From Rhodospirillaceae bacterium (lineage in GTDB: Bacteria; Pseudomonadota; Alphaproteobacteria; UBA8366; Aestuariispiraceae), in assembly GCA_002709955.1 (NCBI GenBank), contig PAQY01000013.1, positions 124,001 through 188,000 on the forward strand: 64,000 nt of DNA, read 5' to 3'. This document shows, one piece after another, positions 1 to 64,000 of the stretch. Numbering within the stretch: the first letter of the stretch is position 1; the number at the start of each line of letters is the position of its first letter. Under the pieces are notes generated by a model that was not told where the DNA came from, searched no databases, and worked only from the letters and a program-made list of their open reading frames with translations. Made by a program: the position numbers and the translations under genes.

Positions 1-1084
1 CCAATAGCAATTGCGTACCGCAAAACAGGACCAGCCCCACAATTCCCGTTTCTGACCAGATTTCCAGAATCCAGTTATGTGGGTGTCCGGGGATATATTC
101 AGCGCTTTGAAGACCGGGAACCATTTCGCTGGCCCCCTCTGTTTTGTTGATCGTGTTGATGCCATAGCCCGTAATGGGGGCATCCTGTGCCTTCTGATAG
201 ACAAACCCCCAGATCACCTGTCTGTGAAAGTCGATAATTGGCAATGGGGGAGACAGGACATCTTGTTCTTTTGTGGGGGGATGGGGCAGGACCCTAAAGA
301 CGCTGATACCAACCGCCACACACAGGCCAAGAGTGGCGATAATCAACATAACACGGCCACGCCGCGACAGGGCGCGCGCGATCAGCAGTAAAACCAGAAC
401 CAAGCCGACCCCTATTAAGCCGCCAACCGCCGATTCCGCAGTTTGACCGGTGATGCCAGCGAATAATGCGATGTCACAGATCAGGGCAATGGACACCACG
501 CCGATCCAGATGCCGCGCCGCTGCCATGCCAGATACAGCAGTACAGGTACGGACAGGGCCAGAACCGATTGCAGCGATTTGAACATATTTTCCCGCATGA
601 TCGGACCTTCATGCAACGGCTTGAAAACATGCAGCAGGGCGGGTTCGACAATAACCGCAATAACGGCCAGGGTTCCCAGGACGGCAGACCCAATCATAAT
701 GCTGGATTCTGCGATATGGCGGGCCTGTGGGCGTTCCGCCAATGCAACGATCACCCAGATGAAGGCCATGATGTAGACTGTCATGCGGCTGACAACCTGT
801 ATCGAACTGATCGGATCAATTGAGGTTATGGTAATGCCCACCCACCACAGCAAGGTCAGCAAGGCCGCTGTTCCAACCCGGGTTTTTGCCAGCGCCATGG
901 CCTGTTGCCTGGCAGACGGGTTCGCCATCGCAACAGCGGCCAAAATCGCCGCAAAGCCAAAGGCGATGGCAAGGGCCAGATTGCCCATATAAGTTACGGG
1001 TACAGCGATACCGGTCAGCAATCCTAAAGCCCAGGCATATCCACGACTGTAGGTGAACTGCTGGGGATTAATTACGGTGGTCAC
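1..1084 (-). CDS. O-antigen ligase-like membrane protein (partial)
   Basis: Reading frame on the minus strand that runs off the left edge, so the C-terminus is missing. The translation is strongly hydrophobic with many predicted membrane helices and, near the edge, contains GYGINT followed by HPHNWILEIWSETGI, the periplasmic-loop signature of the Wzy_C/WaaL O-antigen ligase family, which joins polysaccharide to lipid A core or to other acceptors in the inner membrane. I prefer the GTG at 1084, seven bases after GAGGG; an in-frame GTG at 1090 is too close to that site. It is divergent from the hydrolase at 1188. Family assignment is good, but the exact acceptor (LPS, capsule or protein) cannot be told. 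Confidence 0.8.
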   Translation of the reverse strand, partial: MTTVINPQQFTYSRGYAWALGLLTGIAVPVTYMGNLALAIAFGFAAILAAVAMANPSARQQAMALAKTRVGTAALLTLLWWVGITITSIDPISSIQVVSRMTVYIMAFIWVIVALAERPQARHIAESSIMIGSAVLGTLAVIAVIVEPALLHVFKPLHEGPIMRENMFKSLQSVLALSVPVLLYLAWQRRGIWIGVVSIALICDIALFAGITGQTAESAVGGLIGVGLVLVLLLIARALSRRGRVMLIIATLGLCVAVGISVFRVLPHPPTKEQDVLSPPLPIIDFHRQVIWGFVYQKAQDAPITGYGINTINKTEGASEMVPGLQSAEYIPGHPHNWILEIWSETGIVGLVLFCGTQLLL

Positions 1085-1130
1085 GTTCACGCCCTCAGTG
1101 ACCGGCCAGAGGGATTTCTGGCAACGGTTT

Positions 1131-1186
1131 CTAAACGCTTGGTTTGTAAGAAAAAGTCTATTAGTGCTATGACACGAAGCGTTTAG
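1131..1186. promoter_or_regulatory. 10-bp inverted repeat in divergent promoter region
   Basis: CTAAACGCTT at 1131-1140 is repeated as its exact reverse complement AAGCGTTTAG at 1177-1186, directly before the ATG at 1188. Between the arms lies a weak promoter-like pair, TTTGTA at 1143 and TGCTAT at 1165 with a 16-bp spacer. The arrangement fits an operator for a dimeric regulator of the divergent ligase and hydrolase genes, but that is inference. Confidence 0.35.
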
Positions 1187-1187
1187 C

Positions 1188-2336
1188 ATGCCGATATCAG
1201 CAACGCAATTGGCAGATTTTATGGCAAGAATTAGATGGATTTGGGCGGTCCTCGCCATCATTGTGATATTGGGGCTGTTGGTAGTCTTTGTTCGCACCAA
1301 TGAAGCGGCCTTTACGGTGTATAAGCGCCTTAAAGCACAGGACCAGTATGTCTATGAGGAGGTCCGCCCCAGTCTTGTGGCGCAGGATCCCGCCACTTTC
1401 ATATCGATCAGAACGCCTGCGGATGTTTTGACATATCGTGAAACGTTAAATCGACTGGTCTATGGCGGGGACGGGCAGCGCCTGGCGGAAACCCCGATTT
1501 CGGCTGATAGTGATAGTCCGGTTCTGGATGCCGTTCGGCAGTTTTCTGGCGTTGCGGAGGCGCATCGTTTCGCCCTGGAAGTCCGACCCGGCCTTTATTC
1601 CTATATCTATCTTATGGTGCCTGCGAACCCGATGCCGCACCGTGGACTGATTTATCATCATGGCTTTGCAGGCAGTTTTCCCCAGCGCCAGGATTTGATT
1701 GAGGCCGCCCTTAAAAAGGGGCTGACGGTTATCGTCATGGATCAATTGGCCTATGGGGAGAATGCCGGGGAGGCCCCCTGTGATTTTCCGGCAGGGGCCG
1801 ACTGTCAGGCCAATCTGCAATTTGATCTGACCAAATTAAAGAACCCCCTGGCGATCCATGTTGAACCCGTGCGCGTCGCCATTGATCTGTTGAATGAACG
1901 GGGCATCAATGATGTGACCGTGGTGGGCTTTTCCGCGGGATCAGGAACAATTGTTCTGACCGCTGCTTTGGATGACAGAATTCGAACATCCATCGCGGTG
2001 GCGGGGACGTTGCCCTATTACCTGCGCGAAGGACAGGACGCCCCGATCGGCGTGGCGAATTATACCCCGTTGCGCGACGCAATGAGTTTGATGGATCTTT
2101 ATATTCTGGGCGCATCGGGTGGGGGGCGGATGCAGACACATCTGTTCAATCGATATGACCGATGTTGCTTCCGGAATGTGAAAGGGTTGTTGTACGAACC
2201 GGTGATTTCTGATCGCTTGAAGGAACTGGACCTGGATGGTCAGTTCCAGATACGCATTGATGAAAGTCACGCCCGTCATGGTATTTCAAAATGGGGAATT
2301 GCCATGATCTTTGAGCTTATGGGGCTTCAGGAATAG
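1188..2336 (+). CDS. Membrane-anchored alpha/beta hydrolase
   Basis: A 382-residue protein with an N-terminal membrane anchor (about residues 16-35) followed by an exported alpha/beta-hydrolase domain. The oxyanion segment reads YHHGFAG (about 157-162), the nucleophile elbow is GFSAG with Ser249, and a C-terminal ESHARHG supplies a plausible catalytic His. The family covers esterases, peptidases and dienelactone-type hydrolases; the substrate is unknown. An internal ATG at 1221, just before the hydrophobic segment, is an alternative start. It is divergent from an O-antigen ligase, which hints at an envelope role, and is followed after 24 bp by threonine aldolase, possibly in one transcript. 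Confidence 0.75.
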   Translation: MPISATQLADFMARIRWIWAVLAIIVILGLLVVFVRTNEAAFTVYKRLKAQDQYVYEEVRPSLVAQDPATFISIRTPADVLTYRETLNRLVYGGDGQRLAETPISADSDSPVLDAVRQFSGVAEAHRFALEVRPGLYSYIYLMVPANPMPHRGLIYHHGFAGSFPQRQDLIEAALKKGLTVIVMDQLAYGENAGEAPCDFPAGADCQANLQFDLTKLKNPLAIHVEPVRVAIDLLNERGINDVTVVGFSAGSGTIVLTAALDDRIRTSIAVAGTLPYYLREGQDAPIGVANYTPLRDAMSLMDLYILGASGGGRMQTHLFNRYDRCCFRNVKGLLYEPVISDRLKELDLDGQFQIRIDESHARHGISKWGIAMIFELMGLQE

Positions 2337-2360
2337 GCTGTTTCCAAGGAGGAATTTAGA

Positions 2361-3425
2361 ATGACGAATGTTTATGCCGGGGCGACTGGCGCTGCTGTGG
2401 GGCACAATCATGCAGACTTTGTGGATCTGCGCAGCGATACCGTGACGCGCCCGACGCCCGGCATGCTGGCTGCCATGGCGGGGGCTGAGGTGGGGGATGA
2501 TGTCTATGGCGATGACCCCACCGCCATTGCCCTGGAACAGAAAGTAGCGGAAACCTTTGGCAAAGAGGCCGGGCTGTTCCTGCCCACCGGAACCCAGAGT
2601 AATTTCTGCGCCCTGCTGGCCCATTGCGGGCGCGGGGAAGAAGTTTTGGTGGGGCGGGCCTATCACGTCTATTCCTATGAGGCCAAAGGGGCCTCTGTCC
2701 TGGGGGGAATTGGGCTGGAACCTTTGGATGTTGCCGCAGATAACGGACTTGAACCCGAAACCGTTGCCCGGGCGGTGAAGGGCAATGACCCGCATTTGCC
2801 CATCACGCGCCTGTTGTCCCTGGAAAACACGGTCAGCGGCAAGGCCGTTCCCCTGGCACGGCAGGAGGCGGCGGCTGCGGTTGCGCGCGATGTCGGTCTG
2901 TCTGTGCATCTGGATGGTGCGCGGGCCTTCAATGCGGCGATTGCCCTGGGCATTGATCCCAAAACATTGGCGCGATGTGCGGATTCCGTGTCGGTGTGTT
3001 TGTCCAAAGGGTTGGGAACGCCAGCTGGATCGGTCCTGTGTGGTCCCAAATCCCTGATCCAGAAGGCGCACCGATATCGCAAAATGTTGGGTGGTGGCAT
3101 GCGGCAAGTGGGGATTCTGGCCGCCGCGGGGCTGTATGCACTGGAACACCATGCCCCTAATCTGGCGCAGGACCATCAGCGCGCGGAGCAATTGCGGCTG
3201 GCCTTGAGTGAGCTTCCCGGCCTTTCCGTCGATCTGTCGCCGCTGCAAACCAATATGGTGCTGTTGCAAACACACGATGTTGATGCGGCGTCGCTGGTCG
3301 TTGCCTTAAAAGCCCATGGCATCATCGCCAGCGGGGCGGGAAAGAATATGCGTCTGGTCGTCCATCGCGACATCAATGACGATGGCATCGACCGGGTTAT
3401 CGCAGGATTCAGGGCAAGCCTATAG
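2361..3425 (+). CDS. ltaE: Low-specificity L-threonine aldolase
   Basis: PLP-dependent fold-type I enzyme that cleaves L-threonine or allo-threonine to glycine and acetaldehyde in the cytoplasm. The N-terminal VDLRSDTVTRPTPGM block, PTGTQSN (about 75-81), HLDGAR with the PLP-ring Asp (185) and the Schiff-base lysine in CLSKGLGTPAGS (Lys216) are all present; the 354-residue length is normal. An AAGGAGG ribosome site sits just upstream of ATG 2361. The gene ends tail-to-tail with carA, the two stop codons sharing the palindrome CTATAG. PLP synthesis/salvage genes (pdxY, pdxJ) lie elsewhere in the window. Confidence 0.92.
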   Translation: MTNVYAGATGAAVGHNHADFVDLRSDTVTRPTPGMLAAMAGAEVGDDVYGDDPTAIALEQKVAETFGKEAGLFLPTGTQSNFCALLAHCGRGEEVLVGRAYHVYSYEAKGASVLGGIGLEPLDVAADNGLEPETVARAVKGNDPHLPITRLLSLENTVSGKAVPLARQEAAAAVARDVGLSVHLDGARAFNAAIALGIDPKTLARCADSVSVCLSKGLGTPAGSVLCGPKSLIQKAHRYRKMLGGGMRQVGILAAAGLYALEHHAPNLAQDHQRAEQLRLALSELPGLSVDLSPLQTNMVLLQTHDVDAASLVVALKAHGIIASGAGKNMRLVVHRDINDDGIDRVIAGFRASL

Positions 3426-4628
3426 GCGCGCCGCCATCAAGTCGACAAACCGATTGAACAGGTAATGACTGTCCTGTGGTCCGGGGGAGGCTTCCGGGTG
3501 GTACTGTACTGAAAAGACAGGACGCCCGGTGACTTGCAGGCCCGCCAATGACCCGTCGAACAGGGAAAAATGGGTCCCCTCCACGCCGTTGGGCAGGCTG
3601 TCTTTATCGACCACGAAACCATGGTTCTGGCTGGTGATTTCAACCTTATTGGTGGTCAGGTCCTTGATCGGATGATTGGCACCATGATGACCCAAATGCA
3701 TCTTTGCGGTCTTCGCGCCCAGCGCCAAAGCCAGCATCTGGTGGCCCAGGCAAATGCCGAAAACCGGGATGTCGGTCTTCAGGATGTCTTGGATCATCGG
3801 CACGGCATAGGTTCCAGTCGCTGCCGGATCGCCCGGACCATTGGACAGGAAGACACCATCGGGCTTTTGGGCCAGGACTTCTTCGGCTGTGGCTGTCGCC
3901 GGCAGGACCGTGACGTCACAGCCCAGTGTCGCCAACCGGCGCAGAATGTTTCTTTTGATCCCGAAATCGATGGCGACAACCTTGTATTTCGGATTTTCCA
4001 GGGTGCCATACCCGTCTTTCAAGCTCCAGTCCGATTGGGACCAGTTATAAGCCTGGGTGCAGGACACATCTTTCGCCAGGTCCATGCCTTCCAGACCCGG
4101 CCAGTCGCGGGCTTGTTCCCACAGGGCGTGCAGGTCAAATTGACCATCGGCGCGATGGGATAGAACGGCATTGGGCGCGCCCGCATCGCGAATGCGGCGG
4201 CTCAACTGGCGCGTATCGACTCCGGTCAAGGCTGGCAGCCCCTGGGCCTTCAACCAGCCGTCCAGATGACTGACCGCGCGAAAATTAGACGGTTCGGTGA
4301 TGTCTGCGCGCAGAATGCAGCCACAGGCCGATGGTGTTGTCGTTTCCAGATCTTCAAGGTTCGCACCAACATTGCCGATATGGGGGAAGGTGAAGGTCAC
4401 CATCTGCCCGGCATAGGATGGATCGGTCAGGATTTCCTGATACCCGGTCATTGCCGTGTTGAAACAGACCTCGCCAACTCTTGTTACTTCCGCCCCTGCG
4501 CCGCGTCCCCACAATACGGTGCCGTCTGCCAGGACCAGTACAGCCGTTGCCCCTGCGGGCTGCGGTGGAAAAGTCGGGGGCGTGCCTGTGGTGGATGTGT
4601 TGTCGGTTGTCGCGCTGTCGGTGGGCAT
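3420..4628 (-). CDS. carA: Carbamoyl-phosphate synthase small subunit
   Basis: Glutaminase subunit of carbamoyl-phosphate synthase, which supplies ammonia to CarB for arginine and pyrimidine synthesis. The 402-residue protein has the CPSase small-chain N-domain (GEVCFNTAMTGYQEILTDPSY) and a class I glutamine amidotransferase domain with nucleophile Cys293 in FGICLGHQ and the His377/Glu379 pair in QYHPEASPGP. A roughly 25-residue Ser/Thr/Pro-rich N-terminal extension precedes the conserved start. carB is not in the window. The gene is divergent from yqeY across 266 bp that contain a good sigma-70 promoter for each. Confidence 0.96.
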   Translation of the reverse strand: MPTDSATTDNTSTTGTPPTFPPQPAGATAVLVLADGTVLWGRGAGAEVTRVGEVCFNTAMTGYQEILTDPSYAGQMVTFTFPHIGNVGANLEDLETTTPSACGCILRADITEPSNFRAVSHLDGWLKAQGLPALTGVDTRQLSRRIRDAGAPNAVLSHRADGQFDLHALWEQARDWPGLEGMDLAKDVSCTQAYNWSQSDWSLKDGYGTLENPKYKVVAIDFGIKRNILRRLATLGCDVTVLPATATAEEVLAQKPDGVFLSNGPGDPAATGTYAVPMIQDILKTDIPVFGICLGHQMLALALGAKTAKMHLGHHGANHPIKDLTTNKVEITSQNHGFVVDKDSLPNGVEGTHFSLFDGSLAGLQVTGRPVFSVQYHPEASPGPQDSHYLFNRFVDLMAARL

Positions 4629-4720
4629 GGTTTAATTCTTCCAGTCTGTCAGAGGGTTAAGTCGAACCTGACGGTATCAAAGACTGGGCTTCTGCGGGAT
4701 GCCTGCTGAAGACCAGCGGA

Positions 4721-4749
4721 TGGATACGCGACCCACACGAAAAGGTCAA
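4721..4749 (-). promoter_or_regulatory. Predicted carA sigma-70 promoter
   Basis: On the minus strand TTGACC (4744-4749) is separated by 17 bp from TATCCA (4721-4726), giving an approximately 85-nt leader to the carA ATG. A perfect 14-bp palindrome, AAAACATATGTTTT (4766-4779), lies just upstream of the -35 and could be an operator or UP-like element. Confidence 0.55.
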
Positions 4750-4842
4750 CCCAGATTTGATTCGTAAAACATATGTTTTTCAATAGCTTAGTGTTTTTCG
4801 TCTCTGTTGCGGGCGGCGGGGTGATCGGTTAATGTCCGCCTC

Positions 4843-4871
4843 TTACAGCAAGAGCATTCTTGCACTATTGT
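4843..4871 (+). promoter_or_regulatory. Predicted yqeY promoter with palindromic spacer
   Basis: TTACAG (4843-4848) and TATTGT (4866-4871) are 17 bp apart, about 25 bp before the ATG at 4895. The spacer carries the inverted repeat GCAAGA-N4-TCTTGC (4848-4863), placed where a bound repressor would block RNA polymerase. Confidence 0.5.
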
Positions 4872-4894
4872 GAAACCGGGATGGGAGAGACCCA

Positions 4895-5347
4895 ATGCGC
4901 GATGCTTTAACCCAGGCGCTTAAGGAATCCATGCGCGCGAAAGACGAGCGCGCGGTGTCCACGTTGCGCCTGATCCTGGCGGCCTTGAAGGACCGGGATA
5001 TTGCGGCGCGTTCCAAAGGGAACTCGACGGGCATCACCGATGATGAAGTCCTGCAAATGCTGCAAAGCATGGTCAAACAGCGGCGCGATTCGATTGCCAT
5101 GTATGAACAGGGCGGGCGTCTGGAACTTGCGGAGCGCGAGCAGCAGGAAATTGATATCATTCAGCGCTATCTTCCCAAGCAGATGACGGAAGATGAAATC
5201 GCACAGGCCGTACAGGATTTGATTGAAGAGATGAATGCGTCCGGACTGAAACAGATGGGCGCAGTGATGGGGGAATTGCGGGAACGCTATGCGGGCCAGA
5301 TGGACTTTGCCAAGGCCTCCCCCATCGTTAAGCAAAAGCTGGCTTAA
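4895..5347 (+). CDS. yqeY: GatB/YqeY domain protein
   Basis: A 150-residue YqeY-family protein: MRDALTQALKESMRAKD at the N-terminus, a central YEQGGR..LAEREQQEIDIIQRYLPKQM block and a C-terminal GQMDFAKASPIVKQKL block. The family resembles the tail domain of the GatB subunit of tRNA amidotransferase and may bind tRNA, but its role is not established. In many alphaproteobacteria carA, yqeY, dnaG and rpoD are contiguous; here yqeY is followed by an unrelated minus-strand operon, so the order is broken. The start is supported by a GGGAGAG site. Confidence 0.9.
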   Translation: MRDALTQALKESMRAKDERAVSTLRLILAALKDRDIAARSKGNSTGITDDEVLQMLQSMVKQRRDSIAMYEQGGRLELAEREQQEIDIIQRYLPKQMTEDEIAQAVQDLIEEMNASGLKQMGAVMGELRERYAGQMDFAKASPIVKQKLA

Positions 5348-5364
5348 CCAGACACAGATGCACC

Positions 5365-5856
5365 CTATTTCGGGCCTGGATGTTTCTTTTCAGACAACAT
5401 TCTGTATCCCTCGTCAGAGAGACTGCCTGCAATATCCAACAGCAGGGCATTGGTTTCATTGAAATAGCGCGTTTGGGCATCGCGTGCCTGACGCAAGGCT
5501 TCGGACAATTGTTGCGGGTCGCGGACGCCCCGTTGCATCAGGTCCCGCAATTGCGTGCGCGTGGCGGATGTTTCCGCCTTTGCCCTGGCCAGGGCAGGGC
5601 CGTGTTTCTCCCTCAGCGCAATTAAGGCATCGTGATCCTGGTCGGGCATGTGCTTCAGGAAATGTTCCGATCGACCTTTCTTGTCGTGGTCATCGGCCTG
5701 CATGAATCGCATCATTTCAGAAAAGGGACGGGGGGGGCGGTCATGGTCTTCATGGTGCCGGAAAAACCCTATCGCCAAAAAGCCAATCAGGAACAGGTTC
5801 AGTGCCAGTGACCCAATCAGGAGCCAACGTCGTGTTGTCACTGCAGGGGCGTTCAT
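5365..5856 (-). CDS. Periplasmic heavy-metal-sensor-like protein
   Basis: A 163-residue protein with one N-terminal membrane helix (about residues 11-32), a His/Asp-rich stretch (HHEDHDRPPRP) and a helical periplasmic domain containing MRFMQADDHD and an LREKHGPALARAKAETSATRTQL-type amphipathic region (split here only for description). This matches the CnrR/ZraP-like heavy-metal resistance fold that buffers or senses periplasmic metal. The start overlaps the previous stop (ATGA at 5853-5856) behind GGAGGA, so it is translationally coupled to the anti-sigma-like gene. It is third in the sigma operon; a longer frame upstream was rejected because it overlaps that gene. Confidence 0.72.
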   Translation of the reverse strand: MNAPAVTTRRWLLIGSLALNLFLIGFLAIGFFRHHEDHDRPPRPFSEMMRFMQADDHDKKGRSEHFLKHMPDQDHDALIALREKHGPALARAKAETSATRTQLRDLMQRGVRDPQQLSEALRQARDAQTRYFNETNALLLDIAGSLSDEGYRMLSEKKHPGPK

Positions 5857-6341
5857 AATGAGTCCTCCGATCCCAACAGGAATGCGTCGAAAGGTGATGA
5901 TGTGTCCGTTGCCTCTGTAGCGGTATATTGCCCTGTCACATCGGCCAAGGCCGCCGATGTATCCGGATTTGCCAGGCCCAGCATGACCCCCAGCAATAGG
6001 GCCGCAGCCAATGCGCCGGTGGGTTGCCAGACAGGACCCCACCAATCAAACAGGGCGCGTATCCGGATCATCAGGCCGGGTCTGGCCTGTATCCGCAGGG
6101 CAGTGATTGCTGACTCTGACAGGGCGGGAACGGCTGCTGATGCCAGCATCTGATCCAGAATTCGCGCCTGGGCCAATGCCTGACGGATTGCCGGTGTATC
6201 TGTTGCGGCCCTTTGTTGCGCAGCCATACGCTCCGATTCCGGCCAGTGCAGCGGATCTGCCCCATAGGCGGCGATCAGCGCAAGCAATCGGTCTTCTGAT
6301 ATTTCAGAGAGCATGTCCGAACCCTTCCTTCCCATCATCAT
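5853..6341 (-). CDS. Anti-sigma-factor-like membrane protein
   Basis: A 162-residue protein with a cytoplasmic N-terminal region (LSEISEDRLLALIAAYGADPLHWPESER) shortened here to its role, one membrane helix at about 107-124 and a short periplasmic tail. Its position directly after, and overlapping by ATGA with, an ECF sigma gene and before a metal sensor strongly suggests that it holds the sigma factor at the membrane. No HXXXCXXC zinc anti-sigma motif is present, so it is not a classical ZAS protein. The start could also be Met10 rather than the triple Met, although coupling favours the first ATG. Confidence 0.65.
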   Translation of the reverse strand: MMMGRKGSDMLSEISEDRLLALIAAYGADPLHWPESERMAAQQRAATDTPAIRQALAQARILDQMLASAAVPALSESAITALRIQARPGLMIRIRALFDWWGPVWQPTGALAAALLLGVMLGLANPDTSAALADVTGQYTATEATDTSSPFDAFLLGSEDSL

Positions 6342-6949
6342 AGCAAATCCTGCTTTTCGTCCAATAATTGGCTGCGCAATGTACGCCGTCCACGGGCTAA
6401 AAGTGATTCAAGGGCATCAACAGTGATTCCCATACACGCCGCCGCCTCTATTTGCGAAATTCCCTCAAAATGAACCAGCGCCAGGGCGGCACGTTGTCTG
6501 TCTGGCAGGCCCGCCAGGGCGGCTTGAACCCGGCTGCTGGTGTCTTTTGTCTGATGCATCGCTTCCGCATTCGGCGTGTCATCTGGTTGCGCATTCATCG
6601 TTTCGTCGTCGGTAATCCAGCGTTTGCGCCGCCGCAGCTTATCGATACACAGATTGCGGGACGTGCGCATCAGCCATCCACCGGCATCGCGGTCCGGGGC
6701 CTGTGCACCGGCGCTGGTGCTTAATACTTTCCACAGCCGGGAGAAGCTTTCCTGTGTTGCGTCTTCGGCCTCACTGGATTCACCCAGAACGCGATAGCAA
6801 TTGGCGAAAACCTTTGTCATGTAACGGTCCAGCAAGTGCCGAAACGCGATTCCATCGCCTTTTGCGGCTGCGGATAACAGATCACCATCCCCAGATTTAA
6901 CGGGACTGGGGGCCTGGTTCTGGTTCGCGCCCGATGGCGGGGCTGTCAT
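6338..6949 (-). CDS. ECF-type RNA polymerase sigma factor
   Basis: A 203-residue sigma-70 family ECF protein. Region 2 reads FRHLLDRYMTKVFANCYRVLG followed by EAEDATQESFSRLWK, and region 4 reads LAGLPDRQRAALALVHFEG then SQIEAAACMGITVDALESLL. The chosen ATG (6949) follows AGGAAACGGT; an ORF extension to 7066 would run through a strong hairpin and lacks conserved sequence. Its stop overlaps the anti-sigma-like start (ATGA, 6338-6341). With the downstream metal sensor and the upstream EF-hand gene it forms a compact signalling cluster. The promoters it recognises are unknown. Confidence 0.88.
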   Translation of the reverse strand: MTAPPSGANQNQAPSPVKSGDGDLLSAAAKGDGIAFRHLLDRYMTKVFANCYRVLGESSEAEDATQESFSRLWKVLSTSAGAQAPDRDAGGWLMRTSRNLCIDKLRRRKRWITDDETMNAQPDDTPNAEAMHQTKDTSSRVQAALAGLPDRQRAALALVHFEGISQIEAAACMGITVDALESLLARGRRTLRSQLLDEKQDLL

Positions 6950-6999
6950 ACCGTTTCCTAGTGCTGGCGAGTCTGATGGTCGCGTTTTCAGACAAGAGG

Positions 7000-7054
7000 G
7001 GGCGGCGCAGACGACGGTGCTTTCGGAAAGCAAAACCGTCATCATGCGCCGCCC
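7000..7054 (-). terminator. Long hairpin between EF-hand and sigma genes
   Basis: A nested palindrome: GGGCGGCGCA (7000-7009) pairs with TGCGCCGCCC (7045-7054), GACGGT (7013-7018) with ACCGTC (7035-7040), and GCTTTC with GAAAGC at the tip. It lies 20 bp after the EF-hand stop and 50 bp before the sigma start. Only a weak T-rich stretch follows on the minus strand, so it may be an attenuator or an mRNA-stabilising structure rather than a full terminator. Confidence 0.5.
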
Positions 7055-7074
7055 AACACGTCTCATATCCGTGT

Positions 7075-7602
7075 TTAATCCTTAGGATGATCGTGCTTTG
7101 GTTTCAACTCTTCCGCACTGATGGTGCCGTCATTGTCACGATCCATGCGTTCAAACATGTGATCGGACATTTCAGCCATTTCGGTGGCTTCGATGCGACC
7201 GCTGCCATCCTTGTCCATGCGCCAGAAACGTTTGCCACCGCGATGCGGGCCCATGTCAGACGTCAGGAATTCTTCCTGCGTGACGGCGCCATCGCCGTTT
7301 TTGTCCAACATCTTAAATTTCATTAACCGGGCTGCGGTTTCCATTTCTTTGGGCGTGATGGCCCCATCGCCATTGGCGTCCGCGTCGGCGAATTTCGCAT
7401 CCCGGAAGGCCTGGGCTTCTGCTTTGGTGACAGATCCATCCCCATTGCTGTCCATTTCAGCAATCATGCGTTCCATATGGGGCCCTGCCATTTTGTGGGG
7501 GCCACCATGCCATCCTTTGGCCATGACCGTGGTGCCGCCCAATGCTGCGCCAATCAGACCAGCGCCAACCAAAAGGGCAAGTTTCTTGTTCGATAATGCC
7601 AT
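7075..7602 (-). CDS. Exported five-EF-hand calcium-binding protein
   Basis: A 175-residue protein with an N-terminal signal or anchor segment (about residues 7-28) and five canonical 12-residue EF-hand loops at about 51-62, 75-86, 100-111, 130-141 and 154-165; the loops begin DSNGDG, DANGDG, DKNGDG, DKDGSG and DRDNDG and end in Glu. Proteins of this type bind Ca2+ in the periplasm. The ATG at 7602 is seven bases after AAGGA; an earlier in-frame ATG at 7617 overlaps that site. It precedes the ECF sigma operon with a 125-bp gap and is divergent from parA. Confidence 0.85.
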   Translation of the reverse strand: MALSNKKLALLVGAGLIGAALGGTTVMAKGWHGGPHKMAGPHMERMIAEMDSNGDGSVTKAEAQAFRDAKFADADANGDGAITPKEMETAARLMKFKMLDKNGDGAVTQEEFLTSDMGPHRGGKRFWRMDKDGSGRIEATEMAEMSDHMFERMDRDNDGTISAEELKPKHDHPKD

Positions 7603-7783
7603 GTTGCGATCCTTCATTTACTGTTACGTTTCAGAGGGAGTGTCCCGCTGTCATGCTTCAAGGACGCGGGGCATTATGTTTTCCGTCGCGATTATTTTGC
7701 ATCTGCGAAATAGCATTGCGGGTAACTGACAGGCATGCGAATTTAACAAAGACGCCTTGTCCTGATGGAAGGAGAGCCGTGCC

Positions 7784-8419
7784 ATGACCGGAAAAATAGT
7801 GACCATTGCCCAACAAAAGGGCGGCGCTGGTAAGTCAACGCTTGCGGCCCATCTGGCCCTAGCCTGGGCCCTGAAAAAGAAATCTGTCGCCCTGGTTGAT
7901 ATTGATCCCCAGCAAAGCCTGGCGGCATGGTACGGACAGCGGGAAATCTCTCTGGGGGCGGATCAGACGCGCATCACCTTTGCGTCCGCAACAGGGTGGC
8001 GCGCCGCTGGCGTGGTCGAAAAACTGGCGAAAACCCACGATTATGTTCTGATCGACAGCCCGCCCCACGCTGATACTGATGCGCGTGTCGCGGTTCGGGC
8101 GGCGGATCTGGTCCTTGTCCCGGTCCAGCCCAGCCCATTGGATGTATGGGCCACATTGCCTACGTTGGAAATGGCTGTGAAGGAAAAGTCCGCGGTGCTG
8201 CTGGTGCTCAACAGGGTACCGCCACGGGCCAATCTGACGGCCCAGATGATCACCAAGCTGGGCGGGTATAAGGTGACTGTTGCGAAATCAACAATCGGCA
8301 ACCGTGTCGCCTTTGCCGATGCCATGGTCTCTGGCCGCACTGCGCTGGAAACAAAAGCATCGTCCGTTGCGGCGAAAGAATTGCGCGCCCTGGCCAATGA
8401 GTTGGCAAAAGCACTTTAA
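7784..8419 (+). CDS. Orphan ParA/MinD-type ATPase
   Basis: A 211-residue P-loop ATPase with the deviant Walker A KGGAGKST (12-19), Walker A' region LVDIDPQQS and Walker B LIDSPPHAD. It is short, lacking the N-terminal HTH of plasmid ParA, and resembles the compact ParA proteins used to position plasmids, flagella, carboxysomes or chemoreceptor arrays. No ParB or cargo gene is adjacent: upstream is the divergent EF-hand gene and downstream a convergent oxygenase sharing the stop-codon bases (TTAA, 8416-8419). Cargo is unknown. A GGAGAG site supports the ATG. Confidence 0.85.
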   Translation: MTGKIVTIAQQKGGAGKSTLAAHLALAWALKKKSVALVDIDPQQSLAAWYGQREISLGADQTRITFASATGWRAAGVVEKLAKTHDYVLIDSPPHADTDARVAVRAADLVLVPVQPSPLDVWATLPTLEMAVKEKSAVLLVLNRVPPRANLTAQMITKLGGYKVTVAKSTIGNRVAFADAMVSGRTALETKASSVAAKELRALANELAKAL

Positions 8420-9084
8420 AGCAAGGGCTGATCGGCCACGTTGCCTTGCAGTTTTTCCCGGGCAATGTTCCAGGCGATGCTGATCCGATGCCCGTCGCCC
8501 AGATAGGGGGTGACGTAATGCACGACAAAACTGGGGAACATCACCAATGTGCCGGGATCCAACGGCGGATAGATTTGTGATGTGACGCATCCGGGGGATG
8601 TCGGACAGCATTTCGCCACACGGGGATCCGTAATTCCCAGTGCCCCATTGAATTCGGCACGGTCCTTGGGATCAGGCGGCTCAAGGTGATACACAAGGCT
8701 CATTTCCGTGCGGCGATGGGCATGGGGCCCAATGAATTCGCCCTTGCGATACACGCTGGCCCAACAATCATCGATTTCTGCGGTTTTCGCCTTTGTAATC
8801 ATCTTGAAGGCCAGTTTTGCCCGTTCGTGCAGCAATGTCATGGCGGGGCAGGGCCAGGAGCCGATGTCGCGAACCTTAGCCCCCCCGGCACCGACCCAGC
8901 GATCCCCTTCGGCTTTCCGAAAGGCTTCTTCGCCAGCCAGCAGCTTTGGTCCGGCAACGGATCGGATCAGATCGTTATCAGGGAAAACAGCAAAATAGAC
9001 CATTGGGTCCATGTTTTGGATGCGCACGCCCTTTGGCCAAATTGGCACCGATATCGGCCCAATTTGGATATGTTCATTCAACAT
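8416..9084 (-). CDS. Putative 2OG-Fe(II) oxygenase
   Basis: A 222-residue protein resembling the 2OG-FeII_Oxy_5 group. It has a GPHAHRRTEMSLVYHL segment, where an Asp/His ligand motif would lie, an ITDPR segment and a C-terminal FPSFVVHYVTPY...HRISIAWNI block in which the His and the Arg match the second iron ligand and the 2-oxoglutarate anchor. The substrate is unknown. The ATG at 9084 is preferred over 9111. It is convergent with parA. The 290 bp upstream (9085-9374) are AT-rich and hold no recognisable gene. Confidence 0.65.
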   Translation of the reverse strand: MLNEHIQIGPISVPIWPKGVRIQNMDPMVYFAVFPDNDLIRSVAGPKLLAGEEAFRKAEGDRWVGAGGAKVRDIGSWPCPAMTLLHERAKLAFKMITKAKTAEIDDCWASVYRKGEFIGPHAHRRTEMSLVYHLEPPDPKDRAEFNGALGITDPRVAKCCPTSPGCVTSQIYPPLDPGTLVMFPSFVVHYVTPYLGDGHRISIAWNIAREKLQGNVADQPLL

Positions 9085-9374
9085 CAGGAATTTCCCCCCC
9101 GGGTAACCCAAATTTTTATTACAGTTTCACGAATTCGTGATCAGGGCAACTGTCCTGTGTAAAAATCAAGAAACAACAAAATCAAAACAGCCTTTATTTG
9201 GATATATTATTTAAGAAAGCGTTGTGAGCCTATTTTTAATACTACCAATGGAATAGTGTGATGAACCATGTTAGGCCTTTTATGCAGTCTGCTGATGTTT
9301 CATCCAGAATAGATCAGCCTTCAGGGTGTCCTGCGTATAAGGTTCATTGCTGTTTACTTTGAAAAGGGGGGTGC

Positions 9375-10301
9375 ATGAAAATCGTGCTGATCGGGATTCT
9401 TGGTCTGGGGGCGGTTCTGTTTGTGTTAGGCGTATTGCTGTGGACACCCGACAAGCCCCGCGCCGTGTTACAGGCGCAGTACCTGGAACAGTCGTCCGAT
9501 CTTATCGATGTGTTGGGGGTATCCCTGCATGTCAGAGATCGCGGCCCGCCGGACGGACCTGTTCTTATTATGATGCATGGATTTGGGTCCAGTTTGCATA
9601 CCTGGGACGCATGGGCGGAGGAATTGACGGATCGTTTTCGCGTCATTCGCTTTGATCTGCCAGGCAGTGGATTGTCCATGCCGGACCCGACTGGCAATTA
9701 TTCCGATTTCCGGACATTGGATATTCTAACCACCCTGATGGATCAGTTGGGGGTGGAAAAGGCAGCGATGATCGGCAATTCCATTGGGGGGCGATTGGCC
9801 TGGCAAATGGCTGCCAAATTTCCAGAACGGGTTACGAAGCTGGTTCTTATCTCGCCAGACGGATATGCCAGTCATGGATTTGACTATGGTAAGGCCCCGG
9901 ATGTTCCGCTGACAATTCATCTGATGCGGTATTTCCTGCCAAAATTTATGGTGAAAATGAACCTGCAGCCAGCATATGGCGATCCCAATCGGTTCAGCGC
10001 AGAAACGGTTGATCGATACTATGATTTAATGTTGGCCCCTGGATCGCGTCAGGCCCTGATCCATCGCATGGAACAAACCGTGCTGGTCGACCCTGATCCC
10101 CTATTGGCGACGATAGAGGTGCCCGTGTTGCTGGTGTGGGGCGAAAAGGATGCGATGATTCCGATATCCAATGCAGCAGATTATCAGCGGGTGTTGCGCA
10201 ACAGCACCTTGGTTCGGCTTGAAGGGCTGGGCCATGTACCGCAGGAGGAAGCGCCTGAAATATCCCTGCCGCCCGTCCGCGCATTTCTTGAGCCCGGGTA
10301 A
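9375..10301 (+). CDS. Alpha/beta hydrolase with N-terminal anchor
   Basis: A 308-residue hydrolase with an N-terminal membrane anchor or signal (residues 3-24). HGFGSS (68-73) is the oxyanion motif, GNSIGG holds the nucleophile Ser136, WGEKDAMIP gives the acid Asp, and LEGLGHVPQEEAPE gives the catalytic His, all spaced as in canonical single-domain lipases/esterases and haloperoxidase-like enzymes. The domain is probably periplasmic or membrane-tethered. The substrate cannot be predicted. A GGGGG-rich site precedes the ATG. Confidence 0.82.
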   Translation: MKIVLIGILGLGAVLFVLGVLLWTPDKPRAVLQAQYLEQSSDLIDVLGVSLHVRDRGPPDGPVLIMMHGFGSSLHTWDAWAEELTDRFRVIRFDLPGSGLSMPDPTGNYSDFRTLDILTTLMDQLGVEKAAMIGNSIGGRLAWQMAAKFPERVTKLVLISPDGYASHGFDYGKAPDVPLTIHLMRYFLPKFMVKMNLQPAYGDPNRFSAETVDRYYDLMLAPGSRQALIHRMEQTVLVDPDPLLATIEVPVLLVWGEKDAMIPISNAADYQRVLRNSTLVRLEGLGHVPQEEAPEISLPPVRAFLEPG

Positions 10302-10321
10302 GGATGATGTGTTTGCAATGC

Positions 10322-11773
10322 TTATTTTGCAGGGGTGCCGGATGGCGTATCGCGGCGGCGGGCGGCGGGGAAACTTAACGTTACCTTTGTGCCTTCACCG
10401 ACAGCGCTTTCAATCAGTATGGTTCCGTCATGATGGTCCATCAGGGCCTTTGTGATCGACAGGCCCAGCCCGACCCCATCAATGACGCCACCTTCGCTGC
10501 CCATACTGCCATGATTGCTGCCGCGTTCGAAGGCGTTTTGTATGCGGGGAAGGTCGTCTTTTGGAATGCCAATGCCGGTATCGCGCACAATGACATCCAC
10601 GCCGCCCTGGAGGCCTTCGTTCAATTGCAGTTCAATAAATCCGCCGCGTTGGGTGAATTTTATGGCATTGGTGACCAGGTTAATCATCATCTGTTTGATG
10701 GCATTGCGATCTGCGCACAGGACGGCATTCCGCAAGGGGGCATCGCGGTCAGGCTGAAGCAATGTCAGATTCTTCTGGGGCAGACCCAGGGACATCATGT
10801 CCGCCACTTCATCCAGAATGGGCCCTATTGGAAATTCTGTTTCGTGCAGCTCTGATTCACCCAATTCAATGCGCGATGTATCCAGGATTGAATTCACCAG
10901 CGATAAAAGGTGCATGCCGCTTAGATAGATATCTTCGGCATAATTTTTCGCCCGGTCGCTGACATCGCCTGCATAATTCAGTCGGATCATATCCGAAAAC
11001 CCGATTATGGCGTTCAGGGGGGTGCGTAGCTCGTGGCTCATCCCGGCCAGAAAGTTCGATTTCGCCTGACTGGCGCGTTCCGCCGCGACCCGCGCCTGCA
11101 GAAGCTTTTTCGAGGTATCCAACAAGGACATATTGGCCTCTGCCAACTTATCCAACTGGCGCATATGCCGCCATACGATAAAGCCTGAAGCGACCAGGAC
11201 CGCAACAACCAGAAGAACAAGGATTCTAAGCCCAACCAGGATTCGGTTCTGGGACTCCTGCCGTCGTTCTGCCATGTCTTGATTGATGCGCGATGCAAAG
11301 GACGCAAAGATGGCATCATATCCATTCAGATAGTGCAGTGCTTGCGCCGCCAGGGCAGGCACGTCTTGTGGCGGGGCGGTCCTCAGTTTTTCAATGATCG
11401 GGTCTGCGTTGCGGGTCGTTTCCTGAAGCAGCGACAGTTTTTCTGCAAATTCTCCATCGACATGCCCACGATAGGGCGGGCGCATCGGAAGACTGTTTAT
11501 CCGTTCGTATAGAATATCATACGACAAGACAGCGTCATCCACAGACGTATCAGGGTGGGAATGCGACAGCTCCGTCAGTGCAAATAGGACCTTCGTATAA
11601 TGCGTGCGCAACTGATAGGCGGCGATTGGGGCGCTTTCATAATTGATTTGTTGCAGGAAGATGCGTTGCGAAATCAGAACAATGAACAGACCAATCAAAA
11701 AGACGATGCAAACCGCCGTTGCGATTATAAAGGTCCGTGTGGAAACAATCCGGCCCGTTGGATTTTGGCTCAT
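10322..11773 (-). CDS. Orphan sensor histidine kinase
   Basis: A 483-residue membrane kinase: TM1 about 14-35, a periplasmic helical sensor region to about 177, TM2 about 178-201, a linker coiled coil, HisKA with phospho-acceptor His247 in GMSHELRTPLNAIIGFSD, and HATPase with N, G1 (DTGIGIPKDD) and G2 (GVGLGLSITKAL) boxes. There is no receiver domain and no response-regulator gene nearby. Its ATG overlaps the stop of the preceding SUOX-like exported protein (ATGA, 11770-11773), so the two are co-translated, implying that the exported protein is its periplasmic input partner. Confidence 0.9.
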   Translation of the reverse strand: MSQNPTGRIVSTRTFIIATAVCIVFLIGLFIVLISQRIFLQQINYESAPIAAYQLRTHYTKVLFALTELSHSHPDTSVDDAVLSYDILYERINSLPMRPPYRGHVDGEFAEKLSLLQETTRNADPIIEKLRTAPPQDVPALAAQALHYLNGYDAIFASFASRINQDMAERRQESQNRILVGLRILVLLVVAVLVASGFIVWRHMRQLDKLAEANMSLLDTSKKLLQARVAAERASQAKSNFLAGMSHELRTPLNAIIGFSDMIRLNYAGDVSDRAKNYAEDIYLSGMHLLSLVNSILDTSRIELGESELHETEFPIGPILDEVADMMSLGLPQKNLTLLQPDRDAPLRNAVLCADRNAIKQMMINLVTNAIKFTQRGGFIELQLNEGLQGGVDVIVRDTGIGIPKDDLPRIQNAFERGSNHGSMGSEGGVIDGVGLGLSITKALMDHHDGTILIESAVGEGTKVTLSFPAARRRDTPSGTPAK

Positions 11774-12285
11774 TGAAATGCAATCCGTTCAATCTGCCAG
11801 ACAGACCGGGCGGAATATTCCATTCCTCTGAGTTCAGAGTTGGAATCAAAGGGGTAGATCAGCCACAAAGGGCCTTTTTCCCGAATTGTCATAACGTTAC
11901 CATTTTTTGCCCAGGCTAGGATTGGATCATATTTCTCAATATCACTGATGGGCACTGCTACCTCATACCCATCCAGGGCGGTCACAAGCATGATTGTTCC
12001 CTGGGCCTCTGTTGCGGCAACCAATTTCGACAGCCGACACCCGGTGAATTCTGAAATTCCAACATCCCAAGGGGTGCTGGTCTTTATAGTGAATGTGTCC
12101 AGCTTCGCCAACATGGCGTGATCAAATACGGTCCTTTCACCCAGATTTTTATTGGTGATCCTGCCGTCGACCGTCAGAATAATTTTGCCCGTTGGTTCTG
12201 GTAAAGGGATATCGGCAAAAAGCTGCTGTAGCGGCACCAAAGTGAACAGCAGGACCGCAGAGAGAAAACACGCCACGTATTTCAT
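11770..12285 (-). CDS. SUOX-fold periplasmic protein, kinase partner
   Basis: A 171-residue exported protein with a signal peptide ending near residue 24 (LQQLFA-D). The mature part resembles the short oxidoreductase-molybdopterin-binding (sulfite-oxidase) domain: TSTPWDVGISEFTGCRLSKLV, a VTALDGYEVAVPISDI block and KGPLWLIYPFD followed by SVWQIERI. The usual molybdenum-ligating Cys and cofactor residues of sulfite oxidase are not evident, so it is more likely a ligand-binding or sensory version. It overlaps the histidine kinase start and follows mesaconyl-CoA hydratase by 16 bp, so it may be co-transcribed with the mcl/mch genes. Confidence 0.7.
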   Translation of the reverse strand: MKYVACFLSAVLLFTLVPLQQLFADIPLPEPTGKIILTVDGRITNKNLGERTVFDHAMLAKLDTFTIKTSTPWDVGISEFTGCRLSKLVAATEAQGTIMLVTALDGYEVAVPISDIEKYDPILAWAKNGNVMTIREKGPLWLIYPFDSNSELRGMEYSARSVWQIERIAFQ

Positions 12286-12301
12286 CGAAATCTCCCAAAT
12301 G

Positions 12302-13390
12302 TTACCGTCTGGGCAGGATTACAGTGTAATCTAACGTTAGGACAAGATTATCCCCGGCAGTCTGAAACTCTGTGCAGGGTTCATTTTTGATCGCTCTTGT
12401 TACCAGCCGCAAGGCCCCAATATCGGACCGATTTTGCAAGGCAATACATTCCGTTATCTCGGTCCAGGCATACAGCGTATCCCCGGCATGGACGGGTGCT
12501 GAATGGCGCCCCGCATTGATCGCCGTTACGATGCAGGCATTTGCCAGACCGTTATAGGATAGCGCCCGGGCAAGGGCGATAACGTGCCCCCCGTAAACCA
12601 GGCGTTGACCACCGGCGCTGTCTTTCATCTTCAAGCCATCGAAATGAACCCGCGCTGCATTCCGGTACAGCCTGGTTGCGGTCATGTGTTCCGTATTCTC
12701 AACAGTGACGCCATCGATATGGTCGATTTTTTCACCTACCTGATACTCTTCCCACCGATAGGGGGATCCAGTGCGCAGATCGTTCCAGTTGCGGTTTAAT
12801 CTGTGCGGCGGAACAGTGATGGGATGAACCTGGTCGGGCAGGTCCGGCACATGGGAGATATGCGTCCGAGTGTTCGGATCTCGCTTCGGAATCAAGACCC
12901 ATCGAATGAACCGAAGTATTGGGACATCACGATGATCCAATCCTTCCGTCATGACATAGACGATGCCGCTATCGCCCGATGATGTTTCACGCAAACCAAT
13001 AACCCGCGATCGCGCAGAAAGCGTTTCACCTACAAAAACCTGTGCCAGGAAATCACACCCGGCATAGCCCAGATTAGCCCTGGCATTGCGGGAAATGTCG
13101 GCGACCGACAGACCAAACACGGCATTGAACAGAAATATGTCATCAATGGGCGCTGTGTTATAGCCGACATCGCGCGCAAACTGATTTGATGTCTGCAGCG
13201 TGAACCGGTTGCCGGTCAGGGCATGATACAGCGCGATATCGCCATCGGAAATTGTCCGGGGGGCAGCATGGATGATCACTTCATCCAGCGTGAAATCTTC
13301 AAAAAACCGCCCATCGGAGGATTTGGATCCTTCTGTGCCGGTGCGGGGCCGGGAAGAAACCGATGGTAACATTCGAGCATTCTCCTGCAT
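12302..13390 (-). CDS. mch: Mesaconyl-CoA (beta-methylmalyl-CoA) hydratase
   Basis: A 362-residue double-hotdog MaoC-type hydratase. Two related halves are visible: FFEDFTLDEVIIHAAPRTIS...DIALYHALTGNRF and RWEEYQVGEKIDHIDG...YGGHVIALARALSYNG. Length and architecture match mesaconyl-CoA hydratase of the ethylmalonyl-CoA pathway, which interconverts mesaconyl-C1-CoA and beta-methylmalyl-CoA. The gene immediately upstream in the same direction encodes a malyl-CoA lyase/thioesterase family protein, the next step of the pathway, which supports the call. A general enoyl-CoA hydratase is the alternative. Confidence 0.8.
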   Translation of the reverse strand: MQENARMLPSVSSRPRTGTEGSKSSDGRFFEDFTLDEVIIHAAPRTISDGDIALYHALTGNRFTLQTSNQFARDVGYNTAPIDDIFLFNAVFGLSVADISRNARANLGYAGCDFLAQVFVGETLSARSRVIGLRETSSGDSGIVYVMTEGLDHRDVPILRFIRWVLIPKRDPNTRTHISHVPDLPDQVHPITVPPHRLNRNWNDLRTGSPYRWEEYQVGEKIDHIDGVTVENTEHMTATRLYRNAARVHFDGLKMKDSAGGQRLVYGGHVIALARALSYNGLANACIVTAINAGRHSAPVHAGDTLYAWTEITECIALQNRSDIGALRLVTRAIKNEPCTEFQTAGDNLVLTLDYTVILPRR

Positions 13391-13513
13391 GGATGAGAGA
13401 AGCGGCGAAAAAGCACGGACAAGCCACGGTACCGTCTGACGACAGAAAAGTGCCTGCCCCTAATTATTTAATTCATCCGGTCCGGGGCCCGGCTTGGTCG
13501 GATTCACGTATAA

Positions 13514-14398
13514 TTACTCCATTTCTGTCGACAGGTCTTTAATCATCTGTGCCAGGGTCAGGATGCGTCGTGCGTTTTCAACATGCAGATTTTCCACAAG
13601 TTTCCCATCCAACACGACAACGCCTTTCCCTTCTGACTGGGCTTCTTCAAAGGCGGCAATAATCTGACGACTGTATTCAACTTCCTGATCACTGGGGCCA
13701 AAGGTTTCATTGGCCTGATCAATCGTCTTTGGGTGGATCAGCGTTTTCCCATCAAAGCCCAATTCCAGTCCTTGCCGACAATTTTGGGTGAAGCCTTCAT
13801 CGTCGGACAGGTCCAGATGCACACCGTCCAATGCAGCCAGACCATAGGCACGCGCCACCAGAATAACATGGTTCAGGCTGGTCATGAATGGCAGGCGCTG
13901 TGGCGTGTGAAGGCAATGCAGTTCTTTCGCCAGATCCGATGTGCCCATCACAAACCCGGCCATGCGGGGGGAGGCTGCGGCAATCTCTTCGGCATGAAGC
14001 ACACCCATGGGCGTTTCAATCATACACCAGACAGCCAGATCAGCAGGACCGCCTGCTGCATCCAAAATTGACAGCGCCTTGCGCACCGCGTCTGCGCTTT
14101 CGACTTTTGGCAGCAAAATACCATCCGCACCACATGTCGCCAGATCGGCCAGGTCCTGTCGTCCCCATGGGGCATCCAATGCGTTGACGCGCACCAGAAT
14201 TTCGCGCTTTCCATATCCGCCTTCCGCCAGCGCGGTCGCGATATTGGTACGAGCGGCATCCTTGGCATCCGGCGCGACGGCATCTTCCAAATCCAGGATC
14301 AGCACGTCTGCCATCAGTGTGCGCCCCTTTTCCAGGGCACGCGGATTGGATCCCGGCATGTATAAAGCGGATCGACGGGGGCGGGCAGATGCAGGCAT
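13514..14398 (-). CDS. HpcH/HpaI-CitE-type malyl-CoA lyase or thioesterase
   Basis: A 294-residue CoA-ester lyase family protein. RRSALYMPGSNPRALEK, ILDLEDAV with the metal-binding acidic residues, VRVNALD, LLPKVESAD, MIETPMGVLHAEEIA and GFDGKTLIHPKTID are characteristic. The LYMPGSNPRALEK form and the length are closer to the (3S)-malyl-CoA thioesterase (Mcl2) branch than to Mcl1 lyase, but this cannot be settled by eye. It lies 123 bp upstream of mesaconyl-CoA hydratase on the same strand, so a role in the ethylmalonyl-CoA pathway (release of glyoxylate plus propionyl-CoA, or malate) is likely. Confidence 0.82.
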   Translation of the reverse strand: MPASARPRRSALYMPGSNPRALEKGRTLMADVLILDLEDAVAPDAKDAARTNIATALAEGGYGKREILVRVNALDAPWGRQDLADLATCGADGILLPKVESADAVRKALSILDAAGGPADLAVWCMIETPMGVLHAEEIAAASPRMAGFVMGTSDLAKELHCLHTPQRLPFMTSLNHVILVARAYGLAALDGVHLDLSDDEGFTQNCRQGLELGFDGKTLIHPKTIDQANETFGPSDQEVEYSRQIIAAFEEAQSEGKGVVVLDGKLVENLHVENARRILTLAQMIKDLSTEME

Positions 14399-14486
14399 TT
14401 ACACTCTCCTGTAGGGGGATTTCCACTAGCCGGAATGTATTTCATTTTTAAAGAGGGTTAAAATCTTTTCTGTGCGCCGCATGGCA

Positions 14487-15431
14487 TCACTGTTTTTCCA
14501 GCCCGTCGCGACGTGTTTTCAGGCGTGCCAGATTCTCGCGCCAGGTCAGCAATAAGGCACCGCAGACGATCAGGCCCGCCCCAACCAGGCTGTAAAGGCC
14601 GGGAACCTCATTAAACACAATCCAGCCGTAAACGCTGGCAAAAATCAGTGTTGTATAGAAGAAAGGGGCCGCAACATTCGCTTCCGCCATGGCGATCCCT
14701 TTCAGGAACAGGGATTGCGCAGATACCATGATGACGCCCAAGGCGACCAGCATGACCCATTGTGTGGGGGTGGGTGCCTTCCAGAAGAAAATCACTGCAA
14801 TGCTGATAATCAGGGCCGCGACGCCATTATTGATTGCCAGAATCTTCAACGGTCTTTCACGCCCACTCAGCAACTTGATGAAAATCAGTTCTGCGCCTAG
14901 AAATGCGGCTGCGGATAGCGCGATCAGGGCGGCGGGTTGGAACGTATCCAGCCCGGGCCGGGTCAAGACCATGGCCCCCACAAAGGCAATGCCCGCCGCC
15001 AGCCAACGCCAGGGGCCGATGATTTCCCGCAGGAAAATGATCGCAAAAATCATGCTGAACAGGGGGCTCAGGAAGCTGATAGCGGTTGCATCGGTCAACA
15101 CCATTAACCCGGCGGCGGCGAACATGCCGATCACCCCGCCCAGCCCCAAGAGAATACGTCCCATATGCAACAGCCAGGGTGCATCGTTCACGGTAACACC
15201 GCGCATCACCGCGATGGGGACGATGGTGCAGGCCCCAAAAAAGAACCGGGCCCAGGAAACCTGAACGGGATGCAGCGCCGCCTCTCCCGCGATTTGTGGG
15301 CCCAGAGCACGGGCGATCAATGTTGTCATCGCCACCAGGACGCAACACAGAACGATATAGGCCGCGCCCTGCACATTGTTGGGGGCGGGCACTGTGAAGG
15401 CATTGGACTGGCTTGGCACCGAAAGGAACAC
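14487..15431 (-). CDS. EamA/DMT-family transporter
   Basis: A 314-residue inner-membrane protein with about ten hydrophobic helices arranged as two EamA repeats; each repeat ends in a short cytoplasmic Glu-containing loop (FLREIIGPWRW in the first, FNEVPGLYSLVGAGLIV in the second). The drug/metabolite transporter superfamily exports or imports amino acids, nucleotides and other metabolites; the substrate cannot be inferred. It lies 88 bp upstream of the malyl-CoA lyase/thioesterase gene in the same direction and could share a transcript. Confidence 0.88.
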   Translation of the reverse strand: MFLSVPSQSNAFTVPAPNNVQGAAYIVLCCVLVAMTTLIARALGPQIAGEAALHPVQVSWARFFFGACTIVPIAVMRGVTVNDAPWLLHMGRILLGLGGVIGMFAAAGLMVLTDATAISFLSPLFSMIFAIIFLREIIGPWRWLAAGIAFVGAMVLTRPGLDTFQPAALIALSAAAFLGAELIFIKLLSGRERPLKILAINNGVAALIISIAVIFFWKAPTPTQWVMLVALGVIMVSAQSLFLKGIAMAEANVAAPFFYTTLIFASVYGWIVFNEVPGLYSLVGAGLIVCGALLLTWRENLARLKTRRDGLEKQ

Positions 15432-15558
15432 TCTTTAAGAACAGAGGGTAGGATTGCAGCGCAATGATAGGAATGGGTTTCCTGCTTTGCAACGTCGCGG
15501 GTTGCTTTTCTTGTCAGGAATTGTCTGTAACCCAAATTTTAACGGTGCGTGAGGCATT

Positions 15559-16416
15559 ATGGCTATTCTATCCATTCAATCGCATGTCGCATACGGCCAT
15601 GTCGGAAATTCTGCTGTCACGTTTCCACTTCAACGATTGGGGCGAGAGGTCTGGGCGGTTCATACGGTTATGTTCGCCGCCCATGCGGGCTATGGCCCCC
15701 CAAAAGGCCCGGTATTTTCGGCGCAAATCGTTCGGGATGTCGTTTCGGGGCTGGAACAGTTGCAGGTTTTGCCCCGATGCAAGGCAATCTTGAGCGGTTA
15801 TCTGGGGGATGCCGATCTGGGGGCGGCGGTGCTGGATGCCGTCGCAACGGTCAAGCAGGCCAATCCATACGCCTTATACTGTTGTGATCCAGTCATGGGC
15901 GATGCTGCGCCCGGCATTTATGTGCGCGACAATATTCCAGCCTTTATGAAACAGCACGCCATACCCGCAGCCGATATTGCGACCCCGAATGTGTTTGAAT
16001 TGACCCTTTTGACCGGTATCAAGGTGACAGATATTGCGTCCGCCATGGCCGCGTGTCAGGCGCTTTTGGCCATGGGCCCTAAATTGGTGCTGTTGACCAG
16101 CCTGGAAGGACATCAGACCCCGCCGGACCATATCGAAATGCTGGTTGCGACGCAACAGGCCGCATGGTTGGTTTCGACACCGAAACTGGACCTGGATCCT
16201 GCCCCAAATGGGGCGGGGGACCTGACTGCCGCGCTTTTTCTGGCGTTTTATCTGGAAAATCAACAGGCCGATACCGCTTTGGCGCGAACCGCTGCTGCGG
16301 TGCATGCCGTCTTTGGTGCAACCCAGGCGGCAGGGACGCGGGAATTGGCTTTACTAGACGCGCAGGATGATATTTTGCGCCCAAAACAGCTTTTTCATGC
16401 CAGAATGATTAAGTGA
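15559..16416 (+). CDS. pdxY: Pyridoxal kinase
   Basis: A 285-residue ribokinase-like enzyme that phosphorylates pyridoxal in the vitamin B6 salvage pathway. ILSIQSHVAYGHVGNSAVTFPLQ is reduced here to its core SHVAYGHVGNSA, the pyridoxal-binding N-terminus; YCCDPVMGD and TPNVFELTLLTG are the central signatures, and PNGAGDLTAALFLA near the C-terminus holds the catalytic Asp. A GTGAGG site precedes the ATG. It is divergent from the DMT transporter. Several PLP enzymes and pdxJ are also in this region but not in one operon. Confidence 0.93.
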   Translation: MAILSIQSHVAYGHVGNSAVTFPLQRLGREVWAVHTVMFAAHAGYGPPKGPVFSAQIVRDVVSGLEQLQVLPRCKAILSGYLGDADLGAAVLDAVATVKQANPYALYCCDPVMGDAAPGIYVRDNIPAFMKQHAIPAADIATPNVFELTLLTGIKVTDIASAMAACQALLAMGPKLVLLTSLEGHQTPPDHIEMLVATQQAAWLVSTPKLDLDPAPNGAGDLTAALFLAFYLENQQADTALARTAAAVHAVFGATQAAGTRELALLDAQDDILRPKQLFHARMIK

Positions 16417-16539
16417 TGATTTTTGTTAACCTTAATTTAATCGGGGGCATTGCAAAACCGGCACAATATGCGAAACATTCCGGGTGAACAATGTCGTGCG
16501 CTGGATGGGGCGATGGGCGCGGACAAAGGACAGTAAACA

Positions 16540-17568
16540 GTGGAAGAGGCGCTAAAGCCGACAACTGAACAACAGGATAGCTTGCATATCCTGCCTTTAT
16601 GTATGATTCCCATCAAAACGCCTGCTTTGCGCCGTGCGTGCCTGGTTAAGAACAGTCGGCTGGAAACTGCCGTAGAATTGTTCCGGGACAAGGCGGGGGT
16701 CAGCGGACAGCTTAATGTGCAGGACTTGCCGGATTTTTTCCAGGAGTCGGATGCAGACAGCCTGCCTGACGATATGGTTAAAATCCGCGGGTTGGACAAG
16801 ATGCCCAGCTTCGATGTCTATTCCTGCCGGATTTCCCTGCGCGCGCTGGGCATTGCTGTGAATGATGAAGAATACCTCAAACTGTCTTCCGAGCGTCAGG
16901 CAATTCTGGCGGATCGCATGCGGGAATTCACCAGACCGCTGATCGCCCAGGTCTTTGGCAAAGATGTTGATGGGCTGGATGAAAGCATCGATCTGATCGC
17001 AATGCTGCGCAATCCGCATCAGGAGGATACACGCGCCAATCTTGCGAAATTGGCCCGGGAACTAGATGTGAAGGTCATGGAAATTCCCCGCTTCGTGGAA
17101 GATTATGGCGATATCTTCCTGTCGCTTGCCTATTTCCGGGACTGCCTGGACAAGATCGCGCCGACCGTTGAGCGCTTTATTGTCTGGCTGCAGGAAATGA
17201 AGGGGGCCTGGACCATTCGCAACGATCGCCCCAAGGAGCGCATGATCGATCAGGTCGAAGAGGACATGAAGGAAATCGTGCGCCTGATCAATTTGCGGTT
17301 CGATACGTTCGACCGGAAAACCCATGATTTCTGGGACAATGCCTCTGCGGACCATTTCAAGGCCGTTCGGCAATATATCACCAGCCACCATACCTCTGTT
17401 GGCGGGGTTCTGTGTGGTCTGACCATGAAAATGGATTCCTGGAAGACACGGTTTCCAACCAAAAACCCCGGTGGGCCCCAGGCCCGCATGGAGTTTCTGA
17501 TTGGCGAAATCCTGCCCGGCCTGGACACGATCAAGAAACTGGAACGCTCCGCGATCGACCTGAAGTAG
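16540..17568 (+). CDS. Conserved hypothetical protein
   Basis: A 342-residue soluble, charged, largely helical protein with no motif that I recognise. It begins at GTG 16540 behind AAAGGA; the translated N-terminus runs EEALKPTTEQQDSLHILPLC. Features include an early IPIKTPALRRACLVKN segment, a helical middle with EDYGDIFLSLAYFRDCLDKIAP, and a His-rich ITSHHTSVGGVLCG stretch near residue 285. Codon use matches the neighbours, so it looks native. It stands alone between pdxY and the tRNA-Pro island. Function unknown. Confidence 0.8.
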   Translation: MEEALKPTTEQQDSLHILPLCMIPIKTPALRRACLVKNSRLETAVELFRDKAGVSGQLNVQDLPDFFQESDADSLPDDMVKIRGLDKMPSFDVYSCRISLRALGIAVNDEEYLKLSSERQAILADRMREFTRPLIAQVFGKDVDGLDESIDLIAMLRNPHQEDTRANLAKLARELDVKVMEIPRFVEDYGDIFLSLAYFRDCLDKIAPTVERFIVWLQEMKGAWTIRNDRPKERMIDQVEEDMKEIVRLINLRFDTFDRKTHDFWDNASADHFKAVRQYITSHHTSVGGVLCGLTMKMDSWKTRFPTKNPGGPQARMEFLIGEILPGLDTIKKLERSAIDLK

Positions 17569-17738
17569 TTCCTTGCTCTTTATCCTGGCACTCAGCCGGG
17601 GATACGAACTGGAAATTCATCGGTGATACAGGGTGTTTGGGGAATTCAACACTTCTCTGTAGCAGGGATAGAAACGATACCTCTGCCCGACGGGAATTTT
17701 CGGAACATCGCATTTTTATCCACGTAATACACACAGCA

Positions 17739-17761
17739 GAGGGCGCAATGTATGCGCCCTC
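17739..17761 (-). terminator. Displaced original tRNA-Pro terminator
   Basis: GAGGGCGC (17739-17746) and GCGCCCTC (17754-17761) form an 8-bp hairpin 21 bp beyond the CCA end of the tRNA-Pro 3' fragment on the minus strand, followed by GCTGTGTGTATT. It has the same layout as the hairpin behind the intact tRNA at 18655-18687, so it was probably the terminator before the island inserted. Confidence 0.5.
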
Positions 17762-17781
17762 AAACTGCATGATTTTTTGAA

Positions 17782-17821
17782 TTGGTCGGAGAGGCAGGAT
17801 TCGAACTTGCGACCCCCTGCT
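17782..17821 (-). pseudogene. Duplicated 3' end of tRNA-Pro (attachment-site scar)
   Basis: These 40 bp match 18706-18745 of the intact tRNA-Pro gene with a single difference (17807 T against 18731 C, in the T-stem). They cover CCA, acceptor 3' strand, T-arm and the 3' side of the anticodon stem and then diverge abruptly. A lone 3' tRNA fragment in direct orientation is the classic product of integrase-mediated insertion into a tRNA gene. Confidence 0.85.
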
Positions 17822-18035
17822 TCAAATTTTGTTAACTTTTTCACTATAATATTGTTTTTATTGTATTTTATTCGCCTTTCGCTCTCTTAAAGCACATATT
17901 TTTTAGTTACACACTAGTTATAGAGCGCACGACAGGCGCTTATAGGAGCACTACGCCCGCAGTTCCGCCACGCTGCAAATGTGCAGCGCAAGCAGGTTGG
18001 AGTAGTTGGCGGGTTTGACGGGTTGGTTTGGATTG

Positions 18036-18245
18036 TTAGGAATACCGAGTAACTTCCTTCACACTTTCACATATCGTGCAGACATCCTTACGCCGATCAA
18101 ATTGCCGTGTCTTCGATAGTTCCCGAGTCTTATGGTTAGCATGTTGACGGATGCTTAATCCTAATGCCTTTGTGATACAGTCATCACATACTGGTTCTGG
18201 TGACTTGTGAATGAGATATTCTCGAACCTGTTCCAAGACAGTCAT
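18036..18245 (-). CDS. Small double-CxxC putative zinc-binding protein
   Basis: A 69-residue protein, the only well-supported gene in the island. It has two CxxC pairs, PVCDDC near residue 19 and DVCTIC near residue 55, separated by a basic helical segment with LGLSIRQHANHKTREL that resembles a short winged or HTH helix pair. A zinc-ribbon or treble-clef DNA/RNA-binding fold is plausible. The ATG at 18245 is preceded by a strong GGGAGGTAATA site; an upstream in-frame ATG (18305) is less likely. Function unknown. Confidence 0.7.
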   Translation of the reverse strand: MTVLEQVREYLIHKSPEPVCDDCITKALGLSIRQHANHKTRELSKTRQFDRRKDVCTICESVKEVTRYS

Positions 18246-18654
18246 TATTACCTCCCATGCCGTTCTCAAAGCATACAGTAACGCGGCTCGACTTTCGATA
18301 TCCATTCACAGTTTGAAGGATCGTTTGAAGGCAGGCGAGAAGACACGATAGATCGAAGGATAGAGAGTTGAAGAATGGCAATGTTCCTAAGCGAACGCGC
18401 ATGTTTATAAAGAGGCAGAACACGTATGCTAACAGTCACGTTCCGTGACGATGCAACAGACGTATTTGATGACTCTGTAAATGGAACACTAACGACTACA
18501 GATACGGTTTGCGAACCTGAGACCACATACATATCAAATACATGGGGCACTGTTACCAGAGGCGAATCAGCCAGCCAAAGCTAACAAAACACACGCTGTA
18601 AGCTATTGTTTTTGCACCAAAAAATTTTTTGCATAGTTACACACATGTTACACA

Positions 18655-18687
18655 CAGCTAGAGAGCACACCGTGCGCTCTCTAGCTG
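18655..18687 (-). terminator. Terminator hairpin downstream of tRNA-Pro
   Basis: CAGCTAGAGAGC (18655-18666) and GCTCTCTAGCTG (18676-18687) form a perfect 12-bp stem with a 9-nt loop, 20 bp beyond the tRNA CCA end on the minus strand. On the plus strand it is followed by a T-rich run, so it may work in both directions. It belongs to the island side of the junction. Confidence 0.6.
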
Positions 18688-18706
18688 TTTGTTTTCATTG
18701 GGTTTT

Positions 18707-18783
18707 TGGTCGGAGAGGCAGGATTCGAACCTGCGACCCCCTGCTCCCGAAGCAGGTGCGCTACCAGGCTGCGCTACACTCCG
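18707..18783 (-). tRNA. tRNA-Pro (CGG)
   Basis: A 77-nt cloverleaf on the minus strand starting CGGAGTGTAGCGCAG and ending CTCTCCGA-CCA, with CCA encoded. The anticodon loop TTCGGGA within the CCTGC/GCAGG stem gives anticodon CGG, reading CCG. The acceptor stem pairs except for one T-T opposition at 6:67. D-loop AGCCTGGTAGC and T-loop TTCGAATC are canonical. It is the target of the adjacent island, and its 3' half is probably island-derived. Confidence 0.95.
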
Positions 18784-18830
18784 ATAGGGTGCGATCGGAT
18801 GATGATCATACATCATCTGAGGCGGAACGG

Positions 18831-18859
18831 CTTATAGCGCTCTGGCTCAGGCGGTGCAA
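18831..18859 (-). promoter_or_regulatory. tRNA-Pro promoter
   Basis: On the minus strand TTGCAC (18854-18859), a 17-bp spacer and TATAAG (18831-18836) form a strong sigma-70 promoter about 48 bp upstream of the tRNA 5' end. Confidence 0.65.
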
Positions 18860-18949
18860 GATGTGGATTGCATCGGGATCCTGGAATTTTCAAAACTGGC
18901 GGGAGTGCGATAGGGTTGCGGAAATAAACAGCAAGAGGGTGTTTCTTCA

Positions 18950-19498
18950 GTGATTACGGATGTTCTGGATTTTTGGTGCACACAACACGGGCCTGAGGAT
19001 TGGTTTGCGCGGTCTGACGCGCTGGATGCGGCGATTGGTCAGCAGTTTTCTGATCTGCATCAGTCATTTTGCGAGAGCAGCCAGGCGGCCTGGGCGGCGT
19101 CGGATACGCCCCTGGGCGCGCTGGCGGTGGTGATCGTGCTGGATCAGTTTTCCCGCAATTTGTATCGCGACACGGCAAAAGCCTACGCAATGGATCCCTT
19201 GGCCCGGGACATTGCCCGCTATGCCATTGCGCGCGGATTTCATACCGATCCCGGTCTGCCCACCCTGTCGGCGCTCTTCTTCTATCTGCCGTTTGAGCAT
19301 AGCGAAGCCCTGGCGGACCAGGACTGGTCCTGTGCGCTGATCGCCAGTATGGGGGATGAAACCTATGACGATTATGCCAGGCAGCATCGCGACATTATCC
19401 TTCGGTTCGGGCGCTTTCCCCATCGCAATGAAGCCCTGGGGCGGATCAGCACGGATGCGGAGCGCGACTTTCTGACCCAGCCGGGCTCTTCTTTCTAG
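18950..19498 (+). CDS. DUF924 family protein
   Basis: A 182-residue protein with the DUF924 pattern: an N-terminal VLDFWCTQHGPEDWFARSD start, LDQFSRNLYRDTAKAYAMD in the middle (the most conserved block), FFYLPFEHSEALADQ and a terminal RFPHRNEALGR. The fold is an all-helical TPR-like array; the biochemical role is unknown. Translation starts at GTG 18950 about ten bases after AGAGGG. It is followed by an MFS transporter 88 bp downstream. Confidence 0.9.
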   Translation: MITDVLDFWCTQHGPEDWFARSDALDAAIGQQFSDLHQSFCESSQAAWAASDTPLGALAVVIVLDQFSRNLYRDTAKAYAMDPLARDIARYAIARGFHTDPGLPTLSALFFYLPFEHSEALADQDWSCALIASMGDETYDDYARQHRDIILRFGRFPHRNEALGRISTDAERDFLTQPGSSF

Positions 19499-19586
19499 GC
19501 AATGGGGCCAAATGCCTTTTCCTTATGCGGTGGGTCCAGTATGACATTTTGACTTTCGCAGACCCTGCCGATTTTCTCTATGAGAT

Positions 19587-20756
19587 ATGATGTCCAGTCT
19601 TCGCCCGATCCTGCCGCTTATCCTGGCCACGGTGTTCAGCATTATCGGGCTGGGAATTATTGTGCCGGTGCTGCCCTTTCAGGTGACGGCGCTGGGCGGT
19701 GAGTCGGGGGCTGCGCCGCTGATATTCTCAGCCTTCTCCATGGCCGCAGTGATCAGCGCCCCGGTTTGGGGCTGGTTGTCGGACCGGTTCGGGCGCAGGC
19801 CAGTGCTGCTTGCCTCTGCCAGTGCGACGGTGCTGTCCTATCTGTGGCTGGCCAATGTCGGGGGCCTGACGGAGGTCTATGCCAGCCGGATCATGGCGGG
19901 TCTGGCGGCCGGGTGGTTCACGGCAGCAGCGGCCTATGTGTCGGATGTGACATCAGATGCAGACCGGGCAAAGGGTATGGGGATGCTGGGGGCTGCTTTC
20001 GGCGTCGGCTTTTGCATTGGGCCGGGCCTGGGGGCCTGGGCGGTCGGAGGGGATGCGCCAAATTATGCGCTACCCGCTTATGCGGCGGCAGGCTGTGCGG
20101 CGCTGGGCCTGGTGATTGCAATCCTGTTTGTCAAAGAACCTGCGCGTCACAGCGAAGACCATATCGTGCGGTTCGCCACCGATGTGCTGCGCAACAACAA
20201 CATTTCCCTGTTATTGGTGCTGCATTTTACTATCCATCTGGTCTTCACCGCGATGGAAGGGGTTTTCGCCATCTGGGCGGCGGCAGAATTTGGGCTGGGC
20301 GCGCGGGAGGTCGGGTATTATCTGGCCTTTTCCGGATTGATCACCGTGCTGGTTCAGGGCGGATTGGTGCGCCGTATCGTCCCCATATTCGGGGAGGCGC
20401 AGGTGATCATCTTTGCGGCTGGAACGCTGACAGCAACGATGCTGGCGATCCTGATTGTCGATGCGCCGGTCATGATCCTGTTGCCCATGGGCCTGTTGGC
20501 GGTTGGGATGGGGTTGCACAATCCCGCCATGCAAAGTCTGTTGAGCCAGATTGCCCCCAAGGCGATGCGTGGCGGCACATTGGGCAATGCCCAAAGCGCA
20601 CAATCCTTCGCGCGAATTTTAGGCCCGGCCTGGGGGGCGGCGGTTTTCAGCGCCTTTGGGCCTGACTCCCCCTTTATCATCGGGGCGGTTATCTTCATCG
20701 GGGCCACCATTTTTGCCTATTATCTGGCGCGGCGGTTTCCCAAAACCGCAGCCTGA
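19587..20756 (+). CDS. MFS efflux transporter, TetA-like
   Basis: A 389-residue, 12-helix major-facilitator protein. The first helix carries IIGLGIIVPVLPF, and loop 2-3 has the signature GWLSDRFGRRPVLLAS, both typical of the drug:H+ antiporter-1 (TetA/Bcr) group. Helix 5 carries the GAAFGVGFCIGPGLGAW motif C of exporters. It probably exports a small hydrophobic or toxic compound; the substrate is unknown. No TetR-like regulator is adjacent. Confidence 0.88.
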   Translation: MMSSLRPILPLILATVFSIIGLGIIVPVLPFQVTALGGESGAAPLIFSAFSMAAVISAPVWGWLSDRFGRRPVLLASASATVLSYLWLANVGGLTEVYASRIMAGLAAGWFTAAAAYVSDVTSDADRAKGMGMLGAAFGVGFCIGPGLGAWAVGGDAPNYALPAYAAAGCAALGLVIAILFVKEPARHSEDHIVRFATDVLRNNNISLLLVLHFTIHLVFTAMEGVFAIWAAAEFGLGAREVGYYLAFSGLITVLVQGGLVRRIVPIFGEAQVIIFAAGTLTATMLAILIVDAPVMILLPMGLLAVGMGLHNPAMQSLLSQIAPKAMRGGTLGNAQSAQSFARILGPAWGAAVFSAFGPDSPFIIGAVIFIGATIFAYYLARRFPKTAA

Positions 20757-20927
20757 GCTGCAGTCCTAGCCGCCCATTATCAGCGGATGCTTAAGCGCTG
20801 AATATAGGTTATACTGTAATCCATGGGTCGGAATACCGGCCCTCCCCTTCATGAATGGGCGATACTGTGTCGCCATTTGCGCGGGACCCCTGTTGGGGGC
20901 CTTCCCTCGCTTTACTCGGAGAGTCGT

Positions 20928-21185
20928 ATGGCTAAAGCAAAACCCAAGAAGACGCAGACGGTTGTTACAGACACCTCCCTGACGGCGACCGCGCGGCCAC
21001 CATCCGGCAAGCCCACCGCCGTTGCGCAGTTAAGGACATTCAAGGCTGAATTGGACCGTGCCCCATCGGGTATGAAAAAGGATGCAGCCCTGCGCCAATA
21101 CGCCATCGCCGATGCTGCGATGAAGGACAATAATGATCGCGGGCTTTTAAAAGCATTGGAAGAAGCAAAGAAGCTGCTGCGCTGA
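20928..21185 (+). CDS. Small basic hypothetical protein
   Basis: An 85-residue protein starting with a Lys-rich stretch (MAKAKPKKTQTVV), then a Thr/Pro/Ala linker and a helical C-terminus (AQLRTFKAELDRAP... LLKALEEAKKLLR). The basic tail resembles small nucleic-acid-associated proteins, but no family is recognisable. The ATG at 20928 is preferred over an upstream one (20823) because of a GGAGAG site. Function unknown. Confidence 0.55.
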   Translation: MAKAKPKKTQTVVTDTSLTATARPPSGKPTAVAQLRTFKAELDRAPSGMKKDAALRQYAIADAAMKDNNDRGLLKALEEAKKLLR

Positions 21186-21247
21186 GCGGTACTTACAGCG
21201 GGCCCGCCCTTCAAGACGAAACGCTCCTCAGGGAGAGGGTGCCTATG

Positions 21248-21335
21248 TCGTCGTCACCCCGGACTTGATCCGGGGTCCAGGGCGGCGGGCACGATGGGCG
21301 CGGATGGCCCTGGGCTCGGGAGTGACGGCATTGTT
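21248..21335. repeat. REP-like alphaproteobacterial intergenic element
   Basis: The core palindrome CCCCGG-ACTTGAT-CCGGGG (21257-21275) sits inside an outer inverted pair, GTCACCCC against GGGAGTGAC. Elements with the core CCCGGACTTGATCCGGG are scattered through many alphaproteobacterial intergenic regions. Its position after a short gene and convergent to pdxJ fits a transcript-end structure. Confidence 0.6.
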
Positions 21336-21384
21336 TGCAGATTTACCACCCTCCTGTGAGGGACGGCAACGCCGCATTCTGAGT

Positions 21385-22176
21385 CTAGGCTGCTGCCGTC
21401 TTCTGGTCGCCCTTGAACTGCAAGGCCGTCAAATAGGCCTTCACGGTGGCATCAAAGCCCATCCACAACGCATCTGCGGTAAAGGCATGACCAATGGAAA
21501 CTTCGTCCAGCCGGGGCAGGGCGTGGATCAGGTTGGGCAGATTCTCTGTTGTCAGATCATGCCCGGCATTGATCAGCATCCCGGCATCCAGCGCCGCCTG
21601 GGCCGATCTGGCATAGCGGGCCAATAACGCGGCCTCGTCCGCCGTTCCGAAGGCATCGGCATAGGGGCCGGTATAGAGTTCAACCCGGTCGGCACCCAGG
21701 GCGGCGGCTTTCCGCATCGCCGGATCCGGATCATCGGTCGCATCCATGAACAGCGCGACGCGACAGCCAAGACCTTTTAAGGTGGCGATTGTCTGCTTCA
21801 GCCGGTCAGCCTCCCCAAACACATCCCAGCCACTGTCAGACGTGGCAGCATCGGGAGAATCCGGGACCAGCGTTGCCTGATTAGGCCGGACCTTGTTGAT
21901 GATGGCCAGGAAATCATCGAAAGGGTTGCCCTCCACATTAAATTCGACCCCGCGCGCGGCCCATCCTTCATCGCGGATCATCGCGGCGATGTTCATCACA
22001 TCGCTCTTTCGGATATGACGCTCATCCGGGCGCGGATGCACGGTCAGGCCATGGGCACCCGCCCGCAGCACGGTCCGGCCTGCCTCAACAGGATCAGGAT
22101 AGCCGACATGCCGCTGGTTGCGCAGCAGGGCCACCTTGTTCAGGTTCACAGACAGTTTTGTTTCAACGCGTTTCAT
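21385..22176 (-). CDS. pdxJ: Pyridoxine 5'-phosphate synthase
   Basis: A 263-residue TIM-barrel enzyme that joins 1-deoxyxylulose 5-phosphate and 3-amino-2-oxopropyl phosphate to make pyridoxine 5'-phosphate. LSVNLNKVALLRNQR, GLTVHPRPDERHIR, EFNVEGNPFD, VELYTGPYADAF, LINAGHDLTTENLP and VSIGHAFTADALW are all family signatures with the catalytic Glu/His residues. Many proteobacteria have pdxJ next to acpS or recO; here it is flanked by a repeat and a divergent EamA transporter. Confidence 0.95.
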   Translation of the reverse strand: MKRVETKLSVNLNKVALLRNQRHVGYPDPVEAGRTVLRAGAHGLTVHPRPDERHIRKSDVMNIAAMIRDEGWAARGVEFNVEGNPFDDFLAIINKVRPNQATLVPDSPDAATSDSGWDVFGEADRLKQTIATLKGLGCRVALFMDATDDPDPAMRKAAALGADRVELYTGPYADAFGTADEAALLARYARSAQAALDAGMLINAGHDLTTENLPNLIHALPRLDEVSIGHAFTADALWMGFDATVKAYLTALQFKGDQKTAAA

Positions 22177-22296
22177 ACCAGAAATCCTAGAATATCCTTA
22201 ATTGGCTTTAGATATAGGATTTTCACAGCACTTTGATAGGGCCATTTTGATGAAATCGTGCTGGACCTTTCGCAAGGATTGGTTGATAAGCGGCAG

Positions 22297-23196
22297 ATGG
22301 TTTTGTCCGATAATATAAAAGGCGCGTCCTTGATGGCGGCCAGCATGGCGGCGTTTATCGTCAATGATACATTGATGAAACTCGCCTATGATTTCGTTTC
22401 CATGTATCAGGCAATGCTCTTGCGGGGCGTGGCGGCGACCTTGATGATCGTGATGATCGCCGTCTGGCGGCGCGAATTAAAAGTATCGATTCCAAAGCGG
22501 GAGCGCGGCATTCTGGCCCTGCGTGTGCTGGGGGAGGTCGGGTCCACCACCGCCTTTCTGACGGCCCTGTTGCATATGCCGCTGGCCAATCTGACAGCCA
22601 TCATGCAGACCATGCCACTGGCAGTCACCCTGGCGGCGGCGGTATTCCTGAAAGAGCCCTTGGGCTGGCGGCGCTGGTCGGCGATTGCGGTTGGATTCTG
22701 TGGTGTCTTACTGATCGTGCGGCCGGGATCTGAAGGCTTCAACAGCTTTTCCCTGCTGGCGTTGGTCGCGGTCCTCTTTGTTGTGCTGCGCGATATCTCG
22801 ACCCGGCGGTTGAATGCCCAGATACCCTCAATCTTCGTGTCCCTGCTGACCTCCGTCGCGGTCACGGTTCTGGCGGCAGTCATGGCCCCGACGATGGAAT
22901 GGCGCCCCTTAAGCGGACATGCGCTTGCCTTGTTGGGCACGGCGGCTGTTTGTGTGATTTTCGGCTATATCTTCAGTGTGAAGGCCATGCGCGTTGGCGA
23001 AATCGCCTTCGTGGCCCCGTTCCGCTATACGATCATGATCTGGGCCATCCTGCTGGGGATCTTCGTCTTCAACGATTACCCCAGCCAATGGACCCTGATC
23101 GGTGCCGCCATCATCGTTGGCACCGGCGTCTATTCCTTCTACCGCGAACGCAAACGCCGCATCCTGGCCGCTAAAGTCGCACCGCGCAACCCCTAA
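22297..23196 (+). CDS. EamA/DMT-family transporter
   Basis: A 299-residue membrane protein with about ten helices and two EamA domains. FLKEPLGWRRWSAIAVGFCGVLLIVRPG closes the first half (only the ends are diagnostic: FLKEPLGW and LLIVRPG), and VFNDYPSQWTLIGAAIIVGTG closes the second. It resembles the RhaT/YdcZ-like metabolite exporters common in alphaproteobacteria. I chose ATG 22297; a GTG at 22258 would add 13 residues without better support. Substrate unknown. Confidence 0.85.
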   Translation: MVLSDNIKGASLMAASMAAFIVNDTLMKLAYDFVSMYQAMLLRGVAATLMIVMIAVWRRELKVSIPKRERGILALRVLGEVGSTTAFLTALLHMPLANLTAIMQTMPLAVTLAAAVFLKEPLGWRRWSAIAVGFCGVLLIVRPGSEGFNSFSLLALVAVLFVVLRDISTRRLNAQIPSIFVSLLTSVAVTVLAAVMAPTMEWRPLSGHALALLGTAAVCVIFGYIFSVKAMRVGEIAFVAPFRYTIMIWAILLGIFVFNDYPSQWTLIGAAIIVGTGVYSFYRERKRRILAAKVAPRNP

Positions 23197-23211
23197 GGCC
23201 GGCGGGCGGGG

Positions 23212-25641
23212 TTACCCCCGCATCCGCTCTGCCTTTGGATCGAACAGGGCTTCGGTGATCAGGGTGGCCGTATGGGGCACGCCTAAGATTTCGATCTCGA
23301 ACTTGCCACCCTCGATGATGCGTTCCTTGGGGATCATGCCAATCGCGACCGACTTGCGGGCCCAATGGGCATAGCCGCCGGACGTGACATAGCCGATGAC
23401 CTTGCCGTCCTGCCAGATCGGTTCGTCTGCGACGCAATCAGCGGATTCCGGGCTGTCTGGCACATCGACGACGAAGGTTGCCAGATGGTTGGCGGGTGGA
23501 TTCTCGCGCTCTGCAACGGCAACATCCCGACCAATGAAGTCGTTCTTTTTGAAATTGCAGAAGCGGTCCAGGCCGGTTTCGGCCGGGGTGAAGTCCGGGC
23601 GGAATTCCCGCAGCCAGGAGCCAAAACTCTTTTCCAGCCGCAGCGACATCATGGCCCGCATGCCAAAGGGTTTCAGGCCCAGATCGGCCCCGGCACTCTT
23701 TAAGGCTTCATACAGCGCAACCTGATGATCGCGATGGACATAGATTTCATAGCCCAGATCACCGGTATAGGTGACGCGGTTGACCAGGGCAGGGATCGGC
23801 CCGATTTCGATTGCCGTGCAGCTCAGGAACGGCATGGCAGTATTGGACGTGTCGCTGTCGGTGACGCGGGACAGCAATGCGCGGGCATTCGGTCCGGCGA
23901 TCTGGAAGCCGATCCGCTCCAGCGAGACATTGCGCAGGCTGACCGATCCATCTTCTGGCAGGTGCTGTTGGAACCAGTGCATATGGAAAGACTGGGCAGA
24001 GAAGGAGGCGGTCAATTGCACATCTTCTTCCCCCAGGCGCGCCATGGTGAAATCCCCGATGATCTTGCCCTTGGGCGACAGCATCGCGGTCAGGGCGATC
24101 TTGCCGACGGCAGGCACGCGGTTGGTCATGATATGGTTCAGCCAGGCCACGGCACCCGTGCCGGTGACCAGATATTTCCCGAAATTGTGGATCTCATTGA
24201 TGCCAACCGCTTCCCGCACGGCGCGGCATTCGGCCCCGATGGCGTCAAACGCGCTGGAACGGCGGAAGCTTGGCGTTTCAAACAGCGGTTCGCCTTCGGG
24301 TGCGAAATAGTTCACATGCTCCATGCCATAGCCGGAACCGAAGACCGCGCGTTCTGCCTTCCACAGGCCATAGGCGGGTGTGGTTTGCAGCGGGCGACCG
24401 ACCGGCAGTTCTTCATTGGGGTAGGAGATGGAGAAGCGCCGCTGATAATTCTCCGTCACTTTCATGCGGGTATAGGGCCGCGTGCAGTAATCGCCAAAGC
24501 GCGCGACATCCATGGCATAGACATTGCGGCTGGGCTCACCCTCTACCATCCATTCCGCCAGCGTCAGGCCAACACCGCCGCCCTGGCTGAAGCCCGCCAT
24601 CACGGCACAGGCGGACCAGTAATTGCGCAGGCCCGGCACCGGACCGACCAGGGGATTGCCGTCTGGCGCGAAGGTGAAGGGACCATTGATCACGGTCTTG
24701 ATCCCCGCCGTGCCCAGCACGGGATAGCGCTTGAACGCTGCGTCCAGGGGCTCTGAAATGCGGTCCAGATTGTTGTTCAGCAATTCATGGCCGAAATCCC
24801 ACGGCGTGCCATTGACGGCCCAGGGGTCACAGTCCTGCTCATAAATCCCGATCACCAGCCCGCGGCCTTCCTGGCGCAGATAGGTCTCGCCCGCCGGGTC
24901 CATGACATGGGGCAATTCGGTCGGGTGGTTATAGACTTCGGGAATGTCGTCGGTGACCAGATATTGGTGTTCCATCGGGTGCAGCGGCAGGAAGACGCCC
25001 GCCATCTGCCCGACCTCGCGCGCCCACAGGCCCGCCGCGTTGATCAGGTGTTCGCAGGTGACCGTGCCCTGTTCGGTGACCACATCCCAGCCGCCATCGG
25101 CGCGGGGATTGGTTTCCAGCACGCGGTTGCGCAGCACGATTTCTGCACCGGCCATGCGCGCCGCCTTGGCATAGGCATGGGTCGTGCCCGATGGGTCCAG
25201 ATGTCCGTCCAGCGGATCATACAGCCCGCCCAACACGCCCTCGACATTGGTAATCGGCGACAGTTTCTGGATTTCCTCCGGCCCGACAATTTCGGTGTCC
25301 AGACCCATATAGCGATGCTTGGCACGCTCCGCCTTCAGGTAATCCAGCCGGTCGCGGGTCGTGGCAATCGTAACCCCGCCGACATGGTGCAGGCCACAGG
25401 ACATGCCCGTGATTTCTTCCAATTCCTTATACAGGCGGATCGTATACCCCTGCAGGGCGGCCATATTGGTATCGGCATTCAGCGTATGAAACCCACCCGC
25501 CGCATGCCAGGTGGACCCCGAAGTCAGCTCAGACCGCTCAATCAGCAACAGGTCCGTCCAGCCCAGCTTGGTCAGGTGATACAGCACCGAACACCCAACA
25601 ACACCCCCACCAATAACGACAACCCGGACATGCGATTTCAT
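23212..25641 (-). CDS. Sarcosine/dimethylglycine dehydrogenase-like flavoprotein
   Basis: An 809-residue two-part enzyme. The N-terminal DAO domain has VVVIGGGVVGCSVLYHLTK (Rossmann) and SGSTWHAAGG, in which His46 is the residue covalently linked to FAD in dimethylglycine and sarcosine dehydrogenases. The C-terminal half is the GcvT/aminomethyltransferase domain that passes the methyl group to tetrahydrofolate (YTGDLGYEIYVHRDHQ and KKNDFIGRDVA). It oxidatively demethylates a methylated glycine or related amine and probably feeds electrons to ETF. The ETF-QO gene is 10 kb away. Exact substrate unproven. Confidence 0.9.
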   Translation of the reverse strand: MKSHVRVVVIGGGVVGCSVLYHLTKLGWTDLLLIERSELTSGSTWHAAGGFHTLNADTNMAALQGYTIRLYKELEEITGMSCGLHHVGGVTIATTRDRLDYLKAERAKHRYMGLDTEIVGPEEIQKLSPITNVEGVLGGLYDPLDGHLDPSGTTHAYAKAARMAGAEIVLRNRVLETNPRADGGWDVVTEQGTVTCEHLINAAGLWAREVGQMAGVFLPLHPMEHQYLVTDDIPEVYNHPTELPHVMDPAGETYLRQEGRGLVIGIYEQDCDPWAVNGTPWDFGHELLNNNLDRISEPLDAAFKRYPVLGTAGIKTVINGPFTFAPDGNPLVGPVPGLRNYWSACAVMAGFSQGGGVGLTLAEWMVEGEPSRNVYAMDVARFGDYCTRPYTRMKVTENYQRRFSISYPNEELPVGRPLQTTPAYGLWKAERAVFGSGYGMEHVNYFAPEGEPLFETPSFRRSSAFDAIGAECRAVREAVGINEIHNFGKYLVTGTGAVAWLNHIMTNRVPAVGKIALTAMLSPKGKIIGDFTMARLGEEDVQLTASFSAQSFHMHWFQQHLPEDGSVSLRNVSLERIGFQIAGPNARALLSRVTDSDTSNTAMPFLSCTAIEIGPIPALVNRVTYTGDLGYEIYVHRDHQVALYEALKSAGADLGLKPFGMRAMMSLRLEKSFGSWLREFRPDFTPAETGLDRFCNFKKNDFIGRDVAVAERENPPANHLATFVVDVPDSPESADCVADEPIWQDGKVIGYVTSGGYAHWARKSVAIGMIPKERIIEGGKFEIEILGVPHTATLITEALFDPKAERMRG

Positions 25642-25743
25642 GGAAAACCACCCTTTGCAACAGCGTCAAAATTTCAAAATCCGCCGCACTCTGCATCGGT
25701 TTTCTCGTTCGGGAAAGAGGGTTTTTGCTCAGACAAAATCAAT

Positions 25744-25751
25744 GCTATAAT
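25744..25751 (+). promoter_or_regulatory. Extended -10 promoter candidate
   Basis: TGCTATAAT (25743-25751) is an extended -10 element about 110 bp before the PAS-domain gene; a weak -35 (TTGCTC) lies 15 bp upstream. The intergenic region 25642-25862 holds no other recognisable feature. Confidence 0.35.
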
Positions 25752-25862
25752 TATTTTACTGTGATGATGCAGAGTTGATGAAAATCTCCCATCAATTAAA
25801 TTTTCTGGGCATGGATGTTGGTTCCTGATCGGGCCAACACATAGAACCTGAAAGCAAATTAG

Positions 25863-26381
25863 ATGTCAGACAGCGCTTTCTTGGTGGAAAGCACCCGGGT
25901 TTCCCAATTGGCGGATCCAGCGACAATGCGGATTCGGAGCTTGACACCTAAGCTTCGCCGTGGATTGGAGATATGGGACAGTCTTCGTGCGGATTTGCCA
26001 CGCCCCAACCGTGCGGATATCGACCCGCTGATTTTGCGGTCGATCCTGCCGAATGTCATGCTGTGGGAAATTGTGCCTGCTCAGAAGGGAAAAGAGTTCG
26101 TGGTTCTCATCGCGGGGGAAGACGCTGCGATGCGGCGTGGTGGGCGGTTCAAGGGCTATACCCTGATCGATTTTCACGCGGATCAGTACGAGCCGATCTG
26201 GAAGGAATTCGATCAGGTGCGCCGTACCGGTCAACTTCATTATTGTGAACGCAAGGCCCAATGGGTGAACTGCCCCTTTTACTATTTCTATCGCCTTCTC
26301 CTGCCAATCGGGACGCAGGATACCGTGACACATCTGCTCAGTGTGATCGAGTATGACAAGTTTGCTGTGCCCGGCCCTTAG
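25863..26381 (+). CDS. PAS-domain protein (PAS_5 family)
   Basis: A 172-residue single-domain protein. LEIWDSLRADLPRPNRADIDPLIL and LPNVMLWEIVP mark the DUF1330-unrelated PAS_5 family, in which PxRxDIDP is the hallmark; the C-terminal half (YYFYRLLLPIG...THLLSVIEY) completes a PAS-like beta-sheet. Such proteins are abundant in alphaproteobacteria and have no attached output domain, so the role is unknown. Its stop codon is one base from the truncated reductase tail on the other strand. Confidence 0.7.
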   Translation: MSDSAFLVESTRVSQLADPATMRIRSLTPKLRRGLEIWDSLRADLPRPNRADIDPLILRSILPNVMLWEIVPAQKGKEFVVLIAGEDAAMRRGGRFKGYTLIDFHADQYEPIWKEFDQVRRTGQLHYCERKAQWVNCPFYYFYRLLLPIGTQDTVTHLLSVIEYDKFAVPGP

Positions 26382-26382
26382 G

Positions 26383-26681
26383 TTACGAAACCCATCGCAT
26401 CAAAAACCCAACCACCTTCCGCGTCCGATCTGAAAACAGGCTGGGTGTGAAATAGCTGCCGGCTGTGCGTTTGGTGACTTCGGATAGGGTGGGATAGGGG
26501 GCGATCAAGCTGGCGAGGGTGCTCATTTTCTGGCGGTTTTGCACGGCCATGATCCAGGGCAGCAGCAGGTCTCCGGCATGGGCACCGACGAGGGTGCAGC
26601 CCAGCGCCCGGCCCTTTGTGTCGACGATTGCTTTGACCAGCCCGTCGGTGCGGCGTTGGCGCGGTCGCTGTTAGCAAAAAT
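26383..26681 (-). pseudogene. Displaced 3' end of the flavin disulfide-reductase gene
   Basis: A headless copy of the C-terminal ~95 codons of the gene at 28501-29934. Positions 26399-26657 align without gaps to 28514-28772 with 15 differences in 259 bp (about 94% identity by hand). It ends in its own tail, SLFSDRTRKVVGFLMRWVS, then TAA at 26383; the upstream end breaks into hipA after a small deletion and a stop. It is probably the original 3' end, cut off when the hipBA segment arrived. No start codon or function. Confidence 0.85.
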
Positions 26682-26691
26682 AGCAGTAAAA

Positions 26692-28002
26692 TTATTCCAA
26701 GCTGATCAATTGAGTTCTGAAAGTATTTTGCAGCCTGGATGCATCCCCTGAAGGCACGCCCGCAATTTTTGCATGTTTGGGCCATGCGCTGACCGCAGCA
26801 GCAATTTCTGCCAGGATTCTTTTTACTTTTGTTATTTTTATTCCGGCCATTTTTGCGAATGCCAGAAAGTCTTCGGGTGTGAAATCATCGTGTTTCCCAT
26901 TCAGGCTCATCTGATGTTGACTGGTCCACGCGCCATCCGGGTTATAGGAATAAGCAATGTCAAAGGCGGGCGCTAGGCGCCATGTCCCCGCGCGATCCAT
27001 CAGGAAGGCGATGTTCTTGACGTGATCGTCTTGGTTTCGGGTGATGACGTTAAAGAGGGCGCGGCGATATTGCTCTTCAATGCTGGGCATTGGGATACTG
27101 AGTAATTTTAGAGTTTGGATTGCTTGTTCGTAAGAGTAGGCACCGGCCATATTGAAATCGAAATGTTGCAGGGCGCACAGGCTCTGCATGTGAATTTTTT
27201 CACCTGATGTGGTTCGGTCAAATCGTTTGGTCATGAAATGCGCCCGCCCACCTTCCTCATGCAGGCGGCATGGCGTCATTTCGATTCCTGCCTGGCGGGC
27301 CATCAGGAAATAGGCATATTCAATACGTCCAAAACCTTGCGGATCCGCGATTTCCTTATCACGATTGCCGTCGATACCGTCGAATTTCATAATCCAGTAA
27401 CCGAATTCTGGATCGTTGGGGATCTGACCTGATCGGAATTCGCTAGTCTTTTCATTCCAGGCAAGTATTGCTTTCGCCCGGGCTCCGCCTGCGGATGTGC
27501 CGACACGCAGGATGTCTTCAATGGCGGATTGGTCATCAATGCCGTCGAATCGGCCGTTCAGGGTTCGGCGCGTGTCTAGGGCCTGATTGGCTAACTCAAC
27601 CAGTGCTTCGATTTGGACTGTTCTGCTGGTGTTCGAGACGGAGCCTCGGCTTGGCTGAAACTCTAACGCGCCCATGCCCCTGGACCCGGTGTAGCACAAG
27701 CGATCAACGGGATTGAAACTGGCGGCAGTTCGGTTCTCGCGCGCCAGCCAGGCATCGATCAGGGCGTTCCCGAATTTATCTGGCAAGCTGTCCGCCAGCA
27801 ATCCAGGCAGGCCTTTGAAGGTTTGTTGGTTCAGGTTTGGGAACTCATAGGGGGCGTCGCGCAAGGGCATGGTCAGGGGCGCGACCTCAATCCCACTTTT
27901 GGCAAAAGCCCCTGAATACTGGAAAACGCCGATCTGACGATCTTCCAACCAGGAGACAGCGCCGATCTCTGATCCCCATAGTAAAACCCGTGCGTCGGTC
28001 AT
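26692..28002 (-). CDS. hipA: HipA-type serine/threonine kinase toxin
   Basis: A 436-residue HipA kinase. The N-subdomain contains the LNQQTFKGLPGLLADSLPDKFGN block (key part GLLADSLPDKFGN), the Gly-rich loop GTSAGGARAKAI (169-180), and in the C-terminal lobe RNQDDHVKNIAF (catalytic Asp325, Mg-binding Asn330) and PAFDIAYSY (Asp348). HipA kinases phosphorylate translation components such as aminoacyl-tRNA synthetases and cause growth arrest; the target here is unknown. The start overlaps the hipB stop (27999-28002). It abuts the displaced reductase tail. Confidence 0.93.
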   Translation of the reverse strand: MTDARVLLWGSEIGAVSWLEDRQIGVFQYSGAFAKSGIEVAPLTMPLRDAPYEFPNLNQQTFKGLPGLLADSLPDKFGNALIDAWLARENRTAASFNPVDRLCYTGSRGMGALEFQPSRGSVSNTSRTVQIEALVELANQALDTRRTLNGRFDGIDDQSAIEDILRVGTSAGGARAKAILAWNEKTSEFRSGQIPNDPEFGYWIMKFDGIDGNRDKEIADPQGFGRIEYAYFLMARQAGIEMTPCRLHEEGGRAHFMTKRFDRTTSGEKIHMQSLCALQHFDFNMAGAYSYEQAIQTLKLLSIPMPSIEEQYRRALFNVITRNQDDHVKNIAFLMDRAGTWRLAPAFDIAYSYNPDGAWTSQHQMSLNGKHDDFTPEDFLAFAKMAGIKITKVKRILAEIAAAVSAWPKHAKIAGVPSGDASRLQNTFRTQLISLE

Positions 28003-28361
28003 TTTGTCGACCCGTCATCTGCCCAGGTCCAGGGCTCAGCCTCGGTTGGCTTTCGGCGCGCCCGCTGGCGCTGTTTTCCTTTGAATTGGACTCGTTCGAT
28101 GGGGCGCACTGTCGGATCAGGAATGAAGTTCTCTAAATGATGGTGAAGATTCAGGGCCAACATCACGCGAATGATGGTATCGAAGGAAACCCCACCTTCG
28201 CCTGTTGCAAGGCGGGTTAGCGTGCGTAAGGAAATGCTGGCCCGTTTCGCCAGTTCGGATTGGTTCATGTTCTGGCTGAGCCGAACCGCTTCCAGTCGGG
28301 CGCAGAGATAGGTTTCAATCTCTGCACTTGAGGCGATTTTAAAGTCAATTTTTTGCGTCAT
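27999..28361 (-). CDS. hipB: HipB-type XRE-family antitoxin/repressor
   Basis: A 120-residue protein with an HTH_3/XRE DNA-binding domain: LEAVRLSQNMNQSELAKRASISLRTLTRLATGEG spans about residues 23-56 (recognition helix around SLRTLTRLA). The C-terminal 40 residues are basic and Trp-containing (RARRKPTEAEPWTW) and probably contact HipA. It overlaps hipA by 4 bp, normal for the family. The AT-rich upstream region contains repeated ACGCGA/TCGCGT half-sites consistent with autorepression. Confidence 0.9.
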   Translation of the reverse strand: MTQKIDFKIASSAEIETYLCARLEAVRLSQNMNQSELAKRASISLRTLTRLATGEGGVSFDTIIRVMLALNLHHHLENFIPDPTVRPIERVQFKGKQRQRARRKPTEAEPWTWADDGSTK

Positions 28362-28394
28362 TTTTCGCGCTTTATAGATTTATTAAGAGATAAC

Positions 28395-28499
28395 ACGCGA
28401 ATTATAGCGTATAATAAAGTTACACAATACTAAAAAATATAATACGCGAAATATCGCGTTTTCTGGCGTTAAAATAACTTAAAACGTAAAATTTCGCGT
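28395..28499 (-). promoter_or_regulatory. hipBA promoter with three operator palindromes
   Basis: Three 16-bp sites share the pattern ACGCGA-N4-TCGCGT: 28395-28410 (one mismatch), 28444-28459 (perfect) and 28484-28499 (two mismatches). Their centres are 49 and 40 bp apart. A TATAAT -10 for hipB (28401-28406, minus strand) lies inside the first site. Spaced identical operators are known for HipB autoregulation; the site sequence is read directly here. The third site ends two bases before the stop codon of the reductase gene. Confidence 0.7.
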
Positions 28500-28500
28500 T

Positions 28501-29934
28501 TTATATTAATTTAATCAAAAACCGCACTACCTTCCGCGTCCGCTCTGAAAACAGGCTGGGCGTGAAATAGCTGCCTGCTGTGCGTTTGGTGACTTCGGAC
28601 AGGGTGGGGTAGGGGGCGATCAGGCTGGCGAGGTGGCTCATTTTCTGGCGGTTTTGCACGGCCATGATCCAGGGCAGCAGCAGGTCGCCTGCATGGGCGC
28701 CGACGAGGGTGCAGCCGAGCGCCCGGCCCTTTGTGTCGACGATTGCTTTGACCAGCCCGTCGGTGCGGCGTTCGGCCTGGGCACGGTCGTTTTCGGCAAA
28801 ATGCCAGCGCAGGACCTTATAGTTTCCAGCCCCCAGTTTCTTTTCCGCCTGGGCCTCGGTCAGGCCAACCTGGGCGATTTCGGGGTCGGTATAGGTGACC
28901 CAGGGGACCGCAGTGTGGTCCACTTTGGTCCAGAACATCTTAAACAGCATCTGGCGGATGACGATGCCCGCGTCATAGCCTGCCATATGGGTAAATTGCA
29001 GCCCGCCCGTCACGTCGCCAATGGCAAAGATGCGGCGGTTGCTGGTTTTCAGATGGGCATCGACGGTAACGGCCCCGCGCTCCGTCTTAACGCCTGCCTT
29101 GTCCAGGTCCAGACCGGCGGTATTGGCGCGGCGGCCCACAGCGACCAGAAGATGGCTGCCGGTAATCACGTCCTGCTTGCCATCCTTTTCCACCGTGGCG
29201 GAAATGCCGGTATCGGTGGGGGCGACGCTTTTCAGCGCAGTCTCCTCGCGGATATCCAGACCTTCGGCGCGTAGTCTCTCCAGCACCAGGGCGGTGGCTT
29301 CGGGATCATCCTTGGCCAGGGCCTTTGCCATTTCGATGACGGTGACCTTGCACCCCAGGCGGCGATGGGCCAGGGCCATTTCCATGCCGATGGGCCCGCC
29401 GCCGATGACCAGCAGGTGGTCGATGGGCTGGTCATTGTCAAAGATGGTTTCATTGGTCCAATAGGGTGTCCTGTCCAGCCCATCGATGGGCGGAACGAAG
29501 GCGGTGGAGCCGGTGGCGATGACAAAGTATTTCGCCTGGATTTTTGTATCGCCTGCCTGAACCTCCGCCGGGCCTGTGAAACGGCCAGGCTGCTGTATCA
29601 CCGTCACGCCCAGGCCCTCAAAACGCTCAACAGAATCATTGGGTTCGATTGCGGCAATCACGCCTTTGACATGGGTGCGAACTTTTTTCCAGTCGACCTT
29701 GGGGGTGACGGGCTCGACCCCAAAAATGTCAGAATGGCGCTGGACATGGGCGGCATGACCGGCGGCCAGCAATGCCTTGGACGGCACACAGCCAAAATTC
29801 AGGCAATCGCCCCCCATTAAGCCCTTTTCGATTAGGACCACGCGGGCGCCCATCTGGGCAGCACCGGCTGCGACGCTCAACCCGCCAGAGCCTGCGCCGA
29901 TAATGCAGATATCGGTCTTGATCGTGCCCGTCAT
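28501..29934 (-). CDS. Mercuric-reductase/dihydrolipoamide-dehydrogenase-like flavoprotein
   Basis: A 477-residue class I pyridine-nucleotide disulfide oxidoreductase. CIIGAGSGGLSVAAGAA binds FAD, GGDCLNFGCVPSK has the redox pair Cys44/Cys49, VIGGGPIGMEMA binds NAD(P)H and FAIGDVTGG binds FAD. The C-terminal interface has APYPTLSE rather than the HxHPTLSE His-Glu dyad of true dihydrolipoamide dehydrogenase, and there is no MerA heavy-metal domain, so substrate is unknown. The last ~86 codons are duplicated beyond hipA, and the final codons (…RFLIKLI) are AT-rich, matching the hipBA segment. Confidence 0.88.
   Translation of the reverse strand: MTGTIKTDICIIGAGSGGLSVAAGAAQMGARVVLIEKGLMGGDCLNFGCVPSKALLAAGHAAHVQRHSDIFGVEPVTPKVDWKKVRTHVKGVIAAIEPNDSVERFEGLGVTVIQQPGRFTGPAEVQAGDTKIQAKYFVIATGSTAFVPPIDGLDRTPYWTNETIFDNDQPIDHLLVIGGGPIGMEMALAHRRLGCKVTVIEMAKALAKDDPEATALVLERLRAEGLDIREETALKSVAPTDTGISATVEKDGKQDVITGSHLLVAVGRRANTAGLDLDKAGVKTERGAVTVDAHLKTSNRRIFAIGDVTGGLQFTHMAGYDAGIVIRQMLFKMFWTKVDHTAVPWVTYTDPEIAQVGLTEAQAEKKLGAGNYKVLRWHFAENDRAQAERRTDGLVKAIVDTKGRALGCTLVGAHAGDLLLPWIMAVQNRQKMSHLASLIAPYPTLSEVTKRTAGSYFTPSLFSERTRKVVRFLIKLI
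28514..28772 (-). repeat. Right copy of 259-bp direct repeat
   Basis: Partner of 26399-26657, gap-free, with 15 mismatches. It forms the 3' end of the intact reductase gene and marks the right boundary of the hipBA insertion. Similarity falls off sharply on both sides. Confidence 0.85.
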
Positions 29935-30040
29935 AGTCTGTTCCCCATAAAGGCGTTCGTGCTGATGTGAAACAAGGTGGCGATAAGGCCACCTGTTTTG
30001 CGATACACATCATCTCACGTTGCCGTGACGAGACTCGATA

Positions 30041-30985
30041 TCATGGCTTTGGGAAAATCCCTAATGCCCGATTGCTGATTTGGGTTGGGCGGTGGGGGGT
30101 GATCGGATTTGATTTAAATAGCCATCCGCGCCTGGCGAATTCTGCCCGCAGCAGGGATGTTACAACCGCTGCGACAATACCGCCCGCGATCACGTCGCTT
30201 AGGTAATGGGCATTCACCACGACCCGGCACAGGGCGATGCTGGCGGCGATTGTCATGGCTGGATAGATCAGGCGCGGCCACAGAAAGGCGATGACAAAGG
30301 CAACGGTAAAGGCGGTTGTGGCATGGCCAGACGGGAAGGATTGATAGGAGGATGTGAAACCAATGGGGTCGATGCCATACCAGTCTTCGGTCAGCAGGAC
30401 CCTTGGTCTGGCGCGCCCGATCAGCATTTTAAACACTATTGCCGCGATGCCGCTGAGTGCGATGGCGCTGAAGGCAAAGCCGATATAGAGCCCGATCTGT
30501 TTGCAAGCCGGGCGCACGGTCTGTGTCTTATCCCACAGGCCAAGCCCGGTCAGGATCAATCCTACAATGCCAAGGGGATAGAGATAATAGGCGGAATCCC
30601 CGAAATCCCCCAATTGATGAAACATCCGTCTTTCCGATGGGGCGATCTGGGACAAGGCCTGGGCCAGTGGCGCATCCAGAAATAGGATGAACAGCGGAAG
30701 CGATGTCGTCGCCGCCTGTAGTCCCGCGATCCAGGTCGCCTGATGGTCCGGGGCGATTGTGGCGTGAAACCGTTGTTGTAACAGCACCGCTGTAATTGTC
30801 ATAACGGCCAGAACGGACAGTCCCAGGAACAGAAACCCGGTCAGGAAGGCGATGATCCAAATCAGCATCGCCAGGGCCACAAGCCCAAGTGCCGCAATCG
30901 CGACGCCCCCTGCAGACGCGAAGGACTGGCGGGTCTCAGCTGTGGGTATGACATCCTTCGACGGCATGCCGATCCTTCCAATCAC
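30041..30985 (-). CDS. PAP2-family phosphatase
   Basis: A 314-residue membrane protein with about six helices and the three-part phosphatidic-acid phosphatase signature: KMLIGRARP, SFPSGHATT and RVVVNAHYLSDV with the catalytic His residues. Members dephosphorylate undecaprenyl pyrophosphate, phosphatidate or lipid A at the periplasmic face. The first ~65 residues carry a cytoplasmic start and two extra helices. It is divergent from a GT39-type transferase, a pairing often seen with lipid-linked sugar or lipid A modification, though that link is inference. Confidence 0.88.
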   Translation of the reverse strand: MIGRIGMPSKDVIPTAETRQSFASAGGVAIAALGLVALAMLIWIIAFLTGFLFLGLSVLAVMTITAVLLQQRFHATIAPDHQATWIAGLQAATTSLPLFILFLDAPLAQALSQIAPSERRMFHQLGDFGDSAYYLYPLGIVGLILTGLGLWDKTQTVRPACKQIGLYIGFAFSAIALSGIAAIVFKMLIGRARPRVLLTEDWYGIDPIGFTSSYQSFPSGHATTAFTVAFVIAFLWPRLIYPAMTIAASIALCRVVVNAHYLSDVIAGGIVAAVVTSLLRAEFARRGWLFKSNPITPHRPTQISNRALGIFPKP

Positions 30986-31198
30986 AGGGACAGTGAGTCG
31001 CCAACGGGTATCCTTTCGTTTCTACAGTTTTGATATGAATGATGGGTGTCATCTGGATGAAGGCCTTAGGGCACTTTTATGGCATGGATGGGCCAGGGAC
31101 TGTTTTTTAAGGAAAATCGCAGAGGGCATCACAGATCGGTCATAAGGACGCGTTAGGGTGCCCAAAAGTATGCCGCTTGATCGGATTGATTTTTTGAT

Positions 31199-32869
31199 AT
31201 GATACGCAGTGCTTTCGCCCGTTTCGCGCTTCCGGGTCCCATCGCCCTACCGGTGCTTGCGTTGTTGAGCCTGTTGGTCTTTCTGCCAGGGTTTTTCAGC
31301 CTTCCGGCTATGGACCGTGATGAGTCCCGCTTTGCCCAGGCGTCCAAGCAGATGGTGGAAAATGGCGATTTCCTGGACATTCGCTTTCAAGAGACACCCC
31401 GTCATAAAAAGCCGATTGGCATTTATTGGCTTCAGGCCGCCTCCGCGCTTGTGTTTGATACATCTGATGCGCCGCAGATTTGGGCCTATCGGGTGCCGTC
31501 CTTGGTCGGGGCAATAGTATCAGTGTTGCTGACCTGGGGGCTGGGACGGGTCCTATTTGGCAGGCGCGTTGCGCTTCTGGCAGCCCTGTTTCTGATGGGC
31601 AGTGTGCTGTTGGGGTTTGAGGCACGACAGGCCAAGACCGATGCCGTCCTGTTGGCCTGTATCCTGGGGGCTCAACTGTGTCTAGCCATGGCCTATACGG
31701 CGCGATCCCAGGATGCGCCGATCGGGCGCAAGACTGCCTATTGCTTCTGGTTACTGCTGGGCATTGGAATATTGATCAAGGGACCGATCATCCTGTTGAT
31801 CACGGGGGTAACAATTGTGGGCCTGATCGCTGTGGAACGCCGGGTTGATTGGGTCTTCGCCCTGAAACCCTTATCAGGAATGGGGCTGACCTGTCTGATC
31901 ATCGCCCCATGGTTCATCGCCATCGGGATTGCGACCGGTGGGGCGTTTTTTCAGGAAGCGGTGGGGCAGGATCTGGCAGGTAAAATCCTGTCGGGGCAGG
32001 AATCTCACGGTGCGCCGCCTGGATACTATCTGCTGACCGTGTGGCTGACATTCTGGCCGTTCGGACTGTTTGCCGGGCTGGGCCTGTTGTGGGGGATTCG
32101 GAACTTTTCGACGCCAGGGGCCCGGTTTGCGCTGGCATGGTTGATCCCCAACTGGATCCTGTTTGAACTGATCGCAACGAAACTGCCGCATTATGTTTTG
32201 CCGTTGTATCCCGCCCTGGCGGTGTTGTGCGCGGTGGCGCTGGTGCAGGAAATGCCACGGGACAGACTGTTTCGGATCTGCAAAGTGCTGGGGCTTGGCA
32301 TGACGGCCCTGATAACGGTGGCATTGATGGTGGCCGCTGGCGCGGTTCTGGTGTTGTATGGCGACCCCTTATCCTTTTGGCTTGTTCCGGCGATTCTGGC
32401 GGGAACCGCCATGCTGGGATTGCTGTGGCGTCAATTCCATGACGGGGCACAATTGGATCTGGGCATCCTGCCACTCTTTCTGGCGGGCATATGCCTGATC
32501 GGGTCGATATTTCAGGGTGTCCTTCCTGCTGCTCAGGATTTCTGGATTTCAGAATCTGTTGCGGATGTTGTGTCTCAACATCGGCAAACCTGTCCGAATG
32601 CGCCATTCGCTATTGTTGGATATTCAGAGCCCAGCCTGGTTTTCCTGGCAGGCACAGAAACGTATTTCACCTCAGTTGAGGGGGCGGCAGTATCCTATCT
32701 GGCTGATCCGACCTGCGCCCTTGTGGCCATCCCAGAAGCGGCCGTGCCGGACTTTCAGCAACGGGTCGAAGTATCGGGTGTCATGGCGTCTTCAATCGCA
32801 CATATTCAGGGTTTCAATTACAATGGAGGTAAGCGGGTTGGGTTGATAATGTTTTCCGGTACTGAATAA
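31199..32869 (+). CDS. ArnT/PMT-like membrane glycosyltransferase
   Basis: A 556-residue polytopic GT39/GT83-type protein. The first periplasmic loop has MDRDESRFAQASKQM (Asp39-Glu42), the acidic motif that binds the polyprenyl-phosphate sugar donor in ArnT, followed by RHKKPIGIYWLQAA. About 11-12 helices follow and a soluble periplasmic C-terminal domain (from about residue 440). It should move a sugar from a lipid carrier to lipid A or another envelope acceptor. The RBS upstream of ATG 31199 is weak. The neighbouring divergent gene is a PAP2 phosphatase. Confidence 0.85.
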   Translation: MIRSAFARFALPGPIALPVLALLSLLVFLPGFFSLPAMDRDESRFAQASKQMVENGDFLDIRFQETPRHKKPIGIYWLQAASALVFDTSDAPQIWAYRVPSLVGAIVSVLLTWGLGRVLFGRRVALLAALFLMGSVLLGFEARQAKTDAVLLACILGAQLCLAMAYTARSQDAPIGRKTAYCFWLLLGIGILIKGPIILLITGVTIVGLIAVERRVDWVFALKPLSGMGLTCLIIAPWFIAIGIATGGAFFQEAVGQDLAGKILSGQESHGAPPGYYLLTVWLTFWPFGLFAGLGLLWGIRNFSTPGARFALAWLIPNWILFELIATKLPHYVLPLYPALAVLCAVALVQEMPRDRLFRICKVLGLGMTALITVALMVAAGAVLVLYGDPLSFWLVPAILAGTAMLGLLWRQFHDGAQLDLGILPLFLAGICLIGSIFQGVLPAAQDFWISESVADVVSQHRQTCPNAPFAIVGYSEPSLVFLAGTETYFTSVEGAAVSYLADPTCALVAIPEAAVPDFQQRVEVSGVMASSIAHIQGFNYNGGKRVGLIMFSGTE

Positions 32870-33404
32870 TTAAGATTTAATTGCGGCCTTCTTTGGTGAA
32901 TTTAATATTAAAAATGTAATACTTGAAATCTAAAATATAAAAAAGCAAATCAACCTATATATTTAGTAATCAGCATCGAGCAAACATTCATAATTTATAA
33001 AGATAAACCTGTTTTAGAAGGGGCATAATGGCGCATTTTTTAAAAATATTGTGCGCTTTTTGACGTTTTGTCGAATTATGATATGGATAAGCTAATAGAT
33101 TACTAAGCGAACCCAATCAAATGACGTTCGCATAATAAAAATGTGTGGTGCTGTACCAAAATAAAAAAAGCCCACCGCGGTTAGAAGGAGGGGATTCGCC
33201 AATATTGTGGCAACCATCAGGTATGCGTCAGTCAGGATGGCATTTACACCATCAGAGTCTGTGTCGGACGCATTCAACAGAAAAAAGCCAACACTATTGC
33301 GAGTCCATTTCTGGAATGGATTTTGACAGACAAGTAGACGTATTACGCGGGGTGCGTGACGGCTGCTGACTTATGATAACACTCACCTAAAGAAGGGGGA
33401 CATT
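32870..33404. other. AT-rich 535-bp intergenic region, no gene found
   Basis: Markedly AT-rich, especially 32870-33110. I see no tRNA, no clear terminator after the GT39 gene and no convincing ORF: a 61-codon hydrophobic minus-strand frame (33092-33277) lacks a ribosome site. It ends in AAGAAGGGGG, the BCCT ribosome site. Candidates are a long 5' leader with osmotic control or a decayed insertion. Confidence 0.5.
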
Positions 33405-35045
33405 ATGTCTGACCAAGGGGGTAATCAGGGAATACCTGAGCCTGAAGGAGCGGTCGAAAAAATTGAGACCGATTACGAAATCGGCCAAAACAACGTCGAA
33501 GGGGAGCTTTGGCGGATTGGCTTTGATATTCACAACCCGGTTTTCATGATTTCCGGATTGTCGATTATCGCGTTCGTGTTCTATGCGCTGGCTTTGCCGG
33601 AACAGTCCGGGGCGCTTTTCAGCTATCTTTTCTCTACTGTGACGCAGGGCTTTGACTGGTTCTTCATGCTGGCGGGGGATATTTTTGTCGTCTTCTGTCT
33701 GGCGCTGATTGTCAGCCCGCTTGGGAAAGTGCGGCTTGGTGGCAAGGAAGCAACGCCTGACTTCACCTATATCGGCTGGTTTGCAATGTTGTTCGCGGCG
33801 GGCATGGGCATCGGGTTGATGTTCTATGGCGTGTCTGAACCGATGAGCCATTTCGCCAGTTCAATGGGTGGTACCAGCGTAGAAAATGGGGTCCGTACCG
33901 ATTGGGCACCGTTGGGCGCAGCCGCTGGAAATGAAGCGGAATCATTGCGTCTAGGGATGGCGGCGACGATTTACCATTGGGGTCTGCACCCCTGGGCGAT
34001 CTATGCTGTGGTGGCCCTGGCGCTGGCTCTGTTCAGCTATAACAAGGGTCTGCCACTGACGATCCGCTCTGCCTTTTATCCGATCTTTGGGGATCGGGTC
34101 TGGGGTTGGACCGGTCACGTCATCGATATCCTGGCTGTGTTTGCAACGCTGTTCGGTCTGGCCACATCCCTTGGTTTTGGGGCGACACAGGCCAATGCCG
34201 GTTTGAATGAATTGTTTGGTGTGCCTGTCAGCGACACAACAGAAGTGCTGTTGATTTCGGGTATTACTGCGGTCGCGTTGATTTCAGTTCTGCGCGGTCT
34301 TGAAGGCGGCGTGAAGATCCTGTCCGAGATTAATATGGGACTGGCCGCCTTGCTGTTGCTGTTCGTATTGTTCGTTGGCCCGACAGTCGCGATTCTGACT
34401 GGCTTTGTGTCAAATCTGGGCAGCTATCTGGAATATCTGCCAGCCCTGTCCAATCCCTTTGGGCGTGAAGATGTGAACTTCAGTCAGGGTTGGACATCCT
34501 TCTATTGGGCCTGGTGGATTTCATGGTCGCCCTTCGTCGGCATGTTCATCGCGCGCGTCAGCCGGGGTCGCACGGTTCGGGAGTTCCTGGTCTGTGTGCT
34601 GTTGATTCCGTCCCTGGTCTGCGTTTTGTGGATGACCGTGTTCGGTGGCGTTGCCATTCAGCAGGTCATTCAGGACGGCTATACTTTGGCCCAGAATGCC
34701 CCCCTTGAACTGAAACTGTTCAAGATGCTGGATGCCTTGCCCCTGTCGACCATCACGTCGGTGATCGGGATTGTTCTGGTGATCGTGTTCTTCGTCACAT
34801 CATCTGACAGCGGATCGCTGGTGATCGATACGATCACGGCGGGCGGTAAAGTGGATGCCCCGGTGCCCCAGCGTGTTTTCTGGTGCATCTTTGAAGGGGC
34901 CGTTGCCATCGTCCTGTTGTTGTCTGTGGGGGGCTTGTCTTCCCTGCAATCCATGGTGATTTCAACGGGTCTACCGTTTACCGTGGTGTTGCTGGTGATG
35001 TGCTATGCCATCTTCCGCGGCTTGCTGGCGGAACCACGCAAGTAA
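33405..35045 (+). CDS. BCCT-family betaine/choline/carnitine transporter
   Basis: A 546-residue, 12-helix transporter. The GMGIGLMFYGVSEPMSHF block, WGLHPWAIYAVV, WWISWSPFVGMFIARVSRGR and FFVTSSDSGSLVID are the BCCT signatures that form the aromatic box and ion-coupling site. A charged ~45-residue cytoplasmic N-terminus precedes helix 1. It imports quaternary ammonium compounds by Na+ or H+ symport. The Rieske-GMC cluster is 3.7 kb downstream and the methylamine dehydrogenase 8 kb upstream, which suggests use as nutrients as well as osmolytes. A terminator follows. Confidence 0.93.
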   Translation: MSDQGGNQGIPEPEGAVEKIETDYEIGQNNVEGELWRIGFDIHNPVFMISGLSIIAFVFYALALPEQSGALFSYLFSTVTQGFDWFFMLAGDIFVVFCLALIVSPLGKVRLGGKEATPDFTYIGWFAMLFAAGMGIGLMFYGVSEPMSHFASSMGGTSVENGVRTDWAPLGAAAGNEAESLRLGMAATIYHWGLHPWAIYAVVALALALFSYNKGLPLTIRSAFYPIFGDRVWGWTGHVIDILAVFATLFGLATSLGFGATQANAGLNELFGVPVSDTTEVLLISGITAVALISVLRGLEGGVKILSEINMGLAALLLLFVLFVGPTVAILTGFVSNLGSYLEYLPALSNPFGREDVNFSQGWTSFYWAWWISWSPFVGMFIARVSRGRTVREFLVCVLLIPSLVCVLWMTVFGGVAIQQVIQDGYTLAQNAPLELKLFKMLDALPLSTITSVIGIVLVIVFFVTSSDSGSLVIDTITAGGKVDAPVPQRVFWCIFEGAVAIVLLLSVGGLSSLQSMVISTGLPFTVVLLVMCYAIFRGLLAEPRK

Positions 35046-35071
35046 GTCTCTTGCACTGTGACCTGGAAAGG

Positions 35072-35103
35072 GGCGCTGGAGGAAATCTTCAGCGCCTCTT
35101 TTC
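35072..35103 (+). terminator. Rho-independent terminator of BCCT gene
   Basis: GGCGCTG (35072-35078) and CAGCGCC (35090-35096) form a stem with an 11-nt loop followed by TCTTTT, 27 bp after the BCCT stop. Confidence 0.8.
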
Positions 35104-35106
35104 ATT

Positions 35107-35955
35107 TCAGGCCAGGCTCATTTCCGTCATGCGCCGCTGCAGGGCCAGCAAGTCCTGCCAGGCCTGACGCTTGGCGGATGGTGTTTTCAGCAGATAGGCC
35201 GGGTGAAGGGTCGCAAGTGCTGGAAGCGACGTTTCCCCGATTTGGATATCAAACCAGGTGCCACGGCTGCGGGTGATACCCTGTTTCGGGCCAACCGACG
35301 TGATCAGGCTATTGACCGCCTGACCGCCTGCCAGAAGCAACAGCTTTGGGCCGACCAATGAAATCTGTTTTTCCAGAAATGGGCGACAAATGGCCATTTC
35401 GCCATCCGTGGGGGATCGATTACCCGCCGGTCGCCAAAAGACGGGGCTGGAGAGATAAACATCCCCGCGCGACAGACCAATCGCTTGCAGCATCTTATCC
35501 AGCAGCGCCCCGGTTTGGGCCACAAAGGGGGCCCCGGCCCGATCTTCTTCCGTATCGGGCGCATCGCCGATCAGCATTATAGGTGCCCCCACAGACCCTG
35601 CGCCAAAGACCATGTTTTTTGCGTGAAACCGTAATTCACAGCCTTCAAAACGCCCCAGTGCAGCGGATAGCTCTTCCAGGCTTGTGCAGGCTTGCGCTGC
35701 TGCCTTGGCCTGCTCCACCGCCTCAGCTGCGCCCAATGGGGCATCGGCGCTGGGCTTGGCACGGTTTGCTGTTGGGAATGCCGTGGACGTCTTGGCCTGC
35801 GAAAGCGTGCTTTCAGCCGCCGCACGCCTCGCAGCCTGACGCGCCTGTGCTTCCGCATAGCGGTCACAGGGCTGATCTGCCAATGCCTCATCCGCGCCCA
35901 TGGCAATTTGCCATTCCAGCGCTGATATCAGGGCTTTTACGTCGCCATCCAACAC
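35107..35955 (-). CDS. Family 4/5-like uracil-DNA glycosylase, Fe-S ligands reduced
   Basis: A 282-residue UDG-superfamily protein with an Ala-rich ~100-residue N-terminal extension. Motif A is GDAPDTEEDRAGAPF, motif B is HPAYLL, and RSRGTW and GGQAVNSL are conserved. In the iron-sulfur positions only EGC (one of the CxxC pair) and AIC remain; the residue corresponding to VKC is Trp in SPVFWRPAGNR. Two of the four usual [4Fe-4S] cysteines are therefore absent. It should remove uracil or deaminated bases from DNA. Divergent from ETF-QO. Confidence 0.8.
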   Translation of the reverse strand: MLDGDVKALISALEWQIAMGADEALADQPCDRYAEAQARQAARRAAAESTLSQAKTSTAFPTANRAKPSADAPLGAAEAVEQAKAAAQACTSLEELSAALGRFEGCELRFHAKNMVFGAGSVGAPIMLIGDAPDTEEDRAGAPFVAQTGALLDKMLQAIGLSRGDVYLSSPVFWRPAGNRSPTDGEMAICRPFLEKQISLVGPKLLLLAGGQAVNSLITSVGPKQGITRSRGTWFDIQIGETSLPALATLHPAYLLKTPSAKRQAWQDLLALQRRMTEMSLA

Positions 35956-36060
35956 GTTACCGTCGCCAACCGTGATTGCTATTTTGGGCTTCTGGGCTAT
36001 TGTGCCCGCCGAAACCTATTCCGCCAAGTCGCCTGATAAAGAAGATAAGGATCGATTAAT

Positions 36061-37713
36061 ATGTCCGACGCTGTGGTTCGTGAAAGCATGGAATATGATG
36101 TGGTGATTGTGGGGGCTGGCCCCTCCGGTCTGTCCACCGCCATTCGCTTGAAACAGCTGGAACAGGAAACCGGCAAGGAAATCGCCGTTTGCGTCATTGA
36201 AAAGGGTGCGGAAGTCGGTGCCCATATCCTTTCTGGTGCGGTTCTGGAGCCCCGGGCCCTGAACGAACTGATCCCCGATTGGCAGGATAAGGGCGCGCCG
36301 TTGGATACGCCGGCGACGGATGATCATTTCCTGTTTTTGACGGAAACTAAGGCGTTCAGAATGCCAACGCCGCCGCAGATGAACAATCACGGCAACTATA
36401 TCATCTCGCTGGGGAATTTCTGTCGCTGGCTGGCGGAACAGGCTGAGGCGATGGGTGTTGAAATCTATCCGGGCTTTGCGGCTGCTGAAATCCTGTACCA
36501 CGAAGATGGCAGTGTGAAAGGTGTGGCGACCGGCGATATGGGCCGCCTGAAAGATGGCAGCGAAGGGCCGATGTTCCAGCCCGGTATGGAATTGTGGGCC
36601 AAGCAGACCGTCTTTTCCGAAGGCTGTCGTGGCAGCCTGGGCAAGATGCTGATGGAAAAATTTGACCTGCGCAAGGATGCTGAGCCTCAGACCTATGGCC
36701 TGGGCATGAAGGAATTGTGGGAAATTGATCCAGCAAAATCCCAGCCCGGCAAGATCATTCACACGACCGGCTGGCCGATGGATTCCAAAACCTATGGCGG
36801 GTCATTCCTGTATCATCTGAATGGCAATCAGGTTGCGATTGGCTATGTGATTGGCCTGGACTATGAAAATCCAAACCTGTTCCCCTATATGGAATTCCAG
36901 CGCTTCAAGCATCACCCGGAAATCAAGAAAATCCTGGACGGTGGTAAGCGCATTTCCTATGGGGCGCGTGCCTTGAACGAGGGTGGTTATCAGTCGATCC
37001 CGAAACTGACCTTCCCCGGTGGTGTGATGGTCGGTTGTGAGGCCGGGTTCCTGAATGTGCCGAAGATCAAGGGCACCCATACCGCGATGAAATCAGGCAT
37101 GACCGCTGCCGAAGCACTCTTCGCCGCGCTGACTGGCGATGGCGAGGCCCCGCGCGAAATCACCGCCTATGAAGAGGCATTGAAGAAAAGCTGGGTCTGG
37201 GACGAGCTGTATGGCGTGCGCAACATCCGCCCGTCCTTCAAATGGGGCTTCTGGGCAGCACTTGTCTATTCCGGTCTGGATACCTTCCTGTTCCGGGGCA
37301 AGGCCCCCTGGACCCTGCACCATCACGGGCCGGACCATAAGTCGCTGAAACCGGCAAAGGACTGCCGGAAAATCGATTATCCGAAACCCGATGGCGTCAT
37401 CAGCTTCGACCGCCTGACCAATGTCGCCTTTTCCGGCACCAATCATGAGGAAGACCAGCCGGTCCATCTGCAATTGAAAGATGCTTCCGTTCCGGTCGAC
37501 ATCAATCTGGCACTCTATGACGAGCCCGCACAACGCTATTGCCCGGCTGGGGTCTATGAGATTGTACGGGACTCAGACGGTGGCAATCCGCGCCTGCAGA
37601 TCAACCATCAGAACTGCGTCCACTGCAAAACCTGTGACATCAAGGACCCCACCCAAAACATCAACTGGGTCGTCCCCCAAGGCGGCGAGGGCCCAACCTA
37701 CCCGAATATGTAG
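36061..37713 (+). CDS. etfD: Electron transfer flavoprotein-ubiquinone oxidoreductase
   Basis: A 550-residue membrane-associated enzyme that passes electrons from reduced ETF to ubiquinone. It has [19 protein letters not shown] (FAD), [18 protein letters not shown], the ubiquinone-binding region around [17 protein letters not shown], and the C-terminal ferredoxin-like segment [19 protein letters not shown] with the [4Fe-4S] ligands. Length is normal. It serves acyl-CoA dehydrogenases (a methylsuccinyl-CoA dehydrogenase is at 54445) and methylated-amine dehydrogenases (23212). Start at ATG 36061. Confidence 0.96.
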
Positions 37714-37720
37714 GGGGTCC

Positions 37721-38680
37721 TCATACATAAAGCCGAGGGACGCTGGCGGTGGTGGTTTGTTTTCGGTCTTGGCTGGGGGAGAGTCCGAACTGGTTGCGAT
37801 AGGCGCGGGAGAAGGTGGGGAGGCTGTCGAATCCGGTTTCAGCGGCGATTTCACCGATGCCCAATGTGGTTTGCTGTAGCAGGTTTTGCGCGCGGGTCAG
37901 GCGCAGGGCCAGGTAATGGGCCTGGGGGCTGTGTCCGGTCCCTTTCTGAAAATGACGCTCCAGCGTCCGTTGGCTGGATCCAAGCTGTTCTGCCAGATCG
38001 GGAAGGGCGATGGGGTCATTGATATGGCGGGTCATAAGGGCGATTGCCTTGGTGACCAATGGGCTGTCTCCAGACGTCAGACTGTTTGCCGTTTCGGGAC
38101 GCCCCTGCTGATATAGCAGATGAATTCGGACAGTTCGGGCCAGGTCCGTGCCCGCATCTTCCTCAATCAACTGCAAGGCCAGGTCGATGGCGCTGGCCCC
38201 CCCGGCGCAGGTCAGGCAGCGGCCCGCCCGATTGACGGGCGCATCGCTAAGGCGGATATCGGGGAAGTCTTCTTCAAATCCATCGCGATTGGCCCAATGA
38301 ATGGCGGCCTCTCGCCCCGTCAGAAGGCCCGCCCGTGCCATCGCTACGCCGCCCGTTTCCAACCCCACCACGCGCGCGCCAAACCGGTGTGCCGCCCTTA
38401 AAAAACCGGCAACGCCCGGTGCATTTGCAAGCCCGTGGGGATCGAAACTGGATACCGCGAAAACGATATCCATCTTTCGTGCGGATACCGTTTCCAGTGG
38501 ATCGGTGCTGATCGCATGATTGCCAAAGGCCAGGATCGGACCCCCATGGGCAGAGACGGTATCCCAGGTATAGAGCGATTTTCCAGCCTGCCAGTTTGCC
38601 ACAAAGAAGGCATCGGTGATCGCAGCCAAGGTGATCAGGCTGAATCCGTCATGCAGGATGAAGCAGCAACGTATTGTCAT
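37721..38680 (-). CDS. GlxA-family AraC-type regulator
   Basis: A 319-residue protein with an N-terminal DJ-1/PfpI amidotransferase-like domain (about 1-170; FAVSSFDPHGLA, AGLLTGREAAIHWANRDGF) and a C-terminal AraC HTH pair (about 215-310; LPDLAEQLGSSQRTLERHFQKGTGHSPQAHYLALRL and GIGEIAAETGFDSLPTFSRAYRNQFGLSP, motif cores quoted). It resembles GbdR/CdhR/ArgR-type activators of betaine, carnitine and arginine catabolism. It is divergent from the Rieske-GMC operon, its likely target, across 104 bp containing an inverted repeat. Confidence 0.9.
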   Translation of the reverse strand: MTIRCCFILHDGFSLITLAAITDAFFVANWQAGKSLYTWDTVSAHGGPILAFGNHAISTDPLETVSARKMDIVFAVSSFDPHGLANAPGVAGFLRAAHRFGARVVGLETGGVAMARAGLLTGREAAIHWANRDGFEEDFPDIRLSDAPVNRAGRCLTCAGGASAIDLALQLIEEDAGTDLARTVRIHLLYQQGRPETANSLTSGDSPLVTKAIALMTRHINDPIALPDLAEQLGSSQRTLERHFQKGTGHSPQAHYLALRLTRAQNLLQQTTLGIGEIAAETGFDSLPTFSRAYRNQFGLSPSQDRKQTTTASVPRLYV

Positions 38681-38699
38681 TCAAATATTTAACACTATT

Positions 38700-38715
38700 C
38701 GACATTACTTTGTCG
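38700..38715. promoter_or_regulatory. Inverted repeat in divergent regulator/oxygenase promoter
   Basis: CGACA-N6-TGTCG lies between the GlxA-family regulator (start 38680) and the Rieske oxygenase (start 38788). It is a plausible binding site for that regulator; AraC-type proteins more often use direct repeats, so this is tentative. Confidence 0.35.
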
Positions 38716-38787
38716 ATCTTTGTGTATGTCATGCCCTAAATCCGGATAGCTTCTGGGAAACTTATTCTACAGCAGGAGTGCGACTTG

Positions 38788-39957
38788 ATGTTTGCCGACA
38801 AGAAAATCCTTTGGGAAACGGATCGACCTGAGACGGATCTGACCCTTCCGGCGCGCTATTATTACGACGCGGATATCTTTCAGCGAGAGGCGGAGACGAT
38901 CTTTTATCCGTCCTGGCATTGCGTCTGTCACGATACAGAAGTCCCGGAAGCTGGCGACTATGTGAAGTTTGATCTGTTGACGCAAAGTGTGATTGTGGTG
39001 CGGGGCGATGATGGTCAGGTGCGCGCCTTTCACAATGTCTGTCAGCATCGCGGCACGCAATTGGTGGAAGATCGTCGCGGGCGGTTCAAACAGGCAATCA
39101 CCTGTCCGTATCATGCCTGGACCTATGCCTTTGATGGCGACCTGAAGATCGCGCCGCGTGCCAATACGCTGGAGGGGTTCAATGCCGCAGATTATGGCCT
39201 GAAGGAAGTCCGCGCGGAGAATTATGGCGGCTTTTGGTATATTAATATGGACCGCAACGCGACGCCGATTGCCGAAGAAATGGACGGCGCCCTGGACGCG
39301 ATGCGCCCGTATTTCCCGGATCTGGATGACATCACCTTTGTGGAAGAGGTGGAGTATGTCGTCGATGCGAACTGGAAAATCGTCACAGATAACGCGATTG
39401 AGGGTTATCACTTCAAACTGTCGGGCCCAGTCCATAAGGAACTGGCATCGTTGATTGATTTCAAGGGGTATGACCTTCAGGAGCACGGCCATTGGTGGGA
39501 CTTTAAAGGTCCGCCGAAGAAGGTGAAGACAGCCTTTGGTCATCCTGTTGCGGGGGAAAAGTATCAGACGGACTGGTTCTATAATATCCAGCTATGGCCG
39601 ATGACGACGCTGTATGCCTTTCCCTATGCCGATGTGATCGGCACATTTAATTCAATCCCGCTGGGGCCGGAAAAAACGCTGCTGCGGTTTGGGCATTACT
39701 GTCCGAAATCCCGCCCCCAAAGCGCGCTCAGCCGTGCGGCGATGGATTGGTTCAATACCCAATTGGGACCGGAAGATATCTGGCTCAATCTGCTGGTCCA
39801 GCGGGGCGTTCATTCCTTTGGCTTTGATCAGGGGCGCTATCTGATCGATGAGGAGCGGGGGCCGAACAGTGAGCATCTGGTGCATCACTTTCATAAGCTG
39901 ATTTATGATGCGTTGACTGGGGATCGGTCCTTTCCCCGGTCAGCGGCGGCGGAATAA
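38788..39957 (+). CDS. Rieske non-heme iron oxygenase (betaine/quaternary-amine type)
   Basis: A 389-residue terminal oxygenase. The Rieske centre is NVCQHRG and CPYHAW (about Cys85/His87 and Cys106/His109), and the mononuclear iron site is TDNAIEGYHFKLSGPVH with two His ligands and the bridging Asp. The group includes glycine-betaine monooxygenase GbcA, carnitine monooxygenase and stachydrine demethylase. I chose ATG 38788 behind GCAGGAG. No reductase gene is adjacent, so electrons must come from elsewhere. The stop overlaps the next ATG (TAATG), coupling it to the GMC oxidoreductase. Confidence 0.88.
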   Translation: MFADKKILWETDRPETDLTLPARYYYDADIFQREAETIFYPSWHCVCHDTEVPEAGDYVKFDLLTQSVIVVRGDDGQVRAFHNVCQHRGTQLVEDRRGRFKQAITCPYHAWTYAFDGDLKIAPRANTLEGFNAADYGLKEVRAENYGGFWYINMDRNATPIAEEMDGALDAMRPYFPDLDDITFVEEVEYVVDANWKIVTDNAIEGYHFKLSGPVHKELASLIDFKGYDLQEHGHWWDFKGPPKKVKTAFGHPVAGEKYQTDWFYNIQLWPMTTLYAFPYADVIGTFNSIPLGPEKTLLRFGHYCPKSRPQSALSRAAMDWFNTQLGPEDIWLNLLVQRGVHSFGFDQGRYLIDEERGPNSEHLVHHFHKLIYDALTGDRSFPRSAAAE

Positions 39958-41624
39958 TGGCTGTGGCAACAGGATCGGATTATATCATCATCGGGGCCGG
40001 GTCGGCGGGCTGTGTGCTGGCCAATCGATTGAGCGCAAATCCCAAGAACTCTGTTCTGTTGGTGGAAGCCGGGCCCGATGACAATGACTGGACCCTGAAG
40101 ATGCCGTCGGCCCTGACCATCGCGTTGGGGCGGACAAAGCACAATTGGGCCTATAAGGGAGAGCCGGAACCGGGCCTGAACAACCGCGTCTTAAAGCATG
40201 ACCGCGGCAAGGTGCTGGGGGGATCATCCTCCATCAACGGCATGGTGTGTATTCGCGGCCATGCCAGAGATTATGACACCTGGCGACAGATGGGCTGTGA
40301 CGGTTGGGGCTATGCCGATGTGCTGCCCTATTTCAAGCGGCTGGAAAGCTATGCCGGGGGCGATGATGAGTATCGCGGTACGGATGGGCCGTTGAAAGTC
40401 ACCCGCCCGCCAGCAGAAAATCCGATCTTTCAGGCCTTTCTGGATGCGGGAGAACAGGCGGGTTATCCCCGCACCAGGGATATTTGTGGCCAGGTGCAAG
40501 AAGGCTTTGGCCTGTTGGACAGCACGGTCCATGGGGGCCAGCGCTGGAGCGCGGTGCGCGCCTATCTGGATCCAATCCGGTCACGCCCCAATCTTAAGAT
40601 TCTGACGGAAACACGAACGCACCGAATCCTGTTTCAGGACAAAAAGGCGGTTGGTATCGAAGTTCAGGATAAATCCGGGTCGATACGGCAGCATCATGCC
40701 ACTAAGGAGGTGATCCTGTCGTCTGGTGCGGTGGCGTCGCCCCATCTGCTTATGGTTTCTGGTATTGGTGCGGCGGCGCATCTGCGCGATCATGGCATTC
40801 CGGTTATCGCAGACCGTCCCGGCGTTGGCGAAAACCTGAATGAACATCCAGACTTTGTGATGAAGTATCTGTGTCGCCAACCTGTCTCTCTTTTCCCCCA
40901 TACGCGGGGCCTGGGGAAGATAAAGATCGGCCTGCAATGGTTCCTGTCCCGAAGCGGGGTGGCAGCGTCCAATCAATTTGATACCGTTGCCTGCATCCGG
41001 TCCAGTGCCGGGGTGGATTATCCAGATATCCAGTTGACCATTGTGCCCATTGCGGTGGAGGAAGGGTCCGTCAATCCGATGGCGGTTCATTCCTTCCAGA
41101 TCCATGTCGGCCTGATGCGGGCCCATAGTCGGGGGCGGGTATTCCTGAAAAGCAATGACCCAACGGCACAGGCCGGTATCCTGGTAAATTACCTGAAAGA
41201 CCCAAGGGATCGTGAAATTTTGCGAAAGGGTATCCGATTGGTCCGGGAACTGATTTCCCAACCACGTTTTCAAGACGTCGCTGGCGAGGAGATCTTCCCT
41301 GGACCCGCCTATCAAACGGATGCGGAACTTGATGACATGCTGACAAAGGCGGTCGATACCCAGTGGCATCTGTCTGGCACCTGCAAGATGGGCTCTGCCC
41401 AGGATACAATGGCGGTCTGTGATTCTCAGGGGCGTGTCTTTGGTGTGGACAATCTAAGGGTCGTGGATGCGTCCCTGATGCCAATCGTTGTGAATGGCAA
41501 CACCAATTGCCCAACCCTGATGATCGCAGAAAAGATGAGCGACGCCATTTTGGGTCACTCCCCCTTGCCACGCGAAGACCGTGATGTCTGGCAGAACCCC
41601 GCCTGGGAAACCGCACAGCGATAG
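39957..41624 (+). CDS. GMC-family choline dehydrogenase-like oxidoreductase
   Basis: A 555-residue FAD enzyme of the GMC family. DYIIIGAGSAGCVLANRL binds ADP, GGSSSINGM and CIRGHARDYD form the FAD-attachment loop, and QWHLSGTCKMG and VNGNTNCPTLMIAEKM supply the catalytic His-Asn pair. It oxidises an alcohol to an aldehyde or acid; the choline dehydrogenase (BetA) group is the nearest. It overlaps the Rieske gene by one base, so the two probably act on the same compound or successive intermediates. A GC-rich hairpin follows. Confidence 0.9.
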   Translation: MAVATGSDYIIIGAGSAGCVLANRLSANPKNSVLLVEAGPDDNDWTLKMPSALTIALGRTKHNWAYKGEPEPGLNNRVLKHDRGKVLGGSSSINGMVCIRGHARDYDTWRQMGCDGWGYADVLPYFKRLESYAGGDDEYRGTDGPLKVTRPPAENPIFQAFLDAGEQAGYPRTRDICGQVQEGFGLLDSTVHGGQRWSAVRAYLDPIRSRPNLKILTETRTHRILFQDKKAVGIEVQDKSGSIRQHHATKEVILSSGAVASPHLLMVSGIGAAAHLRDHGIPVIADRPGVGENLNEHPDFVMKYLCRQPVSLFPHTRGLGKIKIGLQWFLSRSGVAASNQFDTVACIRSSAGVDYPDIQLTIVPIAVEEGSVNPMAVHSFQIHVGLMRAHSRGRVFLKSNDPTAQAGILVNYLKDPRDREILRKGIRLVRELISQPRFQDVAGEEIFPGPAYQTDAELDDMLTKAVDTQWHLSGTCKMGSAQDTMAVCDSQGRVFGVDNLRVVDASLMPIVVNGNTNCPTLMIAEKMSDAILGHSPLPREDRDVWQNPAWETAQR

Positions 41625-41669
41625 GATTAGTAATTTCTACTGTAGCCTGTAGGGGCGACTCTATCCACG

Positions 41670-41694
41670 CCCTCCCCCTTGAGGGGGGGAGGGG
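41670..41694. repeat. GC hairpin repeat between convergent genes
   Basis: CCCTCCCCC-TTGA-GGGGGGGAGGG forms a strong hairpin 45 bp after the GMC stop and 40 bp from the stop of the convergent dehydrogenase. There is no T-run. The CCTCCCCCTTGAGGGGGGAGG core is a familiar dispersed element in alphaproteobacterial intergenic DNA. Confidence 0.5.
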
Positions 41695-41734
41695 TAAAAG
41701 AGGGGACAACAGAGAACTAAAGGTCCAATCGGCA

Positions 41735-42832
41735 TCAGCCGCGCAAGCTGCCCACTTTGGCGAGGCTGGCGGGCAGGTCGTGGCCATATTTTTCGGTCAC
41801 GATGGAAACGATGCGGGTGACTTCATCCTTACCCAGCGTATCCATCAATTCGCACGGGGCCTTGCCAAAGCGCAGGGCCAGGCCCGCGCCCATGTCTATA
41901 TCGGCCGGGCTGGCGACATCTTCGTCCAGGGATTGCAGGACCGGCAGGAAGGTGGCTGCGCGCAGGCGGTCGGCGATGATCGCATCGCTTTCGGCAGAGC
42001 CCGTGGCATCGTCGCCGATTTCAAATTCATAATCCGTATCCCCGCGATCTGCCAAGCCTTTGGCCAGGGCATAGAAGGCACCGTGCGGGCCCAGATTGCG
42101 TTGGGCATGGAACATGATTTTCGGCTTCACCAGATTCATCACCAGGAAGGGGCCCGCTGCGACGCCCAGGCAATCCTGTGCCACGCGGTCGATCTGGGCG
42201 GTGGTGCCAACGCCCTCATCCAACAGGCGCACCGCTTCATTGCCATAGGGCACGAAGAAACGGTTGATGGCGAATCCATAGGCATCCTTGCACGGAATGG
42301 GCTTCTTGGCGGTTTCCGTGATGAAGGTGACGCATTTCTGGAACAGCGTGTCGTCGGTCTTCTCGCCCTTCACCACTTCCACAATCGGATTGATCGCGGC
42401 TGGATTGAAATAATGCAGACCCAGGAAGCGGGTTGGGTCTTCAACGGTTTCCGCCAGTTCGGAGACCCGCAGGGCAGACGTATTGGTTGCAACCACGGTG
42501 GTGGGTTTCAAATGCGCGTTCAGCCGTTTGAACAGATCTTCCTTAACGCTGAATTCTTCAAAAATCGCCTCAATGATCAGATCACAGTCCGTAAGGGCGG
42601 AAAGGTCTGTCGCGCCCGTCAGTTTCCCATAGGCTTGATCCGCGTCCTGCGTGCTCATTTTGCCCTTTTCGGCGGCGCGATCATAGAATTTCTTGGCAGC
42701 GGCCAGACCCCGATCAACGGCGGCCTGGCTGGTATCTACCAGAACGACAGCAACGCCTTGTTGACCCAAAGAAGTTGCAATGCCTGATCCCATTGTCCCG
42801 GCACCAATAATACCTACGGTCTTAAAAATCAT
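41735..42832 (-). CDS. 3-hydroxyacyl-CoA dehydrogenase
   Basis: A 365-residue short form without a hydratase domain. VGIIGAGTMGSGIATSL binds NAD, TNTSALRVSELAE and FLGLHYFNPA with the catalytic His are conserved, and INRFFVPYGNEAVRLLDEG starts the C-terminal dimer domain. It oxidises (S)-3-hydroxyacyl-CoA, or 3-hydroxybutyryl-CoA, in beta-oxidation or butyrate/PHB metabolism. It lies in the direction nth, PaaI-like thioesterase, dehydrogenase; the gaps are short (17 and 69 bp), so co-transcription is possible. Confidence 0.92.
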   Translation of the reverse strand: MIFKTVGIIGAGTMGSGIATSLGQQGVAVVLVDTSQAAVDRGLAAAKKFYDRAAEKGKMSTQDADQAYGKLTGATDLSALTDCDLIIEAIFEEFSVKEDLFKRLNAHLKPTTVVATNTSALRVSELAETVEDPTRFLGLHYFNPAAINPIVEVVKGEKTDDTLFQKCVTFITETAKKPIPCKDAYGFAINRFFVPYGNEAVRLLDEGVGTTAQIDRVAQDCLGVAAGPFLVMNLVKPKIMFHAQRNLGPHGAFYALAKGLADRGDTDYEFEIGDDATGSAESDAIIADRLRAATFLPVLQSLDEDVASPADIDMGAGLALRFGKAPCELMDTLGKDEVTRIVSIVTEKYGHDLPASLAKVGSLRG

Positions 42833-42901
42833 GATCTCACTCCCTCAATGTCAAAATGGTTGGTTCCTACCTAATGCCGCAATGCAATATTGTCGAGGGT
42901 C

Positions 42902-43330
42902 CTATCCCGCATTCCGCGCCCAAAGGACGATCTGGGTGCACCGGAACAGGGCGATGGGACGATCGGGCCTTGCATCTGAAAAGACTTCCACATCCCAGAC
43001 CTGGGTGGTGCGGCCCTGATGTTTGGCATGGGCGCGACAGATCAGGCTTCCCTTGCGTGCGGTTCCCATATGGTTGGATTTCAGTTCCGCCGTGGTGAAG
43101 CCTTCGGCCCCTTCCGGTAAATCGGCAAAGGTTCCATAGCCACAGCATGTATCGGCCAGGGCAACGACAGACGCTGCATGGAGGAACCCATTGGGGGCCA
43201 ACAGATTGGGCGTGATTTTCATACGCCCCTTGCTGACACCGTCGCCTGCATCGGTGATTTCGATGCCCAACAAGGATACCAGCGTTCCATTTGCGCGTTC
43301 TCTTAATATTTCGGGGTCAATTTTCGGCAT
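42902..43330 (-). CDS. PaaI-family hotdog thioesterase
   Basis: A 142-residue hotdog protein. PNGFLHAASVVALADTCCGYGT contains the active-site helix region, ELKSNHMGTARKG is the central motif, and GRTTQVWDVEVFSD the terminal strand. Members hydrolyse aryl- or acyl-CoA thioesters. It sits between nth and a hydroxyacyl-CoA dehydrogenase, which fits a role in acyl-CoA metabolism, though its substrate is unknown. Confidence 0.85.
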   Translation of the reverse strand: MPKIDPEILRERANGTLVSLLGIEITDAGDGVSKGRMKITPNLLAPNGFLHAASVVALADTCCGYGTFADLPEGAEGFTTAELKSNHMGTARKGSLICRAHAKHQGRTTQVWDVEVFSDARPDRPIALFRCTQIVLWARNAG

Positions 43331-43347
43331 TCCGGGTTCCTTTACGG

Positions 43348-43986
43348 TTAGGCGCTAATGGTCTTTGCTTTGAAGCCACACAAGTCATTGACAATACACG
43401 CCCCACAATCCGGTTTGCGCGCCTTGCAGATGTAACGACCATGCAAGATCAGCCAGTGATGCGCATGGCGCAGAAATTCTTTCGGGATCCGCTTTTCCAG
43501 CTTCAATTCGACTTCCAGGGGCGTCTTGCCCTTTGCCATGCCGGTGCGATTGCCAACCCGGAACAGATGCGTATCAACGGCGATGGTTGCTGCGCCAAAG
43601 GCGATGTTCAACACAACATTGGCGGTCTTGCGTCCAACACCGGGCAGCGTTTCCAGTGCGGCGCGATCCTGTGGCACGACGCCCCCAAAGTCCCGCACCA
43701 GAATTTCGGCGGCCTGCATCACATTCTTGGCCTTGGAATTATACAGCCCAATCGTTTTGATGTGATCCTTCAGGGGGCCTTCCCCCAGGGCCAGCATATC
43801 CTGTGGGGTTGAGACGATTTCAAACAGTCGCTGCGTTGCCTTGTTCACGCCAATATCGGTTGCCTGTGCAGACAGGGCGACCGCCACCAGCAACGTATAG
43901 GGGTTGGTCCAGTTAAGCTCCCCCTTGGGTTCTGGATTTGCCGCTTGCAAGCGGGCGAAAAATTCGTGGATGTCGGCTTTTTTCAT
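43348..43986 (-). CDS. nth: Endonuclease III (DNA glycosylase/AP lyase)
   Basis: A 212-residue base-excision repair enzyme removing oxidised pyrimidines. LLVAVALSAQATD, the HhH LPGVGRKTANVVLN with catalytic Lys, the AVDTHLFRV segment with catalytic Asp, and the C-terminal [4Fe-4S] pattern C-x6-C-x2-C-x5-C (CKARKPDCGACIVNDLC) are all intact. I use the ATG at 43986 (MKKADIHEF), which matches family length; an upstream frame to 44079 is non-conserved. The DUF2244 gene is divergent from it, a common alphaproteobacterial neighbour. Confidence 0.95.
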   Translation of the reverse strand: MKKADIHEFFARLQAANPEPKGELNWTNPYTLLVAVALSAQATDIGVNKATQRLFEIVSTPQDMLALGEGPLKDHIKTIGLYNSKAKNVMQAAEILVRDFGGVVPQDRAALETLPGVGRKTANVVLNIAFGAATIAVDTHLFRVGNRTGMAKGKTPLEVELKLEKRIPKEFLRHAHHWLILHGRYICKARKPDCGACIVNDLCGFKAKTISA

Positions 43987-44122
43987 GAATGGGCAATTCG
44001 ATTGTTTGGATTGGTCGGCCTGTGAGTCACCGGGCACATTAAAGAAGCCATGGTCACCAAGAAAGCATTTCTCTCGCATGCGGGCGCTTTACGACGTTGG
44101 AATTCGCGCTAATCTATGGGGT

Positions 44123-44608
44123 ATGCGCGACACTCAGGAACAGACCATCTATCTTGATGCGACGCTGCGGCCGCACCGCAGCCTGGACCAGCGCGGATTC
44201 CTGATTGTGATGGTTGCGATTGGGGGCTGTGGTTTCCTGATTGGGCTGGCGTTTTTTCTGGCTGGGGCCTGGCCCGTGGCCGGATTCTGTGGCCTGGAAA
44301 TCGCCCTGGTCTATATCGCCTTCAGGCTTAATTTCCGGGACGCGCGGCGGTGTGAGCATTTATTGATGACCGATGATGGCTTGCACATCGTGCAAACAGA
44401 TCCGTCGGGCACCATCCAGCATATCCGGCTGGAACCCAGCTGGTTGACGGTGCAAATGGATGATCCACCGCGCCATGAGAGTCAGTTGATCCTGAAAAGT
44501 CATGGTCAGGGTCTGGAAATCGGGCGTTTCCTGCAACCCTATGAGCGCTTTGAGGTCGCCCAGGCCTTGCGGGATGCAATCCAGCGCTATTGCACGGCCT
44601 TGGCATGA
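44123..44608 (+). CDS. DUF2244 integral membrane protein
   Basis: A 161-residue protein with a short cytoplasmic start, two adjacent membrane helices (about 24-45 and 50-67) and a cytoplasmic domain containing LRPHRSLDQRGF upstream and FRDARRCEHLLMTDDGLHI after the helices, as in DUF2244. Function unknown; it may assist a respiratory or cell-envelope complex. The ATG 44123 is chosen because conservation starts there. Its last 22 bp overlap the 3' end of the convergent MATE gene. Confidence 0.85.
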   Translation: MRDTQEQTIYLDATLRPHRSLDQRGFLIVMVAIGGCGFLIGLAFFLAGAWPVAGFCGLEIALVYIAFRLNFRDARRCEHLLMTDDGLHIVQTDPSGTIQHIRLEPSWLTVQMDDPPRHESQLILKSHGQGLEIGRFLQPYERFEVAQALRDAIQRYCTALA

Positions 44609-45960
44609 GGGGCGGGCTGTGTATCGATAGACCGGATCAAGGCGGGAACTTCGAGTGCCAGCGTCAGGCCGCGCGCGAACAGGAATATATGCAAGGCTGC
44701 CCATAATCCATCATTGCCGAATTGTTGGGTCAGCACCCATTCTGAAACAAAATAAACCGCAATAGAAATCAGCATGCCATTGCGCAGGGCGGCGGATCGG
44801 GTTGCGCCAACGAAAATCCCATCCAGCACGAACGCCCAGACGGCTGTTATAGGCAGGAACGCGGCCCATAACATGAAATTTGCGGAGACATCGCGCACAG
44901 GCATTTGATCGGTCATCAGGGCGACGATCTGATTGCCAAAAACATAGAAGACCAGCACGGCGATCAGGGAAACGAGACCGCCCCATAATAGGGACAAGCG
45001 CATAACCTTTATAAAGATATCCCGGCTGCGCTGTCCGACAGCCTTTCCAATCAGAATTTCCGCCGCATTGGCAAAGGCATCCAATCCATAGGAACTGAGA
45101 TCCAGAAAGATCAGCAGCACCAGGTTCGCCGCCAACGTGACCGTCCCCAATTCCGCGCCGACAATTTTGAAATGGGCGAAAGCGATCAACAGACAGAAGG
45201 TTCGAATCAACAGGTCCCGATTAACACCAAACAGGCGACGCAACCCTGCGGGCTCCAGCACACTGACCCAATCGGGCAGCAGGGATTGTCCCAGATGTCG
45301 CAACCGGCGTGCAATGAAATACAGGCCAAGGGCAGCACCAACCAGCTCGCCAATGACGGTGGCCAGGGCAACACCTTCAATGCCCCAATCGAACCCGAAG
45401 ACGAACACAAAATCCAGTACGACATTGACCAGATTGGTGACGATCTGGATCGTGACTGGCAGGCGCATGCTGCCAAAACCGAACATCCACCCCAATACGA
45501 CCAGATTCAAAAGGGCTGCCGGTGCGCCCCAGATGCGAATATTGAAATAGGACAGGCCTAACGTTTGAACCGTTTCCGTCGCCTCGGTCAGTTGGAAAGC
45601 ATATCGGCCAATCGGATCCTGAAAGACCATCATGAGGATCGCCAATGCGATTGCAATCAGGCCGCCGCGATACAGAATGATGCGGACCTCTGCGGCATCA
45701 CCACGGCCATCCGCCTGGGCGGTCAGGCCGATTGTGCTCATGCGCAGAAAGCTGAAGCTGAAATACAGGGTGGAGAATATCATCGCCCCCAGGCCGACAG
45801 CCGCAAGTCCGCTGGGATCTGGCAGATGGCCCATCACGGCGGTATCGACCATGCCCGGCAGGGGAACCGATAAATTTGCCAGCACAATGGGTCCTGCCAA
45901 GGCGAACAGGCGGCGGTTCCAATTTGTTGTGTCCGGGGACTGGGTGGGCGCTGATGTCAT
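44587..45960 (-). CDS. MATE-family efflux transporter (DinF-like)
   Basis: A 457-residue, 12-helix MATE transporter. LAGPIVLANLSVPLPGMVDTAVMGHL (core NLSVPLPGMVDTAVMG), GLSYFNIRIWGAPAALLN and LDAFANAAEILIGKAVGQ are typical of the DinF subgroup. It exports cationic or organic compounds in exchange for H+ or Na+. Its 3' end overlaps the DUF2244 gene by 22 bp in convergent orientation. Confidence 0.9.
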   Translation of the reverse strand: MTSAPTQSPDTTNWNRRLFALAGPIVLANLSVPLPGMVDTAVMGHLPDPSGLAAVGLGAMIFSTLYFSFSFLRMSTIGLTAQADGRGDAAEVRIILYRGGLIAIALAILMMVFQDPIGRYAFQLTEATETVQTLGLSYFNIRIWGAPAALLNLVVLGWMFGFGSMRLPVTIQIVTNLVNVVLDFVFVFGFDWGIEGVALATVIGELVGAALGLYFIARRLRHLGQSLLPDWVSVLEPAGLRRLFGVNRDLLIRTFCLLIAFAHFKIVGAELGTVTLAANLVLLIFLDLSSYGLDAFANAAEILIGKAVGQRSRDIFIKVMRLSLLWGGLVSLIAVLVFYVFGNQIVALMTDQMPVRDVSANFMLWAAFLPITAVWAFVLDGIFVGATRSAALRNGMLISIAVYFVSEWVLTQQFGNDGLWAALHIFLFARGLTLALEVPALIRSIDTQPAPHAKAVQ

Positions 45961-46100
45961 TTTCGCTATTTGCCCGGTTTTTTCGGATGCGGCAAGTTTG
46001 TGAAATGAGTCTCTGTATGGTCACAACAGATGTGTTATACTGCACGGATTAGCTGTGGATCAGGGTCCTGGAAGTGTTCATTTCTGAAGGCGCGGCGACA

Positions 46101-46307
46101 ATGATCGAAGTAGATTATACCAATTATTGCAGCATTCAGGCGGAATGGGCCGCGGGCCTGTTGCGGGCGGCGAGTCATCCGGAATTTATGCCTGCCGGTT
46201 ACTGTGAGGATATGACCGCCATTGCCAAAGGTATTCAGGCGCGGCTGACGGATGGGCGGCATTACTGTCGCATTACCATTCCGGCCCATATTACCAGTCA
46301 GGATTGA
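46101..46307 (+). CDS. Small hypothetical protein
   Basis: A 68-residue protein beginning MIEVDYTNYCSIQAEWAAGLL, with three Cys residues and no recognised motif. The ATG 46101 follows GAAGG at a nine-base spacing; a GTG at 46074 would extend it by nine residues. It is divergent from the MATE gene, and its 3' end overlaps the convergent DUF3572 gene by 17 bp. Function unknown. Confidence 0.5.
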   Translation: MIEVDYTNYCSIQAEWAAGLLRAASHPEFMPAGYCEDMTAIAKGIQARLTDGRHYCRITIPAHITSQD

Positions 46308-46563
46308 CGCCCGGCAGGGTTGCCCGCGCGCGCAGGACGAATGTTGGGTCAATATCGGCCGCCGCGGCGAAGTCCAACAGATCAGGCTCGTGCCCCAAAA
46401 TATGATCCAGAACCCCACCCAGAAAGGCCGGGTCGGAAATGCGGTTGCGCAGGTCATTTTGGTCCAATCCGGACAGGGCCAGGAATCGGTCCAGCCGATC
46501 CTCATCCTCCATCAGAAAACTTAATGCCTGAAGTGCCAAGGTTTCCGCCTGCTCTTGCTTCAT
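46291..46563 (-). CDS. DUF3572 family protein
   Basis: A 90-residue helical protein typical of the alphaproteobacterial DUF3572 family: AETLALQALSFLMEDEDRLDRFLALSGLD (core ALQALSFL and LDRFLALSGL), then GGVLDHILGHEPDLLDFAAAA. No function is known; the strict alphaproteobacterial distribution helps to place the organism. A GAGG ribosome site precedes the ATG. Confidence 0.88.
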   Translation of the reverse strand: MKQEQAETLALQALSFLMEDEDRLDRFLALSGLDQNDLRNRISDPAFLGGVLDHILGHEPDLLDFAAAADIDPTFVLRARATLPGVNPDW

Positions 46564-46651
46564 TGCTGCCTCATCGAACGAATAGGGCTAGTGTCCCTGT
46601 GACATTCGCGATATCACGCGCGACCGCTAGCGAAAAGGATTTAGACCCATC

Positions 46652-47944
46652 GTGACCGAATCGACCGCGCTGCAACGCTTTTGGGCGGGCCTGCTGATTT
46701 ATAAAGACAGGCGCATTGTTCTGATCGCCCTGATGGGCATTGCAAGCGGCCTGCCGCTGTTGCTGACCTTAAGCACGCTTGGCTATTGGTTGCGGACACA
46801 AGGGCTGGACCTGACGTCGATTGGCTTGTTTGCGGTTGTGGGAACCCCCTATGCGTTAAAATTCCTGTGGGCACCGGTGATTGATAAAATATCATTGCCG
46901 TTTTTTACCCCGTTACTGGGTCAGCGCCGGGGCTGGGCATTGTTCATTCAGATCTTGCTGATGGCCGCGATTGCGTCCCTTGGATTTACAGATCCTGTTG
47001 TCGCGCTGGCCCCGGTTGCGATACTGACCACGTTGATCGGCTTCTTATCCGCCAGCCAGGACGTGGTGCTGGATGCCCTGCGCATCGAGCTTCTGGAAGA
47101 GGAAGAGCAGGGGGCCGGCGCGGCGGCAACACAGGGCGGGTATCGAATCGGCCTGCTGATTTCCGGGGCCGGCGTTCTGTTTCTCTCGGATTATGTGTCC
47201 TGGGCTGTGGTTTTTGTGTGTTTATCGGTTTTCATGACCTTGGGAATGTTGGCGGTTTTACTGGTCAAGGAACCCGACCACCCAAAGACCGCTGAAATCA
47301 GGGACATGGCGACCTTTATAAAGGTCGGCGTGGTCTCTCCCTTTTCAGAATTTCTGGTGCGGCCCGGTGCCTTTGTAATTCTGACATTTGTATTGTTATA
47401 CAAATTTGGCGATGCCATCGGGGGCACCATGGCCAATCCCTTCTATGTCGATATGGGCTTTACTGGCACTGATATCGCCTTGGTCAGTAAAACAGCGGGC
47501 ATTGTTGCGACCATGCTGGGGGTGTTTGCCGGGGGCGTGCTGGTCCGGGCGATCGGGCTGTTCCCCTCTCTTGTCATTGGCGGTATTCTGCAAGCGGCGA
47601 CGAATATGCTGTATGCCTGGGTGGCGGTATCGGGCACCGATGTCAGTGTGTTGGCGATTGCGATCTGGGGCGATAATTTTACCGGTGGGCTGGGATCTGC
47701 GGCCTTCATCGCCTATCTGTCGGTGCTGTGTAATCGGGAGTTCACGGCGACACAGTATGCCTTGCTGACATCGTTTATGGCATTTGGTCGCACTTTGTTA
47801 TCAACCCCCAGCGGGTGGCTGGTTGAACAAGTCGGATGGGCGGAATTTTTCATCATGACCGCGTTTCTGGCGGTCCCTGGCCTGGTCTTGATCTTCGTAT
47901 TGTCCCGCTACAAGGCCTATAGGCCAACAAAGTCAGCCGATTGA
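46652..47944 (+). CDS. AmpG-family muropeptide permease
   Basis: A 430-residue major-facilitator protein. The N-terminal LMGIASGLPLLLTLSTLGYWLRTQGLDLTSIGLFAVVGTPYALKFLWAPVID segment, cut here to GIASGLPLLLTLSTLGYW and YALKFLWAPVID, and FLSASQDVVLDALRIE are AmpG signatures. It imports anhydromuropeptides for cell-wall recycling. Translation begins at GTG 46652. It is not linked to ampD or ampC here. Confidence 0.9.
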   Translation: MTESTALQRFWAGLLIYKDRRIVLIALMGIASGLPLLLTLSTLGYWLRTQGLDLTSIGLFAVVGTPYALKFLWAPVIDKISLPFFTPLLGQRRGWALFIQILLMAAIASLGFTDPVVALAPVAILTTLIGFLSASQDVVLDALRIELLEEEEQGAGAAATQGGYRIGLLISGAGVLFLSDYVSWAVVFVCLSVFMTLGMLAVLLVKEPDHPKTAEIRDMATFIKVGVVSPFSEFLVRPGAFVILTFVLLYKFGDAIGGTMANPFYVDMGFTGTDIALVSKTAGIVATMLGVFAGGVLVRAIGLFPSLVIGGILQAATNMLYAWVAVSGTDVSVLAIAIWGDNFTGGLGSAAFIAYLSVLCNREFTATQYALLTSFMAFGRTLLSTPSGWLVEQVGWAEFFIMTAFLAVPGLVLIFVLSRYKAYRPTKSAD

Positions 47945-48062
47945 CTGTTTTTGCATTGCGACGATTTCTCCCATGTTGCGGTGCAGCAATTTAAGTACTA
48001 TCTAAGGGATCAGACATTGGTGGCCGGCTGCGGTTGCCGCGGATAAATGAAAAGGAAGTTTT

Positions 48063-48605
48063 ATGCGGATTGAGTTGCTTGCCACAGGCGTTGCGCCACC
48101 TTGGGACGTGAATGTTGTGATCGAAGTCCCCCAAGGGGCGGAACCGGTGAAATATGAGTTGGATAAGGATTCCGGCGCGCTGTATGTCGACCGTTTCCTG
48201 CATACCGCCATGTTTTATCCGGCAAATTATGGCTTTATTCCGCATACTTTATGTGGGGATGGCGACCCGATTGATGTGCTGGTTGTCGGGCGTGTGCCCG
48301 TGGTACCGGGCAGTATCGTGCGGTCGCGGCCAGTTGGCGTCATGATGATGGAAGACGAAAGCGGCATGGATGAAAAAATCATCGCCGTACCCCACAGCAA
48401 GCTGCATCCCTATTATGATGAAGTGACAGATTATACGGATCTGCCAAAGATTCTGATCGATCAGATTGCCCATTTCTTCGCCCATTATAAGGACCTTGAG
48501 CCTGGTAAATGGGCCAAGATCATCGGATGGGCGGATTCGAAAAAGGCTGCAGAGATGATTGAGGCTTCCATTGTCGCCCATAACGAAAGTGTGGCGGCAA
48601 AATAG
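48063..48605 (+). CDS. ppa: Inorganic pyrophosphatase
   Basis: A 180-residue family I soluble pyrophosphatase that hydrolyses PPi. [30 protein letters not shown], and the Mg-binding signature DGDPIDVLV are intact, with the second acidic cluster in [14 protein letters not shown]. It stands alone with an AAAGGAAG ribosome site. The dispersed repeat at 48617 starts 12 bp after its stop. Confidence 0.96.
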
Positions 48606-48616
48606 GCAGGCCTCCA

Positions 48617-48722
48617 AGAGCAAATCCCGAACAAACGGGATCGTTTGTGACGACGTATTTGCTCAGAAAATAAGTGGTTAGAGTATCCTGTGTGAGCGCA
48701 TGCGAGCGCATGATGCTCTAGC
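48617..48722. repeat. Dispersed intergenic repeat, copy 1
   Basis: About 105 bp, roughly 70-75% identical to 60165-60270 by eye. Shared blocks include GCAAATCC, CAAACGG, ACGACRTATTTGC, CATGCGA and GCATGATGCT. It contains the internal palindromes CAAACGGGATCGTTTG and GCGCATGCGAGCGCATG. The minus strand is open, and both copies encode the same pseudo-peptide pattern KYVVxNxxVCSGFA. Confidence 0.7.
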
Positions 48723-48736
48723 CGAAAGCTGGAGAA

Positions 48737-49300
48737 ATGTCGGTAGCGCAGATGAATGAAGCTAACAGTTCCAACGACAATCGGATCGCCGTTATTGATG
48801 GCGATATCACACGGTTGACCGTGGACGCGATTGTGAACGCCGCGAATGAACCCCTGATCGGGGGTGGGGGCGTTGACGGGGCCATTCATCATGCAGCCGG
48901 ACCGGAAATGATGGAATATTGCGCCGGTCTGGGGGGATGCCCGACCGGTGAAGCCCGCATCACCCCGGGCTTTCGATTGGCGGCACGCCACGTCATTCAT
49001 ACCGTCGGGCCGATCTGGATTGATGGACAATCGGGAGAGGCCAGATTTCTGGCATCCTGTTATCGCAATTGTTTACAGTTGGCTGTGGAAAATGATGTGC
49101 GCAGTCTGGCATTTCCGGCAATTTCCACTGGGGCTTATGGCTATCCGGCGGAATTGGCTGTCGAGATTGCAATCTCGACCGTGTATGATGAATTGGCACA
49201 GAGTTCTTCTATTGAACACGTGATTTTCTGTTGTTGGGGGTCGGCAATGACCGACCTGTATAATCGGGTTCTGGCACAGAAAATTCACAAGAACGGATAA
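48737..49300 (+). CDS. Macrodomain protein (O-acetyl-ADP-ribose deacetylase-like)
   Basis: A 187-residue MacroD/YmdB-like protein. VIDGDITRLTVDAIVNAANEPL, GGGGVDGAIHHAAGPEM and PAISTGAYGYPAELA are the ADP-ribose-binding and catalytic loops. Members remove ADP-ribose or acetyl groups from ADP-ribosylated products and nucleotide metabolites. The start follows GGAG. It has an intergenic repeat upstream and the Pat-like acyltransferase downstream, so an acetyl/ADP-ribose theme is possible but unproven. Confidence 0.92.
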   Translation: MSVAQMNEANSSNDNRIAVIDGDITRLTVDAIVNAANEPLIGGGGVDGAIHHAAGPEMMEYCAGLGGCPTGEARITPGFRLAARHVIHTVGPIWIDGQSGEARFLASCYRNCLQLAVENDVRSLAFPAISTGAYGYPAELAVEIAISTVYDELAQSSSIEHVIFCCWGSAMTDLYNRVLAQKIHKNG

Positions 49301-49374
49301 GATTCAGGGACGGGACAACGGCTTTTGCAGGCGTAAAGCGATTGACTGAAATCGCGCAACTATGAAGGTGCCCC

Positions 49375-52146
49375 ATGTCCGTACGTGACCTAGAATATTT
49401 GTTCAATCCACGCTCTATCGCCTTGATTGGCGCATCCAAACGGGCTGGCTCTGTGGGGGCGGTGCTGGCGCAAAATCTGTTTGGGGGCGGCTTTGAAGGG
49501 CCGATCATGCCGGTCAACCCCAAGCATTCCGCCATTGGTGGCAGCATGACCTGGAAGGATATTGAAAGCCTTCCCATGGTGCCCGATCTGGCCATTGTCG
49601 CAACGCCCGCCGATGCGGTGCCTCAGGTGATTGCAGACTTAAACAAAAAGGGATGCAAGGCAGCCTGTGTAATCACAGCCGGTTTTGGAGAGGGCGACGA
49701 CAAGGAAGGCCATGCACGCCGTCAGGCGGTTATGGATGCTGCGGGCAGCATGCGGATCTTGGGGCCAAATGTGCTGGGCATGATGGTTCCAGCGATTGGC
49801 CTGAATGCCAGTTTCGCCCATATGAACCCCAAGATCGGGGATTTGGCCTTTGTCGCGCAATCGGGGGCGGTGTTGACCTCTGTCCTGGATTGGGCGACGG
49901 GGCGCGGTATCGGCTTTTCCCACATGATCAGTGTCGGCGATAAGATGGATGTCGATTTCGGCGACATGTTGAACTATCTGGCCACCGCGTCAGAGGTCCG
50001 CGCGATCATGCTGTATATTGAGGCCGTTGGCGATGCGGCAAAATTCATGTCAGCGGCCCGCGCAGCGGCGCGCACCAAGCCGGTCGTTGTGATCAAGGCA
50101 GGACGCATGGCCGAAGGGGCCAGGGCCGCAAGCTCTCATACCGGCGCGCTGGCGGGATCGGATTCGGTCTATGATGCAGCCTTCCGGCGGGCTGGCATGT
50201 TGCGTGTTTATGATATGCAGGAATTGTTTGATGCGGTTCAAACATTGTCCAGCGAATTGCGGCGCATGGGATCCCTGGCGGATGGGGATCCAAACACGGT
50301 TGGGGATCGTCTGGCGATCCTGTCTAACGGGGGCGGGATTGGTGTTCTGGCAACAGACAGCCTGATTGAACAGGGCGGTCATTTGGCGGAATTGTCGCCA
50401 CAGACAATAGAAAAGCTGAATGCCTGCCTGCCGACGATCTGGAGCAAGGGAAACCCGGTTGATATCATTGGCGATGCACCAGGCAGTCGCTATCGCGACT
50501 CCTTGCAGGCCTTGATCGCGGATGAAGGTGCCGATGCCGTGCTGGTCCTAAATTGTCCCACCGCAATCAGTGATTCCCTGGAGGCGGCGGAGGCTGTTCT
50601 GGACGTGGCCCGGGACCATCACCGCCCGATCCTGACATCCTGGTTGGGGGATATGTCCGCGGCTGAGTCGCGTCGTCGCTTTGTTGAGGCGCGCATTCCA
50701 ACCTATAACACCGCTGAAGAGGCCGTGCGGGGCTTCATGCATGTGGTGCGGTATCGCCGCAATCAGGTCAATTTGATGCAGGTGCCCTCTGCACGCGCCA
50801 ATAGTGTGGAGCCGGACCGTGATAAGGTGCGCCGCATTATTGATCAGGCCCTGTCGGAAGATCGGGAATGGTTGAGTGAGGTTGAGGCCAAGCAGGTTCT
50901 GGAAGCCTATGGCATCCCCATTGTGCGCACCGAAATTGGGCGCACACCTGCCGAAGCGGCGGAAATCGCCAGAGGGTTCTCTATGGGGGATCTGGTCGCG
51001 GTCAAAATCCTGTCGCGTGATATCACCCATAAAAGCGATGTTGGCGGGGTCGTGCTGAACCTGTCATCGCCCGATCAGGTCTATAATGCCACGGAATCCA
51101 TGCTGAAACGGATGCACCAGGAATTTCCTGATGCTCAGATCGAAGGGGTCAGCGTTCAGCAGATGATTCGCCGGCCCGGCGCCCATGAATTGATTGTGGG
51201 GCTGAATGAAGACCCGCAATTCGGCCCGGTCGTCCTGTTTGGGAAAGGGGGCAAAGAGGTTGAAATCGTTGGCGATACCGTGACCGGCCTGCCGCCGTTG
51301 AACGATGTGCTGGCGCAGACCCTGATAGAGGAAACGGCAGTCCATAAGCTGTTGCGCGGGTATCGCGATGAGCCGCCGGTGGATTTTGAAAGCCTCAGGC
51401 TTGTCTTGATTCAAATCGGCCAATTGGCGATCGATTTTGCTGAAGTGAAGGAATTGGATATCAATCCATTGATCGCAGACAGCGCCGGGGTCATGGCGCT
51501 GGATGCCCGTATCCGTGTTAGGGCCGTGTCCCAGGAATTGCGCGATAATCCGGCCCAGCGTCTGGCAATCCATCCCTATCCCCGCGATCAGGAAGGCACA
51601 GTGCCATTGCGGGATGGAACAATGGTCAATGTCCGTCCGATCCGCCCGGAAGACGCGCCCGGATTAAGCGATCTGGTCGCCCGGTCTGCCCCGGAAGATA
51701 TTCGCTTCCGCTTCCTGCACCCAATGCGCCTGTTGCCAGAGCGTTTGGCGGCCCGCCTGTCCCAGATCGATTATGCCAGAGAGATGGCATTCGTTGCGCT
51801 GGACCCTGCGGATCCAGATTCCATCATCGGGGTTGCGCGTCTGATTGCCAACGCAGATGGGGCAGAGGCGGAATATGCGATCCTGCTGCGACAGGACCAT
51901 AAGGGCGAAGGCCTCGGCTATGCGCTGATGTGCCTGTTGATAAAATATGCCCGCCAGCGCGGTATCGATGTTCTGTATGGCGATGTGCTGCGCGATAATA
52001 AGCCCATGCTGGATATGTGTGCCGATCTGGGTTTCACACAGCAGTGTGACCCCAATGATGCAGGCCTAATTCGCGTGCAATTAATGGTAATATCGCAAAC
52101 CACGCCAAGCCCGGCGAAACATAAGCAGGTTGAACCGATAAACTAG
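49375..52146 (+). CDS. Pat-type acyl-CoA-synthetase/GNAT protein acetyltransferase
   Basis: A 923-residue fusion. It has an NDP-forming acyl-CoA synthetase-like core: N-terminal CoA-binding domain (NPRSIALIGASKRAGSVG), a succinyl-CoA ligase-like domain with the SSHTGALAGSDSVYDAAF His segment, and an ATP-grasp domain around 490-700 (VAVKILSRDITHKSDVGGV). A C-terminal GNAT domain (about 755-900; VRPIRPEDAPGLSDLV, RQDHKGEGLGYALMCLLI) adds acetyl transfer. This is the architecture of Pat/PatZ lysine acetyltransferases that regulate acetyl-CoA synthetase and other enzymes. Confidence 0.9.
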   Translation: MSVRDLEYLFNPRSIALIGASKRAGSVGAVLAQNLFGGGFEGPIMPVNPKHSAIGGSMTWKDIESLPMVPDLAIVATPADAVPQVIADLNKKGCKAACVITAGFGEGDDKEGHARRQAVMDAAGSMRILGPNVLGMMVPAIGLNASFAHMNPKIGDLAFVAQSGAVLTSVLDWATGRGIGFSHMISVGDKMDVDFGDMLNYLATASEVRAIMLYIEAVGDAAKFMSAARAAARTKPVVVIKAGRMAEGARAASSHTGALAGSDSVYDAAFRRAGMLRVYDMQELFDAVQTLSSELRRMGSLADGDPNTVGDRLAILSNGGGIGVLATDSLIEQGGHLAELSPQTIEKLNACLPTIWSKGNPVDIIGDAPGSRYRDSLQALIADEGADAVLVLNCPTAISDSLEAAEAVLDVARDHHRPILTSWLGDMSAAESRRRFVEARIPTYNTAEEAVRGFMHVVRYRRNQVNLMQVPSARANSVEPDRDKVRRIIDQALSEDREWLSEVEAKQVLEAYGIPIVRTEIGRTPAEAAEIARGFSMGDLVAVKILSRDITHKSDVGGVVLNLSSPDQVYNATESMLKRMHQEFPDAQIEGVSVQQMIRRPGAHELIVGLNEDPQFGPVVLFGKGGKEVEIVGDTVTGLPPLNDVLAQTLIEETAVHKLLRGYRDEPPVDFESLRLVLIQIGQLAIDFAEVKELDINPLIADSAGVMALDARIRVRAVSQELRDNPAQRLAIHPYPRDQEGTVPLRDGTMVNVRPIRPEDAPGLSDLVARSAPEDIRFRFLHPMRLLPERLAARLSQIDYAREMAFVALDPADPDSIIGVARLIANADGAEAEYAILLRQDHKGEGLGYALMCLLIKYARQRGIDVLYGDVLRDNKPMLDMCADLGFTQQCDPNDAGLIRVQLMVISQTTPSPAKHKQVEPIN

Positions 52147-52150
52147 GGTT

Positions 52151-53533
52151 TTATCCCTGGCTGGTAAACCGGTCTTGCAGGGCCAGGAATACGCCGCGAA
52201 TGCCTTGTGCCTCGCCGCCTTCCGGGCGACCGGGCTTTGTGCTTGTATTCCAGCTCATCAAATCAAAATGGGCCCATTCGACGTCAGGTTCGACGAATTT
52301 TTCCAGGAACAGGGCCGCCGTGATGGCCCCTGCATACCCGCCAGAAGATACATTGTTGGTATCCGCGATCTTGCTGTCCAGCATCCCGGTATAGGCCTGA
52401 TGCAGTGGCAAACGCCAGGTTGGATCTTTTGCGGTCAGCCCCCCTTGTGACAGGGCGGCGGCCAGAGTGTCGCTGTTACAGAACAAGGCGGGCAGGTCCG
52501 TTCCCAGGGCCACCCGGGCGGCCCCTGTCAATGTGGCGAAATCAATCAACAGCTCCGGCGTTTCTTCACAGGCCAGGGCCAGTGCATCGCCCAGAACAAG
52601 GCGACCTTCCGCATCTGTATTGCCGACTTCGACCGTCAATCCCTTGCGGGTGTTCAGAATATCCAGCGGGCGGAAGGCGTTGCCTGACACACTGTTTTCC
52701 ACAGCCGGGATCAGCACACGCAGACAGACCGGAAGCTCCATTTCCATGATCATGCGCGACAGGCCCAGAACCTGGGCCGCGCCCCCCATATCCTTTTTCA
52801 TCATCAGCATGCCGCTGGACGGCTTCAAATCCAGCCCGCCTGTGTCAAAGCAGACGCCTTTTCCAACAAGCGTGACTTTCGGATGCCCCGGATTGCCCCA
52901 GCGCAGGTCGATCAGGCGTGGCGCGCGCGTGGACGCACGACCAACCGCGTGGATCATCGGGAAATTCTGCGTCAGCAGGTCCTCCCCCACGATGGTTTCA
53001 CAGTGTGCGCCAAAGGTTTGTGACAAGGCCGATGCTGCGGCTGCCAACTCTTCCGGTCCCATATCCGACGCTGGTGTATTGACCAGATCGCGGGTCAGAT
53101 AAATACCTTCATACATGGCGGTAATAAGCTTGCGGTCGGCGTGCTTCGGCCAGATCAATTCCCGAACCGGTTCGGACCGTTTGCGATAGCGGTCAAAATC
53201 ATAGCTGCCCAAGGCCCAGCCTAGACAGGCATTGTATGCCACATCAGCCCCTGGTTCTGGCGACAGGCAATAGCGACCGGCTGGCAGTCGCACCGCCGCT
53301 GCGCCCCAGGACCACAGATCTTGATCGTCTTCCAGAACCACCAGGGCATTATTGGGAGCACCGGTCTTGTCTGGGAAAATCGTAACAGCACCGGCTTTTG
53401 CCTTAAACCCCGATCCGTTGATCCAGGTCTGGACAGGCTTTGGCTGGTCTGAAAGCCACGTATCGTAACCAGATTTTGTTACTCCGGTAAGGCTGCGCGT
53501 TTCGCTGTTTTTCTGTGTGGCAAAGCAACTCAT
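52151..53533 (-). CDS. M17-family leucyl aminopeptidase
   Basis: A 460-residue cytosolic metallo-aminopeptidase (PepB-like). Zinc and catalytic residues lie in GKGVCFDTGGLDLKPSSGML, KKDMGGAAQ and VGNTDAEGRLVLGDALA; the second-half FATLTGAARVALGTDLPA is also typical. It trims N-terminal residues from peptides and helps protein turnover. ATG 53533 is preferred over 53539 because the AAAGG site then has good spacing. The stop is four bases from the convergent Pat stop. Confidence 0.92.
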   Translation of the reverse strand: MSCFATQKNSETRSLTGVTKSGYDTWLSDQPKPVQTWINGSGFKAKAGAVTIFPDKTGAPNNALVVLEDDQDLWSWGAAAVRLPAGRYCLSPEPGADVAYNACLGWALGSYDFDRYRKRSEPVRELIWPKHADRKLITAMYEGIYLTRDLVNTPASDMGPEELAAAASALSQTFGAHCETIVGEDLLTQNFPMIHAVGRASTRAPRLIDLRWGNPGHPKVTLVGKGVCFDTGGLDLKPSSGMLMMKKDMGGAAQVLGLSRMIMEMELPVCLRVLIPAVENSVSGNAFRPLDILNTRKGLTVEVGNTDAEGRLVLGDALALACEETPELLIDFATLTGAARVALGTDLPALFCNSDTLAAALSQGGLTAKDPTWRLPLHQAYTGMLDSKIADTNNVSSGGYAGAITAALFLEKFVEPDVEWAHFDLMSWNTSTKPGRPEGGEAQGIRGVFLALQDRFTSQG

Positions 53534-53573
53534 ATCCATGACCTTTTATGATAAGCGGGGGTGGCGGGTGGAA

Positions 53574-54383
53574 TTAACACTCCGGTTCTGGAATCGCCAG
53601 GACCTCGACCAATCGCGCCTCGGCGACCAAAAAGCCCAGATCCATGGTCAGGCGCGTGACAATGCCATTGGGCAGGATATCGGAAATATAGGTCGAAATC
53701 GGCTCCGCATCGGTATTGGTCAAATCAAACAGCGTTGTGACAATCCGCTTCGGCTGACCGATTTTTGTTATGCCATCAGGATCCTGGGCCTGTGCATCCA
53801 GGGGTTCCGGCGTGCCAGCCACCAGATCGGTGGCGCGCCAGGCGCTCAGCTCACTGCCATCGAAATAAATATAGTTCATCAGCCCCTGTTGCGCGCCCCA
53901 GGCGGCATTCAGATTGGTGCGCATCGCATTGATTGGAAACAGCGTTCCCTCTGGCAGACGGACGTTCTTTTGTTCAGGCAGGGTGAATTCTGCTTCTCCG
54001 CGACCGTCTTCTTTTAATGTTGCGATGCCTTGATAGGTTTCTTCCGGGGCATCATTGACCACAACGTTTGTTTTGAATTCAAACCGTCGCCCATCCAGGC
54101 TTTCTGTTGCGGCCTGATTCATCACCAGTACGAAGCCTGCGCCATCCTGATTGCCTGCCGCCAAATTGAAGTGTGATTGTAATGTCCAGTTCGTGCAGCC
54201 CTTGATCAAATCAATGCTCAAATCGCCATCCAGCATGGTGACTTCGCCAACCTTAGCTTCAACCAATGTGATGCTGTAACGCGCTGAATGGGGCAGAACG
54301 GGGTATTCCTGCGCCTGAGCCGATTGCTGTGCTGAAAAAGCAGACAGCAGAGAAAGGGCGGCAATAAGACTTTTGCGATGCAT
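53574..54383 (-). CDS. eipB: EipB-family periplasmic envelope-integrity protein
   Basis: A 269-residue exported protein with a signal peptide ending around residue 24 (SAQA-QEYPVLPH). Of the family, the hallmarks are LPHSARYSITL, a ~spiral beta-sheet body, and two conserved cysteines: Cys63 in KGCTNWTLQ and the C-terminal Cys269, matching the disulfide of Brucella EipB (DUF1849). It maintains envelope integrity in the periplasm. It lies between the M17 peptidase and methylsuccinyl-CoA dehydrogenase on the same strand. Confidence 0.9.
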   Translation of the reverse strand: MHRKSLIAALSLLSAFSAQQSAQAQEYPVLPHSARYSITLVEAKVGEVTMLDGDLSIDLIKGCTNWTLQSHFNLAAGNQDGAGFVLVMNQAATESLDGRRFEFKTNVVVNDAPEETYQGIATLKEDGRGEAEFTLPEQKNVRLPEGTLFPINAMRTNLNAAWGAQQGLMNYIYFDGSELSAWRATDLVAGTPEPLDAQAQDPDGITKIGQPKRIVTTLFDLTNTDAEPISTYISDILPNGIVTRLTMDLGFLVAEARLVEVLAIPEPEC

Positions 54384-54444
54384 TGAGGCGATCCCTTCGA
54401 TTATTCCGTTTGGGCATTAACTGTCCATATAGGGTGGCTGGCAG

Positions 54445-56091
54445 CTAATTTCGACGGCTTAGCAGCCCACGAGCGATGACCTGTGCCTGAATCTCGCCAG
54501 TTCCTTCAAAGATATTCAGTATGCGTGCATCCACCAGGACACGAGAAATCTGGCTTTCCAGCGCATAGCCGATCCCGCCGTGAATCTGTAAGGCATCGTC
54601 GGCTGCCGCCCAGGCGGTGCGCGCCGCCAGCAGCTTTGCCATGCCTGCTTCGACATCACAGCGCCGCCCGGTATCTTTCGCCAGGGCCGCATGGCGCGTT
54701 AATTGCCGGACAATTTCTGTTTCCGCGGCCATCAGGGCCAGCTTATCGGCAATGCGGGGAAACCGGATCAGGGACTGACCGAATTGCCGTCTGGTTGTGG
54801 CATAATCCAGGGCCAACCGCAGGGCATTGCGGGCGACGCCGACGGCGCGCGCGGCGGTCTGGATGCGCGCCGATTCAAAGGTCGCCATTAATTGCCGGAA
54901 CCCCAGACCTTCCTCACCCCCCAGAAGATTATGGGCGGGCACGTCGAACCGGTCGAAGGCGATGTCATATTCCTTCATGCCGCGATAACCCAGGGTGCGG
55001 ATTTCGCCACCACTCATGCCCGGCGCAGGGAAGGGGGCTGAAGTCGTGCCGCGTGGCTTTTCCGCCAGCAACATGGAAACGCCGCTGTGATCCTGGCTGC
55101 CCGCCTGGGTGCGCACCAACAGGGTCATCAGGTCACTGCGCCCGCCATGGGTGATCCAGGTCTTGGCCCCGGATACCTGATATACAGCGCCCCGCCGAAC
55201 CGCCCTGGTGCTGAGATGCGCCAGGTCCGAACCGATATCAGGTTCTGTGAAGACGGCGGTTGTCATGATCTTTCCACTGGCGATCCCCGGCAGGAATCGG
55301 TCTTTCTGATCCTGGGTCCCGCTGTTGCTGATCAATTCCCCGGCAATTTCAGGCCGGGTTGCCAGCGATCCGGTGGGCAGATGAAAGCTGGATAACTCCT
55401 CCGTCACTGCGACCATGGCCTGTTTGGACAATCCCAGACCGTCATACGCTTGTGGAATTGTAATCGCAAAGGTGCCCATATCGGCAACCTTCTGCACCGT
55501 TTCATCAGGAATCAGAACATCATCCAGATGCCATCGATGGCAAAAGGGTGCAATTTCGGCTTCGGCGAAGCGTTGATATTGCGCCCGCATCATGGAAATT
55601 TCGCCATCGGGGTCGTCGGCAGGATCGGAAAATCCATGTTCCGACATTGCCAGCGCAGTCGCCATGCGAATCTCTGGCAGGTCGGGGTCTGCAAACAGGG
55701 CATTCAGGGTTGGATCGGTCGCCATTCCCATGGCACGCAGTGACGTTCCCAACTCATGGGGACGCACGGTTTCGGTTTGCCCCATGGGCAGGCCGTGAAT
55801 GACTCTGTTCAGATATTCGGCAAAGCCAATGCGCAGAATTCCAGCTTCAACAGGTCCCATTGCATCGGTTTCTTCCAGACGCAGGGCCCAATCATGCAGC
55901 GCCGTCAGTCCGGCGACATGGGACACAAGCCAGGCCGTGCCATGGGCTTGATGCTGTGCGCGCTCCAGGGCGGTTGGGTCCACCCGTCCGGTTTCATGGT
56001 TCCTGACTGTTTTTGACAGATGGTCAACAGCCTCTGCGGCCAAGGATTCTGCTTGGCTTAAGGCGTATAGTCGGGCGTCGGGCGTGATCAC
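54445..56091 (-). CDS. mcd: (2S)-Methylsuccinyl-CoA dehydrogenase
   Basis: A 548-residue acyl-CoA dehydrogenase with a ~165-residue N-terminal extension (LAAEAVDHLSKTVRNHETG...), which sets methylsuccinyl-CoA dehydrogenase apart from ordinary acyl-CoA dehydrogenases. The core has FTEPDIGSDLAHLST, KTWITHGGRSDL, YGLGLSK-type loops, ALQIHGGIGYALESQISR and NIFEGTGEIQAQVIARG. It makes mesaconyl-CoA in the ethylmalonyl-CoA pathway; mesaconyl-CoA hydratase and malyl-CoA lyase-type genes are also in the window. Translation starts at GTG 56091. Electrons would pass to ETF. Confidence 0.85.
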   Translation of the reverse strand: MITPDARLYALSQAESLAAEAVDHLSKTVRNHETGRVDPTALERAQHQAHGTAWLVSHVAGLTALHDWALRLEETDAMGPVEAGILRIGFAEYLNRVIHGLPMGQTETVRPHELGTSLRAMGMATDPTLNALFADPDLPEIRMATALAMSEHGFSDPADDPDGEISMMRAQYQRFAEAEIAPFCHRWHLDDVLIPDETVQKVADMGTFAITIPQAYDGLGLSKQAMVAVTEELSSFHLPTGSLATRPEIAGELISNSGTQDQKDRFLPGIASGKIMTTAVFTEPDIGSDLAHLSTRAVRRGAVYQVSGAKTWITHGGRSDLMTLLVRTQAGSQDHSGVSMLLAEKPRGTTSAPFPAPGMSGGEIRTLGYRGMKEYDIAFDRFDVPAHNLLGGEEGLGFRQLMATFESARIQTAARAVGVARNALRLALDYATTRRQFGQSLIRFPRIADKLALMAAETEIVRQLTRHAALAKDTGRRCDVEAGMAKLLAARTAWAAADDALQIHGGIGYALESQISRVLVDARILNIFEGTGEIQAQVIARGLLSRRN

Positions 56092-56099
56092 GATTTGGG

Positions 56100-56393
56100 C
56101 TATTCGCGGTAGGGACCTGGACGTCCCCCATTTCGGGGACTGAGATTGGTGCGCTGGGCACGATCGCCACGGGATTGAAAGCTCAACACGTTCTGGGCCT
56201 CGCGGCCTTCAATGCGGGGGGGCGGTTTGATCCCAGAAGATTCCGCCTTTTCACGCGCAGCGTTGGCATCGCGGGTCAGGCCAGCCTGCTCCACAACGGT
56301 GTCGCCGTTCATTGGAAATGTCGCGTTAAAGCCACCATGCCGGTGACGCACCATTGCCGCTGGTTTCCGCCCGAAAATCCAGAGGTCTGCCAT
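56100..56393 (-). CDS. Hypothetical protein upstream of mcd
   Basis: A 97-residue, basic and probably disordered protein: MADLWIFGRKPAAMVRHRHG at the N-terminus, then a charged tail rich in Arg, Pro and Asn (SPRNGGRPGPYRE). A GGGAGAG site precedes ATG 56393, and the stop is eight bases before the mcd start, so the two are co-transcribed and perhaps coupled. No family is recognised; function unknown. Confidence 0.6.
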   Translation of the reverse strand: MADLWIFGRKPAAMVRHRHGGFNATFPMNGDTVVEQAGLTRDANAAREKAESSGIKPPPRIEGREAQNVLSFQSRGDRAQRTNLSPRNGGRPGPYRE

Positions 56394-56530
56394 GCCGGGT
56401 CTCTCCCTCGCTGGGCCCAATCCATCGGGTGATAGATGGCACGCTCCTTCCCGAACCGCAAGGTCTCTGACTTGCCCAGAGCAGCCACACGGAGTAATCA
56501 GAAAACAGATAAGATAAGGATTCGGCTCTC

Positions 56531-57475
56531 TTGGATATCGTAATTAACATTCTGCTGCCAATTTTTGGTATCGCAGCCCTTGGATATGTCGCAGCCCGCC
56601 TTGGATGGTTTTCTGAATCCGCAGAAGCGGGGGTCGCGTCCTTTGTGTTCAATTTCGCCGTTCCCTTCATGCTGTTCAGGACGATTGCAACCACGCAATT
56701 GCCCGACCAGGTGCCCTGGAACCTGTTTGCCAGCTATTACGGGCCAGGAATTCTGATTTATGCGATTGGCTTTCTGGTCGCGCGTTTCATCTTTGGGCGG
56801 GACATAATGGGGGCTATCCTGACCGGGATGGGCAGTGCCTTTTCCAATACGGTTCTGTTGGGCCTGCCCCTGATCCTGTTGGCCTATGGAGAGACGGCGG
56901 CGCTGCCGTTCTTCCTGATCCTGTCCGTCCACGGGATAATTTTTTTCACCGGCACCACGATCCTGTTAGAGATGAGCCAGTCGCGCAACAGCGGTGGTCT
57001 GGCCGCCCTGCCGAAACAGGTTGTCGGCGGGTTAATTCGCAATCCCATCCTGTGGGGTTTGTTTCTGGGCATGGCGACAAATCTGGCGGGCCTGACTCTG
57101 CCTACCCCCTTGGCCCGGATTGCCGAAACCATGCAGGGGGCGGTGCTGCCCTGTGCCCTGTTTGCGCTGGGATCGTCGCTGAAGCGCTATGGAATTGCCG
57201 GGCGTGTGGTGCAATCCATGGTCCAGGTGTCGCTGAAGATCATGCTGTTTCCGCTGTTGGTCTATCTGGCGGGCACCTATATGTTTTCTCTGGATCCGCT
57301 ATGGGTACAAATTGCCACCATCACCGCGGCCCAGCCCAGCGGTGTTATGGTCTATATCTTCTCTCAGAAATACGGCACCGCCCAGGCCCTGGCGACGACA
57401 TCAATATGCCTGTCCACGATTGGCTCAATGTTTACTCTTTGGCTTATCTTATGGCTGTTCCAGGGTGGTTTGTAA
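56531..57475 (+). CDS. AEC-family (auxin efflux carrier-like) transporter
   Basis: A 314-residue membrane protein of about ten helices arranged as two five-helix halves. ILLPIFGIAALGYVAARLGW is the first helix, FVFNFAVPFMLFRTIA the conserved Asn-Pro helix, and ITAAQPSGVMVYIFSQKYG the matching second-half site. Bacterial members export or import small organic acids such as malonate. The start is TTG 56531 with AAGGA upstream. It may be the first gene of a unit running into the structured leader. Confidence 0.85.
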   Translation: MDIVINILLPIFGIAALGYVAARLGWFSESAEAGVASFVFNFAVPFMLFRTIATTQLPDQVPWNLFASYYGPGILIYAIGFLVARFIFGRDIMGAILTGMGSAFSNTVLLGLPLILLAYGETAALPFFLILSVHGIIFFTGTTILLEMSQSRNSGGLAALPKQVVGGLIRNPILWGLFLGMATNLAGLTLPTPLARIAETMQGAVLPCALFALGSSLKRYGIAGRVVQSMVQVSLKIMLFPLLVYLAGTYMFSLDPLWVQIATITAAQPSGVMVYIFSQKYGTAQALATTSICLSTIGSMFTLWLILWLFQGGL

Positions 57476-57515
57476 TATTCTTGCGTCACCTTCCGACCGG
57501 ATGTAGAGTTTCAGC

Positions 57516-57590
57516 ATGACGAACTTAAATTTCTCTGTGGCGCTGTTTGGGCGCATTGGCCGAATTACGGACCCGGTCCCCCGCATGTAA
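57516..57590 (+). CDS. 24-codon leader peptide before ACT gene
   Basis: ATG at 57516 to TAA at 57588-57590, encoding MTNLNFSVALFGRIGRITDP-VPRM. Its stop codon lies in the loop of a strong hairpin (57569-57606), so translation of this ORF would open that hairpin. It is not obviously enriched for one amino acid (two Leu, three Val, three Ile). Expression is unproven. Confidence 0.4.
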   Translation: MTNLNFSVALFGRIGRITDPVPRM

Positions 57591-57644
57591 TGCGGCTGGG
57601 GGGTCCGGGCCTGCGCCGCCACCTGATGCCATTTACAGAGAAAT
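57529..57644 (+). promoter_or_regulatory. Structured leader sequestering the ACT-gene ribosome site
   Basis: Nested inverted repeats: ATTTCTCTGT (57529-57538) with ACAGAGAAAT (57635-57644), then GTGGCG with CGCCAC, then the GGACCC...GGGTCC / CCGCAT-GTA-ATGCGG hairpin (57569-57606). The outer 3' arm overlaps the GAGAAATGAGA ribosome site before ATG 57654. No TPP (THI box), SAM or other known riboswitch consensus is seen. Best read as a translation-coupled control element; unproven. Confidence 0.55.
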
Positions 57645-57653
57645 GAGATTCCC

Positions 57654-57947
57654 ATGACCTTACCCCTGACGGTGCCGTCCAATGATGTCGGTACATCCCC
57701 TTCAGTATATTGTTTTTCCGTCACCGCCGATACGGATGTTGGCATCCTGGCCCGCGTATTGGCCCCCATCACAAAGCGTGGCTTGATCACACAGAAGTTG
57801 AATGCTGTGATTGATGGTGGTCTGGACCCCAACCTGATCATCGATGTGCAGGTCAGCGGCCTGGACCCGCAAAGCTGTGATATCGTCGGCGCGGTGATGC
57901 GTCAGACTGTTGGTGTTCGCAGCGTTCTGGTGTGTGAAAAGAGGTAA
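57654..57947 (+). CDS. Stand-alone ACT-domain protein
   Basis: A 97-residue single ACT domain: a short N-terminal lead, then VYCFSVTADTDVGILARVLAP, ITKRGL, LIIDVQVSGLD and MRQTVGVRSVLVCEKR. It resembles the small regulatory subunit IlvM of acetolactate synthase, but no ilv gene is adjacent. ACT domains bind amino acids or similar effectors. It is preceded by a structured leader and followed two bases later by a Nudix gene, forming a two-gene unit. Confidence 0.75.
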   Translation: MTLPLTVPSNDVGTSPSVYCFSVTADTDVGILARVLAPITKRGLITQKLNAVIDGGLDPNLIIDVQVSGLDPQSCDIVGAVMRQTVGVRSVLVCEKR

Positions 57948-57949
57948 CC

Positions 57950-58810
57950 GTGGCCTATCAGGACCGGATTTTTGCCTGTAACAACGGAGCGCGTGAAAAT
58001 TATCTGCCGTTTTTTGGGCGCGGTCAGCGATTGGGCTGGATCCGCAAGGATCGATTGCAACGACTGTCCGGCTTTCCAGATATCTTCGTGGTGGGCGGAC
58101 AACAAGTTGATCTGCATGGGGCTTTGTTCGATTACGAGTCGGCAACGGCGGCGGTGGATTATGCCCTGCGCGTCATGGCCGATGAAGGCCTTATCACAGG
58201 ATGGCGGGACGAGCGTTATGCGGTTGCTGAACGGTTCTCGGATCCCTCAGTATTTTCGATTGAGCGCGCGGGCTGTCCTTTTCTGGGGATCCGCAGTTGG
58301 GGCTTTCATTTGAATGGATATGTGCGAAAGCCTGACGGTCTGTATCTTTGGATCGCACAGCGCGCCCATGACAAGCCATCCTATCCCGGATTGCTGGACA
58401 ATACGGTCGCCGGGGGGCACCCGGAAGGCCTGACCCTGGCGCAGAATCTTATCAAGGAATGCGCGGAAGAGGCCTCAATCCCCGCACATCTGGCTGCCCA
58501 GGCCCGTGCGGTTGGGGCGATATCTTACTTATATGAAAGCCCGCAAGGGCTGAAGCCGGATCAGATGTTCTGTTATGACCTGGAACTGGATGAAAGTTTC
58601 ACCCCGATCCCGGCCGATGGGGAAGTTGCGGGGTTTTACCTGATGCCTGCACAGGAAGTCATGGAAATCGTGCGCGATACGGACCGGTTCAAATTCAATT
58701 GCGCCCCGGTCCTGATCGATTTCTTTATCCGCCATGGCTTGATCGACCCGGATCGGGAACCCGATTATGTCGGCCTGTGTGAAATGCTGCATGGTGCCCC
58801 GCCGGTGTAA
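57950..58810 (+). CDS. DUF4743-type Nudix hydrolase (TNR3/TPK-Nudix-like)
   Basis: A 286-residue protein with an N-terminal DUF4743 region and a Nudix fold; the box is GGHPEGLTLAQNLIKECAEEAS, matched at GGHPEG and ECAEEASI. The arrangement is like the Nudix part of yeast Tnr3 and plant/fungal thiamine-damage hydrolases, which act on oxidised or mismade thiamine diphosphate. Function here is inferred from family only. The start is GTG 57950 behind GAGGT, two bases after the ACT stop. Confidence 0.8.
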   Translation: MAYQDRIFACNNGARENYLPFFGRGQRLGWIRKDRLQRLSGFPDIFVVGGQQVDLHGALFDYESATAAVDYALRVMADEGLITGWRDERYAVAERFSDPSVFSIERAGCPFLGIRSWGFHLNGYVRKPDGLYLWIAQRAHDKPSYPGLLDNTVAGGHPEGLTLAQNLIKECAEEASIPAHLAAQARAVGAISYLYESPQGLKPDQMFCYDLELDESFTPIPADGEVAGFYLMPAQEVMEIVRDTDRFKFNCAPVLIDFFIRHGLIDPDREPDYVGLCEMLHGAPPV

Positions 58811-58818
58811 TAGCGGGG

Positions 58819-60132
58819 TTACAGTTTGCGTTCGCGCCGATCCAGGAAGCTTTTCCACATGACAGCAATGCCTGCGGCAGGGCGTTTCAGCCAATGGAAG
58901 GGAATCGGGCGCGGCGCATTGATGGGCATGGGCAAATCCTTGTGGGGAACATCGCATAACCAGTCCGCCAGAACCGGTCCTGTCGCCGTTGTCATGGCGA
59001 CACCCCGCCCATTCCATCCAATAGCAGCCCCCAAACCGGGCGCGATCTGCATCAATCGGGGCAGGGAATCCGTGGTGACGGCAACGCGCCCGTTCCAGAA
59101 GCTTTCCATTGGCACGCCGGTCAGTCTTGGAAACATTTCGTGCATGCGCTGTCTGGCCAGGTCAAAGGCAGAATCGTCCAGCGATCCGTTCAGTTTGCCC
59201 CGCGCGCCCATGATAAAGCGCCCCTGAGCGTCGATCCGATAGTAACTTAAAACACGCCTTGCTTCGGAAACACCCAAACCATGGACAGGCAGGCTTTTCA
59301 GCAAATTGTCTGACAGTGGTGATGTTGCCATCTGATAGCTGTAGAATGGGACGACAGATTGTGTGGTCGCATCCTGTAACGGTGCCAGGTCTGAGTACCC
59401 ATTCGTGCATAACAGGACCTTACCGGCGGTTACTGTCCTGCCGTCGCCCGTCGTTAAGGCCCATCCATGCGGCGTTTGCGACATGGCGGTCACCGCTGTT
59501 TCACCATGGATTTGGGCCCCGGCCGCCTGAGCCGCCCGGGCCAGGCCACGGGCCAGCTTTAATGGCTGGACAGTACCACCCGCAGCATCAAACAGGCCGC
59601 CCACATACCAATCAGTTCCCACGCGCTCAATCATCTCCTGGCGGGATAGGATGGAAACGGCGCGACCCCGCGCTGCCATTTTCTCCGCTTTTTTCTTCTG
59701 ATCTTCCAGCACGCCCACGCCATGGGCGGATTGGACCCATCCGCCCCGCACGGCATCACAATCCAGCTTCAATCTTTCGATGATATCAAATGCGGTATCG
59801 GCTGCTTTGTCGGCATGGCTGATCATGCGTCGGGCCATTTCAGGGCCGACAAGGCGTTCCAAGTCAGCCAGATCATGCTTCAGGCCGGCAATCACCTGAC
59901 CGCCATTGCGTCCCGACGCGCCCCAGCCCGGTTGGCGTGCTTCCAGCACGATGACAGACACCCCCCGTTCCGCCAGATGCAGCGCGGTGGACAGCCCGGT
60001 AAACCCACCCCCGACAATTGCAATATCCGCCTGCTTGTCCGTATCCAAGGGCGGGCAATCGGGTGCGTCGCCGCCTGTGGCTGTCCATAGGGATTGCTTG
60101 AAGCCCTGATCGTCCAACGCAAGTAAAGCCAT
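58819..60132 (-). CDS. FAD-dependent amine oxidase (PuuB/DadA-like)
   Basis: A 437-residue DAO-family oxidase. IAIVGGGFTGLSTALHLAER binds FAD, GWGASGRNGGQV is the conserved second motif, and NGRVAVTTDSLPRLMQIAP with AIGWNGRGVAMTTATGPVLA closes the C-terminus. It resembles gamma-glutamylputrescine oxidase (PuuB) and D-amino-acid dehydrogenases. ATG 60132 follows GAGGATAAG. It ends close to the Nudix gene in convergent orientation; no other putrescine genes are nearby, so the substrate is open. Confidence 0.85.
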   Translation of the reverse strand: MALLALDDQGFKQSLWTATGGDAPDCPPLDTDKQADIAIVGGGFTGLSTALHLAERGVSVIVLEARQPGWGASGRNGGQVIAGLKHDLADLERLVGPEMARRMISHADKAADTAFDIIERLKLDCDAVRGGWVQSAHGVGVLEDQKKKAEKMAARGRAVSILSRQEMIERVGTDWYVGGLFDAAGGTVQPLKLARGLARAAQAAGAQIHGETAVTAMSQTPHGWALTTGDGRTVTAGKVLLCTNGYSDLAPLQDATTQSVVPFYSYQMATSPLSDNLLKSLPVHGLGVSEARRVLSYYRIDAQGRFIMGARGKLNGSLDDSAFDLARQRMHEMFPRLTGVPMESFWNGRVAVTTDSLPRLMQIAPGLGAAIGWNGRGVAMTTATGPVLADWLCDVPHKDLPMPINAPRPIPFHWLKRPAAGIAVMWKSFLDRRERKL

Positions 60133-60164
60133 CTTATCCTCGATCCTAGTTTCGATCAGCCTGA

Positions 60165-60270
60165 AGCAAATCCGGAGCAAACGGATATGTTTGCAACGAC
60201 ATATTTGCCAATATTACAAACGGTAAGAGCCTGATGTGTGGGCTCATGCGAAGGCATGATGCTACAGCGC
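60165..60270. repeat. Dispersed intergenic repeat, copy 2
   Basis: Second copy of the ~105-bp element seen at 48617-48722 (shared blocks as described there). It fills most of the gap between the PuuB-like oxidase start and the HNH gene. Both copies are in the same orientation and in intergenic DNA; no terminal inverted repeats or target-site duplications are evident. Confidence 0.7.
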
Positions 60271-60351
60271 GTTATCGGCGCAAGACAAACCCAACTTTGT
60301 CCGAAGGGGCGAAAATATACATGATTTGGGTGAACAGCGGTCCGGGCTGGA

Positions 60352-60912
60352 TCAGGTTTCCAGTTCGGTATCCCAGTACAGATAATCCCGCCAGCTTTCA
60401 TGCAGGAAGTTTGGTGGGAAGGCCCGGCCATGTTCCTGTAATTCCCAGGTCGATGGTTCGATGGGGGCGCGCAGCAATGGCATATTGGCCTGTTTCGGGG
60501 TGCGGCCACCTTTGGTCAGATTGCACGGGCTACAGGCCGCGACGACGTTTTCCCAACTGGTGATTCCACCCTGACTGCGCGGGATAACATGGTCAAAGGT
60601 CAAGTCATGGGCCGGGAAGGTTCCATCGCAATACTGACAAACCAGCCGATCCCGAAGGAATACGTTAAACCGGGTAAAGGCGGGGCGTCGTGCCGGGGCG
60701 ACATATTCTTTAAGGGAGATCACGCTGGGCAGGCGCAGGGCGAAGGTCGGGCTGCGCACCTCCATATCGTATTCTGAAATGACATTGACACGTTTGGCGA
60801 CCACGGCCTTGATGGTGTCTTGCCAGTCCCAAACCGACAAGGGAAAGTAGCTGAGCGGCCTGAAATCCGCATTCAGCACCAAAGCGGGACTATGATCTAA
60901 GGCGGTTAACAT
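60352..60912 (-). CDS. HNH endonuclease
   Basis: A 186-residue protein with an HNH domain in its C-terminal half: CQYC...LTFDHVIPRSQGG...SWENVVAACSPCNLTKGGRTP, including two zinc CxxC pairs and the catalytic His. The N-terminal ~75 residues (ALVLNADFRPLSYFPLSVW) form the conserved lead of a family widespread in alphaproteobacteria and actinobacteria. The target is unknown and no methylase is nearby, so a restriction role is not indicated. ATG 60912 follows GGAG. Confidence 0.88.
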   Translation of the reverse strand: MLTALDHSPALVLNADFRPLSYFPLSVWDWQDTIKAVVAKRVNVISEYDMEVRSPTFALRLPSVISLKEYVAPARRPAFTRFNVFLRDRLVCQYCDGTFPAHDLTFDHVIPRSQGGITSWENVVAACSPCNLTKGGRTPKQANMPLLRAPIEPSTWELQEHGRAFPPNFLHESWRDYLYWDTELET

Positions 60913-61146
60913 TGCCGCACTCCGAACTTTCTGTATCACCAGATCGATTTCGTCAGAACCGATACAAGTACGTTACCCCATATTTTGTCCTCACCACAAC
61001 ATTTTGTGTAAGCCTGATGGAAACTATCACATTGTTGTAATGAGGACCCGACACTTCCTTCTCTCTATCCGATTTCAATGACAAATATATAACGCCTCTG
61101 AATTTTGGCGATATCTGCTTGTTCTTTTTGACGGGTGGTATTCGAG

Positions 61147-61827
61147 TCAGGCCTCTGGAATTTCCTTGTCACCAAAGGCGCGCTGTAGGAATTCAATGCC
61201 AAGGCGCAGGCCCGCCTCGTCAATGGAATGACCCAGACCTTTGGAAAAGGCGACTTCTACATCAAAACCGGCCATCTTCATGGCTTCGCCCGATACCTTT
61301 GACATATCAGCCGGGACGACCGGATCGTCTGTCCCGTGAATCAACAAGGTGGGCGGCTTGCGAATATTCTCATCAGCCAGGGATTCCGGGGCGATCAGCA
61401 TTCCTGAATACCCCAGGACACCGGCGACAAGCCCTGGATATTTTGGCATTGCATGCAGCGCCAGCATCGTTCCCTGACTGAAGCCGACGATTGCAACGCG
61501 GTCTGGCGTCACAGAAAACCGCGCCAATTGGTCGTCCAGATAGCGGTGCAGAACCGGTGTGACGGCATCCACACCTGCCTGTAATTGTGTGCGGCTCATA
61601 TCCTGCAGGGAAAACCATTGCAGGCCCATCGGGGCCATATCGCATTCTTCCGGTGCATTGGGGGCCAGAAATTGCGCGGTCGGGAAGACCTGGCCCAGAA
61701 CCGGTGCCAGGCCGATCAGGTCATCGCCATTGGCCCCAAGCCCATGCAGGAATATGATCAGACGATCTGGTTTCTTGCCGTCGGTGGGGGCTTGTTCTGG
61801 TCCGCTTAGAACCGGTGTATCGGTCAT
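61147..61827 (-). CDS. Carboxylesterase/phospholipase family protein
   Basis: A 226-residue Abhydrolase_2 (EstB/YpfH-like) protein. FLHGLGANGDDLIGL, APNAPEECDMAPMGLQWFS, the GFSQGTM nucleophile, IHGTDDPVVP and GLGHSIDEAGL supply the Ser-Asp-His triad. It hydrolyses short acyl esters. The ATG 61827 follows AAGGAAATTTCT; an in-frame extension to 61914 is not supported. It is followed on the same strand (downstream of the AlkA-like gene). Confidence 0.9.
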   Translation of the reverse strand: MTDTPVLSGPEQAPTDGKKPDRLIIFLHGLGANGDDLIGLAPVLGQVFPTAQFLAPNAPEECDMAPMGLQWFSLQDMSRTQLQAGVDAVTPVLHRYLDDQLARFSVTPDRVAIVGFSQGTMLALHAMPKYPGLVAGVLGYSGMLIAPESLADENIRKPPTLLIHGTDDPVVPADMSKVSGEAMKMAGFDVEVAFSKGLGHSIDEAGLRLGIEFLQRAFGDKEIPEA

Positions 61828-61900
61828 AGAAATTTCCTTGCACATTGAATTGGAATTTGGGGCAGCTTGGACGATCAAACCGGGATGCGCAAATATGCTG

Positions 61901-62512
61901 TCACGCGGGGGCACCCCGGTAATAGTGCCATAGAAATACGGCCATGGCGGATCGATGGGGGGACCAGTTTTCCGACATCAGGCGTGCCTGTTTCGCATCC
62001 GGGCGGCTGGGCAGGCCTTTCAGCCGTCGCATTGCTTCCTGCAAGGCAATGTCTTCGCCGGGAAACAGGTCCTGCCGCTGAAGGGAGAACATGCAGTAAA
62101 TCTCCGCACTCCAACGCCCGAAGCCTTTCAGGCCCATGATGGCCGCAACGGCCTGATCGTCAGGCAGTGTGGCAACAGCCTGTAGATTTAAGGTGCCACT
62201 GGCAATCGCGTCTGCCAGTCCCAGGGCATAGGCGACCTTGGGGCGCGACAAGCCCGCCGCGCGAATTGCCTCTGGCCCCAATGCCAGGAAGGACTCTGCT
62301 TGCCCCCCAGGGTTCAGCGCTTCCAGCCGTGCCTGGATTGCCCCTGCCGCCTCCTTGGAAATCTGTTGTGACACGATGATGCTCAGCAACGTGTTGAATC
62401 CATGGGGCCGCAGGCGGGGCTCCGGATATCCAACAAGGCTCAGCCCTGCCGCCACATCTGCATCCTGTGCGGCAACGATATCCAGCGCGGCGATGATATG
62501 TGTATTATCCAT
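61901..62512 (-). CDS. AlkA-like 3-methyladenine DNA glycosylase
   Basis: A 203-residue HhH-GPD glycosylase. GFNTLLSIIVSQQISKEAAGAIQARL, LKGFGRWSAEIYCMFSL (HhH) and FPGEDIALQEAMRRL (catalytic Asp in EDIAL) are intact. It excises alkylated purines. It is shorter than E. coli AlkA because it lacks the N-terminal domain. The ATG 62512 is supported by conservation; frame continues to 63019 without conserved sequence. Divergent from gluQ. Confidence 0.9.
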   Translation of the reverse strand: MDNTHIIAALDIVAAQDADVAAGLSLVGYPEPRLRPHGFNTLLSIIVSQQISKEAAGAIQARLEALNPGGQAESFLALGPEAIRAAGLSRPKVAYALGLADAIASGTLNLQAVATLPDDQAVAAIMGLKGFGRWSAEIYCMFSLQRQDLFPGEDIALQEAMRRLKGLPSRPDAKQARLMSENWSPHRSAMAVFLWHYYRGAPA

Positions 62513-62554
62513 GGCTCTTGACTTACCCTGTAGAGGCAAACTACGCCAGTAGCT

Positions 62555-63412
62555 ATGGATGGATTCAATTCTGCCGCAACCCGATTTGCGCCCAGCCCCA
62601 GCGGTTTCCTGCATTTGGGGCATGCCTATGGCGCGCTGTTTTCCGCCCGGCAAGCAACGGCGATGGGCGGTACCTTTCTGTTGCGCATTGAAGATATCGA
62701 CCTGGCGCGCTGTACGCAGGCCTATGAGCAGGCGATTTATGACGATCTGCGCTGGCTGGGTTTGACCTGGCCCGACCCAGTGCTGCGGCAATCGGATCGT
62801 TTTCCCGTCTATCACAATTTCCTCCACACATTGGAAGAAGGCGGGCTGACCTATCCCTGCTTTTGTACGCGCCGGGAAATTCGAACAGAAGTCGCCAACG
62901 CCCCGCGCGCGCCACATGGGCCGGATGGTGCGCTGTATCCGGGAACCTGTAAGCATTTGGACCCGATGATCGCGAAAGACCGGGTCGCCGCGGGACAGGT
63001 TCATGCGGTCCGCCTGCACATGGATCGGGCCGCCCGCATGGTCGGGCCCTTGACCTTTACGGATCTGGATCGAGGGGAGATCAGGGTCCTACCGGAAAGC
63101 TGTGGCGATATCGTGTTGGCGCGCAAAGATGTGCCAACCAGCTATCACCTATCGGTCACGGTAGATGATGCGTTCCAACAGATATCCTGTGTGACGCGGG
63201 GGGAAGACCTGTTGCACGCGACCCATATCCACCGCGTCTTGCAGACCTTGCTGGGGTTTCCAACGCCGGTCTATCGCCATCACCGATTGCTGCTGGATTC
63301 GCAGGGCAGGCGCTACGCCAAACGCGATAAGGCCATCACGTTGCAGGCCTTGCGTAAGGCGGGAAAGACGCCTGAGGATATCTTACAAATGGTGGGCGAA
63401 GATACGCATTAG
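62555..63412 (+). CDS. gluQ: Glutamyl-Q tRNA(Asp) synthetase
   Basis: A 285-residue truncated glutamyl-tRNA synthetase that glutamylates the queuosine of tRNA-Asp. RFAPSPSGFLHLGHAYGAL is the class I HIGH region, LLRIEDIDLARC and CFCTRREI...YPGTCKH carry the Cys/Tyr zinc ligands, and RYAKRDKAI corresponds to KMSKS. It has no anticodon-binding domain, as expected. Divergent from the AlkA-like gene and convergent with the histidine kinase. Confidence 0.93.
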   Translation: MDGFNSAATRFAPSPSGFLHLGHAYGALFSARQATAMGGTFLLRIEDIDLARCTQAYEQAIYDDLRWLGLTWPDPVLRQSDRFPVYHNFLHTLEEGGLTYPCFCTRREIRTEVANAPRAPHGPDGALYPGTCKHLDPMIAKDRVAAGQVHAVRLHMDRAARMVGPLTFTDLDRGEIRVLPESCGDIVLARKDVPTSYHLSVTVDDAFQQISCVTRGEDLLHATHIHRVLQTLLGFPTPVYRHHRLLLDSQGRRYAKRDKAITLQALRKAGKTPEDILQMVGEDTH

Positions 63413-63426
63413 GGCCGCTAACATTA

Positions 63427-64000
63427 CTAGATTGGCAGCCGAACACGGGCCCTCAACCCGCCATGGGGGGAGGTTTCCAATAGGATTTCACCGCCATGGG
63501 TGCGCGCAACGTCACGACTGATCGACAGGCCCAGACCTGTGCCGCCGGTGGATGGATTGCGGGACCGATCCAGACGATAGAAAGGGCGGAAGGCGTCTTC
63601 GCGTTCTTCTTCGGGAATGCCGGGGCCATTGTCGTCCACCAGAATTTCAATGGCATTGCCCCGTTTTCCGGCCTGTAACCAGACCTGACTGCCATAGCGG
63701 GACGCATTTGCGATCAAATTATCAATGCACCGTCGGAAGGCATTGGGTTTCAACCAAGTCACAATCTTACCTTCTGAATGGCAATCCAGGGCGATGCCGG
63801 AGGCCTGCCATGTCGCGGCGAGGTCTTTGACGACCTCACTCAGATCGCATTCAATGGATTTCTCTCCCCCCTCGCCACGGGCAAAGGTCAGGTAATCCTG
63901 AATCATTTTCTCCATTTCGGAGACATTGACGCTTAGTTCCTGCGTTTCGGGCGAATCCCCCAACATTGCCAATTGTAGCTTCATGCGGGTCAAAGGGGTG
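63427..64000 (-). CDS. EnvZ-like sensor histidine kinase (partial)
   Basis: C-terminal part of a kinase running off the right edge. The visible segment starts at TPLTRM (just past the H-box), with the dimerisation helix MEKMIQDYLTFARGEGGEK, N-box NAFRRCIDNLIANASRYG, G1 VDDNGPGIPEEER, F-box FRPFYRLDRSRN and G2 GTGLGLSISRDVARTHGG. It matches EnvZ-type osmosensor kinases. The upstream sensor and regulator gene are outside the window. Confidence 0.92.
   Translation of the reverse strand, partial: TPLTRMKLQLAMLGDSPETQELSVNVSEMEKMIQDYLTFARGEGGEKSIECDLSEVVKDLAATWQASGIALDCHSEGKIVTWLKPNAFRRCIDNLIANASRYGSQVWLQAGKRGNAIEILVDDNGPGIPEEEREDAFRPFYRLDRSRNPSTGGTGLGLSISRDVARTHGGEILLETSPHGGLRARVRLPI

Follow-up and report, generated by a model that had tools for sequence, protein, structure and literature searches.

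Phage satellites of the PICI or PICMI type carry their own integrase and replication or packaging functions. For the tDNA islands catalogued by Islander, the available part of the description requires an integrase and a length of at least 2 kb (PMC4383910). CIMEs, as portrayed in the excerpt available to us, are decayed ICEs or IMEs in which attL and attR are kept and the genes for integration and transfer are gone (PMC5704250). The accessible part of a report on Dehalococcoides counts 15 integrase-less islands at ssrA (PMC3146451), and MITEs and CALINs are discussed, in the portion of a further article at hand, as hitchers, that is, as elements without an enzyme of their own (PMC11389934).

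Here we describe a locus at the tRNA-Pro(CGG) gene of a Rhodospirillaceae bacterium, situated in a 64-kb window (the whole stretch of DNA that was analysed, 64,000 nucleotides), that is real and clearly delimited, ordinary in kind and unusually small (Table 1). In common with Islander tDNA islands, as far as the available description of these goes, the locus has a tRNA gene that appears to have been restored by the element, a displaced 3' fragment downstream and a position at the anticodon-side subsite 'A', but it differs from them in having no integrase and a length of 0.92 kb (PMC4383910). Because the integrase is absent and the unit is shorter than 2 kb, the Islander filters, as given in that part of the paper, would drop this locus (PMC4383910). 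As in a CIME, attL and attR appear from the sequence to be kept, and no integration or transfer genes were found; unlike the ICE- or IME-derived elements portrayed in the excerpt, the coding traces here are of phage type, yet relatives of the 69-aa protein encoded in the insert occur on plasmids near rlxS (PMC5704250). The locus resembles the Dehalococcoides ssrA islands in being bounded by a target gene and a repeat of it without an integration module, whereas those islands, in the accessible part of the report, have a tmRNA target, a serine recombinase, a many-gene cargo and a tandem arrangement with module-bearing islands (PMC3146451). With MITEs and CALINs it shares the retention of recombinase sites only and the need for a helper enzyme; those elements differ, according to the portion of the article at hand, in that the helper is a transposase or integron integrase and not a tRNA-targeting integrase, and the unit described here is present in a single copy (PMC11389934). 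Unlike a PICI or PICMI, the insert has no integrase, replication or packaging function that we could find. When compared to a defective prophage, it holds a truncated gene, the relatives of which have virion-type genes as neighbours, and a small gene whose family occurs in prophage-like records, but no hallmark phage gene. Judged from its sequence, the locus would work like a cis-mobilizable element or a defective prophage. (Note that narrow word searches of the literature found no paper on sub-kilobase or integrase-less tRNA islands.)

Table 1. Features of the tRNA-Pro(CGG) locus, in window coordinates.
Feature	Position	Strand	Basis
Host sequence found right after the tRNA at the empty site; includes hairpin stem 17739-17761	17725-17781		93% identity to L017/G001; hairpin fold
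Displaced 3' half of tRNA-Pro, putative att core copy, far end of the element	17782-17821	-	40 nt, 1 mismatch to 18706-18745
Inserted DNA, 884 bp (924-bp unit with one core copy)	17822-18705		Missing from the empty sites of L017/G001 and L011/G003
GTTACACAC box, left, candidate arm-type integrase site	17906-17914	+	85 bp from core edge
Intact 69-aa gene with stop; predicted winged helix; CDDC and CxxC	18036-18245	-	Relatives in IMG/VR and on plasmids; AlphaFold2; fold matches
Stretch in which the putative deletion junction would lie	18246-18410		Start of the intact gene at 18245; similarity to the longer protein from ~18414-18432
52-codon ORF, probable C-terminal stump of a 300-335-aa phage protein	18426-18584	+	tblastn E 6e-15 to 2e-7, 7 distinct proteins; PxTTYISNTWG motif
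Tandem GTTACACAC-AT-GTTACACAC, right, candidate arm-type sites	18636-18655	+	51-70 bp from core edge
Insert-borne hairpin, at present downstream of the tRNA	18650-18692		Inverted repeat I1; fold -26.7 / -30.7 kcal/mol on the two strands
Intact tRNA-Pro(CGG), 3' half probably from the element	18707-18783	-	ARAGORN; Rfam RF00005, 64.7 bits

The two core copies form a direct repeat (98% identity, spacing 924) that spans tRNA positions 39-77 plus one base, beginning immediately after the anticodon and reaching the CCA end, which is encoded in the intact gene; the displaced fragment lies downstream of the tRNA in unchanged orientation. A reading of the window made from its sequence alone, hereafter the sequence-only reading, had reported this 40-bp tRNA 3' end with its one mismatch and an intact tRNA facing AT-rich DNA, and both are present as described, the insert having a GC content of 43.3% as against 55.8% for the window. 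When exact direct repeats of at least 16 nt within 3 kb were sought throughout the 64-kb window, just two results emerged: the tRNA-Pro pair and, at 26.4-28.8 kb with a spacing of 2115, a set unrelated to it. We also scanned up to 6 kb downstream of all 44 tRNA genes of the genome (38 fetched stretches and a slice of the window) for displaced copies of the tRNA 3' end, either 15 nt exact or at least 20 nt with one mismatch, and found such a copy at tRNA-Pro(CGG) only (1/44); for four tRNA genes near contig ends the scan covered 237, 411, 3969 and 5163 downstream bases. Shorter or weaker partial matches to tRNA-Pro in genomes of the order are found, among the matches listed, for example on G419:C61, G422:C4, G406:C2, G410:C87 and G013:C15.

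The corresponding loci of relatives were reached through the flanking 342-codon gene. In one relative (L017/G001), the sequence directly after the intact tRNA is 93% identical over 98 bp to window positions 17725-17821, an alignment that includes both the tRNA-Pro 3' half and the stretch right after it. In another (L011/G003), the tRNA is separated from the flanking gene by ~210 bp with a hairpin soon after the tRNA, and the insert would not fit. Thus the site is empty in both relatives with a readable locus (2/2), the intact tRNA being followed by what is the left flank of the insert in the window. (Note that the 4-kb loci around the flanking gene in G002, G004 and G005 are without a tRNA and uninformative, and stand outside this count.) The empty sites in G001 and G003 therefore demonstrate an insertion of 884 bp, corresponding to a 924-bp unit, at the tRNA-Pro 3' half; since both readable relatives are empty, the insertion arose, by parsimony, in the lineage of the window. 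The window DNA on either side of the insert is host-like and in an order common to the relatives. The layout of an integrated element that had been read from the window alone is thereby upheld: the interval is missing from both readable relatives, so that the refuting outcome named in that reading, an interval shared by all relatives, did not occur. As a separate matter, an additional ~3.1 kb in the nearest relative, G001 (L017 9030-12190), separates the flanking gene from the hairpin downstream of the tRNA and is outside the insert interval; this DNA contains, by eye, a permease-like reading frame and has no counterpart in the window or in G003.

Within the window, GTTACACAC occurs in three exact copies (at 17906, 18636 and 18647), all of them inside the insert, and in none on the other strand. 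At least one copy appeared in 21 of 5000 single-base shuffles of the insert. The presence of repeats near both insert ends, another claim of the sequence-only reading, is thus confirmed in the form of three exact boxes lying 51-85 bp from the core, the right-hand pair with a 2-bp spacer. That reading had also placed a terminator hairpin on each side. Both hairpins exist and are strong, the main stem of the left one being host sequence and the right one the insert's own, but the terminator features do not hold up: no T run follows either hairpin on the tRNA strand, and a scan for consensus terminators found none. Two IHF-like words, each with one mismatch, turned up and were given no weight, and Rfam recognised no structured RNA family besides the tRNA. 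No second copy of the insert exists in this genome. Similar DNA was found in no phage, plasmids yielded one marginal match of 38 bp, and the exact tRNA core was absent from the viral contigs. Among the reading frames, 17951-18058 was considered as the tail of a known gene and found no support, 18269-18580 was considered as PF00311 and gave matches below the family cut-off only, and the remaining frames tested had no credible family match, leaving aside the two coding traces described below.

The 52-codon ORF matches nine loci in IMG/VR that represent seven distinct proteins (L135-L137 carry one protein); the conserved motif was among the search words with which these nine loci were obtained. 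Six of the seven distinct proteins are encoded by ORFs of 301-335 aa and match with their C-terminal ends; the seventh runs off its contig. When each of the seven was compared with the insert by tblastn, it was the C-terminal end that matched, always in one frame, with other parts of the proteins reaching no better than E 1.6 and reversed-protein controls E 0.056 or worse. Because the matches are confined to the C-terminal end, the N-terminal ~250 residues are missing. The ORF itself is open, has an ATG and keeps all of the invariant C-terminal residues. In all six distinct loci tested, the upstream neighbour of the 300-335-aa gene has a tail or head-and-packaging PHROG match (tail-fibre or virion-structural), and such a match was seen too at L136, whose protein is identical to that of L135. 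The position of these neighbours suggests that the 300-335-aa protein is of virion type; we argue from position because the protein itself had no match in PHROG (two tested) or, by tblastn, in the phage collection (one tested). The 52-aa query had no match in the phage collection either, and no PF00589 match was present in the records with the 300-335-aa protein (0/9), records that may be fragments. In the 384 other genomes of the class the stump found one match, which is borderline (G054, E 0.008, internal stop).

The second coding trace, on the opposite strand, is a 69-codon gene contained in the ORF 18036-18305, with GGGAGGTAATAATG at its start, a strong ribosome site and the invariant residues of its family. 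These residues, in an alignment of eight family sequences, include C20, D21, D22, C23, C56 and C59. Relatives with 43-57% identity occur in five IMG/VR records, and a repeat of the search with the alignment returned the same five; four of the five have a PF00589 match, two of them above cut-off. Further relatives are found on two Sphingomonadaceae plasmids, one from Sphingomonas (58.5%) and one from Sphingobium (34.8%), in both cases near an rlxS relaxase gene. No relative was found in the phage collection or in the other genomes of the family (0/13), and two were found among the 384 other genomes of the class (G020 and G207). The AlphaFold2 model of the protein has a pLDDT of 88.8, and its top PDB rows in Foldseek are winged-helix proteins. 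The predicted winged helix is a fold-level lead only, because the best Foldseek E-value was 0.11. Searches of Pfam, NCBIfam, PADLOC and PDB sequences with the 69-aa protein gave no match and PHROG gave weak matches only; membership in a defence family, which we had entertained, was dropped, as no defence family matched.

As the sequence-only reading had stated, the insert lacks an integrase: the genome has 11 PF00589 matches, all of them located elsewhere. Some of the 11 are close to tRNA-Leu, tRNA-Ser (two) and tRNA-Gly, and integrases beside tRNA genes are therefore at home in this chromosome. Specifically, integrase matches lie within ~1 kb of tRNA-Leu(TAA), tRNA-Ser(CGA), tRNA-Ser(GGA) and tRNA-Gly(GCC) (L082, L085, L086 and L087; G000:C8, C12, C7 and C11, respectively). 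The 6-kb scan revealed a displaced 3' copy for none of these four tRNAs, which leaves room for longer islands there. A resident integrase was also considered as helper for the insert. Nine stretches (133.6 kb) that together hold 10 of the 11 PF00589 matches contain no exact GTTACACAC and only five one-mismatch words, and the surroundings of the eleventh match (C12:375114, L031, 1.5-kb flanks) contain no GTTACACAC with up to one mismatch. The search for a tyrosine recombinase matching the arm-type repeats, which had been suggested along with the first reading, thus came back negative for the stretches fetched round resident integrases.

Among 385 genomes of the class, the tandem box AGTTACACACNNGTTACACAC occurs in one, namely this genome. 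With any 2-bp spacer, it occurs in 11 IMG/VR records. In one of these, a viral contig with no apparent relation to this host (L043), the identical 21-mer AGTTACACACATGTTACACAC at 418-438 overlaps the 3' end of a gene for a 343-aa integrase (PF00589, E 1.5e-12). The 3' end of an integrase gene is a usual place for arm sites. However, the arm-site reading of GTTACACAC is a weak one, because an HMM search found PF00589 above cut-off in just 1 of the 11 tandem-box records (L043), with one weak match below cut-off (L049, ~640 bp from the tandem box) and none in the other nine. In L045 the tandem box lies, by eye, among apparent structural genes, and in L039-L042, L044 and L046-L049 it lies among TTATCCACAGG- or GTTACACACAGG-like words, clusters of which in these viral contigs are possibly replication-origin repeats.

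Taken with the empty sites, these observations make it likely, in our judgement, that an internal deletion reduced a phage-type integrative element, earlier inserted at tRNA-Pro(CGG) by a tyrosine integrase, to the present insert. By analogy with the principle set out for Islander, in the part of that paper available to us, the inserting enzyme would have been a tyrosine integrase (PMC4383910). The truncated gene points to an internal deletion, and the core copies and boxes suggest that attL and attR were kept. In the ancestry of this strain, a phage-type element would have entered the anticodon-side subsite of tRNA-Pro(CGG) through tyrosine-integrase recombination; it would have completed the tRNA with a 3' half and a hairpin of its own and left the old 3' half 924 bp away. 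An internal deletion at a later time would then have cut out almost the whole element, integrase included, and fused the region of a small regulator-like gene with the 3' end of a longer phage gene; the intact 69-aa gene, attL, attR and the candidate arm sites for an integrase would have stayed behind. Such a unit presumably could not move alone: excision as a 924-bp circle would need an incoming integrase of matching core and arm specificity, and the same integrase would be needed if the unit were instead carried along by an incoming element. An internal deletion would account for the two intact ends, for a small gene close to one end and for a 3' stump near the other. Weighing against a remnant, searches of phages, plasmids and viral contigs found no full-length parent, and no single known phage with both the 69-aa gene and the 300-335-aa gene was found; with PF00589 matches in four of the five records with 69-aa relatives and in 0/9 of those with the 300-335-aa protein, the two traces suggest phages of different kinds. 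Moreover, an old stump need not keep an open frame, an ATG and all invariant C-terminal residues, as the 52-codon ORF does.

The sequence-only reading had offered two options, a deletion remnant or a minimal satellite, and of these we favour the remnant over the satellite because the insert holds the 3' stump of a longer phage gene. For the satellite to be correct, the 924-bp unit would itself be mobile through a helper integrase that reads GTTACACAC, much as MITEs use a foreign transposase, and the 69-aa protein or the phage-protein stump would give the unit or its host an advantage. The retention of both cores and of boxes at both ends, the two open ORFs, and the strong ribosome site and conserved residues of the 69-aa gene are what such a unit would display. 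Nevertheless, we regard it as unlikely, given that the unit is single-copy in this genome, that no other searched genome has both parts (69-aa relatives in 0/13 of the family and 2/384 of the class; the stump in one, borderline, G054), that the tandem box is in none of the other class genomes, that no fetched stretch round a resident integrase has the exact box and that one of the ORFs is a truncated gene. Decidedly improbable is a more elaborate form in which the locus is a MITE-like hitcher of a tRNA-targeting tyrosine integrase, 924 bp in all and composed of an attP plus one or two small genes; its content of phage origin, a DNA-binding regulator and a virion-protein C-terminal piece as decoy or dominant-negative, would aid the unit or its host in countering the phage that provides the integrase.

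The absence of PF00589 from all nine records with relatives of the stump would fit a different origin, namely phage DNA left from an infection, or a short linear piece, that by chance carried a tRNA-Pro 3' end and was never an autonomous element. We think this improbable, since a cleanly duplicated core and boxes close to both ends are the expected outcome of site-specific integration. That each tRNA copy is followed by a hairpin and a GTGTGTA-like continuation, with 78% identity over ~92 bp when the tRNA part is included, raises the prospect that part of the tRNA was duplicated in tandem and that the copy then decayed. However, the tRNA part is 98% alike and the remainder far less so, and the intervening 884 bp have no copy elsewhere in the genome, a different base composition and coding traces of phage type; the empty sites and the foreign content largely refute a duplication, which we consider hardly credible.

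The internal-deletion remnant would exemplify how far an integrated element can shrink with both recombination ends surviving, and its site is empty in two relatives. To our knowledge, this unit, if mobile at its present size, would rank with the smallest known for a tRNA-targeting integrase. Such scars escape a catalogue with a 2-kb minimum and an obligatory integrase, as in the available part of the Islander description, and the end state of tRNA islands is therefore under-sampled, as is the question of whether some tRNA islands become helper-dependent units (PMC4383910).

The unrelated repeat set elsewhere in the window belongs to a locus at which a HipA-type gene (HipA_C, Couple_hipA) is flanked on one side by a pyridine-nucleotide oxidoreductase gene and on the other by a copy of the 3' end of the oxidoreductase gene. 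The copy is 259 bp long and 94% identical (26399-26657 / 28514-28772, spacing 2115 bp), and the ORFs at this locus are 26692-28002 (-) and 28501-29934 (-). The arrangement resembles the outcome of a 2.1-kb insertion that struck the 3' end of a protein gene and duplicated its target.
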